From contig NZ_SMFQ01000002.1 in assembly GCF_004339015.1 (NCBI RefSeq), positions 1,055,351 to 1,119,350 on the forward strand: a stretch of DNA of 64,000 nt, in the 5' to 3' direction. Made by a program: the position numbers and the translations under genes. Origin of the DNA: Cocleimonas flava (GTDB taxonomy: Bacteria; Pseudomonadota; Gammaproteobacteria; Thiotrichales; Thiotrichaceae). Under the pieces are notes generated by a model, which saw only the letters and a program-made list of their open reading frames with translations, did not search any database and had not been told where the DNA came from. This document shows, piece by piece, positions 1 to 64,000 of the stretch (position 1 is the stretch's first letter; each line of letters starts with the position of its first letter).

Positions 1-843
1 GTAATCCTCAAAAGGTGTATTGATTGCACAACGAAGACTGGCAATGTAATTTTCGAGCGAGTTGTAATTTGCTTTGATGCCACTTTTGTCTTCTTTGCTG
101 TTGGTGTAACCAACATCACCCATTCTTAATGAAGTACCCCATTTTTCATAATAGGTGTTTCCATTAAATTCGATCATGGATTCTGGTTTGGGTTGACCCG
201 CAAGGAATGATTTACAGATTGCTGGTGAGGCACCAAATAAATAGGGAATGATCCAGCCGTAACGTTGAATGTTTCGCGTCATCCCCATATATCTTTCATT
301 GATAAATGCTTGCGGTTCTTGCTCCGAAGCACCTTCAATTTCTTGAAATGCAGGCCAGAAATCTACAGCAACTGAATAATTGAAGTGAATGCCGGCAATC
401 ACTTGCATAATTTTACCGTAGCGTTCAGCCAGACCTTGGCGGTAAATAGACTTCATCTTACCGGCATTACTCGAGCCATATTGTGCAATGTCGATATCTT
501 GCTCGCCCCGAATCACGCAAGGCATACTGCTGGTCCAGAGTAATTCGTTATCAGACAAATGCTGATAAACAAATATTTCTATATTTAATAGAAAGTCGAG
601 TGACTTGTAAGCCCTATCACATGGTGGCGTGATCAGCTCTAACATCGCTTCGCCGTAATCTGTCGTGATCCACGGGTTGGTTAAAGCAGAGCCAAGCACT
701 TCAGGGTGGGGAGTCGTCGAGATGGTTCCCTCAGGATTAACACGAAGGCTCTCTTTTTCTAATCCTGTCAGGGATTTTTTGAGTAATTTAGTTGCGCAAG
801 TTGATTCGATCTTTTCTAAGCGCTGATTCAGTGTTTGGTACAA
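1..843 (-). CDS. gshA: Glutamate-cysteine ligase, 5' part (runs off window start)
   Basis: Catalyses ATP-dependent joining of glutamate and cysteine, the first step of glutathione synthesis in the cytoplasm. The frame is open from position 843 to the window edge (281 codons; family about 520), so the C-terminal half lies outside. Family-typical stretches near the N-terminus are GLEKESLRVNPEG, STTPHPEVLGSALT and PWITTDYGEAMLELITP. No ATG fits: an in-frame TAA lies six codons upstream, and the only plausible start is TTG at 843-841, preceded by an AAGGA ribosome-binding site six bases away. The ATG at about 862 is in another frame and stops after 11 codons. Identity is confident; the TTG start is an inference from spacing. 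Confidence 0.93.
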   Translation of the reverse strand, partial: MYQTLNQRLEKIESTCATKLLKKSLTGLEKESLRVNPEGTISTTPHPEVLGSALTNPWITTDYGEAMLELITPPCDRAYKSLDFLLNIEIFVYQHLSDNELLWTSSMPCVIRGEQDIDIAQYGSSNAGKMKSIYRQGLAERYGKIMQVIAGIHFNYSVAVDFWPAFQEIEGASEQEPQAFINERYMGMTRNIQRYGWIIPYLFGASPAICKSFLAGQPKPESMIEFNGNTYYEKWGTSLRMGDVGYTNSKEDKSGIKANYNSLENYIASLRCAINTPFEDY

Positions 844-967
844 ACCAATTCCTTATGATTCATGTGAGTGTTTTTAATAGCAGGATGTTAACAGGTTTTA
901 ACGAACTGTTATTAGATTTGGATGTAGATAATGGATGTTGATATTAGTACAACAATAACAATTATGT

Positions 968-1813
968 TTAATAAACTTGCATGGCTAATACATATATAGA
1001 CAAAATCACCCATGTACATAAGTGAAAAACCAATGCACGTTTATAACGAACAACAAGTTCATCGGGGTGGATGCTACTTATAATGTAGGGACGTCCATCC
1101 TCTGGATTAGAAACTACGTGAGTGGCGGGATTTTGGTAGGTTTCTTCTAGGGCTAAATCTACCATTCTACTGGCTGCCTGCTTGGCAGTTTCTAGTTCAC
1201 CATCGTCGATTTTACTGTCTTTGTTTTTATCAAAATACTCTAGGAAACTAAAGTGATTGCGTTTCCACTCTGCAAGTTTGGATAGCATCAAATTGTTAAT
1301 TTCAAAATCGTTGCGTTGTTTTTTTAAGGTATGTAATTGGCCGAGAACGTATATTTTTTCACCGGGATAAATTGCATTGTACGTGTGGTGGTTGTAGGTA
1401 TATAGCGGGGTAATGATTTCAGCACCGCGAGGATCAACTGTACACCTGCCCTTTTCATCTCCTAAGATGAAACCCGCCCAGCTATCTATGGAATAGTTTC
1501 TAAACCATAGCATGGGAGGGAGTTCTGGATGAGGTCCTCTGACTACCTCTCCATCATATAAAGAGGCTTTACCTTCAAGCTCTACATAACCTTGTGCAGC
1601 TGAATTCAAAACGGTTTGCGAGGTGTCTTCTATTAGACGAATGCGTCTGTATAAAAGCAGAGAAAAAATCAGGCTCATTACTGAAAAAGCAGTCATTAGC
1701 ACTGCTTTTTCGTATCGTTGAGTTTCGTCAAAAAGCAATAAACTTAAAAACACTAATGGATAAATGAACGAGCTAATTAGTACGAACAGCCGTCCTTTAA
1801 AGCGAGAAATCAT
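968..1813 (-). CDS. GIDE-domain-like membrane protein with an EF-hand loop
   Basis: A 281-residue protein with two N-terminal membrane segments (about residues 9-28 and 38-56) and one at the C-terminus (about 258-280). The middle (about 85-180) contains FILGDEKGRCTVDPRGAEI and a GEKIYVLGQL stretch, resembling the GIDE domain of bacterial E3-ligase-like membrane proteins, which often sit beside LemA. No RING finger is present, so ligase activity is not implied. Residues 195-206 (DKNKDSKIDDGE) form a canonical EF-hand calcium loop inserted before the last membrane segment. It lies 34 bases downstream of lemA on the same strand, so an operon is likely. The GIDE assignment is by eye and moderately sure; the function is unknown. 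Confidence 0.7.
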   Translation of the reverse strand: MISRFKGRLFVLISSFIYPLVFLSLLLFDETQRYEKAVLMTAFSVMSLIFSLLLYRRIRLIEDTSQTVLNSAAQGYVELEGKASLYDGEVVRGPHPELPPMLWFRNYSIDSWAGFILGDEKGRCTVDPRGAEIITPLYTYNHHTYNAIYPGEKIYVLGQLHTLKKQRNDFEINNLMLSKLAEWKRNHFSFLEYFDKNKDSKIDDGELETAKQAASRMVDLALEETYQNPATHVVSNPEDGRPYIISSIHPDELVVRYKRALVFHLCTWVILSIYVLAMQVY

Positions 1814-1847
1814 TCTTTCTAAACTTTAATTTAAATGTGAATAAGAG

Positions 1848-2420
1848 TTAAATAAAGTTTGCAGCTATGTCTACATCTTGCAACTCGCTCATGTGGAACT
1901 CAAGTAAATCAAATTCTTTGAAGCTAAACATGTTAGCCACAATGTTATCTGGAAATTGTTGAATTCTTGTATTGCTTAATGCAGCAGTATCGTTATAAAA
2001 CTCACGGCGGTCTGAGATGCTTTCTTCAAGCGTACTGATACGCGTTTGTAAACGTAAAAACGCATCGCTCGCTTTTAATTCAGGATAATCTTCCGCAACT
2101 GCAAATAATCCGTTTAGGCTGGCTTCTAGTTTCATTTCAGCAGGACCAAGTTGAGGAATATTCTTAGACTGCATCGCAGACTCGACCAGGTTACGTGCCT
2201 TGATAACTTTCTCTAAGGTTTCCTGTTCGTATTTCATGTGTTGCTTACATGTATCTATGAGTTTTGGTAACTCACTATTACGTTGTTTGAGCAATACGTC
2301 GATATTACTCCAGGATTTCTTCGTATTATTTTTAAGCGTAACCAGTTGATTAAAGATAGCGACACCCCAAAACAAAGGAGCTGCAAATAAACCAAGAAAT
2401 ATAATAAGACCGAGACTCAT
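1848..2420 (-). CDS. lemA: LemA family protein
   Basis: A 190-residue protein with an N-terminal membrane anchor (about residues 2-25) followed by a long helical domain. The family signature is clear: KKSWSNIDVLLKQRNSELPKLI, then KYEQETLEKVIKARN and later LSNTRIQQFPDNIVA and FKEFDLLEF. Length matches LemA proteins (about 185-200). An AAAGGT site precedes the ATG. It is followed at 34 bases by a GIDE-like membrane protein, a pairing seen in many bacteria. The biochemical role of LemA is not settled; proposals involve envelope homeostasis. Family membership is confident. Confidence 0.92.
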   Translation of the reverse strand: MSLGLIIFLGLFAAPLFWGVAIFNQLVTLKNNTKKSWSNIDVLLKQRNSELPKLIDTCKQHMKYEQETLEKVIKARNLVESAMQSKNIPQLGPAEMKLEASLNGLFAVAEDYPELKASDAFLRLQTRISTLEESISDRREFYNDTAALSNTRIQQFPDNIVANMFSFKEFDLLEFHMSELQDVDIAANFI

Positions 2421-2516
2421 AACATTTACCTTTTATTTTTAGTATTAAAGCAATATTAGCAGAAACATAAAAAGACGATGTTTTTTTAGATAAGTGGCTA
2501 TTTAAGAAAAGCTTCT

Positions 2517-2543
2517 AAAAAAGTGCCTATAAGTAGGGGGGTG
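2517..2543 (+). repeat. G6 interspersed element, copy 1 (divergent gap)
   Basis: A-tract 2517-2522, then GTGCCTAT and the core AAGTAGGGGGGTG at 2531-2543. It lies in the 297-base divergent gap between lemA and the Ig-repeat lipoprotein gene, so it cannot be a terminator for either neighbour. Apart from this element the gap is AT-rich with no other feature I can support. Confidence 0.85.
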
Positions 2544-2717
2544 TAATTGTTTATTAAGAAACTTACTTATACAAGGTAATACCACTAGTCTGAATATAGG
2601 TGGTGTTTCTTGACAGAATTACGGTATAAAAACTAAACTAATCGTAATAAAAATAAGAAAACACCTGCTACAACAATAAAATAACTAACAACAAGAATTA
2701 TAAAAAGGGTCCTTCTC

Positions 2718-5201
2718 ATGTCAAAGTCAGTTAAATTCGTAAAAATTGTATCGCCTATTGCATTAGCAATCGCTCTTACTGCTTGTGGTGGCGGAGGCTC
2801 ATCGTTTGGGGATGGCGACACTAGTTCATCAGGAGACGATTCTGCAGTAGTAATTGCAGATTCTATTGAGTTGAGTGTGAGTTCTAGACAACTTGCATCA
2901 GATGGTTCTTCTCCGATTACGATTACAGCTATCGCAAAAGATTCTAATAATACTGCAATAGATGACGCGGACATTACTTTCGCCGTTGATAAAGATGCAA
3001 CCATAATTAAAAATGCAACAGTAACCACTACGACTGACTCTGTTGATGCAACTGATGATACAGAAACGACGGTCGTAACAGCTGGTTCGATTCAAACAGC
3101 GACATTAACACCAGGTTCTGCTACGAACCAGACATTAACTGTAACGGTATCGTCTGGTAATACATCAAAATCGATTACTGTAGAGGTGATTGGTACAGAG
3201 GTAACGATCGACGGACCTCAGGCTATTACTTTGAATAAAGACAATCCTTTTGTACTGAAGTTGAAAGATAGTTCCAACAAAGCTATAGCTTATGAAGTGG
3301 TCGAACTTACTTCATCAGCAGGTAATACGATTAAAACGGATAGTAATTTCGAAACTGATTCAGCCGGTGAAATTGCATTTACTGTTACTGGTGACGCAAG
3401 TGGAACAGATACTATAACGGCTAATGTACTAGGTGCTAGCTTTGAAAAGCATATTGAAGTATCGAGTGATGAATTTGCATTATCGTCAGCTTCATCTGAA
3501 GAAATAAATATAAACACAAATGCTTCCATTGATTTTATCTGGACAACAAATGGTGTTGCTCAATCAGGCAAAACAATAACGTTAAGTGCTACACGCGGTG
3601 ATATCACTAGTCAAACCGCAGTTACAGATGCAGATGGTAAAGCTAAATTTTCAATTTCATCGTCTACTGCTGGTCAAACCGTTATTACTGCTACTACAGC
3701 TGACGGTTTATCTACAACATTAAACAGGGAGTTTGTTGCCACAACACCTGCTTATTTGAATACACAAGCAGACCCAACTTTGGTATCTCCTAATGGAACT
3801 AGTACCATTACAGCTAAAATACGCGATACTAATGATAATCCTGTAAAAAATAAGATAATCGATTTCCGCTTAACCGATACCGTTGATGGTGTATTGAGTG
3901 GTTCAACTGCAATTACCGATTCTCTTGGACGTGCATCGGTATCTTATACGGCAGGAAATTCGTCAAGTGCAAAAGACGGGGTTGTTATTAAAACCTTTAT
4001 TCAAGGTTACCCAGCTGTTGCTGAAGACGAGATTAAACTGACTGTTGGTGGTAATGCGCTTCGCATAGTGTTAGGAGATGATCATTTACTGGAAGCAGAA
4101 GATATTTTCTATAATAAACAGTTTGGCGTTATCGTGACAGATAGTGCTGGTAATCCTGTTGTAGGACAGGATGTATCATTCAAAATCGTTCCTAAATCTT
4201 ATTACAAGGGAAGCTTGTGGGATACGGGTGATGGATGGAGTGGCGCATCTGTTTATGATCCAACTAACACTGTTATTATTCAAGGTGTAACAGCGAGTTG
4301 TGTATCAGAAGACTTTGACAATGATGGTAATTTAGATAGTGGTGAAGATATAAACTTTAATGGAACACTTGAGCCAACTCATGATGCGGCAGTCACTGGA
4401 TCTGGTGTTACTGATGAAAACGGTAAAATAGTTGTTGAAGTAATTTATGCAAAGAATACTGCCTGGTGGTCTGAACAAAGAATCGAAGCGACAGTAACAG
4501 TTGATGGAACTGAGTTTATTGAATACACAGACTTTAGACTTCCTGTACTTGCTGCGGATGTAAATAGTAGTGATACGACACCACCGAATTTAAATAGCCC
4601 TTATGGTACATGGGGTGGTTGTACTGATGATCCAGATGGAATTGCTCCACCACTACCTTCAGGAAATCTCACATTAGTTGTAGTAAATCCAATAACTGGC
4701 GCAGAGGTTAGCGAATTAGAAAACGACGTTTGGTACTCAATTAGCGGAGATGGAGAAATCCTTGATGCAAGTACTTACAGTCTAAATTCTAGTGTTGTGA
4801 CTATCGAAACTGGTCCAAATAACTCATTCAGACTAATAGATAATAACACCGCTGTTGATAATAATGGGTACTACATTAATTTAACAATTAATGGTGTTGA
4901 GAAGATTTTCTTCTACAGAGATGATGCGGCGATAGTTCCAGAGCCTGTAGTTTCTACAGATACAACGGGGCCTGTTATCTACATTACAGGTGTTAACCCT
5001 GAGACTGTAGCGCAAAACGGTACTTATACAGATGCTGGTGCCACAGCGGTTGATGATGTTGATGGTGCTGTCACTGCAACTGCAATCTCTGGGTTACCAG
5101 TAGATACAAGTATACTTGGTTCTCATACGATTATATATAGAGCGGTGGATGCTGCAGGCAATGCTACTACTAGCACTAGAACGGTAACTGTAACGCCATA
5201 G
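2718..5201 (+). CDS. Large lipoprotein with bacterial Ig-like (Big-1 type) repeats
   Basis: An 827-residue exported protein. The N-terminus has a short basic region, a hydrophobic stretch and a lipobox ALTAC at about residue 23 followed by glycines and serines, so it should be lipid-anchored. The body is threonine/serine/alanine-rich beta sandwich repeats with invasin-like Big-1 features (phrases such as TDADGKAKFSISSSTAGQT and ITDSLGRASVSYTAGN). A DFDNDGNLDSGEDINFNG stretch (about residues 533-551) looks like a dockerin/EF-hand calcium loop. The last about 80 residues (GPVIYITGVNPETV to the end) resemble a DUF5011/HYR-type Ig domain. Likely surface adhesion or matrix role, inferred from architecture only. 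A strong terminator follows. Confidence 0.8.
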   Translation: MSKSVKFVKIVSPIALAIALTACGGGGSSFGDGDTSSSGDDSAVVIADSIELSVSSRQLASDGSSPITITAIAKDSNNTAIDDADITFAVDKDATIIKNATVTTTTDSVDATDDTETTVVTAGSIQTATLTPGSATNQTLTVTVSSGNTSKSITVEVIGTEVTIDGPQAITLNKDNPFVLKLKDSSNKAIAYEVVELTSSAGNTIKTDSNFETDSAGEIAFTVTGDASGTDTITANVLGASFEKHIEVSSDEFALSSASSEEININTNASIDFIWTTNGVAQSGKTITLSATRGDITSQTAVTDADGKAKFSISSSTAGQTVITATTADGLSTTLNREFVATTPAYLNTQADPTLVSPNGTSTITAKIRDTNDNPVKNKIIDFRLTDTVDGVLSGSTAITDSLGRASVSYTAGNSSSAKDGVVIKTFIQGYPAVAEDEIKLTVGGNALRIVLGDDHLLEAEDIFYNKQFGVIVTDSAGNPVVGQDVSFKIVPKSYYKGSLWDTGDGWSGASVYDPTNTVIIQGVTASCVSEDFDNDGNLDSGEDINFNGTLEPTHDAAVTGSGVTDENGKIVVEVIYAKNTAWWSEQRIEATVTVDGTEFIEYTDFRLPVLAADVNSSDTTPPNLNSPYGTWGGCTDDPDGIAPPLPSGNLTLVVVNPITGAEVSELENDVWYSISGDGEILDASTYSLNSSVVTIETGPNNSFRLIDNNTAVDNNGYYINLTINGVEKIFFYRDDAAIVPEPVVSTDTTGPVIYITGVNPETVAQNGTYTDAGATAVDDVDGAVTATAISGLPVDTSILGSHTIIYRAVDAAGNATTSTRTVTVTP

Positions 5202-5225
5202 ATATTGTTCTTACATGTTAATATT

Positions 5226-5254
5226 AAAGCCCTCTATTTGAGGGCTTTTTTTTT
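5226..5254. terminator. Bidirectional rho-independent terminator
   Basis: A perfect 9-bp stem (AAAGCCCTC at 5226-5234, GAGGGCTTT at 5240-5248) with a 5-base loop and T-run to 5254. It sits between two convergent genes and its right end overlaps the stop codon of the minus-strand gene, so it can serve both. Confidence 0.9.
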
Positions 5255-7037
5255 AATTCAAATGTGCTAATGCTAATAAAGATGCGTAAGAAAAAATATC
5301 AACTTCTAATGATCGAGTGACCATTTTTAGAGTGTGTTTAATTTTTTTGTCTAACTCTTTATTTTTACTTAGGAGGCTCGCCTCCAATAACAGTGCTTCT
5401 GCAGAAATAATGGCACTATCAGGTAGATGTGCTTGGTTGGTCCCTTCAGGTAAAAGACTATCTGGATCTTCAATCCATAAATTATTAATGTAAAACTTTT
5501 CCCAAGCTACGTTTGCTATCTCTAGTCCTATTTTTTTAGCTTCATCATCCTTATTAGCCATTCCCCATTTCATTAAACCCCAAGAGACAGCGGCATAATC
5601 ATAGAAAGTTCCTGTCATGTTATTCGCGGCAGAACGACGAAGCTCTTTACCATCCCATAAACTGATAAGAAATTCGGATAAATCTTTTCCACTACTCTTT
5701 ATTGAGGTGTCATATTGAGATCCTCGGGCAAATGCAGCCAGTGTTAGCCCATTCATTCCTGACAGTAGTTTTATATCACGTGGAATTTCTCTGGTTTTAT
5801 TTCGGTGTTGTTTTAGTTTAAACTTAAGGTTCTTGAGCTTTTTAGAGGTTTCGCTATAACTGAGGCCAAGTTTGCTGGCTAATTCATTAACACTCATTTT
5901 TTGTCTGGGTAAGTTGCCTGCTGGTAGTTCTGCTGCTCGATTTAGACCCCAGAAATGAGTCGTTACTAATAGCTCTTCGGGCGTTAATATTTTCTTCAGT
6001 TCTTCTTGCTGCCATAAGTAATAACCTCCTTCTTCATTTTTTGAATCTACTGCTGAAAGACTTGCTATATAGGCATTTTTTTCACCTCGCATCTCGTTTT
6101 GTAAAAAATACAACGTCTCTAGTGCAATATCTCTGTAGTTAGAATTTAGATAATAATCTGCCGCATCAAAATACAGTAGAGTCATTAATGCATTGGTATA
6201 GAGCATCTTTTCAAAATGTGGTGTTTCCCAATCTGGATCAATTGTGTAACGGTAAAAGCCACCTGCTACTTCATCATGAAGACCTAGCTGTGACATCTTT
6301 TGAAGTGTTAAATTTAAAAACTCGTCTGCTTCTTTATCTTTTTGTTTTTTATTCAGTTTTAGCAAAGCCCATAGTTGAGGTATTTGAGGAAACTTTCTGT
6401 CTTGTCCAAAGCCCCCTTGCAATGTGTCAGCGTATTCCATAGCTTCATCAACGTATTTATCTGCCAATTGTGAAATATCTCCGCTAACAGTTCTCTCTTG
6501 CTTTTCTAGCATTGACACTAAAGTCTGGCTCATTTCTTTGGCTTTTTTGGAAAGAGCAGGCTGTTCTGTTTTCCATTTTTTATCCAATTGATTAAGCACA
6601 TTAGAGAAATGATTTCTTGGAAGATAAGTTGCTCCAACGAGAGGGTAACCATCTGGTGTAATGAATACATTAAGTGGCCAACCAGCCGTCCCATTAGTGA
6701 CTTGAACAAATTCGATTAAGCGCTTATCCAGAACAGGATTTAATTCGCGATCAACTTTTACCGAGATATAGTTTTTATTGAGTTTTGAGGCAATACCTTT
6801 ATCTGAATAACTTTCGCGTTGCATCACATGGCACCAGTGACAGGCAAAATATCCAACGGATACAAGCAATAGCTTGTTTTCCTTTTTTGCTTTATCCAAG
6901 GCAGGCTTGCCCCATTCCATCCAGTTAACGGGATCGTTTCCATGAAGGGCTAGATAAGGGGAGGAGTGGTTTTTTAATTGATTCGCACTCGTAGTAAATG
7001 CAGAAATGATAAAAAGTAGTGTTAGCAACTGCTTCAT
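5253..7037 (-). CDS. Secreted thioredoxin-domain protein, YyaL/DUF255 family
   Basis: A protein of about 594 residues with an N-terminal DUF255/thioredoxin-like domain and an alpha-barrel (glycoside-hydrolase-like six-hairpin) C-terminal part, the architecture of bacterial YyaL and eukaryotic SPATA20. Seen: HSSPYLALHGNDPVNWMEW, the CHWCHVM active motif at about residues 66-72, VKVDRELNP, and GFGQDRKFPQ. The open frame extends 44 codons upstream, but the ATG at 7037 has an AAGGA site and begins a clear signal peptide (MKQLLTLLFIISAFTTSANQ), so I place the start there. Family members normally lack a signal peptide, so periplasmic location is a mild oddity. Enzymatic role is unknown. Confidence 0.88.
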   Translation of the reverse strand: MKQLLTLLFIISAFTTSANQLKNHSSPYLALHGNDPVNWMEWGKPALDKAKKENKLLLVSVGYFACHWCHVMQRESYSDKGIASKLNKNYISVKVDRELNPVLDKRLIEFVQVTNGTAGWPLNVFITPDGYPLVGATYLPRNHFSNVLNQLDKKWKTEQPALSKKAKEMSQTLVSMLEKQERTVSGDISQLADKYVDEAMEYADTLQGGFGQDRKFPQIPQLWALLKLNKKQKDKEADEFLNLTLQKMSQLGLHDEVAGGFYRYTIDPDWETPHFEKMLYTNALMTLLYFDAADYYLNSNYRDIALETLYFLQNEMRGEKNAYIASLSAVDSKNEEGGYYLWQQEELKKILTPEELLVTTHFWGLNRAAELPAGNLPRQKMSVNELASKLGLSYSETSKKLKNLKFKLKQHRNKTREIPRDIKLLSGMNGLTLAAFARGSQYDTSIKSSGKDLSEFLISLWDGKELRRSAANNMTGTFYDYAAVSWGLMKWGMANKDDEAKKIGLEIANVAWEKFYINNLWIEDPDSLLPEGTNQAHLPDSAIISAEALLLEASLLSKNKELDKKIKHTLKMVTRSLEVDIFSYASLLALAHLN

Positions 7038-7180
7038 GTTTTCGTCCTTGAAATCATAAAAAGTAAACTCGATCATATCATTACGTATAGCATGCGTTTC
7101 TAGTTGCATTGTCTGATATATATAGCCACCAAGCCCCTTACAAACGTATAATATGTAGAAACTCATCAAAAAATATCGGA

Positions 7181-7186
7181 TATAAT
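7181..7186 (+). promoter_or_regulatory. Possible -10 box placing aroC transcript start at its ATG
   Basis: A perfect TATAAT lies only 7 bases before the aroC ATG at 7194, and no convincing ribosome-binding site is present. If used, transcription would start at or next to the start codon, giving a nearly leaderless message. Another -10-like TATAAT is at about 7147-7152, so the upstream site could be used instead. Confidence 0.3.
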
Positions 7187-7193
7187 CGCAAGC

Positions 7194-8294
7194 ATGTCAG
7201 GAAATACTTACGGAAAATTATTTACAGTGACCTCATTTGGTGAGAGTCATGGCCCAGCGATCGGCTGTATCGTTGACGGATGCCCTCCAGGAATGGAGCT
7301 TTCAGAAGCCGACTTGCAAGATGATTTAGATCGTCGCAAACCGGGCACTAGTCGTCACACAACACAGCGCCGTGAATCGGATGAAGTGCAAATTTTATCT
7401 GGTGTCTTTGAGGGTAAAACCACGGGGGTACCGATTGCATTATTGATCAACAATACCGATCAACGCTCTAAAGATTATTCTAATATCATGGATCAGTTTC
7501 GTCCTGGTCATGCTGATTACACCTACTATAAAAAGTATGGCTTACGTGATTATCGTGGTGGTGGTCGATCATCGGCGCGTGAAACTGCCATGCGAGTGGC
7601 AGCAGGCGGAATCGCTAAAAAATATTTGAGAGAAAGATACGGTATCGAAATTAAAGGTTATCTGTCTCAGTTAGGCCCTATCAAAATAGAATCTGTAGAC
7701 TGGAATGAAATAGCAAATAATCCATTCTTCTCGCCGGATGCTAGTAAAGTCCCTGAAATGGAAGCCTATATGGATGCGCTTCGTAAAGAAGGCGAATCTA
7801 TTGGTGCCAAAATAACGACAGTTGCTACTGGCGTTCCACCAGGATTAGGCGAACCCATTTTTGATCGTTTAGATGCTGAAATCGCTCATTCTATGATGAG
7901 CATTAACGCCTCTAAAGGCGTAGAAATAGGTGCCGGTTTTGATTCAATCACTCAAAAAGGCACAGAGCATCGCGATGAAATCATGATAGATGGCTTTGAT
8001 GGTAACAGTGCCGGTGGAACCTTAGGTGGTATTTCTTCTGGACAGGACATTGTCGTTCATACTGCGTTTAAACCGACATCGAGTATTCGTTTGCCAGGTA
8101 AAAGTGTGAATATTAAAGGTGAGCCAATCGAAGTCGTCACGAAAGGGCGCCATGATCCTTGCGTAGGTATTCGTGCTACACCTATTTGTGAAGCGCAACT
8201 TGCAATGACATTGATGGATCACGTGTTAAGACACCGTGCACAAAATTTAGACGTTAAGACAGACTTCGCGGATATCCCTGCCTCAAATAAATAA
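7194..8294 (+). CDS. aroC: Chorismate synthase
   Basis: Converts 5-enolpyruvylshikimate-3-phosphate to chorismate using reduced FMN, last step of the shikimate pathway, cytoplasmic. The 366 residues match the family along the whole length: [27 protein letters not shown] at the start, [33 protein letters not shown] and [14 protein letters not shown], and [17 protein letters not shown] near the end. Two conserved catalytic histidines are visible in the GESHGP and RPGHAD motifs. It stands alone, divergent from the YyaL gene. The translation signal is weak (see the -10 box entry). Confident. Confidence 0.98.
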
Positions 8295-8332
8295 AGTTTT
8301 ATCGTTATCTAAGACTCTGATTAATTCAAAAC

Positions 8333-8388
8333 ACACCCCCCTACTTTGAAGGGCTTTTTATAAAAAGTCCCTCAAAGTAGGGGGGTGT
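8333..8388. repeat. G6 interspersed element, inverted pair (copies 2L/2R)
   Basis: Two complete copies face each other with no spacer: the C-strand arm 8334-8360 and G-strand arm 8361-8387 meet at a TATA centre. Both cores are the perfect AAGTAGGGGGGTG. The arms differ only around the AAGGGC/AGTCCC region. The RNA would fold into a long hairpin of about 27 bp, 39 bases after the aroC stop, so it may also stop transcription before hppA. The rest of the 267-base gap shows nothing else clear. Confidence 0.9.
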
Positions 8389-8561
8389 ATCTCTTATTTT
8401 TCCAACTTATTTCCTATTCAGTACAGCAGTGAATTTCTTATTATTAAGGAATTTATGTGTTTGTAATCAGCAAAAAAGCACTTTTCAAACTAAGATATAA
8501 CTTATCCATCTATTAATTTTTGTTATTTCACTGTGTGTCATTGCTGAAAATAGGAGGCAAA

Positions 8562-10574
8562 ATGAGTTTAAGCGCGTTATTTCCCATGTTCTTGGGTGTG
8601 TTTGGTCTAGGTGGGGCTTTTTATTTATATAAAGAAGTAAAAAAATACCCCGGTGGCGAAGATAAAATAGCAAGAATAGCTGAGCAAATTCATCTTGGTG
8701 CTATGGTCTTTATGCGACGAGAGTACAAGATCCTTGGTATTTTTTGTGCTGTTGTTTTATTTCTGATTTTAATTTCAGATTTGGGTTGGAAGACCGCACT
8801 TTCTTTTTTGATTGGTGCCTTCACATCTGCTTTAGCAGGTTATATAGGGATGTACACCGCTACCCAGGCTAATGTCAGGACAGCGGTGGCAGCTTCAACA
8901 GAAGGCGTCAGTAGTGCTCTGACTGTTGCATTCTTTGGTGGTTCTATCATGGGACTCACTGTTGCTTCTATGGGCTTGCTGGGGCTTGGTTTCCTGTATT
9001 TGATCTTTGGTGGTAATCCGGAAACTGCGCATGTTATTCATGGCTTTGGAATGGGTGCTTCCAGTGTTGCTTTGTTCTCACGTGTCGGTGGTGGAATATT
9101 TACAAAAAGCGCTGATGTAGGTGCAGACTTGGTAGGCAAAATAGAAGCAGGAATACCAGAAGATGATCCAAGAAATCCAGGTGTAATAGCCGATAACGTT
9201 GGTGACAACGTAGGCGATGTTGCAGGTATGGGATCAGATATATTCGAATCTTATTGTGGCTCAATTATCGCAACCATTGCCCTAGCTTCTACGATGGCGG
9301 CAACAACCTTAACCCAATTGAATGCATCGCAGGATCAACTAATGTTCTTACCGTTAGTGCTCGCTTCATTTGGTTTGATTTGTTCTATGATCGGAATATT
9401 TATCGTAAAACAATCTGCCAATAAATCTCCTGAAGTGGCGTTGCGGGCCGGTACGATAGGATCTTCAGTCCTTTTTATTTTTATCGCTTTACTATTAATC
9501 GCTGTGATGGGTATCAGTTTAAAGGTTTGGGGTTCTGTGCTCGTGGGAGCAGTCGGTGGAATTATTATTGGTTTGGTGACCGAATACTATACATCAGGGG
9601 CGCCTGTCCTGAAAGTTGCAAAAGCAGGTGAAACGGGACCTGCAACCGTTATGATTGCCGGGTTATCTGTAGGGATGCAGTCCGTGGTCATCCCTGTGTT
9701 AACTATTTGCGGAATTATTTTAATTTCTAGTAACTTATCCGGACTTTATGGTGTCGCAATATCGGCTGTCGGCATGTTAGCTACAGTAGGTATTACCATG
9801 GCAATTGATGCTTATGGACCGGTTGCAGATAATGCAGGCGGTATTGCTGAAATGGGCGGTATGGGTAAAGAAACTCGTGAAATTACAGATTCCTTGGATG
9901 AATTGGGTAATACTACAGCAGCCATCGGTAAAGGTTTTGCCATAGGCGCTGCAGCACTAGCAGCATTGGCTATTATTTCTGCATTTATTGAAACCATTTC
10001 ACATCATCAACAAGACTTTTCCTTACAAATAAATGATCCTTTGGTGTTAGCAGGCATGTTTCTTGGTGGAATTTTTCCTTTCTTGATTAGCGCGATCACC
10101 ATGAATGCGGTGGGTGAAGCGGCCTTTGATATGATCAAAGAGATTCGACGTCAATTTCGTGATATCCCGGGTTTACTGGAAGGCACGGCAGAGCCGGATA
10201 CTGAGCGATGTGTTGATATTGCAACGACAGCCGCCTTGAAACGAATGGTTCTCCCCGGGATTTTGGCAGTGTTTTCTCCCGTGGTAGTAGGGTTTTTACT
10301 TGGTCCAGAAGCACTCGGCGGCATGTTAGGTGGTGCTTTAATTTGCTGCGTTTTATTGGCCTTAACAATGGCCAATGCAGGCGGTGTTTGGGACAATGCG
10401 AAAAAACATGTGGAGAAAGGAAATTTAGGCGGTAAAGGTTCTGAAACTCATAAGGCAGTGGTAGTTGGGGATACAGTTGGCGACCCGTTTAAAGACACAT
10501 CAGGTCCCGCAATGAATATCCTGATCAATGTCATGGCTATCGTTTCTTTGGTAATTGCGCCTTTATTGGTCTAA
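8562..10574 (+). CDS. hppA: Membrane-bound ion-pumping pyrophosphatase, K+-dependent type
   Basis: Couples pyrophosphate hydrolysis to H+ (or Na+) pumping across the inner membrane; about 16 membrane segments. The start at 8562 is chosen because of an AGGAGG site; the open frame begins 14 codons earlier. Substrate motifs: [35 protein letters not shown] and near the C-terminus [20 protein letters not shown]. Subtype residues: [10 protein letters not shown] carries Ala where K+-independent enzymes have Lys (GNTTKA), so this should be K+-dependent. The DIFESY glutamate sits as in the FESY class that includes bacterial Na+-pumping enzymes, rather than the FGSYAE class. The ion pumped cannot be settled by eye. 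Length (670) is normal. Confidence 0.95.
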
Positions 10575-10612
10575 TTTTTTATTACTTCGCTTCATTTATC
10601 TACATTTAGTAT

Positions 10613-10636
10613 CCAATGGGTAATATTACCCATTGG
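10613..10636. terminator. Perfect 24-bp palindrome after hppA
   Basis: The half-site CCAATGGGTAAT is followed immediately by its exact complement, ending at 10636, 38 bases after the hppA stop. As RNA it forms a hairpin of about 10 bp, but only a weak TTTT follows a few bases later, so it may be a terminator or a dimeric protein-binding site. The rest of the 295-base gap to the next gene is AT-rich and shows nothing else I can name. Confidence 0.5.
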
Positions 10637-10869
10637 TGCTATTTTCATTACACTATCACTCATCAAATGCTTCTGAGATTATTAGAATAATGCTATGTAA
10701 AATGACTGGCCAATTGTTAAAACGTTAGTCTAATGAAGTTAAGATAAACAGTGACATTGAGTGCCTAATGTTTAAGCATTTGCCTCTCATAACAAATAAT
10801 AATTTATAATTTCCTTTCCCTATATTTAATCACTATAGGAAATGGGTGGTAGAAACTAGGAGAATTAAA

Positions 10870-11457
10870 ATGGGATTTATAAGAAATATATTAGCAATCA
10901 TTGGGCTAGTCGCTTTGATTGGTGGTGGCTATGCATACAGTAAATTTGGCGGGGAAATTAATGAGCTAAACAAACTCACACCCGAAGCTAAAACCCTTTA
11001 TATGAACATGTGGCAGAAGCTTAAGAAATCAGGCAACTCAGCTGAGTCCACAGTATGGAAGAGACAGCTAGATGAGGGTGTGACGCCAGAAGATGCTGCT
11101 GAAGCAATGAGCTCTGTCGCAACTGAAGTCAATATCAAAGCAGTGGGAGTTCTTCCATTATCCAAAGAAGTTGAAGCTAAAACAGGCGAGAAGCAACGAT
11201 TGTTAACGATTTACCAGTATTGTAACCCGCTTACCGCAGTAAAAATGATTGAGTATTCTGATGCCTTTTCAGCTTATTTGCCTTGTCGTATCGCAATGGT
11301 TGAAGATAAAGAAGGTAAGTTCTGGTTGTATTCACTCGATATGGATTTAATGATTCATGGAGGAAAAACATTGCCAGACGAGCTTTTGCAGGAAGCGAAT
11401 AAAGTTAAAGACGTCATGTTAAAATTAATGGAAGCAGGCGCAACCGGTGATTTTTAA
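10870..11457 (+). CDS. Unknown membrane-anchored protein
   Basis: A 195-residue protein I do not recognise. The start at 10870 follows an AGGAG site; an in-frame upstream ATG at 10846 lacks one. It has a single N-terminal membrane segment (about residues 3-23, rich in Ile/Leu/Gly) and a mostly helical, charged body expected outside the inner membrane. Two cysteines (QYCNPL and LPCRIA) 28 residues apart could form a disulfide. The C-terminal region (ALKMIEYSDAF-like and KVKDVMLKLMEAGA) is amphipathic. The C-terminal half resembles DUF302-type proteins (the CRIALVED-like 'CRIAMVEDKEGKFWLYSLDMDLMI' pattern), which is a tentative call. Confidence 0.6.
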   Translation: MGFIRNILAIIGLVALIGGGYAYSKFGGEINELNKLTPEAKTLYMNMWQKLKKSGNSAESTVWKRQLDEGVTPEDAAEAMSSVATEVNIKAVGVLPLSKEVEAKTGEKQRLLTIYQYCNPLTAVKMIEYSDAFSAYLPCRIAMVEDKEGKFWLYSLDMDLMIHGGKTLPDELLQEANKVKDVMLKLMEAGATGDF

Positions 11458-11543
11458 TCATTAGAAAAAATGATAAATTCAGTGGTGACTATTTAGCTCC
11501 AAAAGTGATCGAACGAATAGTCAAACGATCTTATAAGCAGATG

Positions 11544-11580
11544 AACGAATAAAGGCAGTTATGAATTGCCTTTATTCGTT
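11544..11580. terminator. Long hairpin containing the stop codon of the minus-strand gene
   Basis: AACGAATAAAGGCA (11544-11557) pairs perfectly with its complement at 11567-11580; inner bases add a G-T and two A-T pairs. The convergent minus-strand gene ends inside the loop side, at 11559-11561, so its last codons are part of the hairpin. Likely a terminator between convergent genes, although the T-runs are short. Confidence 0.6.
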
Positions 11581-12035
11581 GCGAGATACTTACTGAATAA
11601 AGCAAATAAAAATAATATTTGAGATAAATACCAACTGTAAAAACCTAATCCAAATTCTTTAATGAAAGTCTTTTCAGAATGATTTCCGGTAAATAGGCCA
11701 GTAGGTATTTCTGAGAATGTAAATGTTTCAGAAGCTATAACCAAAGCGAGTAAACTCAGTAAGATAGCTAGTCGAGGGCGGGCTTCAAACAAAAGTAATG
11801 CCAGAATATTTAATGGATTCGCATACCAGGCAAATTGAAATACTACTATGCCTATCCATCCCAAAATAAAAACCCATGCGCCTATAACATTTCCATCAGA
11901 CGTAAAAAAGGTAGATAAAAACAAAGAAACAACAAAACTGAGCCCACTAAGAAATAAGAACAGTTTCGGTAATAGTTCTGAAATACTTATATTTATCTGA
12001 GAGTTATAAGAATTTAAGGTATGTTTATGAGTCAT
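11559..12035 (-). CDS. Small multi-spanning membrane protein, function unknown
   Basis: A 158-residue protein with about four hydrophobic segments (roughly residues 22-42, 51-70, 87-105, 135-150). No motif I recognise; it has no obvious signal peptide and few charged residues in the membrane parts. A polar loop ETFTFSEIPTGLFTGNHSEKTF precedes the last membrane span. Single gene, convergent with the unknown membrane-anchored protein and divergent from the diguanylate cyclase gene. Its 3' end is embedded in a long hairpin. Confidence 0.55.
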   Translation of the reverse strand: MTHKHTLNSYNSQINISISELLPKLFLFLSGLSFVVSLFLSTFFTSDGNVIGAWVFILGWIGIVVFQFAWYANPLNILALLLFEARPRLAILLSLLALVIASETFTFSEIPTGLFTGNHSEKTFIKEFGLGFYSWYLSQILFLFALFSKYLATNKGNS

Positions 12036-12209
12036 TGACTAACAATATTCTATTGCTTATCAAATAACCTGTTTATTACTCTAAATGGCGCTTTAAAGCC
12101 GATAGTTAACAGTAATACATGAACCTTTTGTCTGCTTACTTTTGTTTAGTTAGTGACAATAATTTACAATGTCACTATATAAAAATAAGAAAAAACATCA
12201 ATTAGTTAT

Positions 12210-14102
12210 ATGCATCAGTTCTTAACTCGTTCAATAAATCGATTGGTAATGGGAAGCTTTGTGTTCGTCCTGTTGTTACCTCTAGGGTTTATTATTTCCA
12301 GCCTCAGTCAGCACTCGTGGGATAGTGCTCAGAATGAGTTGAAGGAAAAACATTTGCTGATCGCAAAGAATATGACGCTACCCGTGAGTCAATATTTCTC
12401 GTCTTACCAAAAGAATTTAAATACCTTTGTAAACTCAACTAACCTTTCAACGAAAAATATTAATGGGATAAAAGCTCTGACAGATAAGTATGTCAATACT
12501 TTAGATAACTTCGTCGCAATATCATTTCTATCTATAGAAGATGGTTCATCCGTTGTTTCTGTTAAAGACGAATACAAAATTAGATCAACTGGATCGCTTA
12601 ACTCTTTTCCATATCACCAGACAGAAAATAAATACAGAAAATATGACACCGTAAATTCTATATCTTCTGTTCTTAATAGTTCGGTATCCAACAAGCCAGT
12701 AGTGTTGATGAAGCATCATATTATCGGCAAAGACTTAAATAAAATAGGAACAATCTTCGTAGAACTTGATTTGGCACCTGTACGTGAAATGTGTAACAAG
12801 ATTCAGTTTGGTGAAAAAGGTCATTGCGTCATTGTAGACCAGCTAGGTCAAGTAGTAGCTCATCCTAGCAAAGAGTTAGAGCAACAAATTCGTGATATTT
12901 CATCTATCGGCATTATGGATAAGATGAAAGATTCTATGAATGGGCTTTGGACATTCCATTCTCCTTATCTTAATGAAGATGTTGTGGTTGGATACAGCAC
13001 GATAGAAAAACTAGGTTGGGGTGTAATGATACTTCAGCCGGAATCAGAGTTGGTCTCTCCGTTTAAAGAAGTCATAAATACCGTATTAACGTGGTTAGCA
13101 GTGGGTATTATTATTTCGTTGTTAGTGGCTTATATACTGGCTCAACAGATCACTAAACCATTGAACTCTCTGGTTGTTAAATCTAAAGAAATTGGCACAA
13201 GGTCAGATAACTTTAACTTGGGTAAGATTCCCAAAAACAGCCCTATTGAAGTATCAGAACTCTGGAATGCATTGTCTGCATTAGTAAGTAGATTGCATAA
13301 ATCAAATAGAGAAGTGCGAAAGCTTAACTACTCATTGAGTAAGGATATCGAGAAAGCTACGGCTAAACTTCGCGCAACCAATAGATATTTGTATAAGATG
13401 AGCAGTAATGATCACTTAACCAAGATTGCAAATAGACGTTTCTTCGAAGATTCAGTAAATAAAATCATTGCACGTAAAGGCAAAGAGAATGTGGGCATTA
13501 TCGTTATTGACGTTGATAAATTTAAGTTTATCAATGATGAATACGGTCACGAAGCGGGCGATTTAGCATTAAAACACATTGCTACGATCATGAAAGAAAG
13601 CACGCGCAGTAAAGATATTCCTGCAAGACTGGGTGGTGATGAATTCGTCGTCTATATCAATAACTGTACTGACGATGTAATGCTTAAAATTGCAGAAAAC
13701 TTGCGTAAGAATGTACAAGACCAACCTATTCTATGGGAAGGCACAAGTATTCCATTATCACTCTCTGTAGGTACAGTAAATTGCCCTGCTATGGTTGCTA
13801 AATCGCTCGATCAACTCCTCAAATTTGCCGATGAAGCAATGTATGAATCTAAAGAAGCGGGCAGAAATCATGTTTCCAGCTATGTTTTCCCTGGGAATGC
13901 ATTTAAACCAAAAGAAGTTAATAAAAAACCGCTTCCTGTGAACAAAACCTTAGACAAAGAAGCAGAGTTACAAAAGAAAGAATTAGAAGCGTTGCTGGAC
14001 GACTTACCTCATAAGCCAGAAGACCTCACAGACGAGATCTTATCCGTTGGCGCAGAAAAGAAGAAAGAGAAACCTAAAAACATCTGGATAACTGCAAAAT
14101 AA
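12210..14102 (+). CDS. Membrane diguanylate cyclase: Cache sensor, HAMP, GGDEF
   Basis: Makes cyclic di-GMP from two GTP. Order: membrane segment about 14-33, periplasmic dCache-like sensor about 34-285, second membrane segment about 288-312, HAMP-like linker from ITKPLNSLV to about 370, then GGDEF domain about 400-555. The domain has NDHLTKIANRRFF, DVDKFKFINDEYGHEAGD and an intact GGDEF at about residue 475. RSKD five residues before GGDEF matches the RxxD inhibitory site, so product feedback is expected. An unusual Lys/Glu/Pro-rich tail of about 75 residues follows the catalytic domain. The ribosome-binding site before 12210 is weak; an internal Met at residue 15 would cut into the first membrane segment. 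No EAL domain. Confidence 0.9.
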   Translation: MHQFLTRSINRLVMGSFVFVLLLPLGFIISSLSQHSWDSAQNELKEKHLLIAKNMTLPVSQYFSSYQKNLNTFVNSTNLSTKNINGIKALTDKYVNTLDNFVAISFLSIEDGSSVVSVKDEYKIRSTGSLNSFPYHQTENKYRKYDTVNSISSVLNSSVSNKPVVLMKHHIIGKDLNKIGTIFVELDLAPVREMCNKIQFGEKGHCVIVDQLGQVVAHPSKELEQQIRDISSIGIMDKMKDSMNGLWTFHSPYLNEDVVVGYSTIEKLGWGVMILQPESELVSPFKEVINTVLTWLAVGIIISLLVAYILAQQITKPLNSLVVKSKEIGTRSDNFNLGKIPKNSPIEVSELWNALSALVSRLHKSNREVRKLNYSLSKDIEKATAKLRATNRYLYKMSSNDHLTKIANRRFFEDSVNKIIARKGKENVGIIVIDVDKFKFINDEYGHEAGDLALKHIATIMKESTRSKDIPARLGGDEFVVYINNCTDDVMLKIAENLRKNVQDQPILWEGTSIPLSLSVGTVNCPAMVAKSLDQLLKFADEAMYESKEAGRNHVSSYVFPGNAFKPKEVNKKPLPVNKTLDKEAELQKKELEALLDDLPHKPEDLTDEILSVGAEKKKEKPKNIWITAK

Positions 14103-14158
14103 ATAAAAGTGAGTTAAATCTTCTGTTTCATTGCTCAAGTTTTATAAAGAAATTAATT

Positions 14159-14186
14159 AAAGGCTGTTTATATAACAGCCTTTTTT
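14159..14186 (+). terminator. Rho-independent terminator after the diguanylate cyclase gene
   Basis: Perfect 10-bp stem (AAAGGCTGTT at 14159-14168, AACAGCCTTT at 14174-14183), loop TATAT, T-run to 14186. Confidence 0.93.
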
Positions 14187-14291
14187 ATGCGTAGTGAATT
14201 CTAAACTAAACGCTAAAAGTAAAGACACTTTAAAATTCAACTACTAATATAAGGATGATATTCTTTATATATTTTTCTTAAGGTTTTTAAT

Positions 14292-15920
14292 ATGACAGTC
14301 CGTACAGGATTCATAATAAGCTCAATTGTAGTCTCCCTTTTCATTCTCCTGTTTTCATTTATTTGGAAACCTATTCTTTGGCTTTTTCTCATTGTTTTGC
14401 CAATTATTTTAGTAGGCATTAGGGATATGAGTCAGAAGACTTCTACGTTATTAAGAATATATCCTTTCATAGGGCACCTCCGATACTTTATGGAATATAT
14501 CCGCCCTGAGATTCAGCAATACTTTATTGAAGATGAAACTAACGGAAAACCAATAAGTAGAGAATTCCGAGCTTTAGTTTATCAACGCGCAAAAGGGGTT
14601 AGAGATACTCGTGCATTCGGTACTGTGTTTGATGTTTATGAGCAAGGTTATGAATGGATCAACCACTCTCTTCAGCCACACGTAATAGAAGATAAAAACC
14701 CACGAGTGATCTTTGGTGCAAAAAATTGCAGCAAGCCATATTCAGCATCGCCCTTAAATATATCAGCGATGAGCTACGGCGCTTTGAGCAAGAATGCAAT
14801 CATGGCGCTGAACAAAGGCGCGAAGATAGATAATTTTGCACATAATACTGGCGAGGGTGGCGTTAGCCCTTATCACCTTAAACATGGGGGTGATTTAATC
14901 TGGCAAATAGGTACTGGTTATTTTGGTTGCAGAAATAATGCCACTGGTGGTTTTGATGAGGAAAAATTTATCAAAATGGCCTCTCGTGAAGAAATTAAAA
15001 TGATTGAGATAAAGTTATCTCAAGGGGCAAAACCTGGTCATGGCGGCATATTGCCAGCGGCAAAATTAACCCAGGAAATTGTGGATATTCGCGGTGTTGA
15101 AATGGGTAAAGACGTTGTTTCTCCTCCTGCACATACCGCTTTTTCATCACCTGAAGGCTTACTCGAATTTGTTGCAAACTTACGCGAAAAAAGCGGCGGG
15201 AAACCCGTTGGCTTTAAGTTATGCATCGGACATAAAGCTGAATTTCTGGCTATCTGTAAAGCGATGAAAAAGACCGGACTAACACCTGATTTCGTAACTG
15301 TAGACGGTTCTGAAGGTGGTACCGGCGCAGCGCCAATAGAAATGGCAAACTCTGTCGGAATGCCCTTAAGGGACGCCCTTAGTTTTGTTCATAATGCCTT
15401 AATCGGCACTGGAGTCAGGGATGACATTAGAATCATAGCGGCAGGCAAAGTGATTTCAGCATTCCACATGATGCGGGTATTAGCGTTAGGGGCAGATACC
15501 ATAAACTCAGCTCGTGGCATGATGTTCGCCCTAGGTTGTATTCAATCCAGACATTGTAATACCGACAAATGCCCAACCGGTATTGCAACCCAAGAGCCCG
15601 TTCGTTATGAAGCCCTAGATGTTACTGATAAAGGCCAGAGAGTAGCCAATTACCACCATTCGATGGTGAAACACATCGTGGAGTTACTTGAAGTCGCTGG
15701 AATTAATCACACTGAAGAAGTGATGCCCTGGCATATTAATCGACGTGCGAGTGCCACTGAAATTAAAAGTTATTACGATATTTATGAAACACTGGAAGAA
15801 GGGTGTTTATTATCTAAGAAGACTATTCCTGAAAAATGGCAAAGAAGTTGGGATATGGCGAATGCCGATACCTGGGAGTTAAATCCGGTCGTCAAAAAGA
15901 AGCCTGCATTAGCTGATTAA
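14292..15920 (+). CDS. FMN-binding glutamate synthase family protein, membrane-anchored
   Basis: A 542-residue stand-alone relative of the FMN/synthase domain of glutamate synthase large subunit. Two N-terminal membrane segments (about residues 7-25 and 27-43) precede the barrel. Seen: NISAMSYGALSKNAI, NTGEGGVSPYHL, KLSQGAKPGHGG, TVDGSEGGTGAAP, then a cysteine cluster C-IQSRH-C-NTDK-C-PTG that matches the 3Fe-4S ligands of glutamate synthase. No amidotransferase domain, so it cannot use glutamine by itself; electron donor and substrate are unknown. Similar stand-alone proteins are widespread in proteobacteria. Single gene, ended by an interspersed element at about 50 bases. Confidence 0.85.
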   Translation: MTVRTGFIISSIVVSLFILLFSFIWKPILWLFLIVLPIILVGIRDMSQKTSTLLRIYPFIGHLRYFMEYIRPEIQQYFIEDETNGKPISREFRALVYQRAKGVRDTRAFGTVFDVYEQGYEWINHSLQPHVIEDKNPRVIFGAKNCSKPYSASPLNISAMSYGALSKNAIMALNKGAKIDNFAHNTGEGGVSPYHLKHGGDLIWQIGTGYFGCRNNATGGFDEEKFIKMASREEIKMIEIKLSQGAKPGHGGILPAAKLTQEIVDIRGVEMGKDVVSPPAHTAFSSPEGLLEFVANLREKSGGKPVGFKLCIGHKAEFLAICKAMKKTGLTPDFVTVDGSEGGTGAAPIEMANSVGMPLRDALSFVHNALIGTGVRDDIRIIAAGKVISAFHMMRVLALGADTINSARGMMFALGCIQSRHCNTDKCPTGIATQEPVRYEALDVTDKGQRVANYHHSMVKHIVELLEVAGINHTEEVMPWHINRRASATEIKSYYDIYETLEEGCLLSKKTIPEKWQRSWDMANADTWELNPVVKKKPALAD

Positions 15921-15972
15921 CGCTGTTGAATGATATTTTAATGCAGATCAAGATGCTGCTTTTAAGATTAGC

Positions 15973-15998
15973 CACCCCCCTACTTTGAGGGGGATTTT
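15973..15998 (-). repeat. G6 interspersed element, copy 3
   Basis: Core complement CACCCCCCTACTT at 15973-15985 (perfect), then TGAGGGGGATTTTC. Read on the plus strand, CCCCT and AGGGG can pair around ACTTTG and a short T-run follows, so here it could end the upstream FMN protein's transcript. Convergent gap. Confidence 0.85.
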
Positions 15999-16027
15999 CT
16001 GCCGTTATAAATTAACCGTTCTGTGTA

Positions 16028-16912
16028 TCAAGCAGTTTCCTTTACTAGGTTTTTAGACGTACCCTGTTTACTACGAAGCAGGGTATAAAGACCACTGCTA
16101 ACAACCACCGCACTGCCTACTAAAGTCATGAAGCTGGGCTGTTCAGAGAACACCAGCATTCCCAGAATCAAAGCAAAGACTAAACGGATATAACGAAAGG
16201 GCGTGACTACCGATACTTCGCCAGTACGCATGGCAATGGTTAACGAATAGTATGCAATCACCCCGAAGACTATCGCACCTAAAATTTGTAATGCGGGGAA
16301 TAGGCTTGGTATTACTGCCCCACCGCTAATGCTTAACATCACTATGCCGATAGGAATTAATACTAAAAAACCATAAATCCCTAGTTGAGTATTTGACAGT
16401 CCCTTAGGTGCTGCGCGTGTTGTCAGGTCTCGCCCTGCAAATCCCAATGTGCCTAGAACGGCTAGAATAGATGCGGTTTCAAAGCCTTCCAGTCCGGGTT
16501 GTAAAATCATCAACACGCCAATGAAACCCACTATGATTGCAGTCCAGCGTCGCCAGCCTACTTTTTCTCCAAAGAAAATGGCAGCGCCTGTCACAACCAC
16601 TAAAGGCGTCGCTTGCAGGATGGCCGAGGCACTAGAAAGTGGTGTTAAAACAATCGCTAAGGTATAAAAGACGCGTCCAGAAACTTCGAAGAAGGTTCTT
16701 AGTAAGATAGGTTTAGATTTAATCGCGGGATTGATGATGACTTCTTTGCGGCGTAGCGTTAAAGCGATAAACGCAAAGGTACCGCCAATACCAAAAAAGA
16801 TTAGAATTTCACCAACAGGCACAGATTCCGAAGCCACCTTGATAAACATGTCTTCAAAGGTGAAACACGCCATCGCGAGCACCATGAAGAGGCTTCCTCT
16901 TAAATTATCCAA
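16028..16912 (-). CDS. EamA/DMT superfamily transporter
   Basis: A 294-residue inner-membrane protein with ten hydrophobic segments arranged as two EamA repeats; the first begins SLFMVLAMACFTFEDMFIKVAS and the second about residue 150. Typical phrases: PLSSASAILQATPLVVVTGAAIFFGEKVGWRRWTAIIVGFIGVLMI and TPFRYIRLVFALILGMLVFSEQPS. Members export or import metabolites; substrate cannot be told. It ends with a short basic tail. Located between an FMN oxidoreductase (convergent) and a thioesterase on the same strand 86 bases upstream, so shared transcription is possible. Confidence 0.88.
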   Translation of the reverse strand: MDNLRGSLFMVLAMACFTFEDMFIKVASESVPVGEILIFFGIGGTFAFIALTLRRKEVIINPAIKSKPILLRTFFEVSGRVFYTLAIVLTPLSSASAILQATPLVVVTGAAIFFGEKVGWRRWTAIIVGFIGVLMILQPGLEGFETASILAVLGTLGFAGRDLTTRAAPKGLSNTQLGIYGFLVLIPIGIVMLSISGGAVIPSLFPALQILGAIVFGVIAYYSLTIAMRTGEVSVVTPFRYIRLVFALILGMLVFSEQPSFMTLVGSAVVVSSGLYTLLRSKQGTSKNLVKETA

Positions 16913-16998
16913 AATAGACTCTAATTAATACAAACTGTGAGTATAGTCATTGGCTAAATAAAATAAGCTAAATAAGCTATTAATTTTTGTAGCTATGG

Positions 16999-17529
16999 CT
17001 ATTGCGACGAAGGCCAGGGGCGCTGGCTTTCAGCTTCTATCCATGCCGCAACCCAATCAGGCACATCAGCAAATGTATCTTCCGTACCCAATGCCGCAAG
17101 AACCTCTGGGGCAGGAACCAGTCCATCTTTAGAGGTCACACAGACTTTCATCAATGCAGAAGAGCAGATCTGATCTTTGCGATGCGTTTCCTGCAAAAAG
17201 TAAATCCATCGGCCATCATGACAAATCATTTTGGAAGTCATGGTAAATTTGTGCATAAATGGAATTCGTCGACGGTAACGAATACTCGCACCGCCCACCG
17301 CTACTCCCCAGCCTTGTTTTTTCATCAGGCCAACGAAACCAACGCGCTGTGAATAATCCCAGCGACCTAATTCCATATAATTGAAATAACGTGCGTTATT
17401 TAATTCACCAAACATATCAACATCCAGAAATCCTGCACGAAGGTGCAACACACTCTCATCTTCAAGTGCTAGTTTCGGACGGTATTTAGCTTTAACAACG
17501 GTAATAATGAGTTTAATAAAAGGATACAT
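16999..17529 (-). CDS. Hotdog-fold acyl-CoA thioesterase (THEM6-like)
   Basis: A 176-residue protein with the hotdog fold pattern: FLDVDMFGELNNARYFNYMELGRWDY is the conserved substrate-pocket segment (D/N near the helix start), followed by strands ending in RRRIPFMHKFTMTSKMICHDGRWIYFLQETHR. It resembles THEM6-type thioesterases rather than the short YbgC type. A hydrophobic N-terminal stretch (YPFIKLIITVVKAKY) may attach it to the membrane. Substrate is not known; hydrolysis of acyl-CoA is inferred from the fold. It lies upstream of the EamA gene on the same strand. Confidence 0.8.
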   Translation of the reverse strand: MYPFIKLIITVVKAKYRPKLALEDESVLHLRAGFLDVDMFGELNNARYFNYMELGRWDYSQRVGFVGLMKKQGWGVAVGGASIRYRRRIPFMHKFTMTSKMICHDGRWIYFLQETHRKDQICSSALMKVCVTSKDGLVPAPEVLAALGTEDTFADVPDWVAAWIEAESQRPWPSSQ

Positions 17530-17631
17530 ATTGGATATTAGATTTGTTATTTAGTGCTTGAATATAGCAGTCATTGATTAAAATGCATGATATATATCGA
17601 GTTAAATACCTAATGTTAATACACAAAATGA

Positions 17632-17701
17632 CACCCCCCTACTTTGAATGATATTACGTTTTTGTTTTTTTAAAAACGTAAATAGAATTTATGCAGAGCT
17701 A
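17632..17701 (-). repeat. Long-form interspersed element A (hairpin plus G6 core)
   Basis: A 70-bp element. The core complement CACCCCCCTACTT is 17632-17644; then comes a hairpin with 10-bp arms TTACGTTTTT (17654-17663) and AAAAACGTAA (17672-17681), then GAATTTATGC (17685-17694). A near-identical copy lies in opposite orientation at 31988-32056 and a diverged one at 47937-47998. It sits in the 243-base gap between two minus-strand genes. Confidence 0.9.
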
Positions 17702-17772
17702 AGGCTTTTTTTTAGCAGAGCCTGATAAGTAAGGGGCAGATGTTCTCATCCTTCTCGTTAACAAAACGCCAA

Positions 17773-19809
17773 TTAAATGTCTTTCATCAAACGCAATGCA
17801 TCGTAAATTGCTGCGTGCGTATTACGTGCAGATACCGCATCACCAATTCTAAATAATTGAAACGATCCTTCAGGGTTCTCTTTGAAATCCTGCTGTTTAC
17901 CTTCGATCAACGCATCATAATTAACAGCACCAAGATTGGAAGAAAGAGGCTTGAGATCAAAATACAAATCTTCCATCGGCAGTGTTCCATGATTTATGAT
18001 CACTTGGTCGTAGAATTTATCTTCTCTAAGGTCGCTATAATCGGTGCCAATAATGGCTTTTAGTTGATCCCCTTCCTGCATAACATCCATCAGTCTTCGG
18101 GTAACGGTGAAGGTCACGTCTTTATCTTGAAGGCTACGCATATAAGGCACTAGATTCATTGCCATGACTTCGGGTGCAAAACTTCTGTCAGGGGTCATGA
18201 TTTCAACTTTTGCGCCAGTCTTAGCGATAACTTCGGCAGCTTGCAAACCAGGGTGATCACCCGCGTCGTCAAAGATAAGCACATTCTTCCCTGGAGCTTC
18301 ATGCCCAGAAATAATATCCCAGCTGGATGAAACCAAATGGTTACCTGTTTCTAATACTTCAGTATCTGGCCAACCGCCTGTCGCGATGATGACTACATCG
18401 GGGTTTTCTGCATTTACCTCGTCGGCTTCCGCATAGGTATTGAATTTAAACTCGACACCTAAGTCCTTACACTGTTGCATGCGCCAGTCGATGATACCGA
18501 TCATATCCTGACGACGTTTAGATAACGCTGTGAGAAGCACTTGCCCACCCGCTTCAGCGGCCGCTTCGAGAACAGTCACTGTATGTCCGCGTTCGCCAGC
18601 AACGCGTGCCGCTTCCAGACCTGCTGGGCCAGCGCCAATAATAACCACTTTCTTTTGCGTGGTGGCTTTGGGAATATCATGCGGCATGGTTAGCTCACGA
18701 CCCGTCGCCGCGTTATGCATACACAATGCATCACCTGCCTGATAGATGCGGTCTAGGCAGTAATTAGCGCCAACACAGGGGCGAATATCGTGTTCGCGTC
18801 CCTGCGTAATCTTACGCACAATATGCGGATCAGCGATATGAGCGCGTGTCATGCCTACCATATCTAACAGACTTTCCGATATAGCATGTCGGGCTGTTGC
18901 AATATCGGGAATTTTCGCAGCGTGAAACGTTGGCATGCCTGTTTCTTTTCTGACTTGCCCTGCAAAATCTAAATGCGGTGAACTAGGCATCCCCTGAATC
19001 GGAATGAGATCGGTCAAGCCAGCATCATGGTTGATACGTCCACGCACTACATTGAGAAAATCCACCATGCCACTGTCACGGAATAGTTTAGATATTTCAA
19101 TGCCATCTTCGGGTGTTAAGCCTTGTTTGTGAACTTCATCAGCGGTGTAACGCATACCGACTAAAAAGTCTGGTCCCACGCGCTCACGGATTGCTTCCAG
19201 CACTTCCATGGTAAAGCGAACCCGATTGTTTAAATCACCACCATAAGGTGCGTCCAAAGAGTTAGTAATCGGGGACCAGAACTGATCCATCAAGTGTCCA
19301 TAAGCTTGCAGTTCGATGCCATCCATACCACCCGCTTTCATGCGTTCTGCGGCATCTGCGTAATCTTTAATCAGGCGCGTAATATCCCAACCTTCAATTC
19401 TTTTGGGAAAGGCTCTATGTGATGGTTCGCGGCGGTGTGATGATGATATCGCTGGCAACCAGTCACCTTTGCCCCAACCGGTGCGACGTCCTAAATGGGT
19501 TAACTGAATCATTACTGCACAATCGTGTTCATGGCAGGCATCTGTTAGTTGTTGAATCCAAGGTACGACTTCATCTTTATACGCCAGAATATTATTAAAC
19601 ACCGGCGGGCTGTCTTTGGATACTGCAGCCGATCCCGCTGTCATGGTTAATGCAACACCAGCTTTGGCGCGCTCAGCATGATAGGCCGCATAACGTTCTT
19701 TGGGCATGCCATCTTCAGGATAAGCAGGCTCATGGCTGGTAATCATGATGCGATTTTTTAAGGTTAAATGTTTTAACTGATAAGGCTGTAAAAGTGGATC
19801 GTTAGTCAA
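17773..19809 (-). CDS. DgcA/StcD-type NADH:flavin oxidoreductase (N-methyl demethylase family)
   Basis: A 678-residue flavoprotein with an N-terminal FMN-binding TIM barrel (about 1-345) and C-terminal FAD/NAD(P) Rossmann domains (about 385-678; KKVVIIGAGPAGLEAARVAGERGHTVTVLE). This layout is shared by trimethylamine dehydrogenase, 2,4-dienoyl-CoA reductase, dimethylglycine protein A and stachydrine demethylases. The cluster loop reads C-VG-A-NY-C-LDRIYQAGDAL-C: the second of four usual 4Fe-4S cysteines is Ala, as I recall for the StcD/DgcA branch. RIEGWDITRLIKDYADAAERMKAGGMDGIELQAYGHLMDQF supports that branch. A LysR gene diverges from it. Substrate is probably an N-methylated amino acid or betaine, inferred from family only. 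Confidence 0.82.
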   Translation of the reverse strand: MTNDPLLQPYQLKHLTLKNRIMITSHEPAYPEDGMPKERYAAYHAERAKAGVALTMTAGSAAVSKDSPPVFNNILAYKDEVVPWIQQLTDACHEHDCAVMIQLTHLGRRTGWGKGDWLPAISSSHRREPSHRAFPKRIEGWDITRLIKDYADAAERMKAGGMDGIELQAYGHLMDQFWSPITNSLDAPYGGDLNNRVRFTMEVLEAIRERVGPDFLVGMRYTADEVHKQGLTPEDGIEISKLFRDSGMVDFLNVVRGRINHDAGLTDLIPIQGMPSSPHLDFAGQVRKETGMPTFHAAKIPDIATARHAISESLLDMVGMTRAHIADPHIVRKITQGREHDIRPCVGANYCLDRIYQAGDALCMHNAATGRELTMPHDIPKATTQKKVVIIGAGPAGLEAARVAGERGHTVTVLEAAAEAGGQVLLTALSKRRQDMIGIIDWRMQQCKDLGVEFKFNTYAEADEVNAENPDVVIIATGGWPDTEVLETGNHLVSSSWDIISGHEAPGKNVLIFDDAGDHPGLQAAEVIAKTGAKVEIMTPDRSFAPEVMAMNLVPYMRSLQDKDVTFTVTRRLMDVMQEGDQLKAIIGTDYSDLREDKFYDQVIINHGTLPMEDLYFDLKPLSSNLGAVNYDALIEGKQQDFKENPEGSFQLFRIGDAVSARNTHAAIYDALRLMKDI

Positions 19810-19849
19810 AGGTTTATCCTCGGTGTAGTCGGTTGTTTACTTAATTATC

Positions 19850-19876
19850 AAAAAATGGCCTAAAAGTAGGGGGGTG
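19850..19876 (+). repeat. G6 interspersed element, copy 5 (divergent gap)
   Basis: A-tract 19850-19855, TGGCCTA, core AAGTAGGGGGGTG at 19864-19876 (perfect). It lies 41 bases before the start of the minus-strand flavoprotein gene and about 110 bases before the LysR start, inside the shared promoter region, so it may affect regulation. Confidence 0.85.
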
Positions 19877-19988
19877 TGTTTTGGTTTCTTCATTAGTTAA
19901 AGTCATGTCAAAAATTTCTACTAGAATAGTGAGATGAATATACCAGCTACTAATATGATGGAGAACGTCTCTCGTTTTCATAAATGAC

Positions 19989-20891
19989 ATGAAAAAAATT
20001 AATATCAATCTGCTCAACAATAAGTCTTTACTGGCATTTCATATTGCAGCTAAAACCAGCAGCTTTACCCGTGCTGCAGAAACGCTTAATGTCGGCCAGC
20101 CTGCGATAAGCCATGCGGTTAGGCAATTAGAGTCCATTCTCGATACCACCTTGTTCAAGCGCCAGCATGACGGTGTAAAGCTGACCAGTGAAGGTGAAGT
20201 GCTCGCTCATTATTTGAGTAAAGGGTTTGGTTCTATACAACAAGGGCTGGAAGCTTTGATGGTTGAAAACCAGTATGAGATTACGCTGCATATCTCAACT
20301 TCATTAGCGAGCCACTGGTTGATGCCACGTATTGCTAAATTTAAACAGAGCCATCCGAATATCCAGTTACGCTGTATTACGCAAGATACCGATAACGAAG
20401 TACAGAACGGTGGTTTTGATTTATGTTTTCCACTGGGACAAGTTAGCTGGGACGGTTTCGAACGCTACAAGTTTGTCGATGAAGTGATAACGCCTGTTTG
20501 TAGCCCTGCGTATTTAAAAACTTCGCCACCATTAAGCAAAATCGAACACTTGGCAGACCATGCTTTAATCCACCTTGAGGAGCGTTATACACATCGCTTT
20601 GATTGGCAGGATTTATTTGAAGATGCAAACCTGAACTACAGTAATTCCAAAGCAGAAGAGAGCTTCAATGATTACTCGGTTGTGGTGCAAGCGGTTTTAG
20701 AAGGGCAAGGTATAGCACTGGGGTGGAAGCATTTAATAGACCCACTCATTCAGCAGGGAAAGTTGATTGCGCCATTGGATCTTGAAATCAAAACGTATCA
20801 CCCTTTCTATATAATTATCCCTAAGAATAAAGCAAAAAATCAGGCAGTTATGCTGTTGAGAGATTGGTTGTTGGCAGAAATAGCGAGTTAG
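19989..20891 (+). CDS. LysR-family regulator (GcvA-like), divergent from the DgcA-like gene
   Basis: A 300-residue LysR regulator. The N-terminal winged helix-turn-helix reads LLAFHIAAKTSSFTRAAETLNVGQPAISHAVRQLESILDTTLFKR, followed by the effector-binding domain (LHISTSLASHWLMPRIAKFKQSHPNIQLRC), the GcvA-type pattern. The divergent arrangement with the flavoprotein gene (179-base gap) is the classic layout for autoregulation plus control of the neighbour. Ligand unknown. Convergent with ybaK. Confidence 0.92.
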   Translation: MKKININLLNNKSLLAFHIAAKTSSFTRAAETLNVGQPAISHAVRQLESILDTTLFKRQHDGVKLTSEGEVLAHYLSKGFGSIQQGLEALMVENQYEITLHISTSLASHWLMPRIAKFKQSHPNIQLRCITQDTDNEVQNGGFDLCFPLGQVSWDGFERYKFVDEVITPVCSPAYLKTSPPLSKIEHLADHALIHLEERYTHRFDWQDLFEDANLNYSNSKAEESFNDYSVVVQAVLEGQGIALGWKHLIDPLIQQGKLIAPLDLEIKTYHPFYIIIPKNKAKNQAVMLLRDWLLAEIAS

Positions 20892-20916
20892 AAAGTATGA
20901 AATATAGCCAGTTCTG

Positions 20917-20943
20917 AAAAATACCGTCCAAAGTAGGGGGGTG
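20917..20943 (+). repeat. G6 interspersed element, copy 6
   Basis: A-tract 20917-20921, ACCGTCC variant, perfect core AAGTAGGGGGGTG at 20931-20943, in the 65-base convergent gap between the LysR gene and ybaK (14 bases from the ybaK stop). Confidence 0.85.
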
Positions 20944-20956
20944 CCTTTTGAATAAT

Positions 20957-21427
20957 TTAGGCTTTTATATTTGCTGTTTTGGCATTGCAAAGCTTAATTA
21001 AATCTCCTGGGGCTAACTCTATCTCCAGGCCTCGTTTGCCTGCGCTGACATAAATCGTTTCAAAGCCAGTAGCAGATTCATCTAAAACAAAAGGCAAACG
21101 TTTTTTCTGCCCGAGCGGGCTGATGCCACCCAGAATATAACCTGTCGCTTTTTCAGCTTCTGCCGGATCAGCCATTGATGCTTTCTTAAAGCCCAATGCT
21201 TTAGCCGCAGATTTTAAATTGAGTTGATTACTAACGGGGACAATCGCAACCGCAAGTTGATTCGAATCAGTAGCTGCAATGAGCAATGTTTTGAAAACCC
21301 GATTGGGGGAAATATCGAGTAAAGTCGCGGCTTCCTCCCCATAGGAAGAAGCCTGCGAATCATGCGAGTATTCATGCAATGTATACCGAATACCTGCTTT
21401 CTTGGCTGCATCGACTGCTGGAGTCAT
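20957..21427 (-). CDS. ybaK: Cys-tRNA(Pro) deacylase, YbaK/EbsC family
   Basis: A 156-residue editing enzyme that hydrolyses Cys-tRNA(Pro) formed by mistakes of prolyl-tRNA synthetase. Family signatures: YGEEAATLLDISPNRVFKTLLIA (the catalytic-pocket lysine lies in RVFKTLL), AIVPVSNQLNLKSAAKALG, and YILGGISPLGQKKRLPFVLDE. Length matches E. coli YbaK (159). It starts 24 bases downstream of the secreted unknown gene on the same strand, so the two may be cotranscribed. Confidence 0.95.
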   Translation of the reverse strand: MTPAVDAAKKAGIRYTLHEYSHDSQASSYGEEAATLLDISPNRVFKTLLIAATDSNQLAVAIVPVSNQLNLKSAAKALGFKKASMADPAEAEKATGYILGGISPLGQKKRLPFVLDESATGFETIYVSAGKRGLEIELAPGDLIKLCNAKTANIKA

Positions 21428-21451
21428 TTGCAGTGATCTCTCTTTACAGCC

Positions 21452-23161
21452 TTATTTGTCATACATAAGGTGGTAGTTAATCACTAAGCCACGTTTATCT
21501 GCACTGGTTTCAGATAAGAATTTGCCAGACATTCCGCCGACTGATTCCATCATTTCCACATCTTTGTTATCCGGCATCGCTTTTTTCATGATGCTGGCAA
21601 TTTTTTCCATATAACGTTTGCCATCGATACCCGAGAAAGAGATTTGTGGTTTGTCATTTTTATATTCAACCAAAGAAGGCTTATCGTTGCCGACCATAAT
21701 GTTTAATGACTTGTCACTCTTGCTTAAGTAGATATCCGGAACCGGTTGACCTCGACTAGGAATAAGTCCATCAGGCAGTTTAACCGCAGATCCATCTTCA
21801 GGAATTTTTAAAGACATTAGTGGCGGAGCCATCATGCCAACCATAGAAAGCAAGCCTTTAGGGTCGTCTGTTCCTAATGAAATATAAGCATCAATCTTTT
21901 TAGGTTGCATGCTGTCATCCAGCTCAACATCAGAGACTGAAGCATAAATAGATTTGAATTGAGACAGTCCCATATTCATTACCATCGCCATGCCACCCAT
22001 GCCTTTACGGATTTCTTGTGGTTTGATTGAAGTACATTTATTTGCTTCGCCTGCTGCGATCAAGAAGCTTGAGTAATCCGTAAGTGCATCACGTAGCTTT
22101 TTGAAGTCGATATTCACACCGAATTCGAAGATGGAACCATCAGCACGTTGCGGAATATTGCTTGGGTTCGCTAGCGTTTGCAGGCTGGTGCTCACTGCCG
22201 GAGACGTCTTCATCAATAATTCGTACTTCATTGATGCCGCTTTTAATTCTTTAGTACCCAGTAGAATTTCAGGCATATTGTCTACGTGTTGCTCGACAAC
22301 CGCTAAACAACCTTCTAGTTCTTTATCATCAACTTCACCTTTCATGCTTTCCGCAATCAATGGTTTCGATTTGTTGAAAACACTCTTTAAGTTGACGAAG
22401 CCGTCGCCATAACCTTTGTAGTCATTGTCTTTTAAGAAAGTATCCCACTTAGCAACGCTGTAAGATTCTTTAGGATCCGCTTTGCCAGTAAGATGAGAAA
22501 TCATCGCTTCTTTCTTATCAGGTGTAAATGCAGATACTGCAATCTGGTTTTCCAGGAAGACTAAAGCCATTGCCATCTCACCCGTTGGGTTCGTTGACGT
22601 AAAGCAGTCTAGATCGCCACATTTAGTGAATTCTACTTTGTAGCCGGATTTTTCTTCAGCACGTTTGATCATAGCCATTAGCTTTTCTTTGCTGGCGTAG
22701 CTAATGCGCATCACAGGCATCATGTCATAACCATAAACCATGCTGTTGGCTTTCTTCGAAAGACCTGTTTCTTCAAACTTATCTTTAGCGAGTAAGTCAC
22801 TGTAGTCCGCCATTAGTGCATTGAAGAACTTCTCAGCATCAGGACTCTCTTTTTCTCCGCCCTCGGCTTTATCATCAGCATCTGATTTAGCCTGCGCTTT
22901 TGAGAACATGGCAAGCATGTCTTTACCACGCTTTAAATGGTATTCCATGACTTCTTCAGGGATAGCATTTTTATTCGCCAGTAAATAAGACGTATTAGCG
23001 GGAACATGTGCCAACATGCTTTCAAAGCCAGCTCCACTTTTTGATCCACCGAATAAGTTTGAGAAAAAACCATCAGCGTGTACAGCCGTTGTAGAAACAG
23101 CCGCCAGTGAAACTGCCAGGGCAAGTGTAGAGCCTGAGAGTGCTTTGTTAAATAATTTCAA
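21452..23161 (-). CDS. Secreted protein of unknown function
   Basis: A 569-residue protein with a signal peptide (MKLFNKALSGSTLALAVSLA, cleavage likely after AVHA at about residue 29). The mature part begins FFSNLFGGSKSGAGFESMLAHVPANTSYLLANK. This 'barrier of energy' opening plus internal phrases such as MAMALVFLENQIAVSAFTPDKKEAMISHLTG recall the DUF3352-type group of large periplasmic proteins, but I cannot assign a family with confidence. Two cysteine pairs (KCGDLDC and GCLAV with NKCTS) suggest disulfides in the periplasm. Lysine- and methionine-rich. Directly upstream of ybaK, with which it shares strand. Confidence 0.6.
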   Translation of the reverse strand: MKLFNKALSGSTLALAVSLAAVSTTAVHADGFFSNLFGGSKSGAGFESMLAHVPANTSYLLANKNAIPEEVMEYHLKRGKDMLAMFSKAQAKSDADDKAEGGEKESPDAEKFFNALMADYSDLLAKDKFEETGLSKKANSMVYGYDMMPVMRISYASKEKLMAMIKRAEEKSGYKVEFTKCGDLDCFTSTNPTGEMAMALVFLENQIAVSAFTPDKKEAMISHLTGKADPKESYSVAKWDTFLKDNDYKGYGDGFVNLKSVFNKSKPLIAESMKGEVDDKELEGCLAVVEQHVDNMPEILLGTKELKAASMKYELLMKTSPAVSTSLQTLANPSNIPQRADGSIFEFGVNIDFKKLRDALTDYSSFLIAAGEANKCTSIKPQEIRKGMGGMAMVMNMGLSQFKSIYASVSDVELDDSMQPKKIDAYISLGTDDPKGLLSMVGMMAPPLMSLKIPEDGSAVKLPDGLIPSRGQPVPDIYLSKSDKSLNIMVGNDKPSLVEYKNDKPQISFSGIDGKRYMEKIASIMKKAMPDNKDVEMMESVGGMSGKFLSETSADKRGLVINYHLMYDK

Positions 23162-23263
23162 TGTGAGTACCTTCGCGTTTATAGTTGTGAATATGCTTTG
23201 TTATATTTTTACTGATTAAAACAGTTAATAACAGCGCAGTTTATCAAAGTTTATTACGTTAAA

Positions 23264-25681
23264 ATGTGGAATATGTACAAAAAACAAAAATTATTGGGCT
23301 TCATTTTAAGCAGGCAATGGCGCGACACTGCGGATGGAATCAACCTAAGTTTTTGGGTGAGTACTGAACAGGGCCCTGTACATATCTTGATAGATAGACA
23401 GCAAGCCGTTTGTTTTGTTCGACGTTCTAATGAGTTAAAAGTTGATGCTTCGGTTCAACGCAAACCACTTGAGTTGAGAACTTTCGATCACGAAGCGGTA
23501 GATGGTCTATATTTCCCGCAGCAACGCCAGCTGAATACATTGCGTGAGCATCTCGCTTACAATAAGCAGCAATTACTAGAGTCTGAAATTAAACCCACCG
23601 AACGCTATCTGATGGAGCGCTTTATCACCGCTTCTGTTGAAATTAGTGGTGACGCGATTCAGCGCGAAGGGTATCTCGAATTCATAAACCCAGTGATGAA
23701 ACCCGCAGAATATGAGCCTGAATTCAACGTGGTTTCACTGGATATCGAAACAGAAGACCTCAGAGGAAAACTGTATTCCATTGCCGTAACGAGCAACGAT
23801 GTTGAAGTAGTCTTTATGAATAAAGACGAGCCAGAAAGGCACAAGGGTAATGGAAATATTCACTGGTGTTACAGCGAAAGAGATGTGCTGCAACAATTTT
23901 TCCAATGGATGAAACAGCACGACCCTGATGTCATCATCGGCTGGAATGTTGTGGCTTTTGATCTGGATTTTCTGCAATGGAAATGTAAGCAATTGCACTT
24001 GCCATTTGATATTGGCAGAGGGAATAAAAGAGACAGCAAAAATGCTGGCGGAGCATCGAGCTATCAAAATTCAGCCATACTCACGCCACAAGTCAGCGGC
24101 CAACTGTACATTGCCCGAATCCCCGGTAGAGTTGTCCTAGATGGAATCACCTGTTTACGAGGTGCATTTTATTCGTTTGAAAGCTTTGCTCTGGATCATG
24201 TCGCCGAACAGCTATTGGGTCGTAAAAAGCTGATTAGTGAAGATAAAAATAACGCTCAAAGTGGGGGGGTGCCATTAGATAAATTAAACGAGATACGTCG
24301 TCAATATCAAGAAGACCCCGTCGCTTTGGCTGAATACAATCTGGAAGATTGCCGATTAGTTGCCGATATTTTTGAGAAAACTGACATGCTGAGCTTTTCC
24401 ATCCAGCGCGCAAAAATGACCGGACTAGCGATCGACCGACAGGGAGGTTCGACGGCGGCGTTCGATAATCTCTATTTACCGAGATTACACCGACAAGGCT
24501 ATGTGGCACCAGATATCGGGAGCCAACTTAATACCAAGACTAGTCCCGGTGGCTATGTGATGGATTCATTGCCGGGTTTGTATGAGAACGTGCTGGTGCT
24601 GGATTTTAAAAGCCTGTACCCCAGTATTATCAGAACCTTCAAGATAGATCCGATGGGACTCGCTGAAGGGCTTTCTCAACATCACTTAGATGACACTATC
24701 CCCGGTTTTTTAGAGGCAGAATTCTCTCGCGAAAAACACATATTGCCGGATATTGTTACCCGACTTTGGCAGCAACGTGACGAGGCAAAAAAAGAAAATA
24801 ATAAGCCCTTATCCTATGCGATTAAAATCATCATGAATTCCTTTTACGGTGTTCTTGGCTCATCTGGCTGCCGTTTTTTTAATCCACAACTCGCCAGTAG
24901 TATCACCATGCGAGGTCATGAAATTATTCAAACCAGCAAAGAGCTCATTGAGCAGCAAGGCTATTCTGTCATTTATGGGGATACCGATTCCGTCTTTGTA
25001 TTACTGGGTGAAGGGAAAGAGAGGAGTGAATGCCAGAGTATCGGAGAGCAATTACAAACAATCTTGAATGTCTGGTGGAAACAGCATTTGCTGGATGAGT
25101 TTGACATCGAGTCTAATTTGGAAATTGAATTCGAAACACATTACTTACGCTTCTTAATGCCCACTATTCGAGGTGCTGAAACGGGCAGTAAAAAACGCTA
25201 CGCCGGAATGATTCAAACTGGAGCGGATGAAAATTCAGAGAAGTTAATGGTCTTTAAAGGCTTAGAAACAGTGCGTACAGACTGGACGCCTTTGGCACGA
25301 GAATTTCAACAGGAACTATATAAACGCATCTTCAATAATCAGCCCTATGAAGAGTATATTTCAGAAACACACGATGCTTTGATTAATGGTGAATTAGATC
25401 ATAAATTAACTTATACCAAGCGTTTGCGCAGACCACTGGAAAGTTATACGAGTACTCAGCCACCACAGGTTAAAGCGGCGCGAAAAATGAAAAACCCGGG
25501 TAGAAAAATCCAATATGTCATCACTTTGAACGGCCCAGAACCGATCGAAAGTTTAGATTCTATTCCGGATTATCAACACTATGTGGATAAACAATTGGCG
25601 CCTGTAGCAGATAGTATTTTGTATTTTTTAGGTACAACATTCGAAAAAATCACAGCCCGCCAGCTTGACGTATTTGGTTAA
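23264..25681 (+). CDS. polB: DNA polymerase II (family B)
   Basis: An 805-residue repair polymerase with 3'-5' proofreading, used in SOS and replication restart (E. coli enzyme 783). Exonuclease motifs: SLDIETEDL (Asp near residue 160), NVVAFDLDFLQ (about 228-238) and EYNLEDCRLV (about 356). Polymerase motifs: A, DFKSLYPSI (about 447); B, KIIMNSFYGVLG; C, YGDTDSVFV (about 571-579). All catalytic acidic residues are present. Near residues 329-337 the coding sequence contains a near-perfect copy of the interspersed G-rich element (NAQSGGVPL). The start at 23264 has no strong ribosome-binding site; ATG at 23273 is an alternative. Divergent from the secreted unknown. Confidence 0.97.
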   Translation: MWNMYKKQKLLGFILSRQWRDTADGINLSFWVSTEQGPVHILIDRQQAVCFVRRSNELKVDASVQRKPLELRTFDHEAVDGLYFPQQRQLNTLREHLAYNKQQLLESEIKPTERYLMERFITASVEISGDAIQREGYLEFINPVMKPAEYEPEFNVVSLDIETEDLRGKLYSIAVTSNDVEVVFMNKDEPERHKGNGNIHWCYSERDVLQQFFQWMKQHDPDVIIGWNVVAFDLDFLQWKCKQLHLPFDIGRGNKRDSKNAGGASSYQNSAILTPQVSGQLYIARIPGRVVLDGITCLRGAFYSFESFALDHVAEQLLGRKKLISEDKNNAQSGGVPLDKLNEIRRQYQEDPVALAEYNLEDCRLVADIFEKTDMLSFSIQRAKMTGLAIDRQGGSTAAFDNLYLPRLHRQGYVAPDIGSQLNTKTSPGGYVMDSLPGLYENVLVLDFKSLYPSIIRTFKIDPMGLAEGLSQHHLDDTIPGFLEAEFSREKHILPDIVTRLWQQRDEAKKENNKPLSYAIKIIMNSFYGVLGSSGCRFFNPQLASSITMRGHEIIQTSKELIEQQGYSVIYGDTDSVFVLLGEGKERSECQSIGEQLQTILNVWWKQHLLDEFDIESNLEIEFETHYLRFLMPTIRGAETGSKKRYAGMIQTGADENSEKLMVFKGLETVRTDWTPLAREFQQELYKRIFNNQPYEEYISETHDALINGELDHKLTYTKRLRRPLESYTSTQPPQVKAARKMKNPGRKIQYVITLNGPEPIESLDSIPDYQHYVDKQLAPVADSILYFLGTTFEKITARQLDVFG
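24243..24271 (+). repeat. G6 interspersed element, copy 7, inside polB
   Basis: A-tract 24245-24249, AACGCTC, core AAGTGGGGGGGTG at 24259-24271 (one mismatch to consensus) and CCATTA after it, as in intergenic copies. It is in frame (A|AGT|GGG|GGG|GTG) and codes for part of a variable loop just before exonuclease motif III. Confidence 0.7.
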
Positions 25682-25706
25682 AAAAACGCCTCTAAGTAGG
25701 GGGGTG
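25680..25706 (+). repeat. G6 interspersed element, copy 8, after polB
   Basis: A-tract 25680-25686 overlapping the polB TAA stop, CGCCTCT, perfect core at 25694-25706 then GGCTTAAA. Orientation does not fit a terminator for polB. The remaining sequence up to 26199 (about 490 bases) is AT-rich; I see no gene or strong hairpin in it. Confidence 0.87.
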
Positions 25707-26199
25707 GCTTAAATAAATTGCTGCTAATTGACCTTTTCTTATAAGCAGAAAGTCTCATTTTTGAAGTGAATTTCAGGATTATGTAAGCGATTTCATGCTT
25801 TTTTAGGTCAATTATTCGTCTAATTTATCTAATTACGATGATGTTTATCAAAGCAGTCATCATTATTTTTTTCAGTATTTCTTTTTAGATTTTACTTTGT
25901 TTATTTCCAAAAAATTACCCTATACCCCGCGTTATTGCTGACTCTAGTCTTAGGTGAACACACTCGGAGGCCGCTATCTAGCTCACTTTTTTCCACTGGC
26001 ACTATAAGTTTCTTGCAACTGGCTTCAAGTAAACTCTGAATCTTGTCTATAGTTATTACTAGGACACAAATTTATTACTAAAATATTAAGGAAATGCCTC
26101 TCTGGTCCATTTGGTAAAGAAAATTGGTTCTACTGCTCAGTGTTTTCAAGCTTTAGAATTTTTGTTTCTAAAAACAACGATGCGAGAGAGAGGATGATG

Positions 26200-27756
26200 A
26201 TGGTTGATACAATTCGAATTAAAAACTTTATTGATGGCGAATGGGTAACGGATGAGAATGAAAAAATCCTGCCACTTTATAATCCATCGACAGGTGAACA
26301 GATCGGAGAGGTTCCTGTTGCGAGTCAGGCGACTGTTGAAGCAACCGTCAAATCATCCCACGAAGCTTTTTTGACGTGGCGAAAAGTGCCTATCGGAAAA
26401 CGCGTGGGATATCTTTTTGCACTTCGTGAGGCAATGAAGAACAACCACGAAGCATTGGCTGAATCGATTGCTATAGACCAGGCTAAACATATCAGTGAAG
26501 CACGTGGTGAAGTGCAGAGGGTAATCGAGATAGTTGAAATGTCTTGCAACGCACCTTCGCTTTTGCAGGGAGAGATGCTGGATCAGATTGCAGATGGCAT
26601 CAACGGACGTGTAACCCGTCAGCCACTAGGTGTTTTTTGTGGCATCGCGCCTTTTAATTTTCCAGCGTTAGTGTTTGGCTGGTTTATTCCTTTTGCGATT
26701 GCTGCAGGTAACACATTTGTGTTTAAACCTTCGATGGAATCGCCGCTGTTCATGCAGAAAATGGCGCAGTTATTGAACGATATTGGCCTACCAAAAGGTG
26801 TTGTGAATATTGTTTATGGCGAAAGAGAAGTTGCTGAAACCTGGTATCAGATGCCCGAGGTCGTTGGTGTATGTCTGGTTGGTTCTTCCCCAACCGCTAA
26901 GAGTATTGCAGAAGCATGTGGTCGAGTTGGCAAGAAAACCATGCTACTCGGCGGAGCTAAAAATTATCTGGTAGCGTTGGAAGATGCGCAGATCGACTTA
27001 TTGATCAACAATATTGTGCAATCTGGATATGGTTCAGCAGGACAGCGATGTCTAGCCAGTTCGATTATTGCGATTATGCCTGATCTCTACGACAAAGTGA
27101 TCGAACGTTTGACCGAAGCTACCAAGAAGATTGTTGTGGGTGATGCCATGAATGAAGATGTTTTCATGGGGCCCGTTATTTCAGCACAGGCGAAGCAAAG
27201 AATCGAGAATTTCATTCAAAGCGGCATTGATGCTGGTGCAAGGTTAGTCCTTGATGGTCGCAATCCTGATTTGCCGGAGGCCAATAAAGACGGTTATTTT
27301 GTTGGGCCAACGATTTTTGCTGATGTTACGCCTTGTATGGAAATCGTACAGGAAGAGATCTTCGGGCCAGTATTGTCGGTGATGAAGATTCAGGATATGG
27401 ATGATGCGCTTGATCTTATCCGCAAGCAATCAACAGGCAATGGCGCCTGTCTGTTTACCCAGAATATGTATCTGGCTGAAAAATTCATGAATGAAGCCGA
27501 TGTCGGCATGGTCGGCATCAATGTGGGTGTTTGTGCGCCTCATCCTTATATGCCCTTTGGTGGCATCAAGGATTCACTGATTGGAAATAACAAGGTACAA
27601 GGAAAAGACGGCTTTGATTTCTTTACCCAGAACAAAGTGTCAACTATCAGGGTAGCTCCACCACAGAATCTGTCTGCAGAACAGTCGTCAGGTGGGGAGC
27701 AAAAAGTTACGGAGTCAGCTGGCAAAGGCAACGTCAGAAGTTGTATCGCCTCATAA
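26200..27756 (+). CDS. mmsA: Methylmalonate-semialdehyde dehydrogenase (CoA-acylating)
   Basis: Oxidises methylmalonate or malonate semialdehyde with NAD+ and CoA to propionyl- or acetyl-CoA plus CO2. Seen: GIAPFNFPALVFGWFIPFAIAAGNTFVFKPS, GLPKGVVNIVYG, LLGGAKNYLV, and the catalytic Cys about residue 284 in GSAGQRCLASS (most relatives have GERC). Three ATGs in tandem (26194, 26197, 26200) follow GAGAGAGG; spacing favours 26200, giving about 518 residues. A Ser/Gly/Glu-rich tail of about 30 residues extends beyond the usual end. It lies 280 bases upstream of a TRAP transporter on the same strand, suggesting that the imported acid is metabolised through a semialdehyde. Confidence 0.88.
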   Translation: MVDTIRIKNFIDGEWVTDENEKILPLYNPSTGEQIGEVPVASQATVEATVKSSHEAFLTWRKVPIGKRVGYLFALREAMKNNHEALAESIAIDQAKHISEARGEVQRVIEIVEMSCNAPSLLQGEMLDQIADGINGRVTRQPLGVFCGIAPFNFPALVFGWFIPFAIAAGNTFVFKPSMESPLFMQKMAQLLNDIGLPKGVVNIVYGEREVAETWYQMPEVVGVCLVGSSPTAKSIAEACGRVGKKTMLLGGAKNYLVALEDAQIDLLINNIVQSGYGSAGQRCLASSIIAIMPDLYDKVIERLTEATKKIVVGDAMNEDVFMGPVISAQAKQRIENFIQSGIDAGARLVLDGRNPDLPEANKDGYFVGPTIFADVTPCMEIVQEEIFGPVLSVMKIQDMDDALDLIRKQSTGNGACLFTQNMYLAEKFMNEADVGMVGINVGVCAPHPYMPFGGIKDSLIGNNKVQGKDGFDFFTQNKVSTIRVAPPQNLSAEQSSGGEQKVTESAGKGNVRSCIAS

Positions 27757-27817
27757 AAAGAGACTCTGACTATATAACTGAAAATTACGTCGTTAACAGT
27801 TAAGTGCAAAAAATTAA

Positions 27818-27858
27818 GTGTCTGTAGTTTTCGCATTGGGAAAATTACAGACACCTTT
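27818..27858 (+). terminator. Hairpin after mmsA
   Basis: GTGTCTGTA (27818-27826) pairs with TACAGACAC (27846-27854); inner TTTT/AAAA adds pairs. CTTT follows, so termination would be weak. It may limit read-through from mmsA to the TRAP genes. Confidence 0.5.
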
Positions 27859-28036
27859 AACAAGTTTAACGTTAGTGAAAGTAATCAGAAATATATAAAG
27901 CAGCGAGAAAAGATGTAGAGCAGAAGTAGTTGATGTAGCGATGAAACACTTAGCTTAAGTGTGCAGCTCAGCATTAGGATATTTAAATTAATAGAGCGGG
28001 AGAAGTCTTCATGATTATAAAAATGGATGGGTTGTT

Positions 28037-29344
28037 ATGAGTATAGAAATTATCACCTTACTTTATTTCTTATGTTTATTTGTAGCGCTATTTCTTGGCT
28101 TGCCTGTGGCGCTTGGCCTAGGTGGTACGGCGGTTATTTTTGCTGCTATCTTTGTCCCACGATCATTGTTAACCATCCCCAGTGCTTTCTACTCCACACC
28201 GTGGAATAACGTCTTGGTGACTGTCCCGCTGTTTCTGTTTATGGGGAGTCTGATACGATTTTCGGGGATAGCCGAAGCGGCCTATGATGCGGTTTATAAA
28301 TTAATAGGTCATGTCGCAGGTGGTTTAGCCATGGGAACCGTGCAGGTCTGTACAATATTTGCGGCGATTACCGGTATTACTCCTCCAGCAACCATCACGA
28401 TGGGGCAAATAGCCTATCCATCGATGATCAAATATAACTACAGCAGAGATATAGCCATCGGTTCGATTGGCGCGGGTGGTGCATTGGGTGCTCTGATCCC
28501 GCCAAGTGTTCCTTTTATTTTCTATGGTCTGCTGGCTAAGGTTTCCATTGGTGCATTGTTTCTTGGCGGAATAATACCGGGCTTAATGCTCGCATTGTTT
28601 TATATGACCTACATTGGCATTCGCTGTCGTTTACAGCCACATATGGGGCCACCAACACCTGCGGATGAACAATTTACCCGAGGCGAGAAACTACAGTCAT
28701 TAGTCAGCATTTGGCCTTTCATGTTATTGATTGTCATTGTGCTGGGAGCAATTTGGGGTGGAATAGCAACCCCTTCTGAAGCTGCTGCTTTTGGTGCCAC
28801 AGGCGCATTCGTTATCAACCTGATTTACGGAAAATTAACCTGGGAAGTATTGAGAGAGTCCTTAACAGCGACCGTGAAACTAAGCGGTATGGGGTTATGG
28901 ATTTTGATTGCCTCCAATATCTATCTAAATGTTTTCAATTCACTTGGCAGTCAGGACCTTGTAACAGAGTTAGTTTTGAGTATGCCGGGTGGGGAAAACG
29001 GCGTTTTGCTGATGATGATGGCAATTATCCTGATACTTGGAATGGTAATGGATGACTGGGCAATAATCATGCTGTGTACACCATTATTCATCCCGATTAT
29101 TGACTCTTTGGGCATCGATAAGCTTTGGTTTGGTGTTCTGTTCATCGTGAATATCCAGATTGCATACCTCACTCCACCCTTTGGATTTGTTCTGTTCTGG
29201 TTAAAAAGTGTTTTGCCCGCCGATGTCAGTATGGGCGATGTATACAGGTCGGTGTGGCCATTTATAGCGCTGCAATTTCTTGGATTGATGCTGATTTTCT
29301 TCTTCCCTGCTATTGCTACATGGCTACCGGAACTTTTGAAATAG
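28037..29344 (+). CDS. dctM: TRAP transporter large permease subunit (DctM type)
   Basis: A 435-residue inner-membrane subunit that carries the substrate with Na+ in a tripartite ATP-independent transporter. About twelve hydrophobic segments; family phrases include LGLPVALGLGGTAVIF, PLFLFMGSLIRFSGIAEAAYD, TGITPPATITMGQIAYPSMIKYNYSRDIAIGSIGAGGALGALIPPSVPFIFYG and IDKLWFGVLFIVNIQIAYLTPPFG. The gene order here is M-Q-P, whereas many clusters begin with P. The ATG at 28037 has a weak GGATGGG site. Substrate cannot be read off; organic acids are usual. Confidence 0.93.
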   Translation: MSIEIITLLYFLCLFVALFLGLPVALGLGGTAVIFAAIFVPRSLLTIPSAFYSTPWNNVLVTVPLFLFMGSLIRFSGIAEAAYDAVYKLIGHVAGGLAMGTVQVCTIFAAITGITPPATITMGQIAYPSMIKYNYSRDIAIGSIGAGGALGALIPPSVPFIFYGLLAKVSIGALFLGGIIPGLMLALFYMTYIGIRCRLQPHMGPPTPADEQFTRGEKLQSLVSIWPFMLLIVIVLGAIWGGIATPSEAAAFGATGAFVINLIYGKLTWEVLRESLTATVKLSGMGLWILIASNIYLNVFNSLGSQDLVTELVLSMPGGENGVLLMMMAIILILGMVMDDWAIIMLCTPLFIPIIDSLGIDKLWFGVLFIVNIQIAYLTPPFGFVLFWLKSVLPADVSMGDVYRSVWPFIALQFLGLMLIFFFPAIATWLPELLK

Positions 29345-29401
29345 GCAGAAGCTAGAGAAACATTTTTTATAAATTAAATAAATTACGATCAAGAGGCTAG
29401 T

Positions 29402-29899
29402 ATGAAATTGTGGAACACAATAGAAAAGGCGATTGACTTCATTGCTGAAATGATGGGACGCATTGGTTGGTTACTGATTATTTATCTGATGGTATTTGGT
29501 GTTACTGACGTATTTCTACGATATGTTTTAAACGCTCCCTCCCTATGGATTTCGACCTCGTTGCAAATTGCGATGGTGCTATTGGCCTGTGTGGGGGGTA
29601 TCTATGCATTAAATGATAATGCCTTCGTAAAGCTGGATCTTTTTTATGCCAACTTTTCACCCAAGAAAAAAGCAGTGTGCGACATTATCACCGTCGTTTT
29701 CACAATATTGTTTCTCGGGGTACTTATATGGAAAGGCTATCAGGCGGCGAAGATGTCTGTAATGCTAAACCAACACACTCCAACCAGTATTCCGCTCCCT
29801 ATTTATCCCCTGAAAATATTCTTTCCAATTACAGGAATAATTATGCTTCTCGTTGTCATTAAAAAATTGGTAAACGATATACGAACTCTGAGGTCATAA
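29402..29899 (+). CDS. dctQ: TRAP transporter small permease subunit (DctQ type)
   Basis: A 165-residue protein with four membrane segments, the partner of the large permease. Typical: MVFGVTDVFLRYVLNAPSLWISTSLQIAMVLLACVGGIYALND near the first half and IPLPIYPLKIFFPITGIIMLL near the end. A GAGG site precedes the ATG and the gene is 57 bases downstream of dctM. Its coding region contains a GTGGGGGGTA run that resembles, but does not match, the interspersed element. Confidence 0.9.
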   Translation: MKLWNTIEKAIDFIAEMMGRIGWLLIIYLMVFGVTDVFLRYVLNAPSLWISTSLQIAMVLLACVGGIYALNDNAFVKLDLFYANFSPKKKAVCDIITVVFTILFLGVLIWKGYQAAKMSVMLNQHTPTSIPLPIYPLKIFFPITGIIMLLVVIKKLVNDIRTLRS

Positions 29900-29953
29900 G
29901 GAGTGGGAGACTTAATTCGTCGTAAGCCTTTTTGAGGTAAGCGTCTGAATGTG

Positions 29954-29973
29954 GCCCCTGCATACTCAGGGGC
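29954..29973 (+). promoter_or_regulatory. GC-rich hairpin between dctQ and dctP
   Basis: GCCCCTG (29954-29960) pairs perfectly with CAGGGGC (29967-29973), loop CATACT, no T-run. Hairpins in this position often stabilise the message for the highly expressed binding protein; that role is an inference. Confidence 0.5.
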
Positions 29974-30052
29974 GTAATTGAGTTCAATTAGTAAGTTGGA
30001 AGATACGTATTGAGCGAATGTAATTTTTTTAACACTACAGAGGTGCAGAACT

Positions 30053-31102
30053 ATGAAAAAAGTCATAACGATGATATCCGCTGCCTTATATGCTACGGGT
30101 TTACTCGCAGTATCAGGAGCGGCAATAGCAGACAGTGGAAAACCAGACAAGGTAACTAAATGGGTTTTTCAGCCCTGTTTTGATTCATCCGATGCCGGAT
30201 GGGGAAGCGGTGTTATTCCTTGGGTTAAAGCAGTAGAGGAAGCAACCGAAGGTACTGTTAAAATCAAGGTGGAGCCATCTGGCGCTATCACCAGTGGGTC
30301 TGAGTCATTCGGTGGAACTGCTGCAGGTTTAATCGACGGAACTGCTTGTTGGGGTTCTGTCTACAGTGGAGACATGCCAGAAGGTATGTTGGCGTTTGGC
30401 TTGGCAATGGGTGCTAGCAGTACGGAGCAAGCGTGGGAAGTGACGTTTGGCGATCCTAAGTACAAAATTGGCGATATCATTCAAGAAGCGGCAAAAAAGC
30501 GTAACCTAAGATGGGTTGGTTGGACAAACCAGGGACCTAATGCCATGTTTACTAAAACTCCCGTTAGAAAAATGGAAGATTTAAAAGGCATGAAGATGCG
30601 TGCTGGTGGTCCTCAGGCAATATTCCACACAGCTATGGGTGGCTCACCTGTTTCAATGGGTGGCGGTGAAATATATACCGCAATTAAACTAGGTACCATC
30701 GACGGCACTTACTGGGATACGGGCGGAATTGATGATATGTCATTCCACGAAGTGATCAAATATGCAGCTCAGCCAGGTTGGGCTCCCGCTCAGCATCAGG
30801 AAATATTCTTGAACTTGGATAGATATAACGAGTTGAATGATTGGCAGAGAGAGAAAATCGACGGAATCTTCAAAAGCACTTACTTTGAGACCAGCAAACT
30901 CCATGCAGATGGCGTGGCTGGAGCATTGAAGGTTCTTGAAGATGCAGGCGGTGAAGTCATTAATTTCTCTCCTGATGAAGTTAAGAGAATGCGTGACAAG
31001 TCAATTGCTGAAGTTTGGCCTAAAGTTGCAGAAAGATCAGAAGGTAATGCAAAAGGCGTTGAAATCATGAAGCAATACCTTAAGGATAAGGGCGAGCTTT
31101 AA
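30053..31102 (+). CDS. dctP: TRAP transporter periplasmic substrate-binding protein (DctP type)
   Basis: A 349-residue binding protein. Signal peptide MKKVITMISAALYATGLLAV with cleavage near AIA-DSG (about residue 26). The mature domain has DctP-family features: a central MKMRAGGPQAIFHTAMGGSPVSMGGGEIYTAIKLGTIDGTYWDTG, where the arginine (about residue 184) aligns with the ligand-carboxylate arginine of the family. A GAGGTG site precedes the ATG. Together with the upstream M and Q genes it forms a complete transporter; the ligand is probably a carboxylate. Confidence 0.92.
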   Translation: MKKVITMISAALYATGLLAVSGAAIADSGKPDKVTKWVFQPCFDSSDAGWGSGVIPWVKAVEEATEGTVKIKVEPSGAITSGSESFGGTAAGLIDGTACWGSVYSGDMPEGMLAFGLAMGASSTEQAWEVTFGDPKYKIGDIIQEAAKKRNLRWVGWTNQGPNAMFTKTPVRKMEDLKGMKMRAGGPQAIFHTAMGGSPVSMGGGEIYTAIKLGTIDGTYWDTGGIDDMSFHEVIKYAAQPGWAPAQHQEIFLNLDRYNELNDWQREKIDGIFKSTYFETSKLHADGVAGALKVLEDAGGEVINFSPDEVKRMRDKSIAEVWPKVAERSEGNAKGVEIMKQYLKDKGEL

Positions 31103-31130
31103 TTTCTTTTCAAACTTGTCCATAAGTTTG

Positions 31131-31160
31131 CAGGCCTGAGTTAAATCAGGCCTGTTTCCT
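31131..31160 (+). terminator. Hairpin between dctP and the Usp gene
   Basis: CAGGCCTGA (31131-31139) and its exact complement TCAGGCCTG (31146-31154) with loop GTTAAA, followed by TTTCCTT. A probable partial terminator or attenuator after dctP. Confidence 0.65.
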
Positions 31161-31176
31161 TAGACTCAAATTGAGT

Positions 31177-31204
31177 AATGTTGGAGTTAAAATGTTGGAG
31201 TTAA
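31177..31204 (+). repeat. 14-bp tandem duplication of the Usp ribosome-binding region
   Basis: The unit AATGTTGGAGTTAA occurs twice in direct tandem just before the Usp ATG at 31206, so there are two GGAG sites. The first copy's ATG would open an 8-codon frame (MLELKCWS) ending at the TAA 31202-31204, two bases before the real start. Confidence 0.75.
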
Positions 31205-31205
31205 T

Positions 31206-31607
31206 ATGTACAACAAAATATTGATTGCGAGTGCCTTGAATCAAGGCTTTAGTGATAGGGCCTTAGCAGCAGCTAAATTATTGGTTTCTGAAAACGGTAA
31301 AATTATCGTTGCGCATGTTATAGAGCCTGTAAATAACGTTGTTCAATCGTTTGTTTCTAAAGATGTCGAATCCAAAGCATACGAAAAGATTAAGGATTTG
31401 ATGGCAGAGCGCTGTCATGATGAAGCGGTTGAGTCCGAGATACTACACGGTCAGGCAGGACGTGAAATTTCAAAATATGCCAATAAAATTGAAGCGGATT
31501 GCATCATTATCGGATCTCATAAACCTGGATTGGAAGATTTCTTTCTGGGCTCCACATCCGCACGCGTGGTTCGCTACTCTAAGTGTTCGGTACACGTATT
31601 ACGTTAA
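31206..31607 (+). CDS. Universal stress protein, TeaD-like
   Basis: A 133-residue UspA-fold protein. The nucleotide-binding loop reads GSHKPGLEDFFLGSTSARVV and the end is KCSVHVLR, both close to what I recall for TeaD, the ATP-binding Usp encoded with the ectoine TRAP transporter of Halomonas elongata, where it tunes transport. Placement directly after dctP fits a TRAP-associated regulator. Substrate need not be ectoine: no ectoine genes are visible. Translation start is supported by GGAG (duplicated). Confidence 0.85.
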   Translation: MYNKILIASALNQGFSDRALAAAKLLVSENGKIIVAHVIEPVNNVVQSFVSKDVESKAYEKIKDLMAERCHDEAVESEILHGQAGREISKYANKIEADCIIIGSHKPGLEDFFLGSTSARVVRYSKCSVHVLR

Positions 31608-31702
31608 GACGTTCTTAGCTCGCAATTCTTGCCGGCTAATGTTTATAAGCTATTGTTAGGTTTAGTACCTAATTAGTCATAGCTTAAAATCCAATCATTC
31701 TT

Positions 31703-31736
31703 AGATGTGATTCTCCATAAAGTGGGAATCACATCT
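31703..31736 (+). terminator. Hairpin after the Usp gene
   Basis: AGATGTGATTC (31703-31713) pairs perfectly with GAATCACATCT (31726-31736), and ATCTATTTCTT follows. Likely end of the TRAP-Usp transcript. Confidence 0.65.
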
Positions 31737-31853
31737 ATCTATTTCTTATATCTATCCATTTATTTAACGCCTTAAAACAAATCTTACTTTTACAGGTTTT
31801 TATTTCAGTAGAAGTAAAAAATAAACGATAGACTCAATTAAAAAAACACGTAT

Positions 31854-31880
31854 AAAAAAATGCCTATAAGTAGGGGGGTG
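31854..31880 (+). repeat. G6 interspersed element, copy 9
   Basis: A-tract 31854-31860, TGCCTAT, perfect core 31868-31880, then ACTTAAAA. It is one of two elements in the 568-base convergent gap between the Usp gene and the taurine-type permease gene; the rest of that gap holds two hairpins (31703-31736 and 32101-32134) and otherwise AT-rich DNA. Confidence 0.87.
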
Positions 31881-31987
31881 ACTTAAAATAAATTAGCTTA
31901 CAACACACATCTATGGGTCCAGAGCCGATTGAAGTAAGGATTTTATTCTAGGCATAACAACATGATCTGTCCGATTAAAAATATGGC

Positions 31988-32056
31988 TAGCTCTGCATAA
32001 ATTCTATTTACGTTTTTAAAAAACAAAAACGTAATATCATTCAAAGTGGGGAGGTG
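31988..32056 (+). repeat. Long-form interspersed element B (hairpin plus G-rich core)
   Basis: A 69-bp inverted copy of element A at 17632-17701, identical over about 55 bases except one A in a run. Order: TAGCTCTGCATAAATTC, hairpin arms 32008-32017 and 32025-32034 (TTACGTTTTT / AAAAACGTAA), TATCATTC, then variant core AAGTGGGGAGGTG at 32044-32056. Confidence 0.9.
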
Positions 32057-32100
32057 GCTTTTAGTAAATCACCCAGATTCAGTCACAGAATATGTAGACA

Positions 32101-32134
32101 TAAAAAAGGCGAACCTTAAAGTTCGCCTTTTTTA
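32101..32134. terminator. Bidirectional rho-independent terminator
   Basis: Perfect 14-bp stem: TAAAAAAGGCGAAC (32101-32114) and complement 32121-32134, loop CTTAAA. A- and T-runs on both sides make it work in either direction; it ends the minus-strand taurine-type permease transcript. Confidence 0.93.
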
Positions 32135-32175
32135 TTCGTAAAATTACAGTGACTAAATACTGTAATGGTTATCGT

Positions 32176-34107
32176 CTACCCTTTACCTCTCCATGGGATG
32201 AATTTATCAATCACCCAACGCATCATGAGATCGAATAACAATCCGAGTAATCCAAGGATGATAATCGTGGTCCAGATGATCTCATAGTCAGATTGCTTAC
32301 GTGCCACATTCTCTACGAAACCAATACCGGTTGTACCTGCCAACATTTCGGCAGCAACCAAAGTACCCCAACAAACACCGATCGCAATTCGAATACCTGT
32401 AAGAATTTCTGGTAGCGAATTAGGCAATATTACTTTGCGTAAGATCTGTCGGTTTGTTGCCCCTAATGAATGAGCTGCATGAATCTTGGAAAGGTGTGTA
32501 CCTGTCGCCCCTGTTCTAGCTGAGATAACCATAATTGCGAAAGCAACCATGAATAATAGGAAAATCTTACCGTCATCTCCAATTCCGAAAATGGTTAAGA
32601 TCAAAGGTGCCCACGCAAGTGGTGGTACAGGACGATAAAGCTCGATTAATGGATCGAAGAAACCCTTCGAGAATCGCGACAGCCCCATAAATAATCCCAA
32701 AGGTACACCGAGAATAATACCGAAGAATAAACCTGCTAACACTCTCAGTAATGAATCCCAAACGTGGCCGGATGGCATCGGCACTTTAAACGACTCAAAA
32801 TTACCTGTCGCAAAGTCTCTTACCTTGCTTTTAAAGTTTGGTGTGACGATTCCGTTGGTGTCATGTCTAGGGTAATCACCAGGGACTAATGAAGCGATGA
32901 AATCTGGAATAATAAAATCAACCATTTCACCAAATGGCTTCATTTTGTACCACAACAGTGGGTAACCCTTATAGCCGATTTCCGGGTTAGAGATTCGAGC
33001 AAACGTACGTAGCGTGTCAGATGGTTTTGGTAACCAACGACCTGAACCTTGTTCACTACATGAGCTGCTACCTGCTCGGATTTCTCCGCCAGGCATCATC
33101 AAAATATCGTAGTATCTCAATCCGCCTTGCTGGCTTTTTTGCTCGTTATCAAGTTTAACCAGTGCATTTTGTATATTGTTTAACGCATCAGGTGGGAAAA
33201 TATTACCATCGTCTACTCGTCTTAGAACTCGTGTTAAACCTTTTACAAAATCAGCACGATTAGCGATTAATAGTTCGTCGGTACCCGGTGATGCTTTCAC
33301 CAATGTATCTAGTGAAGCAATTTGTCCCTTTAGTTTTTCGACTTGTGCGAGGAAATTACTATTATTATTTCTAATTTTAGAAAAATCAGAAGTAATGGTT
33401 TTCATTTCTTTTGCAGCAGCATCAAATTTATAACCACGAGGACTTGCAGGTGCGGCAGGAATTTCATTGCCAGAATCACCCCATCGTGGATTCTTTTCTG
33501 CGGCGGCTATCTGCTCAGCCGTTGGATCACCAGGGTAATTTTGATCAGCCAGTTTTGCCGTTAAACCGTCAATTCTACTTACAATTTCTTTAAACTTGGC
33601 ATCAGTGGCAGAGTCAAGATATTCAGGAGAGGTCATCCCTATGATGGCTTTGCGCATTAAATCTATGGTTTCTTTCGCTTGAGACTTTTCAGCATCAGAG
33701 AAGCCCAGTCTTTCGACTTGATCAGCTAATTCGTTTAATTGCTTATTTTCACGAACTAAGAGACTTGTCCCCTTAAGGAAACCATCATCCAAAGGGAAGG
33801 TAGAACGAATAGGATTGATCGCAGAAGACAGCTTACCCACCTGACACAGCTCATTTGCTGCTTTTGGATTAAACGCCCTTGCTGCATCCCAGGAGAAGTA
33901 AATCCACACAATCAAAATAGCACTTACACCGGTCATAACCCAATGCCAGCCACCTAGTGCGCGCTCTGGATTACCAAACACAGCATCTGACTTTTCGGTG
34001 CGAATTAAATTACGCCCGTATAAAATCGCCCATATAACCGTCGCAATCAAAGCAATAAAAATGGTGCCTACAATGAAACCCCGGTATTCAAATAAGAACT
34101 CAAACAT
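32176..34107 (-). CDS. Taurine/sulfonate/nitrate-type ABC permease with long N-terminal extension
   Basis: A 643-residue permease, more than twice the length of TauC or SsuC (about 260-280). The last about 210 residues are a standard BPD_transp_1 domain: VWDSLLRVLAGLFFGIILGVPLGLFMG and the ATPase-contact EAA-like loop HAAHSLGATNRQILRKVILP. The first about 430 residues hold two membrane segments (about 10-32 and 53-72) and then a large periplasmic region rich in Glu/Lys/Gln/Asn helices (about 80-330). The extension may capture or gate substrate, which is inference. It follows the ATPase gene by two bases, so translation is probably coupled. Confidence 0.88.
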   Translation of the reverse strand: MFEFLFEYRGFIVGTIFIALIATVIWAILYGRNLIRTEKSDAVFGNPERALGGWHWVMTGVSAILIVWIYFSWDAARAFNPKAANELCQVGKLSSAINPIRSTFPLDDGFLKGTSLLVRENKQLNELADQVERLGFSDAEKSQAKETIDLMRKAIIGMTSPEYLDSATDAKFKEIVSRIDGLTAKLADQNYPGDPTAEQIAAAEKNPRWGDSGNEIPAAPASPRGYKFDAAAKEMKTITSDFSKIRNNNSNFLAQVEKLKGQIASLDTLVKASPGTDELLIANRADFVKGLTRVLRRVDDGNIFPPDALNNIQNALVKLDNEQKSQQGGLRYYDILMMPGGEIRAGSSSCSEQGSGRWLPKPSDTLRTFARISNPEIGYKGYPLLWYKMKPFGEMVDFIIPDFIASLVPGDYPRHDTNGIVTPNFKSKVRDFATGNFESFKVPMPSGHVWDSLLRVLAGLFFGIILGVPLGLFMGLSRFSKGFFDPLIELYRPVPPLAWAPLILTIFGIGDDGKIFLLFMVAFAIMVISARTGATGTHLSKIHAAHSLGATNRQILRKVILPNSLPEILTGIRIAIGVCWGTLVAAEMLAGTTGIGFVENVARKQSDYEIIWTTIIILGLLGLLFDLMMRWVIDKFIPWRGKG

Positions 34108-34109
34108 AA

Positions 34110-34904
34110 TTACACCTGCCCCATTATTTCTTCTTCCATATCCCAGATCATGGTAAGAATCTCTTCGCGAGTTTCTATAAATTCCTCACTGTTTTTGATA
34201 TCTCTGGTGTCTTCAGTGACTCCCCTTTCAGCAAACGGTAAGTTGTATTCTTTATGCAATCTTCCTGGCCTTGGTGCCATTACAAATAACCTCTCACCTA
34301 GTAGCAGTGCCTCCTCTACTGAGTGAGTAATAATCATGATTGTCTTGCCTGTTTCTTTCCAGATTTTCAAAACCAGTGATTGCATCTTTTCACGTGTCAA
34401 CGCATCCAGTGCGCCTAGTGGCTCATCCATCAGGATTAAATCAGGGTCATTGATAAGACAGCGTGCTAATGCAATTCGTTGTTGCATACCACCTGATAAT
34501 TGATAGGTAGGAATATCTCCGAAGCCTGCCAGGCCAACAATGTCTAACCATTCATCGACCATCTTTTTGCTTTTTTTAGGGTCTGTGCCTTTCATACGAA
34601 GACCGAAGTCGACATTTTCTGAAACGGTTAACCATTCAAACAATGCACCCTGTTGGAAAACCATGCCTCTGTTAACACCGGGGCCTTTTATCTCTTCATC
34701 ACCAAGATATACCGCGCCACCCGTTGGGTGGTTGAATCCTGCAATTATGTTTAATAGAGTCGTTTTACCACAGCCTGATGGGCCTAGTACCGATAGAAGT
34801 TCTCCGCTTTTTAACGTGAAGTTGACGTTGTTAAGTGCATGTACTTGGCCTCCAGTATCAACATCAAAAACCATACTCAGGTCTTTTGCTACAAGATCAC
34901 TCAT
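34110..34904 (-). CDS. Taurine/sulfonate/nitrate-type ABC ATPase
   Basis: A 264-residue ATP-hydrolysing subunit. Walker A GPSGCGKTT (about residues 41-49), Q-loop in MVFQQGALFEWLTV, signature LSGGMQQRIALARCL, Walker B LILMDEPLGALD and switch His in IITHSVEEA. Best matches by eye are TauB/SsuB/NrtD. An AGGAAGGA site precedes the ATG. It lies between the binding-protein gene (337 bases upstream, past a terminator) and the long permease gene. Confidence 0.93.
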   Translation of the reverse strand: MSDLVAKDLSMVFDVDTGGQVHALNNVNFTLKSGELLSVLGPSGCGKTTLLNIIAGFNHPTGGAVYLGDEEIKGPGVNRGMVFQQGALFEWLTVSENVDFGLRMKGTDPKKSKKMVDEWLDIVGLAGFGDIPTYQLSGGMQQRIALARCLINDPDLILMDEPLGALDALTREKMQSLVLKIWKETGKTIMIITHSVEEALLLGERLFVMAPRPGRLHKEYNLPFAERGVTEDTRDIKNSEEFIETREEILTMIWDMEEEIMGQV

Positions 34905-35181
34905 ATTCCTTCCTTAGTTTATTTATTTCGCTTCACGATTAATTGTTGATTTAATTTAATCGCTACTCATTATTGTCTCAATTAATAGTAGCCTAGCTTT
35001 AAAAATCATATTTCCTGTAAAAATGAAAATTTCCTTATATCTTTTTGTTAAGTGTTATTTTGCAGGAAATATTATTGTTTCAATTTTTACCATAAGAATA
35101 TAAATTTTTATGTAAAAGCATAGCTAATGCATCATGTTTGCTATCTTTTGATGCTTGTTCTGATTTTGTTCTAAATTTTGT

Positions 35182-35219
35182 TACAAAAAAAACGGTAGAT
35201 AAATTTATCTACCGTTTTT
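35182..35219 (-). terminator. 32-bp perfect palindromic terminator inside the transporter operon
   Basis: AAAAACGGTAGATAAA (35188-35203) meets its complement (35204-35219) with no spacer; on the minus strand an eight-T run follows. It lies 23 bases past the binding-protein stop and before the ATPase gene. The rest of the 337-base gap (34905-35187) is AT-rich with no other clear feature. Confidence 0.93.
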
Positions 35220-35241
35220 AGTAATATCTTAAAAATCCATA

Positions 35242-36216
35242 TTACTTAAGGAAAGATGTGTCTACTACTGTAGAGTAATCTTCTTTAGCTGGAGCAGCTT
35301 CTGTAGCAAACATTTTTCCCATGAAAGGAAGAACACTAGCAACTTTGCCATCTTTGCTGAAGTACTCAGACATTTGCTCTTCTACACTAGGAAAACTGAA
35401 TCCTGCCATCTGCTTTTTAGTTTTCTCTACAGATAAACCAGCATCACCAGCAATAATCGCTAGCTTAGATTGGTCTTTAGCAAAGTCTGCGTTCGCTTGT
35501 GCTGTTACTTCCATAAACGTTTTTACAGCTTCTGGGTTTTCCTGAGCAAATTTCTCTGTAACAGATACGATATCAAAACTCGTGATTCCTGCTTCAGTCT
35601 TCTCAGGGATGGTTAGCATAGACTTACCCACTTCTTTCATCTTGGATAATGAGTTCTCACCGAAGCCACATGCCATTGCAACGGCACCATCAACTAAAGA
35701 TACTGCAGCATCAGCTGGTTCCTGATCGACTAGTGTTACTTTTTTGATGTCAACACCCAGAGTACTCAGTGTCAAACGCATTTCATAGTCAGACATTGTG
35801 TTTAATGGTACTGCTATTGATTTGCCTTCTAGCTCTGTTGCGTTTTCTTTTGAAATACCAGACTTGGTACTTACAACACAGTCACCACCAGCGCCGTAAG
35901 CAACAGCGACACCAATCAGTTTGATAGGTGCATTTGCATTAACAGCATTTACAAATGGAGTTAAGCCTTGGCTAAATGCGATATCGATATCACCAGATAA
36001 CATAGCTTCTGTCATTGCTGTACCTGTGGCGAAGTTAACCCAGTTTACTTTTTCGCCTAATGCTTTGTCGTATGTTTTCTCAACCTTCGCTATTTGATTG
36101 GGTGTTGCCCACTCTAGAAAGTAAGCGACATTCACATCAGCGCTTGCGGATGTTGCCATTGATGCAGACAATGCAACAATCGATAAAGAACCCAGGATTT
36201 TTTTCATTGATTTCAT
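35242..36216 (-). CDS. Taurine-type ABC periplasmic substrate-binding protein
   Basis: A 324-residue binding protein with signal peptide MKSMKKILGSLSIVALSASM and cleavage near SASA-DVN (about residue 26). The mature sequence follows the TauA/SsuA/NMT1 pattern: FATGTAMTEAMLSGDIDIAFSQGLTPFVNAV, VAYGAGGDCVVSTKSGI, LEGKSIAVPLNTMSDYEMR and later DGAVAMACGFGENSL. A GAGGT site precedes the ATG. It is first in the transporter cluster and is followed by a strong terminator, so it should be made in excess of the ATPase and permease. Ligand may be taurine or another small sulfonate or amine; not provable here. Confidence 0.9.
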   Translation of the reverse strand: MKSMKKILGSLSIVALSASMATSASADVNVAYFLEWATPNQIAKVEKTYDKALGEKVNWVNFATGTAMTEAMLSGDIDIAFSQGLTPFVNAVNANAPIKLIGVAVAYGAGGDCVVSTKSGISKENATELEGKSIAVPLNTMSDYEMRLTLSTLGVDIKKVTLVDQEPADAAVSLVDGAVAMACGFGENSLSKMKEVGKSMLTIPEKTEAGITSFDIVSVTEKFAQENPEAVKTFMEVTAQANADFAKDQSKLAIIAGDAGLSVEKTKKQMAGFSFPSVEEQMSEYFSKDGKVASVLPFMGKMFATEAAPAKEDYSTVVDTSFLK

Positions 36217-36539
36217 TTTATAACCTCAAATTTAGACTTCACAATATATTAATATTAGCCATACGCTCTTAATCAAAAAGCATCCGACATCAAACGTTAA
36301 ACTCTAACTCCTCCAAGTATAGAACTTACTTTTTTCTACATTTAGTAGTGTTAAATACAAAATGCATCAATTGAGTATAGTTAAAAATTTTTAAAAATCT
36401 TTTCTTTTTAATGACTTAAGTAGTACTTATCAATAGCTTAAGCACTGCTTATTAATTACATTAGTATTACTCATATTTGTTTAAAATATTCACATCTATT
36501 GTATTTTTGTAGAATCTAAGTACCACCCTTTACTTAATA

Positions 36540-36566
36540 CACCCCCCTACTTATAGGGGTTTTTTT
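36540..36566 (-). repeat. G6 interspersed element, copy 11, overlapping a terminator hairpin
   Basis: Core complement CACCCCCCTACTT at 36540-36552 (perfect). On the plus strand CCCCTA (36544-36549) and TAGGGG (36554-36559) form a 6-bp stem with loop CTTA and seven Ts follow, a complete rho-independent terminator for the plus strand, although both neighbours are on the minus strand. It lies in the 744-base stretch 36217-36960, whose first 480 bases have no gene; the rest of that gap is AT-rich. Confidence 0.87.
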
Positions 36567-36649
36567 GATCATTTTTTAGGGCTTATCAAATGGTTAAGTG
36601 TGGATAATTCTTTGTTTTTAATAAAAATAGTATGTTTAATTTTATCTTC

Positions 36650-36671
36650 TCTCTTTCTCCTCTCTTTCTCC
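36650..36671. repeat. 11-bp pyrimidine tandem repeat
   Basis: TCTCTTTCTCC occurs twice in direct tandem, 25 bases beyond the stop of the cupin gene. Purine-rich on the minus (transcript) strand. No function evident. Confidence 0.7.
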
Positions 36672-36696
36672 TCACTTATGATTTTTTAATGATCAA

Positions 36697-36960
36697 TTAA
36701 TCGTAAAATCTAAAATGTTTTTTAATCGTTTCATGCACGTGCCAGTGAACAATTTGCCCTGACTCGACAGTCACAAGATTTCCTGCAGAAATATCTACAT
36801 TGATGCCTGTATCGGTAGATAAACTAGCCTTTCCTTCAATTATGTAAAAAGACTCTGTTTTTTGTTGATCATGATCAAAGGTACAGGGTTCCTTTTCCCA
36901 TACTTCCCATTGTTTTATTTCTTCTAATTTTTTTGGGTCTGGTTTTTCTATTTTAATCAT
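36697..36960 (-). CDS. Small cupin-domain protein (DUF861/Cupin_3-like)
   Basis: An 87-residue single cupin barrel: KQWEVWEKEPCTFDHD, then ESFYIIEGKASLSTDTGINVDISAGNLVTVESGQIVHWHVHETIKKHFRFYD. This matches short Cupin_3 proteins; the usual metal-binding His set is incomplete, so catalysis is doubtful. The frame extends upstream to a TTG at 36996, but ATG at 36960 gives the expected family N-terminus. No strong ribosome-binding site is seen. It lies 62 bases downstream of an amino-acid-oxidase-like gene on the same strand and may be cotranscribed. Confidence 0.8.
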   Translation of the reverse strand: MIKIEKPDPKKLEEIKQWEVWEKEPCTFDHDQQKTESFYIIEGKASLSTDTGINVDISAGNLVTVESGQIVHWHVHETIKKHFRFYD

Positions 36961-37022
36961 ATTAATAATCTGTCTAGTCTGATGAGTTAATGTCAATTTA
37001 GCTGGTTTTAATAATTACGCGA

Positions 37023-38315
37023 TTATGAAAATTTCACTTCTAACGCGTCTCTCATTTCAAAATACTTGGTGGTTACACTGACTCCGACTTCATGGAATCG
37101 GTGAAACGCAAAAGATTTATAAGGCGTGGTCGGCATCGCTAAATCCTGCTGTTCTTTACCTAATACTCGTTCAGATAAAATTCTACCGATAACTGTCCCC
37201 ATTGCTACACCTCGACCATTACAGCCTAAGCCAGCGAGTATACCTGGCGCAGGTTCGTGCAAATGAGGCAACAGGTCTTTCGTATGTGCAATACGCCCGC
37301 CCCAATAAAATTCTATATCTTCAGGTTTAAATTGGGGGAAGACTGTTTTAAAAGCATTGTGGATTCGATCTCTATCTGTACCTACACAGAGTTCTGACGA
37401 CCCTAAACTGCCTAGTAGAATGCGATTACGATTATCCTTGCGGCCGTAGTAAATCACCCTGCGAGTATCAGCAATGGTATGTCCTTCAGGCAATACTTGA
37501 GCGTATTCTTCATCCGTTAATTCACGCGTAGCAGCTTGTACACTGATTAGTGGGATAATGGTTTGCTTCAAACCTTTCAAGGTATCGTCAGTATAACCAT
37601 TGGTACAAAAGACCACCCATTCGCTATCAATCGTTGCGGTATCGGTCGTTAATTGCCATTTATCACCCTTACGTTCTACCTTGGATACTTTGCTGTCAGA
37701 GTAGATTTGCGCACCATGTTCCATGGCTACACGTGCTAATTCACGCGTATAAGAAAGGGGGTGAATAGAGCCGCCAGATTCAACACGTGTGGCATAAGAA
37801 TAGGCTGTAGATCCGGAAAGCTGGTTTAGTTGTTCCCCTTCCACACTATCTATATCTAAACCCATGTCAGACCAGTTTTTAGCCATTTTTTCCAGTTCAG
37901 GAATTGATGAGCGACTGTGTGCGGCCCTTAGCCAGCCCTTTCTCACGGAGTCACATTTCAAATCATGTTTGTCGATAAGGTCAAATACTTCATCTGCTGA
38001 ATGAATATAATTGTTTAGTACTCTATTGCCGAAAACATCACCTAGTTGCTCGATGATTTCACTGGGTTGAGCATGTGCTAGTGGGTTAACTTGTCCGCCC
38101 GATCTACCTGAAGCACCCCAGCCTGGTTCATGCATATCTAATACGATCACATTGACACCTTTCTGAGCGAGTTCTAATGCTGTGCGTAACCCTGTAAAAC
38201 CAGCACCTACAATAGTAACGTCTGCTTTTACAGCGCCCTTTAATGGTTCCGGTCTAGTGAGTTTTACTGCTGTATGTTGCCAAAGGCTTTGATCAGCATC
38301 TTTAAATTTAAGCAT
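37023..38315 (-). CDS. FAD-dependent amino-acid/amine oxidase (DAO family)
   Basis: A 430-residue DAO-fold flavoprotein like PuuB/OrdL and glycine oxidase-type enzymes. FAD motif ADVTIVGAGFTGLRTALELAQKGVNVIVLD (about residues 31-60), then GWGASGRSGGQVNP, SGGSIHPLSYTRELAR, and the C-terminal YWGGRIAHTKDLLPHLHEPAPGILAGLGCNGRGVAMGTVIG. Lacks the GcvT-like domain of the two larger dehydrogenases in this window. Likely oxidises an amine or N-substituted amino acid to an aldehyde or keto acid; substrate unknown. Upstream of the cupin gene, divergent from an XRE regulator. Confidence 0.9.
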   Translation of the reverse strand: MLKFKDADQSLWQHTAVKLTRPEPLKGAVKADVTIVGAGFTGLRTALELAQKGVNVIVLDMHEPGWGASGRSGGQVNPLAHAQPSEIIEQLGDVFGNRVLNNYIHSADEVFDLIDKHDLKCDSVRKGWLRAAHSRSSIPELEKMAKNWSDMGLDIDSVEGEQLNQLSGSTAYSYATRVESGGSIHPLSYTRELARVAMEHGAQIYSDSKVSKVERKGDKWQLTTDTATIDSEWVVFCTNGYTDDTLKGLKQTIIPLISVQAATRELTDEEYAQVLPEGHTIADTRRVIYYGRKDNRNRILLGSLGSSELCVGTDRDRIHNAFKTVFPQFKPEDIEFYWGGRIAHTKDLLPHLHEPAPGILAGLGCNGRGVAMGTVIGRILSERVLGKEQQDLAMPTTPYKSFAFHRFHEVGVSVTTKYFEMRDALEVKFS

Positions 38316-38563
38316 TATTTCATGTACATCTTGAGTAATTGATATTCAGTGTAGCAGTAACAAAAGCGTTTGGCGGTTGTTTGATTTGGTCTGTTTGTCG
38401 CTACTAAGCGTAAAAAATGAAGCTACCACGATGCATTGATCTATTTACTGTTGTGATCACCTCAAATACGTTGAATTTAAAGGGTATAGCTGAATTTAGT
38501 GTAGTTATTTTTAAATTAATAACCTATGCTTAAACGCGATTTAAAGGTGGTTAATGCGTATAT

Positions 38564-39403
38564 ATGAGCAATCAAACTGATTCAGAAAATTTTGCAGTAA
38601 ACTTAAAATTCCTATGTGGCTTCTACAGTTCGATATCAGAAGTATGCCGCAGGCTTGAAATAAACAGACAACAATTCAATCGATACCTTAGTGGTAAATC
38701 GTTTCCTTCTTATAAAAATTATAAAAAGATCTGTGACTTCTTTGGTGTTGAAAGCGAAGAGATTGTTATCGACCCTATCGAATTTCAAAAAATAGCAGGC
38801 TTACCCAGCGCTACCGAAAAGAAAGGCGCAGTTCCAGAGCAGTTTGCAAACATCGTTATGCCGTTAATGAAGAATTCGAGTCAGTCTTTAAGTCGTTATG
38901 AAGGCTACTATTACCGTTATTTTTATTCATTTAGTTTTCCCGGATATATCTTCCGCTCATTCTTTAAACTCTATCAATTAGGTGATTATTACTACATTAA
39001 ACACATAGAGCTTTCGAGTAAAAATGATGACTTATCCATACCTCGTTTGGTAATAAAATATCATGGCGTTGCGTTTTTTCTGGCCGAAAGAATATTCATC
39101 GTTGAATCGGAACCAGCATTGAATTCAACAATATCCGAAGCGATTTTAACGCCAAACTATCGACCGAATAGTCCTTATATGTCTGGCTTGGTAATTTGTG
39201 CATCTTCAGGCAGTTCTCATCAGCCCAGCGCAGGTAGAACAGTCTTCGAATTTTTAGGAAAAAACATCAATATCAGAGCAGCGATGAAGCAATGTGATTT
39301 ATTTCACCATACAGATGAGCGTATCCCAGAAAATATTAAAAAATTAATTAAGAATGAAATTACTGACGCTCAATTTACATTCCATCCTCAGGATTTTTTG
39401 TAA
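38564..39403 (+). CDS. XRE-family helix-turn-helix regulator
   Basis: A 279-residue protein. The N-terminal about 70 residues are an XRE helix-turn-helix (SISEVCRRLEINRQQFNRYLSGKSFPSYKNYKKICDFFGVESEEI). The remaining 200 residues are a unique, Tyr/Phe-rich region that I do not recognise and that could bind a ligand. It is divergent from the DAO-type oxidase gene (248-base gap without a clear motif) and precedes dihydroxyacetone kinase, so it may control either; inferred from position. Confidence 0.85.
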   Translation: MSNQTDSENFAVNLKFLCGFYSSISEVCRRLEINRQQFNRYLSGKSFPSYKNYKKICDFFGVESEEIVIDPIEFQKIAGLPSATEKKGAVPEQFANIVMPLMKNSSQSLSRYEGYYYRYFYSFSFPGYIFRSFFKLYQLGDYYYIKHIELSSKNDDLSIPRLVIKYHGVAFFLAERIFIVESEPALNSTISEAILTPNYRPNSPYMSGLVICASSGSSHQPSAGRTVFEFLGKNINIRAAMKQCDLFHHTDERIPENIKKLIKNEITDAQFTFHPQDFL

Positions 39404-39474
39404 TCCATAAAAAAGACAGGTTTTGTAAGAAACAGAGGGAAGTTTTCTTTTTTCTCTTCACCAAAATGCATGTT

Positions 39475-39502
39475 AGTAGCGTCAAATGTGACGCTACTTT
39501 GC
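39475..39502 (+). terminator. Hairpin after the XRE gene
   Basis: AGTAGCGTCA (39475-39484) pairs perfectly with TGACGCTACT (39489-39498), loop AATG, then TTTG. A terminator is likely, though a dimeric operator upstream of the kinase gene is another reading. The CTACTAGCGTC just downstream repeats part of one arm. Confidence 0.55.
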
Positions 39503-39617
39503 TCCTACTAGCGTCTTCTCGGCTAAGGTGAGTCCCCGCTTTTATTGTTACTCTCTTAGCCTATCAGTAAATATAGTTATATACGGTTTTGCACTGTAGT
39601 TATTCAAAGGAGAGAGA

Positions 39618-41243
39618 ATGTCCCAATTTATAAATAATAAAGAAAATATTGTCACGGAAGCTGTAGATGGATTGATCTCCACGTCAGGAGGGGCACTCGC
39701 AAGACTCGATGGTTATCCACATATCAAAGTCGTTGTCCGAAACGATTGGGATAAGTCCAAAGTTGCGCTTATTTCTGGCGGCGGTTCAGGGCATGAGCCC
39801 GCACATGCTGGCTTAGTTGGTGAGGGTATGCTTACGGCAGCAGTTTGTGGAGAAGTGTTTGCTTCGCCATCGGTAGATGCTGTTTTGTCAGCAATACTGG
39901 CAGTGACAGGTTCTGAAGGTTGCCTGCTGATCATCAAAAATTATACGGGAGACCGTTTGAACTTTGGCTTAGCCGCAGCAAGAGCGATCGAAATGGGCTT
40001 TAAGGTAAATATGGTTATCGTTGATGATGATATTGCTTTACCCGATCTAGCGAAACCGAGAGGTATTGCCGGAACAGTCTTAGTTCATAAAATCGCTGGG
40101 GCGCTTGCAAATGACGGTGGATCTTTAGACGAGGTAACCAAAGTTGCCGAGAATATTATCGCCGGTACTAAAACCATTGGCATGTCTTTGGACACCTGCA
40201 CTGTTCCGGGCTCACCAAAAGACCAGCGCATTGAAGACGGTAAAGTTGAATTAGGTCTGGGCATTCATGGCGAGCCAGGTTTTGAAAAATTAGATTATAT
40301 TGATGCCAAACAGTCGATTGCAGCAATGGTGAATAAACTAGAGCCTTTGATGAGTAATGAGTCACATGTTGTTTTGCTAAATAATTTGGGTGGTGTTTCT
40401 ATTTTGGAAATGTCGATACTTGCGAATGAGTTAGTTAATTCTTCTATCGGTAAAAAACTCAAGTTAATTATCGGTCCGGCATCACTTATGACAGCCATTG
40501 ATATGAGAGGTTTTTCAATCTCGGTATGTCCGCTTACCGCACAACAAGAGGCGTTATTAAAATCACCCTGTGCGCTTTCTGTGTGGCCAGATTGTAAAGA
40601 AATAACGCCTATTGCGATCGTCGATTTACCCGATGGATTAACACCCGTTAGGCATAATCCATCAAAGCATGATGAGACTGCAACGTTAATTACACAATGT
40701 TGTGAAATCATGATCGCAGCAGAGGCTGACTTGAATGCACTTGATGCCAAATCAGGTGATGGCGATACAGGTTCTACCGTAGCAGGTGCAGGACGATCTA
40801 TAATTGCTGCGCTTGAGGGCCTGCCGTTAGCAGATCATCCAAAACTATTTAGCGCTATCGGTCAGGAATTGAGCCAAGTCATGGGTGGTTCTTCCGGGGT
40901 ATTGTTGGCAATATTCTTTACCGCGGTAGGTGATGCTTCCTCCAACGGTGCTTCAGTTATTGATGCCTTCAAATCAGGTTTAAATAGAATGCAAGCGATC
41001 GGTGGAGCAAATCTCGGTGATCGAACCATGGTTGATGCACTAAGCCCAGCTTTAGATGCTTTGGATAATGGCTTAGAGGCTGCGGCTATAGCGGCTCGTG
41101 AAGGAGCAAATCATACTTCAACGATATTAGTTGCTAAGGCAGGCCGCTCTACTTATGTGAATGAGGAGCAACTGAAAGGAAATATTGATCCCGGGGCTGA
41201 GGCTGTTGCAAGGTTGTTTGAAGGGCTTTCTGAAAACAGATAA
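39618..41243 (+). CDS. ATP-dependent dihydroxyacetone kinase (DhaK-DhaL fusion)
   Basis: A 541-residue single-chain kinase phosphorylating dihydroxyacetone (or related trioses) with ATP, unlike PTS-type split enzymes. DhaK domain (about 1-330): VALISGGGSGHEPAHAGLVGEGML and the substrate-binding His at about residue 217 in LGIHGEPG. DhaL domain (about 350-541): DLNALDAKSGDGDTGSTVAGAG, with the Asp residues that bind Mg-ATP, and LSQVMGGSSGVLLAIFF. A good AGGAG site precedes the ATG. Convergent with dgoA-dgoK; all three feed trioses or triose phosphates into central metabolism. Confidence 0.94.
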   Translation: MSQFINNKENIVTEAVDGLISTSGGALARLDGYPHIKVVVRNDWDKSKVALISGGGSGHEPAHAGLVGEGMLTAAVCGEVFASPSVDAVLSAILAVTGSEGCLLIIKNYTGDRLNFGLAAARAIEMGFKVNMVIVDDDIALPDLAKPRGIAGTVLVHKIAGALANDGGSLDEVTKVAENIIAGTKTIGMSLDTCTVPGSPKDQRIEDGKVELGLGIHGEPGFEKLDYIDAKQSIAAMVNKLEPLMSNESHVVLLNNLGGVSILEMSILANELVNSSIGKKLKLIIGPASLMTAIDMRGFSISVCPLTAQQEALLKSPCALSVWPDCKEITPIAIVDLPDGLTPVRHNPSKHDETATLITQCCEIMIAAEADLNALDAKSGDGDTGSTVAGAGRSIIAALEGLPLADHPKLFSAIGQELSQVMGGSSGVLLAIFFTAVGDASSNGASVIDAFKSGLNRMQAIGGANLGDRTMVDALSPALDALDNGLEAAAIAAREGANHTSTILVAKAGRSTYVNEEQLKGNIDPGAEAVARLFEGLSENR

Positions 41244-41253
41244 TCAACCTCAT

Positions 41254-41280
41254 AAAAAAAGGCACCAAAGTAGGGGGGTG
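41254..41280 (+). repeat. G6 interspersed element, copy 12
   Basis: A-tract 41254-41260, GGCACC, perfect core 41268-41280, in the 110-base convergent gap between the dihydroxyacetone kinase gene and dgoA. Confidence 0.87.
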
Positions 41281-41353
41281 TGATTTTAATCCCCCTCTAT
41301 TTCATCAAAAAGTAAAATTAGACCTTTCTCGTTTCCAATTGTTTACCATAACT

Positions 41354-41980
41354 TTAAACGTGTTTATCAAAGGCTTCGACAAATGCTTCTGCCGATTTGG
41401 CAATTTCTGCGACTGATTTCCCGGGCTTATAGAGCGCAGAACCGATGCCAAAACCATCAACACCATAGGATAACCATTCACCCAGATTTTCAGGGTTACA
41501 ACCACCCACTGCGTACAAATCAGTTGCTTCTGGCAACACTGCGCGCATTGCTTGAATATTTACCCCGCCGATTGCTGTCGCCGGAAATAATTTCAAAGCA
41601 TCAGCACCCGCTTTTAAAGCGGCAAAACATTCCGAGGGTGTCAGTACGCCGGGGTATGAACCCATATTCAATTTCTTGGTTTGCTGCACAACATCAATAT
41701 CAAAGTTAGGTGAAACAATAAAAGTACCGCCAGCCTCTTTGATGCGAATGATGTCATCTTCATTCAACACTGTGCCTGCACCGATATGTGCACGTTCACC
41801 TAAATGTTTAGCCATACGTTCAATCGAATCAAAGGCATTCGGTGAATTTAAAGGGACTTCAATCCAGTCAAAGCCTTTTTCAACCAGCATTTCAGATACG
41901 CTTTTTGCCTCATCGGGAGTGATGCCTCTCAGAATTGCAATTAATTTACGTGACGGTCTAGGTGACATAGTATTTCTCAT
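41354..41980 (-). CDS. dgoA: 2-dehydro-3-deoxy-6-phosphogalactonate aldolase
   Basis: Cleaves KDPGal to pyruvate and glyceraldehyde-3-phosphate (De Ley-Doudoroff pathway). A 208-residue (beta/alpha)8 class I aldolase: LIAILRGITPDEAKSVSEMLVEKGFDWIEVPLNSPNAF, GAGTVLNEDDI, and the Schiff-base lysine in GADALKLFPATAIGG. IEVPLNSP favours the DgoA branch over Entner-Doudoroff KDPG aldolase. Its start overlaps the dgoK stop by four bases (ATGA), so translation is coupled. Alternative start at M5 (MSPRPSRK). Confidence 0.92.
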   Translation of the reverse strand: MRNTMSPRPSRKLIAILRGITPDEAKSVSEMLVEKGFDWIEVPLNSPNAFDSIERMAKHLGERAHIGAGTVLNEDDIIRIKEAGGTFIVSPNFDIDVVQQTKKLNMGSYPGVLTPSECFAALKAGADALKLFPATAIGGVNIQAMRAVLPEATDLYAVGGCNPENLGEWLSYGVDGFGIGSALYKPGKSVAEIAKSAEAFVEAFDKHV

Positions 41981-42879
41981 TGATTGAATAGATTTTTATA
42001 CACTTGAATCAAACCTTGTAAGGTCATGTCTTGAGCACTGAATATTTCGCTGTTACCACCGATATGGGTTAAAGCCTCTGCATAGAGGGTGACTAAACGA
42101 TCATCACCAATTAATGCTGTATTCTGATTGTTCCAGTAGGATTTTGCACCTGCAAGTTCTGCTCCTATCAATAATCCAGATAATCTGGCACGTGCAGAAG
42201 CCGAATCGGGTTTACCTAACAAACCTTGTGCACGAATACGAAAGCAGTCACTTAATAGCTGTTGCGGGTTTTTTAGAGATTCCTCAACGGCTTCTAAAAA
42301 TGCGGATTGGTTCCAGCCTTCTGAAGTTAGCTCATGACGCAGAATGGATTGCTGGCTGAGCAATTCGAAAGTCTCACCCGTCATATAGGTGTTAAAACGG
42401 TGTATCTGATTATCTTGTAGTTGTACCCACTTACTGTGCGTTCCCGGTAGGCACACTGTGTTGAATTTTGCACCTGTATCAGCGATTAGACCCGCAAGTT
42501 GCGTTTCTTCTCCTCTCATCACATCTGCGGGAGATTGTTGGCAGACGCCGGGCAGATTGGATACTTTAAGGCGGGAATCTTTCGTTTCAACAGCTTTTAA
42601 TCCATCGGATGAAGAAGGCAGACACGGAGTTTGCAGGTAAGGTGCTTCTGCCCATCCCTGTTTGGCACCTGCCATTCCACAAACCAGAACGCTGGTTATT
42701 CTATCGGGCACTAGCCAATCATCAATTAGTTTTAGCAAAGCATCTTCAAATTCGTCGGGTGAAAGTTTGCCCGCACCATCATGAGATTGCGCATCACTTA
42801 AGACCTGATGCTCGCTGGACATTGCATACGCCCTAAGGTTTGTTGTGCCCCAATCTACTGCAATCCAGTGTGTTTCCAT
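41977..42879 (-). CDS. dgoK: 2-dehydro-3-deoxygalactonokinase
   Basis: Phosphorylates KDGal to KDPGal for the overlapping aldolase gene. A 300-residue kinase: the start METHWIAVDWGTTNLRAYAM carries the phosphate-binding DxGTTN, CGMAGAKQGWAEAPYLQTP and VCLPGTHSKWVQL are DgoK-typical, and GALIG/IGGNSEIFSA lies near the end. No galactonate dehydratase or galactonate importer is visible nearby, so the source of KDGal is unknown. Confidence 0.92.
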   Translation of the reverse strand: METHWIAVDWGTTNLRAYAMSSEHQVLSDAQSHDGAGKLSPDEFEDALLKLIDDWLVPDRITSVLVCGMAGAKQGWAEAPYLQTPCLPSSSDGLKAVETKDSRLKVSNLPGVCQQSPADVMRGEETQLAGLIADTGAKFNTVCLPGTHSKWVQLQDNQIHRFNTYMTGETFELLSQQSILRHELTSEGWNQSAFLEAVEESLKNPQQLLSDCFRIRAQGLLGKPDSASARARLSGLLIGAELAGAKSYWNNQNTALIGDDRLVTLYAEALTHIGGNSEIFSAQDMTLQGLIQVYKNLFNQ

Positions 42880-43016
42880 ATTCAGTCTCTATCTACGTTT
42901 TTTCTAAAGCTATCCTCGTCAGACAATATAACGGTGCTTTACTCAATGAGTATAGGATTAAATTCGAACGATGGATCAGAACGATAGAAAAGAAAGCTGT
43001 GAGTGCATATTTAAAA

Positions 43017-43044
43017 GAAAAAAGGCCTCTAAAGTAGGGGGGTG
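43017..43044 (+). repeat. G6 interspersed element, copy 13
   Basis: A-run 43017-43023, GGCCTCT, perfect core at 43032-43044. It lies 71 bases beyond the stop of the 812-residue dehydrogenase gene on the minus strand, where the C-strand reads into a T-run. Confidence 0.87.
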
Positions 43045-43114
43045 TCAATTCAACACTCCTTCCTGCTTTGAGGCCACATTTAGATCTGTTTAGTTAGTTT
43101 TTACTAGTTTTTTA

Positions 43115-45553
43115 TTAGCCTCTGACTAACTCATTTTTAGGATCATACAAACCAGCTTCAGTCACAACAGCAGGGTACTTCTCGCCTAGTATTTCTACTT
43201 TTACTTCAGTACCTACCTCGGAGAGTTGAGGTTCTACAAACGCATAGGCAATGTTTTTATTAACGCGATGACCATAGGCGCCAGAGGTGACAGTGCCTGA
43301 TAATGTCTCACCGTGGTAAATTGAATCACCACTGTGTGCAGGGGCCAAATCACAGTCAATAACAAGCGTGACGAGCTGCTTTTGATTACCTTTTTCTAAT
43401 TGTGCTTGCAGCGCTTTTTTACCGATAAAGTCCGGCTTATCCATTTTCACGAAAAAGTCTAGGCCAGTTTCCATAGGGTTACGTTCGTAAATAAGGTCTG
43501 CTTTCCAATGCAGATAGCCCTTTTCCATACGCATTGATTCTGTAGCGTAAAGACCGAAGTGTGACAAGTTAAACGCTGTACCTGCCTCATTTAACAGCTT
43601 CCAGACTAAATATAATTGCTCATTAGGCACATGCAATTCATAGGCGAGCTCACCGGAGAAACTTACCGTCATTGCCATTACTTTCGCATGACCTAGTGTC
43701 ATTTCTTTAACATTCAACCAGGGGAATCCCGCTTTAGACCAATCACATCGCGGTGAAAGCGACTGCAATAAATCGCGTGATTTAGGACCTGCAACCACAA
43801 GTATTGTATGTGATGCTGCCATTTCGGTAATAGTTACGGAATCAGGTTTGTGCGTGTTCAACCAATCCAGATCATGCCATTCAGCAGCAGCGGCAGAACC
43901 ATACCAGTAATGCTCTTCGTCTAACTTGGCAAGGGTCGCTTCTGTTAGTACATGACCATGTTCATTGAGCAAATAACACAGGCTAATTTTGCCGACTTTT
44001 TTCGGAATATTGCTACAGGTGATGCTGTCTAAAAACTCCGTTGCGCCTTCACCTTGAATAGAGAAACGATTGAAACCAGACACTTCCATCAAACCAACAT
44101 TTGTCGTTAAGGCTTCAATTTCTTTAGCCACAACATCTTTTGTCGAGGTGAAGCGATATGAATGCTCATCTTCAAAATCAGGGGTAGGTTTGAAGAATAA
44201 AGAGCGCTCCCAACCATTAACCACTCCCCAGGCAACATCTAGCTGATCAAGGACTGGATAAAGAGGCGTTGTACGTGCTAATCGAGATGCTGGGCGATGC
44301 TCGTGCGGTAAGTGATAGTGGAATTCGTTCTGGTAATCTTCAATCGCTTTCAAGCAGGTATGTTCGGTATTTGCGTATTGGGTAAAACGTCGCGGATCAA
44401 GACACCATGCATCCCACTCACATTCACCGTGAACGATTAAGTCAGCTAAGATCTTTCCGTGTCCACCACCTTCGCCGATTCCCGCTCGCAAGCCGATCGC
44501 ACAGTAAGCGTTTTCTATTCCAGGTATTTTTCCAATCAACGGCATGCCGTCAATGGTGTAGGTAATAGGTCCATTGATGGTGGTATGAATTCCTGCGTTT
44601 TGAAGAGCGGGTAAGCGTTCAAAAATACCTTCCATATTTTCAAGGCAGCGATCTAAATCGGGTGGGCATAAATCTTTAGTGAATGCTGGGTCAATGCCAT
44701 CCATGCCGAAGGTTTTACACGCTTGTTCGTAAACACCAACCAGCAGGCCATTTTTTTCCTGACGGCTGTAAAAATCATCTAATGGATCACGAATAATCGG
44801 TACCTGAAAATCCAGTGCTTCTAATTCGGGAATATTATCGGTAAGGAAATACATGTGTTCCATCGATGTCACAGGGTGCTCAACACCTAACATATTGCCC
44901 ACTTCATTGACGCGGTAGCCGGTTGCGTTGACAACTTTTTCACAGGTGATGTCGCCATTTTTGGTGTGAACGATAAATTCACCCGTGCCGTAACGAGAGC
45001 CTTTTTTCGTAATACCTTCAACGGGATTACTTCTATACACAGAAGCTCCTGCGAGGCGTGCTTTTCGTGCCAATGCCAGAGTAATGCCGGATGGATCAAT
45101 ATAGCCATCTAATGGATCCCACCACGCGCCCAGCATTTTGTCTGTGGTTAATAATGGATGACGTTCTTTGATTTCTTTTGGGCTGATGTATTCCATCTCA
45201 ACACCCATGCTTTTCGCCATGCCAATATAATGTTGATAGGTATCGATATGATCCTGAGTGTAAGCGGTTCGCATGCCGCCGGTGATATCGTAATAGAAGG
45301 GAAAATCCTCATCTGCCGCGAGTTCTCGGTACAGGTCGATACTGTGACGTTTCAAACCAATCATGGTTTGATTGCCGCCAAACTGAGTGACTTGCGCCGC
45401 TGCATGCCATGTCGAACCTGAAGTCAGTTCATCTCTTTCTACCAGTGCTACGTCTGTCCAGCCAAGCTGGGTAAGATGATACAAGGTAGAGCAACCTGCA
45501 ATACCTCCGCCGATGACAACCACGCGAGCATGGGATTTAACAGAATTCGACAT
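43115..45553 (-). CDS. Dimethylglycine/sarcosine dehydrogenase-like FAD-GcvT fusion, copy 1
   Basis: An 812-residue flavoprotein: N-terminal DAO/FAD domain (VVVIGGGIAGCSTLYHL, about residues 11-27; TSGSTWHAAAQ, where His50 matches the residue that binds FAD covalently), FAO_M linker, then GcvT and GcvT-C domains (about 430-812; NVGLMEVSGFNRFSIQGEGATEFL, FSGELAYELHVP, YGHRVNKNIAYAFVEP). Family enzymes oxidise N-methyl groups and pass formaldehyde to tetrahydrofolate. A LysR gene diverges from it. About the same length as the paralogue at 48062-50521. Whether the substrate is dimethylglycine, sarcosine or another N-methyl amino acid cannot be told. Confidence 0.9.
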   Translation of the reverse strand: MSNSVKSHARVVVIGGGIAGCSTLYHLTQLGWTDVALVERDELTSGSTWHAAAQVTQFGGNQTMIGLKRHSIDLYRELAADEDFPFYYDITGGMRTAYTQDHIDTYQHYIGMAKSMGVEMEYISPKEIKERHPLLTTDKMLGAWWDPLDGYIDPSGITLALARKARLAGASVYRSNPVEGITKKGSRYGTGEFIVHTKNGDITCEKVVNATGYRVNEVGNMLGVEHPVTSMEHMYFLTDNIPELEALDFQVPIIRDPLDDFYSRQEKNGLLVGVYEQACKTFGMDGIDPAFTKDLCPPDLDRCLENMEGIFERLPALQNAGIHTTINGPITYTIDGMPLIGKIPGIENAYCAIGLRAGIGEGGGHGKILADLIVHGECEWDAWCLDPRRFTQYANTEHTCLKAIEDYQNEFHYHLPHEHRPASRLARTTPLYPVLDQLDVAWGVVNGWERSLFFKPTPDFEDEHSYRFTSTKDVVAKEIEALTTNVGLMEVSGFNRFSIQGEGATEFLDSITCSNIPKKVGKISLCYLLNEHGHVLTEATLAKLDEEHYWYGSAAAAEWHDLDWLNTHKPDSVTITEMAASHTILVVAGPKSRDLLQSLSPRCDWSKAGFPWLNVKEMTLGHAKVMAMTVSFSGELAYELHVPNEQLYLVWKLLNEAGTAFNLSHFGLYATESMRMEKGYLHWKADLIYERNPMETGLDFFVKMDKPDFIGKKALQAQLEKGNQKQLVTLVIDCDLAPAHSGDSIYHGETLSGTVTSGAYGHRVNKNIAYAFVEPQLSEVGTEVKVEILGEKYPAVVTEAGLYDPKNELVRG

Positions 45554-45712
45554 TTTCTACTCCAGATATAAATAGTTAAAATTTAAGCCTTCTAAATTTA
45601 AGTCATCAATAATGCACAACAAAGTAAGCGTCTGACAATCGAAACGTTATGATCTATAGTTCAGTTAATTTAAACCATAAATGCTTTACTGTATTTCTAG
45701 GCTGGACCAACA

Positions 45713-46630
45713 ATGAAACATTCTTTACCCTCGCTCGATAGCCTTAAAGTCTTTGAATCTGCGGCCAGGCACCTGAGTTTTAGTATCGCAGCGAATGAGT
45801 TATGCGTAACCAAAGGCGCAGTCAGTTATCAAATACGTAAACTCGAAGAAGAGTTACAAAGCAGTTTGTTCAAACGCTCCGTGCGCCAAGTCTATCTAAC
45901 AGATACAGGGCAGGCCTTATATCTGACCACGAAAAAGATTTTCGAAGATCTTGAAAATAGCCTCTCGCGTATTCAGGAAGGCAAGCAGGAAGCAAACGTA
46001 TCGATTGCCGCAACGACCTATGTCGCTGCGCGCTGGTTGTCAGCGCGTATCGGTCGTTTTAACGATGAATACCCTGATATCAATTTTTTGTTACAACACT
46101 CGGTAAATTCGGTTGATTTCAAGCTTGATGAAGTCGATCTCGCAATCTTGTGGGGGCCGTGCAAAGGAAAGCTGGATAGAAATCGCTTCGCTGAAATACC
46201 GATGTCTTTGTTTCCTGTGATTAGTCCAAAATTATTAGACACACATAAGTTAAGCCAGCAAACCGAGATAAGTATGGATGCCATCGTGCAAGGAGCGCTA
46301 AGTAATATCCCCTTGCTATGTGAAGACAGCAAACAGGATCAGTGGCAGGAGTGGTTAAAAGCCAATAACACGGCTGGTCCTGATCTTAAGCTAAACAACC
46401 CTCGCAGAGTGATTAGTGATGCCAATGTGCGCGTGCAGGCAGCAGTCGACGGACAGGGATTGATTTTAGCCGATGATTTAATGTTAAATGAGCTCAATAA
46501 TAGATTATTGGTAGCGCCTTTTAAGGAGCAATTAACGGGTTATGGTTATGCTTTTTATTCCTCCCCAACACGCATATATGGTGACAATACCATTACCTTT
46601 AAACACTGGATGATGCAGCGCATTCAATAA
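45713..46630 (+). CDS. LysR-family regulator (GcvA-like)
   Basis: A 305-residue regulator: SLDSLKVFESAARHLSFSIAANELCVTKGAVSYQIRKLEEELQSSLFKR is the winged helix-turn-helix, followed by the GcvA-type sensor (SIAATTYVAARWLSARIGRFNDEYPDINFLL). Divergent from the 812-residue dehydrogenase gene across 159 bases, and 67 bases upstream of the lldD-like gene on its own strand, so it may control both. Ligand unknown. Confidence 0.92.
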   Translation: MKHSLPSLDSLKVFESAARHLSFSIAANELCVTKGAVSYQIRKLEEELQSSLFKRSVRQVYLTDTGQALYLTTKKIFEDLENSLSRIQEGKQEANVSIAATTYVAARWLSARIGRFNDEYPDINFLLQHSVNSVDFKLDEVDLAILWGPCKGKLDRNRFAEIPMSLFPVISPKLLDTHKLSQQTEISMDAIVQGALSNIPLLCEDSKQDQWQEWLKANNTAGPDLKLNNPRRVISDANVRVQAAVDGQGLILADDLMLNELNNRLLVAPFKEQLTGYGYAFYSSPTRIYGDNTITFKHWMMQRIQ

Positions 46631-46642
46631 TACTATAAATGG

Positions 46643-46670
46643 CACCCCCCTACTTTGAGGCTGTTTTTTT
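46643..46670 (-). repeat. G6 interspersed element, copy 14
   Basis: Core complement CACCCCCCTACTT at 46643-46655 (perfect), then TGAGGCTG and T-run to 46670. It fills most of the 67-base gap between the LysR gene and the lldD-like gene, 13 bases after the stop. In this direction it may act as a weak terminator. Confidence 0.87.
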
Positions 46671-46697
46671 AGCTTCAAATAAAGAGAAATAATTAAC

Positions 46698-47840
46698 ATG
46701 AGTAAAATTACCTGTGTAGAAGACTTTAGGCAACTCTACAAACGACGTGTTCCGAAAATGTTCTATGACTATGTGGAAGCCGGTTCGTATACTGAATCGA
46801 CATTCCATAGAAATGAGAATGAGTTAAAGGATGTTTGTATTCGTCAACGGGTAGGCGTGGATATTTCTAATGTCGACACGTCAACCACTATGGTTGGAGC
46901 GGATGCAAAAATACCCATCGCGTTTGCGCCCGTTGGTATGCTGGGTATCCAGAATGCAGGTGGCGAAATTAAAGTGGCAACTGCAGCTCGTGATTATGGT
47001 GTGCCTTTCATTTTATCTACCATGTCTATTTGCTCAATCGAGCAGATTCAGGAAGCGACCGGTGCTCCTTTCTGGTTTCAACTTTATGTAGTTAAAGATC
47101 GTGAGTTTGTACGAGATTTAATTCATCGCGCCAAGGCCGCTAATTGTTCAGCATTAGTTGTTACCATGGATTTACCCATGCTGGGTCAACGCCATAAAGA
47201 TGTGAAGAACGAATTATCGATTCGCCCTAACTTCCGCAATATGTTGAATATTATGACCAAGCCAAAATGGGCGTTGGAAATGGCAACCACTCCTTATAAA
47301 GGCTTTGGCAATGTGATGGGGCATGCCAAAGGGGTAGATGATTTGAGTAGTCTACTTGTCTGGGCAAAAGAAATGGTCGATCCAGCGCTTGATTGGGAAT
47401 ACGTCGAATGGATTCGACAGGAATGGGGTGGCAAAATTATACTCAAAGGCATCCTCGATGTTGAAGATGCCAAAATTGCTGCCAGCATGGGGATCGATTC
47501 CATTATTGTTTCTAATCATGGTGGACGCCAGTTAGATGGTGCAGGCAGTTCAATCTACTGGCTTCCTCGTATCGCTGATGCGGTGGGCGATAAAATGGAG
47601 CTACTTTTTGATTCTGGTGTGCGTACTGGCATGGATATTTTTCGTGCTAAAGCATTAGGTGCCAGCGGCGTATTACTCGGGCGTTCTATGGTCTATGCAT
47701 TAGGTGCAATGGGAAGGCCAGGCATCGACCAATTGCTGCAGATTTATGAGAATGAACTCAAGACAACCATGGGTTTGGCGGGAAAAACAAAGATAAGTGA
47801 TATTCAATCTGGTGATGTGTATTCGGTATGGGATCAGTAA
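46698..47840 (+). CDS. lldD: FMN-dependent L-lactate dehydrogenase-like (alpha-hydroxy acid oxidising)
   Basis: A 380-residue TIM-barrel flavoprotein oxidising an L-2-hydroxy acid to a keto acid and passing electrons to quinone or O2. Seen: KRRVPKMFYDYVEAGSYTEST (active-site Tyr), PIAFAPVGMLGIQ, FQLYVVKDREF, VTMDLPMLGQRHKDVKN, LKGILDVEDA, and the catalytic His (about 274) in SNHGGRQLDGA. The family also includes glycolate and mandelate enzymes, so lactate is the likeliest but not certain substrate. Confidence 0.85.
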   Translation: MSKITCVEDFRQLYKRRVPKMFYDYVEAGSYTESTFHRNENELKDVCIRQRVGVDISNVDTSTTMVGADAKIPIAFAPVGMLGIQNAGGEIKVATAARDYGVPFILSTMSICSIEQIQEATGAPFWFQLYVVKDREFVRDLIHRAKAANCSALVVTMDLPMLGQRHKDVKNELSIRPNFRNMLNIMTKPKWALEMATTPYKGFGNVMGHAKGVDDLSSLLVWAKEMVDPALDWEYVEWIRQEWGGKIILKGILDVEDAKIAASMGIDSIIVSNHGGRQLDGAGSSIYWLPRIADAVGDKMELLFDSGVRTGMDIFRAKALGASGVLLGRSMVYALGAMGRPGIDQLLQIYENELKTTMGLAGKTKISDIQSGDVYSVWDQ

Positions 47841-47936
47841 TTAAGTTTTACTATTGTTAAGAAACCTAGGGAAAAAGTGCTTAAATACACGCTAAGTTAT
47901 AGGGTCTCCTTACAGTCGAGCTATAACTAAACTTTG

Positions 47937-47998
47937 GCATAAATTCGTTCTAACGTTTTTAAAACACAAAACGAGAACTCATTTAAGTAGGAGGGGTG
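47937..47998 (+). repeat. Long-form interspersed element C (diverged hairpin plus G-rich core)
   Basis: Shares GCATAAATTC (47937-47946), ACGTTTTTAAAA and the end of elements A and B but has changed stem arms: GTTCT (47947-47951) pairs with AGAAC (47974-47978), CGTTTT with AAAACG. Core AAGTAGGAGGGGTG at 47985-47998. Lies in the 221-base convergent gap between lldD and the second dehydrogenase gene. Confidence 0.8.
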
Positions 47999-48002
47999 AT
48001 AT

Positions 48003-48029
48003 AAAAAAAGGACGTACTTAAGTACGCCC
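48003..48029 (-). terminator. Rho-independent terminator for the minus-strand dehydrogenase gene
   Basis: GGACGTACTT (48010-48019) and AAGTACGCCC (48020-48029) form a 10-bp stem with one G-U pair on the minus strand; a seven-base T-run (48003-48009) follows there. The bases lie 33 past the stop codon. Confidence 0.85.
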
Positions 48030-48061
48030 TTCGAATGAGTTCATATACTATTTGTTAGCAT

Positions 48062-50521
48062 TTAGTCATCGGCCTTAATTCTTTCATTTTTCGGATCGTA
48101 GTTGCACATTGGAACGATCTTGGCAGGGTAATGCTTACCAAGAATCTGAACGGTTAAACCAGCATTTTCTGCTTTCTTATCAATCTTTTTAGTCTTGATA
48201 AAGGCAAACGCTAAACTCTTCTGGATACGATTGCCGTAACCGCCTGAACTACACTGTCCTACGATTTCACCGTCTAAGTAAAGTGGTTCAAATCCGTTTT
48301 GTGCATCTGTTTTGTTTGCATTAGCCATATCTGAATCAACTTCAATCATCACCATGTCATTTTCAAAGCCAGCTTCTTTTTGCTTAAGCAATATGTCTTT
48401 ACCTTCGAAGTCTTTATCCATTTTTATGAACCAGCTAAGGCCTGACTCAAGCGCTGTAAATTCTGTATTCATGTCTGGGCCCCAAACTGGGTAACCTTTT
48501 TCGAATCGCATTGAATCCATTGCACGTAAGCCGAAGTTTTTGATGTCAAACTCTGCGCCTGCTTCGTGTAATGCATCATATAGCTTCTGTGTGTACTCGA
48601 CTGGGTGATGAAGCTCCCAACCTAATTCGCCCACGAAACTCATGCGTAAAGCACGTGTTGGAACACCTGCGACATCAATTTCCTGACCTGTAAACCAAGG
48701 GAAGTCTGCATTGCTTAAGCTTACATCTGTTACCTTACTCAAAACCTTACGCGCATTAGGACCTGTAATTAAAAGGCACCCCCCGGCTTTGGTGGTGTTT
48801 TTCAAGGTGACTGAGCCATCTTTTGGTAAACGACTGAATAGCCAATCATCTACAACAATCTCAAGTGCCGCAGGCGACATCATGTAATATCTGCCGTCTT
48901 GTAGCATGGTGATTGAAACTTCCCAGGCAACACCGCCTGAAGGACTAAGCGGATGGGCTAGAACTATTTGGCCCGGTTCAGTAGGGACATGGTTGGGCAT
49001 GATATTACTTAAATAGTCATATGCACCTTCACCTGATACTTCGAACTTTGTGAACGGTGATAAATCCAAAAGACCTACATTCTCTTGAACGTTTTTACAC
49101 TCTGCGGCGACAGGATCAAACCAGTTACCTCGGCGGAAGCTATGCTGCTCAACAGGCTCCATACCTTCAGGAGCGAACCAGCTAGGACGCTCCCAGCCAA
49201 AGTAAGCACCAAATACAGCGTTGTCTGCTTTGTGAGATTCGTAAATAGGCGTTTTCTTTTGGCCGCGAACCGCAGGGCGCATCGCGTATTCATTGGCATA
49301 ACCCAATTGATATTCGTTGGCATAAACTTCAGTGCCTTTCGCCACTGTGTATTTGATGTCTGCATAATCACCAAAACGACGCGGATCTAATTCGAACAGA
49401 TCGAGTTCTGGTTCGCCATCAACAATCCATTGCGCCATAAAGTGACCAGCACCACCACCTTGTGCAATACCGAAGTTGAAGCCAGTAATAACAAAATAGT
49501 TGTCGATGCCATGCACCGGCCCAACTAATGGATGCCCATCTGGTGAGTAAGTGATAGGGCCATTAACAACCGTTTTGATGCCGCCTTCAGCAACCAGCTC
49601 AACCTGAGTCATCGCTGTCATCATAATGTCTTCGATTCGGTCAAGATCTGGTGCTAATAATTCCTGACCAAATTCTTTAGGAACGCCATCAGTTGCCCAA
49701 GGAATTCCGTCTGGCTCGTATGGGCCTAAGATGAAACCTTTACCTTCCTGACGTAAGTAGTATGAAACATCTGGATCACGAAGCATTGGCAGCATTTCGT
49801 CACGACCTTCTAATTCAGGGATTGAATCGGTTACAAGGAACTGGTGTTCCATGGAACACATCGGCAATTCGTGGCCAACCATTTTGGCTAATTCGTTGGC
49901 GCGGAAACCACCTGCATTAACGATAATGCCAGCGTCAATAATGCCTTTAGGCGTAGTCACTTCCCAGCGGCCATCTTCTTTCTGTACGATTTTTTCTACA
50001 GGGTTTTGACGAACAATCGTTGCGCCCGCATCTTTCGCGCCTTTTGCCATCGCGTTAGTCGCACTAGTTGGGTCGATGTGACCGTCGGCTGGGTCCCATA
50101 ATCCACCCAAAACTCCTTCTGGGTTTAAATAAGGGTAGAGCTCGACCAAGCGCTCAACACTGATCATTTCGAGATCCAGTCCAGCGAGTTTTGACATTGC
50201 AACCACGCGCTCAAATTCATTCATGCGCTCTTCGGTATGCGCTAATCGAACCGCACCGGTAGGGTGATGATCAACGGGATGACCGGTTTCTTCTTCTAAA
50301 CGTGCATAAAGCGCAATACTGTGCTGCTGCATTTTCATCACATTAAAGCTATTGCTGAAATGAGGCAGGTTTCCCGCTGCGTGCCAAGTAGAACCAGATG
50401 TTAAATCCAGCTTTTCTGTCAGCATGACATCCGTCCAGCCAAGTTTTGTCAGGTGATATAAAGTACTAACGCCAGCAATGCCGCCGCCCATAATTAATAC
50501 ATCTGTCTTATTTTTCATCAT
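48062..50521 (-). CDS. Dimethylglycine/sarcosine dehydrogenase-like FAD-GcvT fusion, copy 2
   Basis: An 819-residue relative of the gene at 43115. FAD domain DVLIMGGGIAGVSTLYHLTKLGWTDV, covalent-FAD His at about residue 47 in TSGSTWHAAGN, FAO_M linker, GcvT domains (LDLSPFTKFEVSGEGAYDYL, MSFVGELGWELHHP, GYGNRIQKSLAFAFI). ADGHIDPTSATNAMAKGAKDAGA matches the sarcosine/dimethylglycine branch. A segment KNTTKAGGCLLI is coded by a copy of the interspersed element (complement 48777-48789). LysR gene diverges across 147 bases. Presumed N-demethylation with tetrahydrofolate as acceptor. Confidence 0.9.
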   Translation of the reverse strand: MMKNKTDVLIMGGGIAGVSTLYHLTKLGWTDVMLTEKLDLTSGSTWHAAGNLPHFSNSFNVMKMQQHSIALYARLEEETGHPVDHHPTGAVRLAHTEERMNEFERVVAMSKLAGLDLEMISVERLVELYPYLNPEGVLGGLWDPADGHIDPTSATNAMAKGAKDAGATIVRQNPVEKIVQKEDGRWEVTTPKGIIDAGIIVNAGGFRANELAKMVGHELPMCSMEHQFLVTDSIPELEGRDEMLPMLRDPDVSYYLRQEGKGFILGPYEPDGIPWATDGVPKEFGQELLAPDLDRIEDIMMTAMTQVELVAEGGIKTVVNGPITYSPDGHPLVGPVHGIDNYFVITGFNFGIAQGGGAGHFMAQWIVDGEPELDLFELDPRRFGDYADIKYTVAKGTEVYANEYQLGYANEYAMRPAVRGQKKTPIYESHKADNAVFGAYFGWERPSWFAPEGMEPVEQHSFRRGNWFDPVAAECKNVQENVGLLDLSPFTKFEVSGEGAYDYLSNIMPNHVPTEPGQIVLAHPLSPSGGVAWEVSITMLQDGRYYMMSPAALEIVVDDWLFSRLPKDGSVTLKNTTKAGGCLLITGPNARKVLSKVTDVSLSNADFPWFTGQEIDVAGVPTRALRMSFVGELGWELHHPVEYTQKLYDALHEAGAEFDIKNFGLRAMDSMRFEKGYPVWGPDMNTEFTALESGLSWFIKMDKDFEGKDILLKQKEAGFENDMVMIEVDSDMANANKTDAQNGFEPLYLDGEIVGQCSSGGYGNRIQKSLAFAFIKTKKIDKKAENAGLTVQILGKHYPAKIVPMCNYDPKNERIKADD
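48765..48798 (-). repeat. G6 interspersed element, copy 16, inside the 819-residue dehydrogenase gene
   Basis: On the minus strand: GAAAAACACCACCAAAGC, then GGGGGG and TGCCTTTTAA; core AAGCCGGGGGGTG (two mismatches), complement 48777-48789. Frame is AA|GCC|GGG|GGG|TG. The region also has the A-tract and CCTTTT end of intergenic copies. Confidence 0.6.
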
Positions 50522-50668
50522 TATTCCTTTGGTCTCTGATAGGGATGACTGCTACTTTTTATGTTTTATGAGGGGCGCGCAGTGATTGTGTCCTTCTAGT
50601 AAATATGATATTAAGTTATTCGACCAGCAACAAATGATATATAAACCACAAATGTATAAGTTAAACTT

Positions 50669-51550
50669 ATGAAAAGGCTACTCACAAATTCTATACAACT
50701 CAACTGGCTAAGAACATTTTCTGTTGCGGGTGAGCATTTAAGCTTTACCTTGGCAGCTGAAGATCTGGCAATGAGCCAATCAGCTGTGAGTCAACAAATC
50801 CAGCTACTAGAACATCACTTGAATCAAAAACTGTTCTATCGGGCTAACAGAAGTATACGTCTCACAGACGCAGGACGGGCATTTTTACCCCTGGTGGAAA
50901 GTACCTTGAAACAGCTCAACCAGGGCGCGGCTAAAATATTTTCTCCATCAGATGAAGCGGTTGTTGAGTTTGGTGTGAATACAACCTTCGCCGAGTTATG
51001 GCTGGCACCTCGATTGCAACAGTTTAATTTGATTCATCCGCATATATCGATTCGTCAACATGGCACTAACTGGGCTTCTGATTACCCAATATCAACTTCA
51101 GAATTAGAAATCCGTTATGGCAAGGGTGATTGGGATGGCTTTGAATCTATCCCGCTGATTTCACAAAAGATAAGGCCTTATTGCAGCCCTGAAAATGCAA
51201 AACAATTGCGTGAGCTCGATGATGTTAATAAGCTGACATTGCTCGATGTTTTGGGCGTGCCTAAAGGCTGGAATAGCTGGTTAGAAATGACTGAGTTGAA
51301 TGATAGACCCAGACAACCGATGCAATATATGGATAGCTATGTGATGGCCGCTTCACTCGCAGCAAATGGTATGGGAATCTGTTTGATGTATGACGATTTC
51401 ATGCAGGAAGGCTTTTTAGCGAAGCAATTGGTCGCCCCATTTTTTGAAAGTCTGGATACTGAAAGCGGCTATTTTGTTTGTTATAAAAGTGAAAAGAACT
51501 TATCGGAAGCAACTCGATTGTTTAAGGATTGGTTGCTGAGTTACACCTGA
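50669..51550 (+). CDS. LysR-family regulator
   Basis: A 293-residue regulator: LNWLRTFSVAGEHLSFTLAAEDLAMSQSAVSQQIQLLEHHLNQKLFYR is the DNA-binding domain; sensor domain VVEFGVNTTFAELWLAPRLQQFNLIHPHISIRQH. Divergent from the 819-residue dehydrogenase gene, so probably its regulator. Convergent with the DUF3501 gene. Similar in plan to the LysR gene at 45713, as the two dehydrogenases are to each other. Confidence 0.92.
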   Translation: MKRLLTNSIQLNWLRTFSVAGEHLSFTLAAEDLAMSQSAVSQQIQLLEHHLNQKLFYRANRSIRLTDAGRAFLPLVESTLKQLNQGAAKIFSPSDEAVVEFGVNTTFAELWLAPRLQQFNLIHPHISIRQHGTNWASDYPISTSELEIRYGKGDWDGFESIPLISQKIRPYCSPENAKQLRELDDVNKLTLLDVLGVPKGWNSWLEMTELNDRPRQPMQYMDSYVMAASLAANGMGICLMYDDFMQEGFLAKQLVAPFFESLDTESGYFVCYKSEKNLSEATRLFKDWLLSYT

Positions 51551-51560
51551 GACTGTTAAT

Positions 51561-51594
51561 AGTAGGGGGCTATTTATAAGGCACCCCCACACTT
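51561..51594. repeat. Degenerate inverted pair of the interspersed element
   Basis: AGTAGGGGGC (51561-51570) faces CACCCCCACACTT (51582-51594) across 11 bases; GGGGG and CCCCC can pair. It lies between convergent genes 10 bases after the LysR stop, so it could end both transcripts. The right copy continues TTAGGCACTTTTT as a full element. Confidence 0.7.
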
Positions 51595-51617
51595 TTAGGC
51601 ACTTTTTCTATTTTTAT

Positions 51618-52205
51618 CTAAGCCAGATCATTTACCATCGCCTGACGATAATTCTCAGGAACTGGCGTTACCGCATGCGTGTAGTTTTCGTGATCTATAC
51701 CGACATTAATCGCTGCGCCATCTTTAACCGCAGCAATCATCTCTGGGGATAATTCAAAACGCATGAAGTGCACCGCAGAGGTTTTGTCTTCGGTTTCGCG
51801 CTCTAAGTCTTCATTGCTAATCGCGAATACTTTGTCGAATCCTTCAACCTGTACCCAGGTTTTACGATCAATGCCGATTAATTGTGACAGTGCTTTAACT
51901 CTTTCGGCTACATCGATGTATTCGATCATCATCGTTGCTTTCCAATTAGTACCAGTAGGTAGCATGGCGTTATAGACTTCTAATTCTTCATTGATACCAG
52001 CGGCATCAAATACTTTTTCAGCACGTAGAATTTCCTGAATTTGATATTTTAAGGTAGTGGCATCTTCAAAATACAGAGTAACATTTGGACCAACTGGAAG
52101 GTTGCGGCTCTTTTTATGCAGCATGGTTGCCGCTCGAATTTCTGGTCGCTGTTCATGATACTGCTCTAAAGAAAGTAAGTCATCTCTGGTTAGTTTTTGT
52201 GTCAT
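51618..52205 (-). CDS. DUF3501 family protein
   Basis: A 195-residue protein of the DUF3501 family: LTRDDLLSLEQYHEQRPEIRAATMLHKKSRNLPVGPNVTLYFEDATTLKYQIQEILRAEKVF and an acidic middle region. The family occurs almost always next to a rubrerythrin and an Fe-S oxidoreductase, as here, but has no settled function. It follows the Fe-S gene by 33 bases on the same strand. Confidence 0.85.
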   Translation of the reverse strand: MTQKLTRDDLLSLEQYHEQRPEIRAATMLHKKSRNLPVGPNVTLYFEDATTLKYQIQEILRAEKVFDAAGINEELEVYNAMLPTGTNWKATMMIEYIDVAERVKALSQLIGIDRKTWVQVEGFDKVFAISNEDLERETEDKTSAVHFMRFELSPEMIAAVKDGAAINVGIDHENYTHAVTPVPENYRQAMVNDLA

Positions 52206-52238
52206 TGTACTTTTTATCCGTAATTCTTCCGTTAGTGT

Positions 52239-53582
52239 TTATAGCCCGTAAGCCATGCGTAACAAAGTAAGTGGGTGTTGTGGTTCAGAATCATCCTTCA
52301 TACCATTCGCTATCTGATGTCCTGCCATAGGACAGTCACTACTGTAAAAGTCTGATTCCGACTTTTGGACTTTAGTAATAACCGGGCGACAGATTTTCAT
52401 CGATTTCTCATGAAATTCTTCTTTGACTGCGTAAGTACCGTCATGACCAGAGCAACGCTCAATCGTTTCTATCGTAGTATCTTGAACCAGTTGTAAAAGG
52501 TCTCTGGTTTTCAAGCCCATGTTTTGTACACGTAAGTGACAGGCTGCATGGTAGGCAATTTTGCCCAGTGATTTTTTGAAATCTATATTGAGTAGTTCTT
52601 CCTTGTGACGCAGCATCAAATATTCAAAGGGATCAAAGATATGCGCTTTAACTTTCTGTACATCCGCATCATCAGGGAACATTAACGGTAATTCTTGTTT
52701 GAACATCAAAACACAAGATGGTACGGGAGCGATAATGTCCCAGCCTGCATCAATCTTTTTCACCATCTCAGGGATGTTGATGTTTTTAGCGTGTTCAACA
52801 GATTTTAAGTCGCCTAGTTCTAGTTTCGGCATGCCACAGCAGACTTCTTTATCGACTAAGGAAACTGCTATTTGATTGTGATGCAGCACTTTGCCCAAAT
52901 CTTCTAATAGATGTGGTTCATTGCGATTGCCATAACAGGTCGCGAAGATGGCTACTTTGCCTGTAGTTCGGCCCGCTTGTTTAGCATCTGCGTGCGTGCT
53001 TTTGCTTTCTTCTACTGTTGATGCCAGTAACTTTCTACCGGTTTTACTGTGATATTTAGGAACAGTAGCATCAGGATGAATACCTAGCACTTTCTGTAGC
53101 GCCTTTCTGGCTAAGCCATTTTCATTCGCAGCATTAACGATAGTCGAAACAACTGGAATACCAGCGATGTTTCCGACTTTATCAGTTGCCGATAAAATCT
53201 TATCACGGGTTTTAAAGTCCCCTTTCTTATGCTTAATCGCTTTTGCGCGAAGCATCAGGTGAGGGAAGTCGACATTCCATTCGTGCGGTGGTGTGTAAGG
53301 ACACTTTGTCATATAACAAAGATCACACAGGTAACATTGATCGACGACTTTTACGAAATCTTTCTTATCGACACCATCGACTTCAAAGGTGTCAGATTCA
53401 TCGACCAAATCAAATAAAGTGGGGAATGCATCGCATAAGCTGACACAACGGCGACAGCCATGGCAGATATCATAAACCCGCTCAAGTTCTTCATTGAGTA
53501 AATCTTCGTTGTAAAAATCTGGATTTTTCCAGTCTAAGGGATGTCGTGTGGGTGCTTCTAAATTGCCTTCACGTGCTGCCAT
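52239..53582 (-). CDS. Fe-S oxidoreductase of the GlpC/heterodisulfide-reductase type
   Basis: A 447-residue protein with two N-terminal 4Fe-4S motifs, CHGCRRCVSLC and CYLCDLCYMTKCP, then two cysteine-rich domains: first ending EVCCGMPKLE, second with AYHAACHLRVQNMG and ERCSGHDGTY. This is the layout of GlpC and HdrD-type subunits that shuttle electrons between a membrane carrier and a partner. Middle member of a rubrerythrin / Fe-S / DUF3501 cluster. No catalytic flavoprotein subunit is next to it. Confidence 0.88.
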   Translation of the reverse strand: MAAREGNLEAPTRHPLDWKNPDFYNEDLLNEELERVYDICHGCRRCVSLCDAFPTLFDLVDESDTFEVDGVDKKDFVKVVDQCYLCDLCYMTKCPYTPPHEWNVDFPHLMLRAKAIKHKKGDFKTRDKILSATDKVGNIAGIPVVSTIVNAANENGLARKALQKVLGIHPDATVPKYHSKTGRKLLASTVEESKSTHADAKQAGRTTGKVAIFATCYGNRNEPHLLEDLGKVLHHNQIAVSLVDKEVCCGMPKLELGDLKSVEHAKNINIPEMVKKIDAGWDIIAPVPSCVLMFKQELPLMFPDDADVQKVKAHIFDPFEYLMLRHKEELLNIDFKKSLGKIAYHAACHLRVQNMGLKTRDLLQLVQDTTIETIERCSGHDGTYAVKEEFHEKSMKICRPVITKVQKSESDFYSSDCPMAGHQIANGMKDDSEPQHPLTLLRMAYGL

Positions 53583-53626
53583 AGTGATTAAATTCCGTTT
53601 CTTAATCCAACTTCATACTGAATGTG

Positions 53627-53680
53627 CTCCCCCTCTTAAGGAATAAGAGAGGGAGAAATCTTCAAAATTAAATGAAGATT
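53627..53680 (-). promoter_or_regulatory. Two stem-loops between the rubrerythrin and Fe-S genes
   Basis: AATCTTCA (53657-53664) pairs with TGAAGATT (53673-53680), overlapping the rubrerythrin stop. A second stem, 53627-53638 with 53644-53655, is 12 bp with one mismatch. Neither has a T-run, so they more likely shape message stability or relative expression than stop transcription. Confidence 0.5.
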
Positions 53681-54098
53681 AATCGTCTAGATTGTCTAGC
53701 GCTTTCTGGAAACGATTAGCGTGTGAACGCTCCGCTTTTCCTAGCGTTTCAAACCAGTCAGCGATTTCGTCAAAGCCTTCTTCACGAGCTTGCTTGGTCA
53801 TTCCTGGGTACATATCTGTGTACTCATGAGTTTCACCAGCAACCGCTGTTCTTAGGTTGTCAGCAGTAGGACCAAATGGAAGGCCTGTTGCTGGATCGCC
53901 CGTTTCTTCTAAATATTCAAGATGACCATGAGCATGTCCTGTTTCACCTTCAGCAGTTGAACGGAAAACAGTAGCGACATCGTTGTAACCTTCAACGTCA
54001 GCTTTTGCTGCAAAGTATAAGTAACGACGGTTTGCCTGAGATTCACCTGCGAAAGCATCTTTCAGGTTTTGCTCAGTCTTGGTTCCTTTAAGAGACAT
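53679..54098 (-). CDS. Rubrerythrin-like diiron protein without rubredoxin domain
   Basis: A 139-residue ferritin-like four-helix protein. Diiron ligands: Glu in [21 protein letters not shown], ExxH in [14 protein letters not shown], Glu in [12 protein letters not shown], and ExxH in [12 protein letters not shown]. Typical rubrerythrins add a C-terminal rubredoxin; this one ends at LDNLDD. Such proteins reduce peroxide or serve as an electron acceptor. A strong AAGGAG site precedes the ATG, first gene of the cluster. Confidence 0.93.
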
Positions 54099-54267
54099 AA
54101 TTTTTTCTCCTTTGTTGTTATAGAAATTTATAAAAAAAATTTGGTAAGATTTTTTATGAAAGTCGCAGACGCAACTAACTTCTATAATATAGGAAGGATA
54201 CTAAGATAGGTCTAATTGAATAATTAGAACGTTTTGATTCATGAAAGCGAAGATCAGACAAACTTAG

Positions 54268-55182
54268 CTATACCGAGCGCTGCAAGGTAGTTTTTAAATC
54301 CGGATAGCGTAATTTAATTTTTAATGATCCAAGCATTTTATCGTTTCTTATCCGTCGAGACTCTTTCATATACGAAACCATCCCTGCGCTTAAGGTTTTT
54401 TCTGCCGCTTCCAGACTGATTTGTGGCGGGCGCGGTAAACCAGCAAAATCAGCTACGTTATTAAAATAATCCGTCATGGTGCTAGGGTTGCCATCGGTGA
54501 CATTGATTATTTCATTGCTAAATTCACAATTCATGGCCGCAACACACGCTTGCGCAAGGTCATCAGCATGGATGCGATTAGTGTAACCTGCTTCATCTGC
54601 ATTAATCACCGGTAAGCCTTTTTTAAGGCGCTCAAGCGGCAATCTTTCCTTGGCGTAAATTCCGGGTACCCTTAAAATCATGAATTCAGAGTCTGTTTTT
54701 TCAGACCATGTTTGCAATGTTTGTTCGGCGGATAAGCGTCTTATTGCTCTCTCTGCTTTAGGGTTTACTGCTGTATTTTCATCAATCCATTCACCTGCAC
54801 TATCGCCATAAACACCTGTGGTACTTATCAAAACGATACGTCGAGGTTTAGCACTGCCTAGGTTTTGGAGAAATTGCTTTAATCGAAGGTCTTCAGTACC
54901 CGATGGCGTTGGTGGTGCAAAATAAAAGAGATCGGCTTGATCAAAATTGAAACCATCCAGCGAATAGTGACTATCAAGATCAAGCGCATAAGAATCGATA
55001 TTGCATTGCCGGCAATGCTCAACAGATTCGGCAGAAGAAACGATCGCTTTTAGGTTTTGAGCTTGCCGTTGATCTTCAGTAGCCAATAATGCCGCAACGC
55101 GTTTACCGATATCACCACAACCGACAATCCAGGTATTTGTTTGAGGGTGTTTTTGGTGTTTTGAAGCAATCTCTGAAGTCAT
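54268..55182 (-). CDS. NAD(P)-dependent SDR-type protein, YeeZ-like
   Basis: A 304-residue Rossmann protein: TWIVGCGDIGKRVAALL (about residues 18-34), IVLISTTGVYGDSAGEWIDENTAVNPKAERAIRRLSAEQTL, IHADDLAQACVAAM. The middle resembles YeeZ/NAD-dependent epimerases, with YGD replacing the catalytic YxxxK of true SDR enzymes (a lysine follows in NPKAER), so activity is uncertain. Single gene, divergent from qmcA. Confidence 0.82.
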   Translation of the reverse strand: MTSEIASKHQKHPQTNTWIVGCGDIGKRVAALLATEDQRQAQNLKAIVSSAESVEHCRQCNIDSYALDLDSHYSLDGFNFDQADLFYFAPPTPSGTEDLRLKQFLQNLGSAKPRRIVLISTTGVYGDSAGEWIDENTAVNPKAERAIRRLSAEQTLQTWSEKTDSEFMILRVPGIYAKERLPLERLKKGLPVINADEAGYTNRIHADDLAQACVAAMNCEFSNEIINVTDGNPSTMTDYFNNVADFAGLPRPPQISLEAAEKTLSAGMVSYMKESRRIRNDKMLGSLKIKLRYPDLKTTLQRSV

Positions 55183-55340
55183 GGAAAAAGACTAGCGTTT
55201 AATGGCACCTTATACAATATTCATTTTGGTTGCTGCATATCGGAATCTACTTGAAAAACGGGCGTTTTGCCCTCATTATTGATTAAAATATAATCAATTT
55301 TAATTGCCCAAATAAATATAAATATTAACTGGAGATTTTC

Positions 55341-56267
55341 ATGGAATTGTTACCCATAGTCATAGTCGTATTCGCCATTATTATGATCATAATGGGCGTC
55401 AAGCGTGTTCCTCAAGGGATGGAATATACGGTTGAACGCTTCGGTCGATACACGCGTACCTTGAAGCCAGGCATACAATTTATTATTCCATTTATTGACG
55501 GCATCGGTGCCAAAGTCAATATGATGGAACAGGTCGCTGACGTACCTCAGCAAGAAGTTATCACCAAAGATAACGCGATGGTAACAGCAGACGGCGTGGT
55601 GTTCTTTCGGGTAATGGATGCGGCTAAATCAGCCTATCGCGTAAATGATATGTATCGTGCGATTTTAAATATCACGATGACAAATATCCGTAGTGTGATG
55701 GGCTCGATGGATCTGGATGAGTTGCTATCCAAGCGTGACGAGATTAACTCCAGACTGCTCGTGGTGGTCGATGAAGCGGCAGCAACGTGGGGAATCAAAG
55801 TCACACGTATTGAAATTAAAGACATCAACCCACCAATGGACCTTGTCGAGTCGATGGGTCGTCAGATGAAAGCAGAACGTGAAAAACGTGCCTTGATACT
55901 AGAAGCCGAAGGTACACGTGCCGCACAAATACTGAATGCAGAAGGCATTAAACAATCTGCAATATTAGCCGCAGAAGGTGAGAAAGAAGCATCATTCAGA
56001 GAAGCTGAAGCACGTGAACGTTTAGCCGAAGCAGAAGCCAAAGCAACGACCATGGTATCTCAAGCAATCGCCCAAGGTGATGTGCAAGCTATCAACTACT
56101 TTGTTGCGCAAAAATACACTGAGGCACTTAAAGACATAGGTTCTGCAAACAATTCTAAAATCGTAATGATGCCAATGGAAGCAGCTAGTCTGATGGGATC
56201 AATCGCCGGCATCGCAGAAATTACCAAAGAAACGTTTGGTAGCAGTGATAAGAGCGGAGAAAAATAA
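55341..56267 (+). CDS. qmcA: SPFH/Band-7 membrane protein (stomatin-like)
   Basis: A 308-residue protein: membrane segment about residues 3-20, then the SPFH domain ([69 protein letters not shown]) and a coiled coil rich in Ala/Glu/Arg (about 185-240). Matches E. coli QmcA in length and start. Stop overlaps the next start by one base (TAATG), so it is coupled to the NfeD-like gene. Thought to organise membrane microdomains and quality control. Confidence 0.93.
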
Positions 56268-56725
56268 TGGAAGGCTTAACCAACGGGCTTTTTGATAATC
56301 TTCAATTTTGGCACTGGTGGGTTTTCGCCATTGTACTTGTGATTCTTGAAGTGTTTTCCCCTGCCGCATTTTTTATGTGGATGGGTGCTGCAGCGGGTGT
56401 AACTGGCTTAACCTTATTAGCATTGCCGGAAATGAGCTGGCAAATGCAATTTATTATATTTTCAATTGCGAGCATTGCCTCCATTTTAGTGGGACGTACC
56501 TTTTTCAGCCGCAAATCAGCAAATACAGACGACCCGACGCTGGGTCAGCTCGAACACGAACTTACTGGTAATGTATACGAAGTTGAAAAAGCCATTATCA
56601 ATGGTAGTGGGCGCGTAAAAGTCGGCGAATCAACCTGGAAAGCACAGGGGCCTGACACTGCAGAAGGTACTTCGGTTAAGGTAGTTGGCGTTAAAGGGGC
56701 TGTGCTTCTGGTAGAGCCTGTTTAA
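56267..56725 (+). CDS. ybbJ: NfeD-like membrane protein
   Basis: A 152-residue partner of QmcA: three membrane segments (about residues 16-90, HWWVFAIVLVILEVFSPAAFFMWMGAAAGVTGL and MQFIIFSIASIASILVGRTFF) followed by the OB-fold NfeD C-domain (LTGNVYEVEKAIINGSGRVKVGESTWKAQGP). Coupled by overlap to qmcA. Confidence 0.93.
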   Translation: MEGLTNGLFDNLQFWHWWVFAIVLVILEVFSPAAFFMWMGAAAGVTGLTLLALPEMSWQMQFIIFSIASIASILVGRTFFSRKSANTDDPTLGQLEHELTGNVYEVEKAIINGSGRVKVGESTWKAQGPDTAEGTSVKVVGVKGAVLLVEPV

Positions 56726-56736
56726 GTTAATTGATT

Positions 56737-56798
56737 AAGCCACCCCCCACCTTATGAGCACTTTTTTAAAAAACAGCTCAAAAGGTGGGGTGGGGCTT
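56737..56798. repeat. Inverted pair of the interspersed element, core changed on both arms
   Basis: Two 31-base arms meet without spacer: C-strand arm 56737-56767 and G-strand arm 56768-56798. Both cores have changed in the same way: the central AAGTAG became AAGGTG (left AAGGTGGGGGGTG, right AAGGTGGGGTGGG). As RNA it would make a very strong hairpin 12 bases after the ybbJ stop. Confidence 0.85.
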
Positions 56799-56814
56799 AT
56801 TGTAAGTATGATGC

Positions 56815-56838
56815 AACTCATTAAACAACTCATTAAAC
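56815..56838. repeat. 12-bp tandem duplication
   Basis: AACTCATTAAAC occurs twice in direct tandem just before a terminator. No function evident. Confidence 0.75.
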
Positions 56839-56868
56839 AACAGGCCTCAGAGAGAGGGCTGTTTTTTT
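56839..56868 (+). terminator. Rho-independent terminator
   Basis: AACAGGCCTC (56839-56848) and GAGGGCTGTT (56854-56863) pair with one mismatch; T-run to 56868. It ends qmcA-ybbJ transcription, in addition to the inverted element pair. Confidence 0.88.
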
Positions 56869-56889
56869 GGGGTTTTAATTGACGTAAAT

Positions 56890-57624
56890 TTAGAAATCTA
56901 TACGAACGCCCGCTACAAATTCATGTGCCGAAACATCGTCTATTTTAAATCCATCGGTAAAAGAATCCGATCCAGTTTTCACATCACCGAATGAAGCATA
57001 CTGATATTCGCCGTAGATCGAAGTGCGCTTAGATAACTTATAGTTTCCACCAATACCAACATTCCAAGAGAGTTCTGTTGAATCTCCGTCTGCATAGGCA
57101 TCGTAGTAACCGTCGGCTGCTCCATCAAAGGCATCGAATGCTGCTACACCTGCGCCACCAAGTCGAGCTGAGTAACTGTTGTCAGATACACCTAATCCCG
57201 CTTTAATGTATGGTGTGAATAATGTGCTGTTTGGAAAGTCATAAAAACCTTCTACAGTCAGGGCTGTGCTTTCGATGTTACCGTTGAGGACATATTCTTC
57301 ACCTGCTCGTGCTCCAGATCCGATATTTTTGTCATTGAAGTCTCCATCGCGGTGAGTAAGACGGCCTTCAATGCGAAACTTTTCACTGAATTTGTAACCG
57401 ATACCAATGCCAGCAACGCTACTGTCACCAGAATCAAACTTTGCAGGGAAATCTGAATCTGTTGCAATGTTGTTACCTGTCGGTTCAGAATCGCTCGCTT
57501 GCTCGCTAACACCAAGCTGTGCCGTTACATAGAATCCTTCTGCTAAAGCGATTGAAGGAGTGGCTAATGCCACTGCGATGGCTAGCGCTAATTGTTTTTT
57601 TACCTTGTTCTTTGCTGTGTTCAT
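56890..57624 (-). CDS. Outer-membrane beta-barrel protein
   Basis: A 244-residue barrel. Signal peptide KKQLALAIAVALATPSIALA-EGFY. The mature part alternates strands and Gly/Asp/Ser-rich loops (GIGYKFSEKFRIEGRLTH, LTVEGFYDFPNSTLFTPYIKAGLGVSDNSYSARL, ISGNYKLSKRTSIYGEYQYASFGD) and ends in Phe (GVRIDF), the usual signal for barrel insertion. It resembles small OMP_b-brl/OmpW-like proteins; function unknown. Acidic extracellular loops are prominent. Confidence 0.88.
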   Translation of the reverse strand: MNTAKNKVKKQLALAIAVALATPSIALAEGFYVTAQLGVSEQASDSEPTGNNIATDSDFPAKFDSGDSSVAGIGIGYKFSEKFRIEGRLTHRDGDFNDKNIGSGARAGEEYVLNGNIESTALTVEGFYDFPNSTLFTPYIKAGLGVSDNSYSARLGGAGVAAFDAFDGAADGYYDAYADGDSTELSWNVGIGGNYKLSKRTSIYGEYQYASFGDVKTGSDSFTDGFKIDDVSAHEFVAGVRIDF

Positions 57625-57775
57625 CAGAGTACCTTTTTATACTGTTTTTTGATCGTTTAATTAAATGTTTCAAGCAGTTGAATTACCACTGCGAGTTGTG
57701 GGATTAAATATATCGTTTACTTATTGTTCTGAGTAGATACAATAAATGTATTTCATAATTCTGGTATTCGGAACA

Positions 57776-58678
57776 ATGATAAATTACCTGCGCCACATGA
57801 GTGTGTTTGCGAGTGTGGTGGATGAAGGGTCATTTCGTGCTGCAGCGAAAACACTTGGTATAGCACCTTCAAGAGTCAGTGAAACGGTGTCAGACCTTGA
57901 GCAATATCTTAACGTTACTCTGATGCATCGAACGACACGCAAACTCTTCCTTACCAATGAGGGTAAGAAGTTTTACGCTTATGCCGCTGAAATCACGAGA
58001 AATGCTGAAGCTGGATTAAACGAGCTTAATGTACTTTCTCAGGAGTCTATTGGTTCGTTGAAAATTGCACTTCCAGCTTTTCTAGCCTCTTCAACGATCT
58101 CTACCGCGATAGCTGAGTTTGCTCGTCAGCACCCAAAAGTATCTTTAACGTTGACCTATTCAGATCAAGTCATGGATATCTTAGAAGAAGGCCTTGATTT
58201 GAGTATTCGGGTAGTTCGAGTAGGCTTATTAGAAGATAGTTCTATGATGTCTCGTAAATTGGGGGAGAGTGGGAGACTTCTTGTTGCTGGTAAGAAATAT
58301 GCAGAAGGTCGCCAAATACCAAAACACCCATCAGACTTAAAAGACTGGGATTGGTTACGCTTTCAGAGTAGACCTAGTGCTATCGAGTTAATTTCAACTA
58401 CGGGTGAGTCTGTCACCATTCAAGAAAATGCTTCGATAAGTTTAAACAGTTCTGAAGCTTTAAAGCACTTTACACTCCAAAACCTGGGCGTAACAATTCT
58501 ACCTGTTCACTTGGTTGAAGATCTTATTGATTCGGGTGAATTAGTCCATGTGCTTCCAGAGTGGAAACTAAGACCACTGGGTTATTATGCTGTATGGCCA
58601 GATAAATCACGTCGAGAAAATCTGACATTACTTTTAGTACGATTCCTTGCCAAAGAAGTCAAAGGTCACCCACTTTGA
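57776..58678 (+). CDS. LysR-family regulator
   Basis: A 300-residue regulator, start at 57776 chosen because GGAACA precedes the ATG; the open frame begins ten codons earlier. DNA-binding domain INYLRHMSVFASVVDEGSFRAAAKTLGIAPSRVSETVSDLEQYLNVTLMHR; sensor follows (SLKIALPAFLASSTISTAIAEFARQHPKVSLTLTYSDQ), the PgrR/DhcR-like branch. Divergent from the outer-membrane barrel gene (151-base gap), so it may control it. Confidence 0.9.
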   Translation: MINYLRHMSVFASVVDEGSFRAAAKTLGIAPSRVSETVSDLEQYLNVTLMHRTTRKLFLTNEGKKFYAYAAEITRNAEAGLNELNVLSQESIGSLKIALPAFLASSTISTAIAEFARQHPKVSLTLTYSDQVMDILEEGLDLSIRVVRVGLLEDSSMMSRKLGESGRLLVAGKKYAEGRQIPKHPSDLKDWDWLRFQSRPSAIELISTTGESVTIQENASISLNSSEALKHFTLQNLGVTILPVHLVEDLIDSGELVHVLPEWKLRPLGYYAVWPDKSRRENLTLLLVRFLAKEVKGHPL

Positions 58679-58725
58679 TTCACCCATAAAATAATTTTTA
58701 TGTTTGTGAATGGGTTTAAATATCT

Positions 58726-58754
58726 AAAAAAAGTGCTCTAAAGTAGGGGGGGGG
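58726..58754 (+). repeat. G-rich interspersed element, copy 19, with a nine-G run
   Basis: A-tract 58726-58732, GTGCTCTA, then AAGTA and nine Gs in place of six plus TG (58741-58754), then CCATTAAG. Lies in the 101-base convergent gap between a LysR gene and fbpC. Confidence 0.8.
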
Positions 58755-58779
58755 CCATTAAGATTAGTCTTGTTCGGAT

Positions 58780-59829
58780 TTATTGAGGCTTATCCGGAAA
58801 AACCACCAAATGCTCAAATTCCATGATGATTCCCAGCTCTTCTCCGACTTCGTGATTATGATGTGAGTGCACCAGCGATAATAGTTGCGTGCCATCTTCC
58901 ATTTCCAGGGTGAAAAGGTTATTTGCACCTCTGAAAACTCTGGATACTATTTTCGCTTTACGCGGACTGCAGTCATCATGAACGATGTCATCAGGGCGTA
59001 CTAATACTTTCACTTTACAACCCGGCTTACATTCGGGGGGGGAGATACCTTCCAAAGAGGCGAGCGATGTTTTGATGACATTGCCTTCCATTACTTCGCC
59101 ATCGATAAATACTCCAGAGCCGATAAAGTCAGCGACGAATAATGATTCGGGTTCGTGATACAACTCGTAACCACTTCCCCATTGCAGTAACTTGCCCTGA
59201 TTGATTACACCGATGCTATCTGCCATCGCAAACGCTTCATTTTGATCGTGGGTCACTAATACGGCGGTGATGTTTTCGTGCTTCAGAATGCTGCGGACTT
59301 CTCTGGCTAATTCTTCGCGTAGTTCGGCGTCCATGCTGGAGAATGGTTCATCCAGTAATAATAAATCGGGCTTAGGTGCCAAGCCGCGTGCGAGCGCAAT
59401 ACGTTGTTGTTGCCCACCGGATAATTCATGCGGATAACGCGAGCCATAATCTTGCAGATTGATGAGTTCTAGTAATTGTTTAATACGTTCTGATTTATCT
59501 TTTTTACTCAAGTGGCGTATGCCAAAGCCAATATTTTCAGCAATAGTCAGATGAGGAAAGAGTGCAAAATCCTGAAACACCATGCCGATATTTCTTTTTT
59601 CGGGCGGCATCGTGTAACCGACGTTGCTAACGGTTGTGTCGACTAGTTTTATGCTGCCGTGTGTAATCGGTTCAAAACCAGCTATGGCGCGTAACAAGGT
59701 GGTTTTGCCACAACCACTAGGCCCTAGTAGACAGCCAATTTCACCTTTATCTAACTCAAAACTTGCCTGTGTGACAACCTCGTTTTGATCATAAGCAATG
59801 GAAACGTTATCAACGTGGAGTATTTTCAT
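58780..59829 (-). CDS. fbpC: Iron(III)-type ABC ATPase
   Basis: A 349-residue ATPase of the ferric/polyamine/sulfate importer class. Walker A GPSGCGKTT (about residues 36-44), signature LSGGQQQRIALARGL, Walker B LLLDEPFSSMD, switch His in LVTHDQNEA, and a C-terminal TOBE domain (about 240-349) typical of this class. Its start overlaps the permease stop by four bases. Its substrate-binding partner is not in this window. Confidence 0.93.
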   Translation of the reverse strand: MKILHVDNVSIAYDQNEVVTQASFELDKGEIGCLLGPSGCGKTTLLRAIAGFEPITHGSIKLVDTTVSNVGYTMPPEKRNIGMVFQDFALFPHLTIAENIGFGIRHLSKKDKSERIKQLLELINLQDYGSRYPHELSGGQQQRIALARGLAPKPDLLLLDEPFSSMDAELREELAREVRSILKHENITAVLVTHDQNEAFAMADSIGVINQGKLLQWGSGYELYHEPESLFVADFIGSGVFIDGEVMEGNVIKTSLASLEGISPPECKPGCKVKVLVRPDDIVHDDCSPRKAKIVSRVFRGANNLFTLEMEDGTQLLSLVHSHHNHEVGEELGIIMEFEHLVVFPDKPQ

Positions 59830-61511
59830 TTGTGTTCTCCAGCACGGGAGTGGCTAATGGCGTGGCTTAACAATATCACTGGAATGATTCCAACTAAAAC
59901 AATCATTAAAGATGGTGCTCCGGCATCGGGTAAACGTTCATCCGCCGCCATTTCATAGGCACGAACCGCTAAGGTATTAAAGTTAAAGGGGCGCATAATC
60001 AGCGTTGCGGGTAATTCTTTTAATACATCCACGAATACCAGTAACAAGGCGGTTAATACCGTGCCGCGCATTATCGGCATGTGAATCCGACGAAGCACAC
60101 CGAAAGGTGTTAAGCCTAGTGAGCGACCAGCGTCGTCCATGGTTGGTTTAATTTTACCTAAACCAGAATCGATGGCTTGAATGGAAACCGCTAAAAAGCG
60201 CACGGTGTAGGCAAATAGCAGCGCAAACAGGGTGCCTGAGAATATTAAGCCAGTGGAGATATCGAAGTGCTCACGCATCCACGCATCAATACTATTATCG
60301 AGCCAGGCAAAAGGTACCATCACGCCCACTGCGATAACGGTGCCCGGAATGGCGTACCCCATTGAAGCGACATTCACACTGGTGTTGATGACTTTGGTTT
60401 TGCGCAATCGCTTGCCGTAACCCAATAACAAGGCAATGCTAACAGCAATCAATGCTGCCAAAGCCGCGAGCATTAAACTATTACCCACCAGCACAAAAAA
60501 GGATGCATCGATCACTTCTTCTGCGGTGGTGAATGTCCACACGAATAACTGCAAGGCAGGAATTATAAAGCCCAATAACAGCGGCATAAAACAGGCAAAC
60601 ACGACTAAAGCGGCCATCCAGCCTTTCATTTGATAGCGTTTGATGGTTGAATATTTATTGGTGGAATGATGGAATTTTGCGCGCTTACGTGACCACTTCT
60701 CTAGCATTAGCAATGCGAATACAAAGCCTAATAATAACGCCGCTAATTGAGCAGCCGTTCCACCATCGCCCACGCCAAACCAGGTACGAAAAATACCCGT
60801 GGTAAACGTTGGGATGCCAAAATATTGAACCGTGCCGTAATCAGCGAGTGTTTCCATCAGCGCCAACGATAAACCCGTCACAATCGCAGGGCGTGCCAGC
60901 GGTAAAGCCACACGATAAAATCCTTGTAGTGGTGAATTACCGAGGGTGCGACTTGCTTCAAGTACCGCGATCGATTGATCCAAAAATGCCGCGCGTGCCA
61001 TCATATAGACATACGGATAAAGCACTAACGACAGCATCAGGATGGCGCCACCGATTGAGCGTACTTCAGGAAACCAGTAATCCCTTGCACTCCAGCCAAA
61101 CGTTTCACGCAGTAAGGTCTGAAGAGGACCCGCAAAATCCAGCATGCCGGTGTAGGTATAAGCGATGATGTAAGCAGGAATTGCTAATGGCAATAATAAA
61201 GCCCAGGAAAAAAAACGCCGTCCGGGGAATTCGCACATGCTGGTCAACCAGGCAGTGGTGATACCGATACTCAACACACCAGCAGAAACGCCGACCATTA
61301 GAATTAAAGAATTAGTGATGTAATCCTTTAATAAGTAATCGTATAAATGCGTCCAGTTTTCATTAAAAGGCTGAAATAAAAAGCTTGCGACAACCAGAAC
61401 GGGTAGCGCCATTAATAACGCGATCGTCACAATAGAAACATTCCAACGATTCAGCTTTGGTAAGCGAAATCCTGCTTTGGAAGATGTTTGATTTGTAGAC
61501 TGATTATTCAT
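59826..61511 (-). CDS. fbpB: Iron(III)-type ABC permease (two fused permease domains)
   Basis: A 561-residue permease with twelve predicted spans in two BPD_transp_1 domains. EAA motifs: EASRTLGNSPLQGFYRVALPLARPAI (first half) and DAGRSLGLTPFGVLRRIHMPIMRG (second half). The order FbpB then FbpC fits the usual cluster, but FbpA is absent here. Confidence 0.92.
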   Translation of the reverse strand: MNNQSTNQTSSKAGFRLPKLNRWNVSIVTIALLMALPVLVVASFLFQPFNENWTHLYDYLLKDYITNSLILMVGVSAGVLSIGITTAWLTSMCEFPGRRFFSWALLLPLAIPAYIIAYTYTGMLDFAGPLQTLLRETFGWSARDYWFPEVRSIGGAILMLSLVLYPYVYMMARAAFLDQSIAVLEASRTLGNSPLQGFYRVALPLARPAIVTGLSLALMETLADYGTVQYFGIPTFTTGIFRTWFGVGDGGTAAQLAALLLGFVFALLMLEKWSRKRAKFHHSTNKYSTIKRYQMKGWMAALVVFACFMPLLLGFIIPALQLFVWTFTTAEEVIDASFFVLVGNSLMLAALAALIAVSIALLLGYGKRLRKTKVINTSVNVASMGYAIPGTVIAVGVMVPFAWLDNSIDAWMREHFDISTGLIFSGTLFALLFAYTVRFLAVSIQAIDSGLGKIKPTMDDAGRSLGLTPFGVLRRIHMPIMRGTVLTALLLVFVDVLKELPATLIMRPFNFNTLAVRAYEMAADERLPDAGAPSLMIVLVGIIPVILLSHAISHSRAGEHK

Positions 61512-61616
61512 TACAGCGTTAAATATTAAGAGTGGCGAGAGTTTAAATTAAATGAGAATTATTCGCAATTAAACCTTGATGAAAACGAGTGAATAACCGG
61601 AAAAAGAGATTAAAGG

Positions 61617-61642
61617 CACCCCCCTACTTTGAGGGGAGTTTT
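61617..61642 (-). repeat. G6 interspersed element, copy 20
   Basis: Core complement CACCCCCCTACTT at 61617-61629 (perfect), then TGAGGGGAGTTTTC. It lies in the 266-base gap between fbpB and the DUF2333 gene, both on the minus strand. The rest of the gap (61512-61777) shows no clear feature. Confidence 0.87.
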
Positions 61643-61777
61643 CGTGATGTTGATTATTCTTTTAAAAGGCGCATCAAGCACTTAGTGTACTCGATACACA
61701 TATAAAAGGATTTGAAGACTGTCTTTAGAAACTGACACAACGGCAAATGCGCGATCAGTTTAAAAAGACTTAGGGCG

Positions 61778-62815
61778 TTAACCTTGTTTCAACAACCTCT
61801 CAAGATCAATCAAGGCTGCGTTAGCACGTGATATGTATGACGCCATCACCAAAGAGTGATTGGTTACAAAGCCAAAACCTTTACCGTTAAGAATCACAGG
61901 ACTCCAGATAGCTTGCTGAGTACCTTCCAATTCACGAATAATCTGACGCAAACTAATCAGTGCATTTTTGTCTTTTAGCACGTCGTTAAAATCGACTTCA
62001 ATCGCACGTAAGATATGAATCAGTGCATAGGTCTGACCACGTGCTTCATAAAACACATCATCGATTTTAAACCAGCCCGTTTTAACATAGTTAGACTCTG
62101 CATTCGGCGTCGATTGTTTGGCGTTTTTATCGCCAGCCAGTGACGTATCCAGTTGCTCTCTACCCACACTAGAACTCAATTCTTGCGCTAATGATCCCAG
62201 GCGTTTTTTAACTAGGTCTACCCAGTCACCTAAATTGTCAGCACGTGCGTAGAATTGTGCATTGTTTTTTCCTGTGCTGGATAATCTTGCAAGATACTTA
62301 TCCAGTGTTTTGATGCCATCTCTGTATTGGCTTTCGGCAGGTGGTAAAATCCATAAATTGGTGTCTGTATGAAATTTAGTTGCGGTGTTGATTAAGTCAT
62401 CATCTTCCTGCGACTGCGATTGTGAACGACTTAAATCATTTCGTAACGCCAATGCCAGATCACGCGCTTGCACCAGTACACCAAATTCCCAATTAGGCAT
62501 ATTGTCCATGAATACGCCGGGAGGCATGCGATCGTTTTCAAGGAATCCACCGGGTTTGTCGAGTAGGGTTTTCATCAGCTGAGATAACGTTGCGGTCGTG
62601 GTAAAGCCAGTTACCATTTCAGCGCCCATTTCATCGGCATAGTTTTGCGCATTGGTATTTACATCAAAGCGAGCGGGTTCGCGGCTCCAGTAAAACATCA
62701 GTAAAATAGACAGAATGAGCAAGGTGACAATAAACATTCCTATTGTCCACTTAAGGCCTTTTTCTTTCCAGGTTGAGGGTTTGTATAATGAAAATACTTT
62801 TCCAACTGCACCCAT
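61778..62815 (-). CDS. DUF2333 family membrane protein
   Basis: A 345-residue protein: single membrane segment about residues 25-45 (KWTIGMFIVTLLILSILLMFYW) and a large helical periplasmic domain (RFDVNTNAQNYADEMGAEMVTGFTTTATLSQLM, GFLENDRMPPGVFMDNMPNWEFGVLVQ). This matches DUF2333, whose function is not known. ATG at 62815 has a GGAG site six bases away, so the four codons upstream (ORF start 62827) are not used. Confidence 0.88.
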   Translation of the reverse strand: MGAVGKVFSLYKPSTWKEKGLKWTIGMFIVTLLILSILLMFYWSREPARFDVNTNAQNYADEMGAEMVTGFTTTATLSQLMKTLLDKPGGFLENDRMPPGVFMDNMPNWEFGVLVQARDLALALRNDLSRSQSQSQEDDDLINTATKFHTDTNLWILPPAESQYRDGIKTLDKYLARLSSTGKNNAQFYARADNLGDWVDLVKKRLGSLAQELSSSVGREQLDTSLAGDKNAKQSTPNAESNYVKTGWFKIDDVFYEARGQTYALIHILRAIEVDFNDVLKDKNALISLRQIIRELEGTQQAIWSPVILNGKGFGFVTNHSLVMASYISRANAALIDLERLLKQG

Positions 62816-62924
62816 GTGAAACTCCAAGATTAAATTAGTGTGAGATGAATCAAATATGCGGCTTTAAGCGCGACTTATCAAGTACACTGTGCGAAGTTCT
62901 GGTGAAATCTAATAAATACCTCTT

Positions 62925-64000
62925 ATGAAAACCATTTTTAAAGAATATATCAATGTGGCATTGCAAGTGCGATGGGCATTTTTACTGGTAATGATCGGGA
63001 TTGTCTCTGCGACGTTCCTAGGGATCTATGTGCCTGTTTTTTATAAAAATATAGCGAATGGCTTTGCCGAGCCTTTTAGCGTAGAAACCAGCTCGATGAT
63101 GTTGCATAACTTCTGGATGATTGTCCTGTTCTATGCCGGTATCTGGTTATCCTGGCGTGTGCTTGAAATCGGTATAGTGCCTGTTGATGGCGGTGGTATG
63201 CGCCTCTTGAACAAGCGCTGCTTCAAGGTATTGAAACGTCAGAAATTTCTGTATTTCGAAAATAATTTCTCGGGCAGTTTAATCAAACAGGCAGGACGTT
63301 TTTCACGCTCTTATGAAGTGATTGTGGACTGGTTTATTTTCCAGTTTGTACAAAATGTATTAAGCATCTCGATCGCCTTTATTATTTTCTATCAACACTA
63401 CCCTGAGTTTGCTTACTATTTTCTGGTATGGGTGATTGGATTCATTATCTGGAGCGTGGGTTTCTCCATCTGGAAATTGAAATACGATAAAGCCGTTGCA
63501 GAAAGTGACTCAAAGTTGGGGGGTGCCTATTCTGATGCAATCAGCAATATCTTTATTGTTAAAAGCTTCGCCCTAGAAAAAAGCGAACAAAACAACATCG
63601 ATGAAAAAGCCGATGTGGTTTATCAAAAAACCAAGATCGCCTGGATATTGATGTTTGTTTCATTTGCAGTTCAGGGCTTTTTGACCATGGGCATCGAGCT
63701 GGTACTGGTGTACAAAATGATTGGTAAGTGGGAGCTGGGTCTATTTAATGTGGGCGAATTCGTTTTATTCCAATCGATTCTGTTGATTTTGGTGCAGCGT
63801 CTATGGGAATTCGGACGAAATTTCAGAAACTTTTTCACAGCCTTAGCCGATGCCGCAGAGATGGCGGATGTCTTTAAAAATGATGATTTCGAGCGAGATT
63901 CTGCCGCCGCCAAAGATTTGAAGATCAGTAAGGGTGGCATTCAAATCAAAAACATTAATTTTGCCTATTCAAGCAGTGACAAAAGTCAGGATGGATTGTT
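62925..64000 (+). CDS. ABC transporter, fused permease-ATPase exporter type (3' end beyond window)
   Basis: The first about 358 residues of an ABC exporter: an ABC_membrane domain with six spans (starting VRWAFLLVMIGIVSATFLGIYVPVFYKNIA; KAVAESDSKLGGAYSDAISNIFIVKSFALEK is the intracellular coupling-helix region) and the beginning of the nucleotide-binding domain (GGIQIKNINFAYSSSDKSQDG). The Walker A motif lies beyond the end. A copy of the interspersed element codes for SKLGGAY. Divergent from the DUF2333 gene. Substrate unknown. Confidence 0.88.
   Translation, partial: MKTIFKEYINVALQVRWAFLLVMIGIVSATFLGIYVPVFYKNIANGFAEPFSVETSSMMLHNFWMIVLFYAGIWLSWRVLEIGIVPVDGGGMRLLNKRCFKVLKRQKFLYFENNFSGSLIKQAGRFSRSYEVIVDWFIFQFVQNVLSISIAFIIFYQHYPEFAYYFLVWVIGFIIWSVGFSIWKLKYDKAVAESDSKLGGAYSDAISNIFIVKSFALEKSEQNNIDEKADVVYQKTKIAWILMFVSFAVQGFLTMGIELVLVYKMIGKWELGLFNVGEFVLFQSILLILVQRLWEFGRNFRNFFTALADAAEMADVFKNDDFERDSAAAKDLKISKGGIQIKNINFAYSSSDKSQDGL
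63502..63525 (+). repeat. G6 interspersed element, copy 21, inside the ABC exporter gene
   Basis: AAAGTGACTC, then core AAGTTGGGGGGTG at 63513-63525 (one mismatch) and CCTATT, as in intergenic copies. In frame as AAG|TTG|GGG|GGT|G, a third reading frame relative to the polB and dehydrogenase copies. Confidence 0.6.

Follow-up and report, generated by a model that had tools for sequence, protein, structure and literature searches.

A hairpin cassette inserted at one position of a short intergenic repeat in Cocleimonas

Several described systems of small intergenic sequences come close to the elements analyzed here. REP, BIME and REPIN repeats with RAYT, in the parts of PMC6006769 and PMC3733652 on which we draw, comprise hundreds of short intergenic units, some as inverted pairs, together with hairpins; their guides follow a GT[AG]G rule (PMC6006769), and GTAG repeats of the REP type are treated in PMC3733652. 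IS200/IS605 elements, including IS608, are described as entering the lagging-strand template next to a fixed tetranucleotide (PMC6006769). Insertion sequences that target REP (Tobes and Pareja 2006, PMC1525189) are mobile sequences entering an abundant intergenic repeat. Neisserial intergenic mosaic elements (RS modules and dRS3, the latter an inverted repeat ATTCCC(N)8GGGAAT; PMC9778887) are built of short modules with fixed short joints. MITEs, including those of Thiomargarita, another large sulfur bacterium (PMC4853749), are short, non-coding, non-autonomous and hairpin-forming, and in sponge mitochondria small hairpins repeatedly invade intergenic DNA (PMC2800124).

We analyzed a window, that is, the whole stretch of 64,000 nucleotides (G000:C1:1055351-1119350), from the 4.49-Mb genome G000, a Cocleimonas (Thiotrichaceae). 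In the reading that we favour, its long elements consist of a short unit, S, and a ~54-bp hairpin cassette, H1, which is probably a non-autonomous mobile single-strand hairpin. Many of the traits listed above recur here, hundreds of short intergenic units with GT[AG]G, some of them in inverted pairs, among them, but none of the systems, as far as the cited accounts present them, matches in full. Unlike in REP/RAYT, the GT[AG]G of S is not at the 5' foot of a hairpin, a single S is unfolded, G000 is without Y1 and the hairpin is a separate cassette. H1, a geneless hairpin of 54 bp, is far smaller than an insertion sequence; its joints, TCATTC|CGCAAAGCATAARTTC, and its non-palindromic host unit differ from the Neisserial modules, and the likeness to these does not extend to a demonstrated sequence relation. 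Unlike MITEs, H1 has neither terminal inverted repeats nor a target duplication, and the sponge elements sit in organelle genomes, with no fixed host unit mentioned in the portion of PMC2800124 used here. A search of one open library returned nothing like H1, and the Cocleimonas genome papers among the matches listed did not have repeats as their subject. In its way of working H1 would come closest to the single-strand hairpins of the REP or IS200/IS605 type, a likeness that falls short of membership.

A preliminary description of the window had placed three long elements at 17632-17701, 31988-32056 and 47937-47998, and all three were found there. The element at 31988-32056 (forward strand) and that at 17632-17701 (reverse strand) lie in opposite orientation with 14.3 kb between them and have in common TAGCTCTGCATAAATTC, the 10-bp arms TTACGTTTTT / AAAAACGTAA and the G-rich core. 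The third (47937-47998, forward strand) has the arms GTTCT/AGAAC and CGTTTT/AAAACG, as had been claimed. The left end TAGCTCTGCATAAATTC, which had been ascribed to all three, is present in the first two, and the third has only GCATAAATTC of its 17 bp. The features around these elements are as follows.

31976 to 31988, forward strand: left half of the host short unit at the flagged site (A-rich tract and GGCT); the same flank occurs in the relative G007, joined straight to ATAAGTAGGGAGGTGGCTTT.
31988 to 32042, forward strand: inserted hairpin cassette H1 (borders uncertain by 1-2 bases), missing from the orthologous G007 site; covariance model match of 97 bits.
31988 to 32004, forward strand: left end of H1, TAGCTCTGCATAAATTC, followed by the hairpin and then by the right end TCATTC at 32037 to 32042.
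32008 to 32017, forward strand: 5' hairpin arm TTACGTTTTT, from folding and covariation.
32025 to 32034, forward strand: 3' hairpin arm AAAAACGTAA, from folding and covariation.
32043 to 32060, forward strand: right half of the host short unit (AAAGTGGGGAGGTGGCTT), retaining the unusual GGGAGG of the bare G007 unit.
17646 to 17701, reverse strand: H1 cassette, also in G007; covariance model match.
17632 to 17645, reverse strand: core of the host short unit (AAAGTAGGGGGGTG) adjoining that cassette.
47937 to 47984, forward strand: divergent H1-like cassette (arms GTTCT/AGAAC, CGTTTT/AAAACG), common to G007; covariance model and fold.
47985 to 47998, forward strand: core of the host short unit of the divergent cassette (AAGTAGGAGGGGTG).
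19850 to 19880, forward strand: bare short unit, H1-filled in G007 (locus L026).
25680 to 25710, forward strand: bare short unit, filled in G007 with a second cassette type, H2.
31854 to 31884, forward strand: bare short unit close to the flagged element and kept in G007.

Folded as single-stranded DNA, the flagged element, the reverse-strand element and the divergent one reach -8.0, -7.2 and -7.6 kcal/mol (z -3.5, -3.1 and -2.7, the values being given in the order of the three elements), and 1, 3 and 4 of 200 dinucleotide shuffles, respectively, fold as well. The 17-mer of the left end has two matches in the window, both exact; with up to 3 mismatches 0.36 would be expected, and at least two matches arise in 7 of 100 shuffles, so that taken by itself the window says little for the left end. 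As the preliminary description had proposed, a covariance model was built, from 41 aligned copies, and run over the genome, which gave 47 copies in G000 at E <= 0.001 (best 150 of 5512 candidates scored). Over 57 genomes, with at most 89 candidates scored per genome and stricter filters, so that the count for G007 is a lower bound, the model found at least 89 copies in G007, 62 in G003, 47 in G000, 39 in G008, 11 in G011 and 1 in G027, and no match in the remaining 51 genomes. H1 is thus present in four of eleven genus-mates of G000, at 11 to at least 89 copies each; G027, from another genus of the family, holds one related element with diverged arms (L231 = L054). A scan of named genomes with the 17-mer gave at least 112 stretches, of which we used those with Cocleimonas or Thiotrichaceae titles (~30 of their listed loci). 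Many copies came from the uncultured Cocleimonas isolate 4-1410 (NZ_CANLZW) and a Cocleimonas MAG (CALJIH), and the matches in unrelated species look like chance matches. Locus L026 of isolate 4-1410 is 91.5% identical to the window over 6.8 kb, and G000 and G007 are 70-95% identical over the blocks compared.

The short unit is far more abundant. GTAGGGGGGTG occurs 725 times in G000 (192 + 533) and its reversed control once, so the short G6 units of the preliminary description are real. The consensus drawn from 231 exact units, in a ~1.15-Mb sample and the window, reads A6 R N GCCT N W AAGTAGGGGGGTG N C T T T, also written A6-RNGCCT-NW-AAGTRGGGGGGTG-NCTTT. With a simple purpose-made gene caller, 217 of these units were intergenic (72 of them between convergent genes), 11 lay inside called genes and 3 at an edge. 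Exact copies of the core AAGTAGGGGGGTG number 721 in G000, 777 in G007, 453 in G003, 388 in G011, 232 in G008 and 74 in G006, with 0 to 2 in six other genus-mates and no exact copy in 64 genomes of other genera. The variant core AAGTGGGGGGGTG adds 158 units in G000 and 163 in G006.

Between G000 and G007 a core-like site is kept at 28 of 29 S units, the single miss sitting in a badly aligned stretch, whereas hairpins come and go. In 22 ungapped, well-aligned pairs the core differed at 3 of 285 positions and the flanks at 122 of 769 and 157 of 909; six further pairs were dropped for gaps at the core, inclusion of the bad pair gives 12 of 298 for the core, and anchoring on exact cores in G000 somewhat lowers the core figure. 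The free positions -9 to -3 (42 of 152 different) were more variable than the flanks. Among 24 shared units in 102 kb of alignment, gaps of 15-130 bp gave no clean case of S being present in one genome and absent from the other. With its core kept between relatives and its flanks diverged, S looks like a stable, constrained feature, an intergenic motif found in some members of the genus.

S is oriented with replication. By local GC skew (50 units in weak-skew stretches and the window left out) the G strand is leading in 116 of 151 units, and between convergent genes in 36 of 50, as compared to 488:312 for the genes themselves; by chromosome arm, 164 units are leading, 52 lagging and 15 ambiguous. 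This orientation (window 2466-63530; whole G000) thus holds also between convergent genes. S was rejected as a one-way terminator, with units near gene ends on both strands (63 '++' vs 44 '--'). Nor is it KOPS, the E. coli FtsK-orienting polar motif, which we take to be GGGNAGGG and which the S consensus does not contain. In 871 kb of G000 leading strand with S masked, GGGNAGGG itself occurred 19 times leading and never lagging, which suggests that Cocleimonas uses the same polar FtsK-orienting signal. Internal base pairing in S was also rejected; the strongest mutual information is between neighbouring positions and not across the unit. Two single units that were folded had no significant stem (z -0.8 and -1.3, no better than shuffles). 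Pairs within 100 bp of each other in the sample are tail-to-tail in 15 cases and head-to-head in 5, and the latter could, by eye, form a GT[AG]G-footed hairpin. At window 8310-8400 two tail-to-tail units make a near-palindrome for which G007 has other bases on both arms; paired S units seem to covary too.

Comparison of orthologous sites gave before and after states. At the flagged site G000 reads ...ATATGGCTAGCTCTGC-hairpin-TCATTCAAAGTGGGGAGGTGGCTTTTAG... and G007 reads ...ATATGGCTATAAGTAGGGAGGTGGCTTTTAG..., with matching flanks. The G007 unit is bare and has the same private GGGAGG, which indicates that the short unit preceded the hairpin at 31988. The reverse was observed at window 19869, L144, L177 and L156, which are bare in G000 and carry an H1 of 54-55 bp in G007 (at L156 the S unit is a variant, AAAGGTGGGGGG), and at window 25699, bare in G000 and H2-filled in G007. 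Weaker filled/empty cases are L173/L074, L155/L322 and L148/L319, and the hairpin is in both genomes at 17632, 47937 and L006/L093. A comparison of 11 G007 sites gave 2 clean filled/empty cases, 1 weaker case, 2 sites filled in both and 6 that were unreadable because of diverged flanks or larger changes (one past the aligned stretch, L033, L040, L066 and two of L044). At ~74.7-79.7 kb of G007:C1 (L044, L313) ~5 kb of extra genes, one of which by eye resembles a sulfide-dehydrogenase flavoprotein, lie between two direct-oriented long forms; the G000 counterpart is one short unit at window 51543-51619. A site filled in G000 and bare in G007 was seen only once. Insertion at one position of S has thus occurred once in the lineage of G000 and several times in that of G007.

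The insertion point is between GCCT and NWAAGTRG of S. Beside the insert the bases N W are often not the ones seen in the bare unit, which leaves the right border of H1 uncertain by 1-2 bases. No target duplication was found in the filled/empty pairs, and no terminal inverted repeats; the ends of H1, AGCTCTGC... and ...TCATTC, are not inverted repeats of each other. That the hairpins were gained and not lost is inferred from how clean the bare sites are and from the surplus of S, not from a rooted tree. The preliminary description had suggested that the short units are remnants or solo ends of the larger one, and this is contradicted at the sites compared, 31988 being bare in G007 and five further sites being bare in G000 and filled in G007. 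An ancestral long form might account for the single related element with diverged arms in another genus (G027), but the bare sites hold no trace of the hairpin or of the H1 left end, S exceeds H1 by ~15:1 in G000 (725 exact cores vs 47) and G006 has S without H1. We consider it extremely improbable. In line with this order of events, G006 has 74 AAGTAGGGGGGTG and 163 AAGTGGGGGGGTG units, yet no H1 match, and many H1 without S were found in no genome searched.

The same position of S hosts several cassettes. H1 itself is laid out over ~54 bp as TAGCTYTGCATAAATTC - stem-loop - TCATTC. H2 stands alone in L008 and behind H1 in L138 and L160; tandems are H1-H1 in L061 and H1-H2 in L005, L138, L160 and L026, and all five have the junction TCATTC|CGCAAAGCATAARTTC. 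Single cassettes starting with CGCAAAGC were found in L177, L183 and L148. A third, longer hairpin element lies inside H1 (L025), inside H2 (L047, L324) and beside the S core in G006. In G006 (L308-L310) these longer elements directly adjoin the S core, and their last stems differ but pair (GCATTT/AAATGC, GCGTTT/AAACGC, CGGTT/AACCG, CGGAT/ATCCG); they are another family with covarying arms at the same S site. A decayed sequence that by eye is IS200-like (L047:393-930) sits at TTAC of an H1 arm, with its left junction shared by L058 and L104; we took it as a secondary insertion at TTAC of H1 and rejected it as the parent of H1. A wider reading, which we put forward only tentatively and hold to be rather unlikely, is that a hitherto undescribed site-specific system of Cocleimonas docks folded single-stranded DNA hairpins of several unrelated kinds at one position of a replication-oriented motif, singly or in tandem. 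It would take H1, H2 and the longer G006 elements without known transposase ends or target duplication, and would amount to hairpin capture over hundreds of chromosomal sites.

Possibly, the cassettes could spread without a dedicated enzyme, by ectopic gene conversion or template switching among the hundreds of near-identical S units, with quasi-palindrome replication errors keeping the arms complementary in the absence of selection. S supplies short homology on both sides of each insert, the two bases beside the insert are often unlike the bare unit, and no transposase candidate was found in G000 for Y1_Tnp and IS110. The shared homology, however, is just ~13 bp on one side and ~6-10 on the other, H1 and H2 are different cassettes that end at nearly the same bases, and the target retains its own core variant (GGGAGG at 31988); we regard this route as unlikely, if still worth weighing.

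Pairing of the arms was analyzed in the 41 copies (chance matches, H2 copies, the truncated L040 and L093, an ortholog of L006, having been dropped). Pairing was seen in 89.5% of 446 cells, as compared to 79.7% in shuffled alignments. Double changes affected 8 of 11 pairs (shuffled 3.5) and 33 cells (shuffled 6.6; slid controls 3 to 19), and the best slid control (+1) had 7 pairs with double changes, but just 46% of its cells paired. The preliminary description had read paired arm changes as a sign that the folded form matters, and had named as evidence against it arm changes that break pairing as often as they keep it. On this count the outcome is borderline. In fixed columns 47 cells break the pair and 37 change yet keep it; one-sided changes that keep a G-U pair number 4. 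Broken cells are as common as changed ones that still pair, and many copies are therefore decaying. The idea that the fold matters was nevertheless supported by the doubly changed pairs and by further hairpins. A model search of 100 loci gave 110 matches, 81 of which were parsed into 64 distinct hairpins, 23 already in the alignment and 41 not. A mid-arm that departs from the consensus and is perfectly complementary was found in 15 of the 64 (shuffle mean 1.4, maximum 7) and an imperfect one in 17; among the 41 hairpins outside the first alignment the number was 9 (shuffle mean 0.9, maximum 6). Each of the mid-arm types ACGT, ACAT, TCGT, ATGT, AGGT, ACCT, ACGC, AAGC and AAGT is matched by its exact complement. 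When halves are exchanged between copies, the fold becomes weaker (own -5.7, swapped -4.1, shuffled -1.0). Copies with an intact stem have only slightly fewer end mismatches (1.61 vs 2.33 in others, p 0.07). It appears that paired changes have preserved the fold in lineages that spread and that many copies decay, a pattern that would suit an element that must fold to move.

The kind of changes also bears on whether DNA or RNA folds. In the 64 hairpins 37 cells have another Watson-Crick pair, 6 have G-T, 10 A-C and 38 something else; with no wobble preference (G-T 6 vs A-C 10), this fits a DNA fold and not an RNA fold. Covarying arms and an intergenic position, often between convergent genes (13 of 29 places in G000), could also be expected of a hairpin acting in 3' untranslated RNA, for stability or termination, with selection on the transcript keeping the pairing. 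The lack of a G-U excess speaks against this, as do the absence of any Rfam match in the window at gathering scores, the variable presence of the hairpin at the same genes of relatives, and the lack of orientation to transcription. Long forms are convergent in 13, '--' in 8, '++' in 6 and divergent in 2 of the 29 places in G000, and in 40 of 51 G007 and G003 loci the numbers are 14, 10, 14 and 2, with no preference of H1 relative to genes in either set. We consider an RNA element very unlikely. Relative to replication, with strands assigned by chromosome arm from GC skew, the G strand of H1 is leading in 37 of 43 copies and, with tandems merged and 4 ambiguous, in 32 of 38 places (p 2.4e-5). 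This does not differ from S under the same rule (164:52, Fisher p 0.30), so the bias may belong to S and be inherited from it by H1.

To look for a mover, known families were searched. Y1_Tnp (PF01797) has no match in G000 (completeness given as 100), G003, G006, G008 or G011; it is present in G007 (4 matches) and six other genomes. IS110 (PF01548) matches in three of twelve genus genomes and not in G000, and with its DEDD transposase missing there we rejected an IS110/IS1111 target-specific element. A classical DDE-transposon MITE was set aside on the ends, which lack both terminal inverted repeats and a target-site duplication. G000 does encode an integron integrase (TIGR02249 at G000:C2:1275703-1276650, 442 bits, cut-off 265). 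Ends of attC type read TAACAAG ... GGCGTTA, and the array beside the integrase has attC-type repeats of 67-85 bp that are unlike H1 by eye. The integrase occurs without H1 in G001, G002, G004 and G009, and H1 occurs in G008 without an integrase match over the cut-off, so an attC identity for H1 was rejected on both the array and the distribution. The whole integron region (G000:C2:1275703-1279600; L171 15700-19600) has the integrase, at least 4 attC-like repeats and short gene cassettes, one of which contains a short S unit (L171 ~18430-18460). Among the families searched (Y1_Tnp, IS110, integron integrase) there was no candidate in G000 for the mover of H1.

As for IS200/IS605, GCC(T) stands left of the insert and there is a strand bias of 32:6, possibly inherited from S; a complement of GCCT beside the hairpin, which would serve as guide, was not seen by eye. 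S may alternatively be an orphan REP-like repeat tagged with GT[AG]G, H1 and H2 its associated hairpins, and the transposase, of the RAYT/HUH kind, since lost from most genomes. At 267 AAGT[N]GGGGGG sites in the sample N is A in 216, G in 47, T in 2 and C in 2, and the A and G sites fit the REP guide rule as PMC6006769 sets it out. Insertion next to a fixed tetranucleotide, if it is into the lagging-strand template, would recall the IS200/IS605 elements of the same account. But the GT[AG]G follows the H1 hairpin on its 3' side and does not stand at the 5' foot, neither of the two single S units that were folded had a significant stem, and G000, like the other S-rich genomes G003, G006, G008 and G011, is without Y1_Tnp, while of the seven genomes with Y1_Tnp six contain 0-2 copies of AAGTAGGGGGGTG. 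On these grounds REP/RAYT membership was rejected, and a relic of such a system is, to us, quite unlikely.

For H1 as a mobile single-strand hairpin, the steps may be pictured as follows. H1 would travel in single-stranded, folded form, enter whichever strand lies exposed as the template of lagging-strand synthesis and be joined 3' of GCCT; copies that fold would be passed on, which would keep the arms complementary in spreading lineages, and decay would come afterwards.

Taken together, our results describe H1 as one more small mobile repeat of intergenic DNA, probably non-autonomous, which docks at a fixed site and has been active since two Cocleimonas lineages parted. H1 lacks the ends of the bacterial transposons compared, and G000 lacks the two transposase families searched for, Y1_Tnp and IS110. 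Small bacterial intergenic repeats are mostly seen as finished copies, whereas here the states before and after insertion are visible at the same sites and in both directions, which makes the joints, the target and any need for folding accessible to tests. The natural guess is reversed at the sites compared: the short repeat is not debris of the long one.
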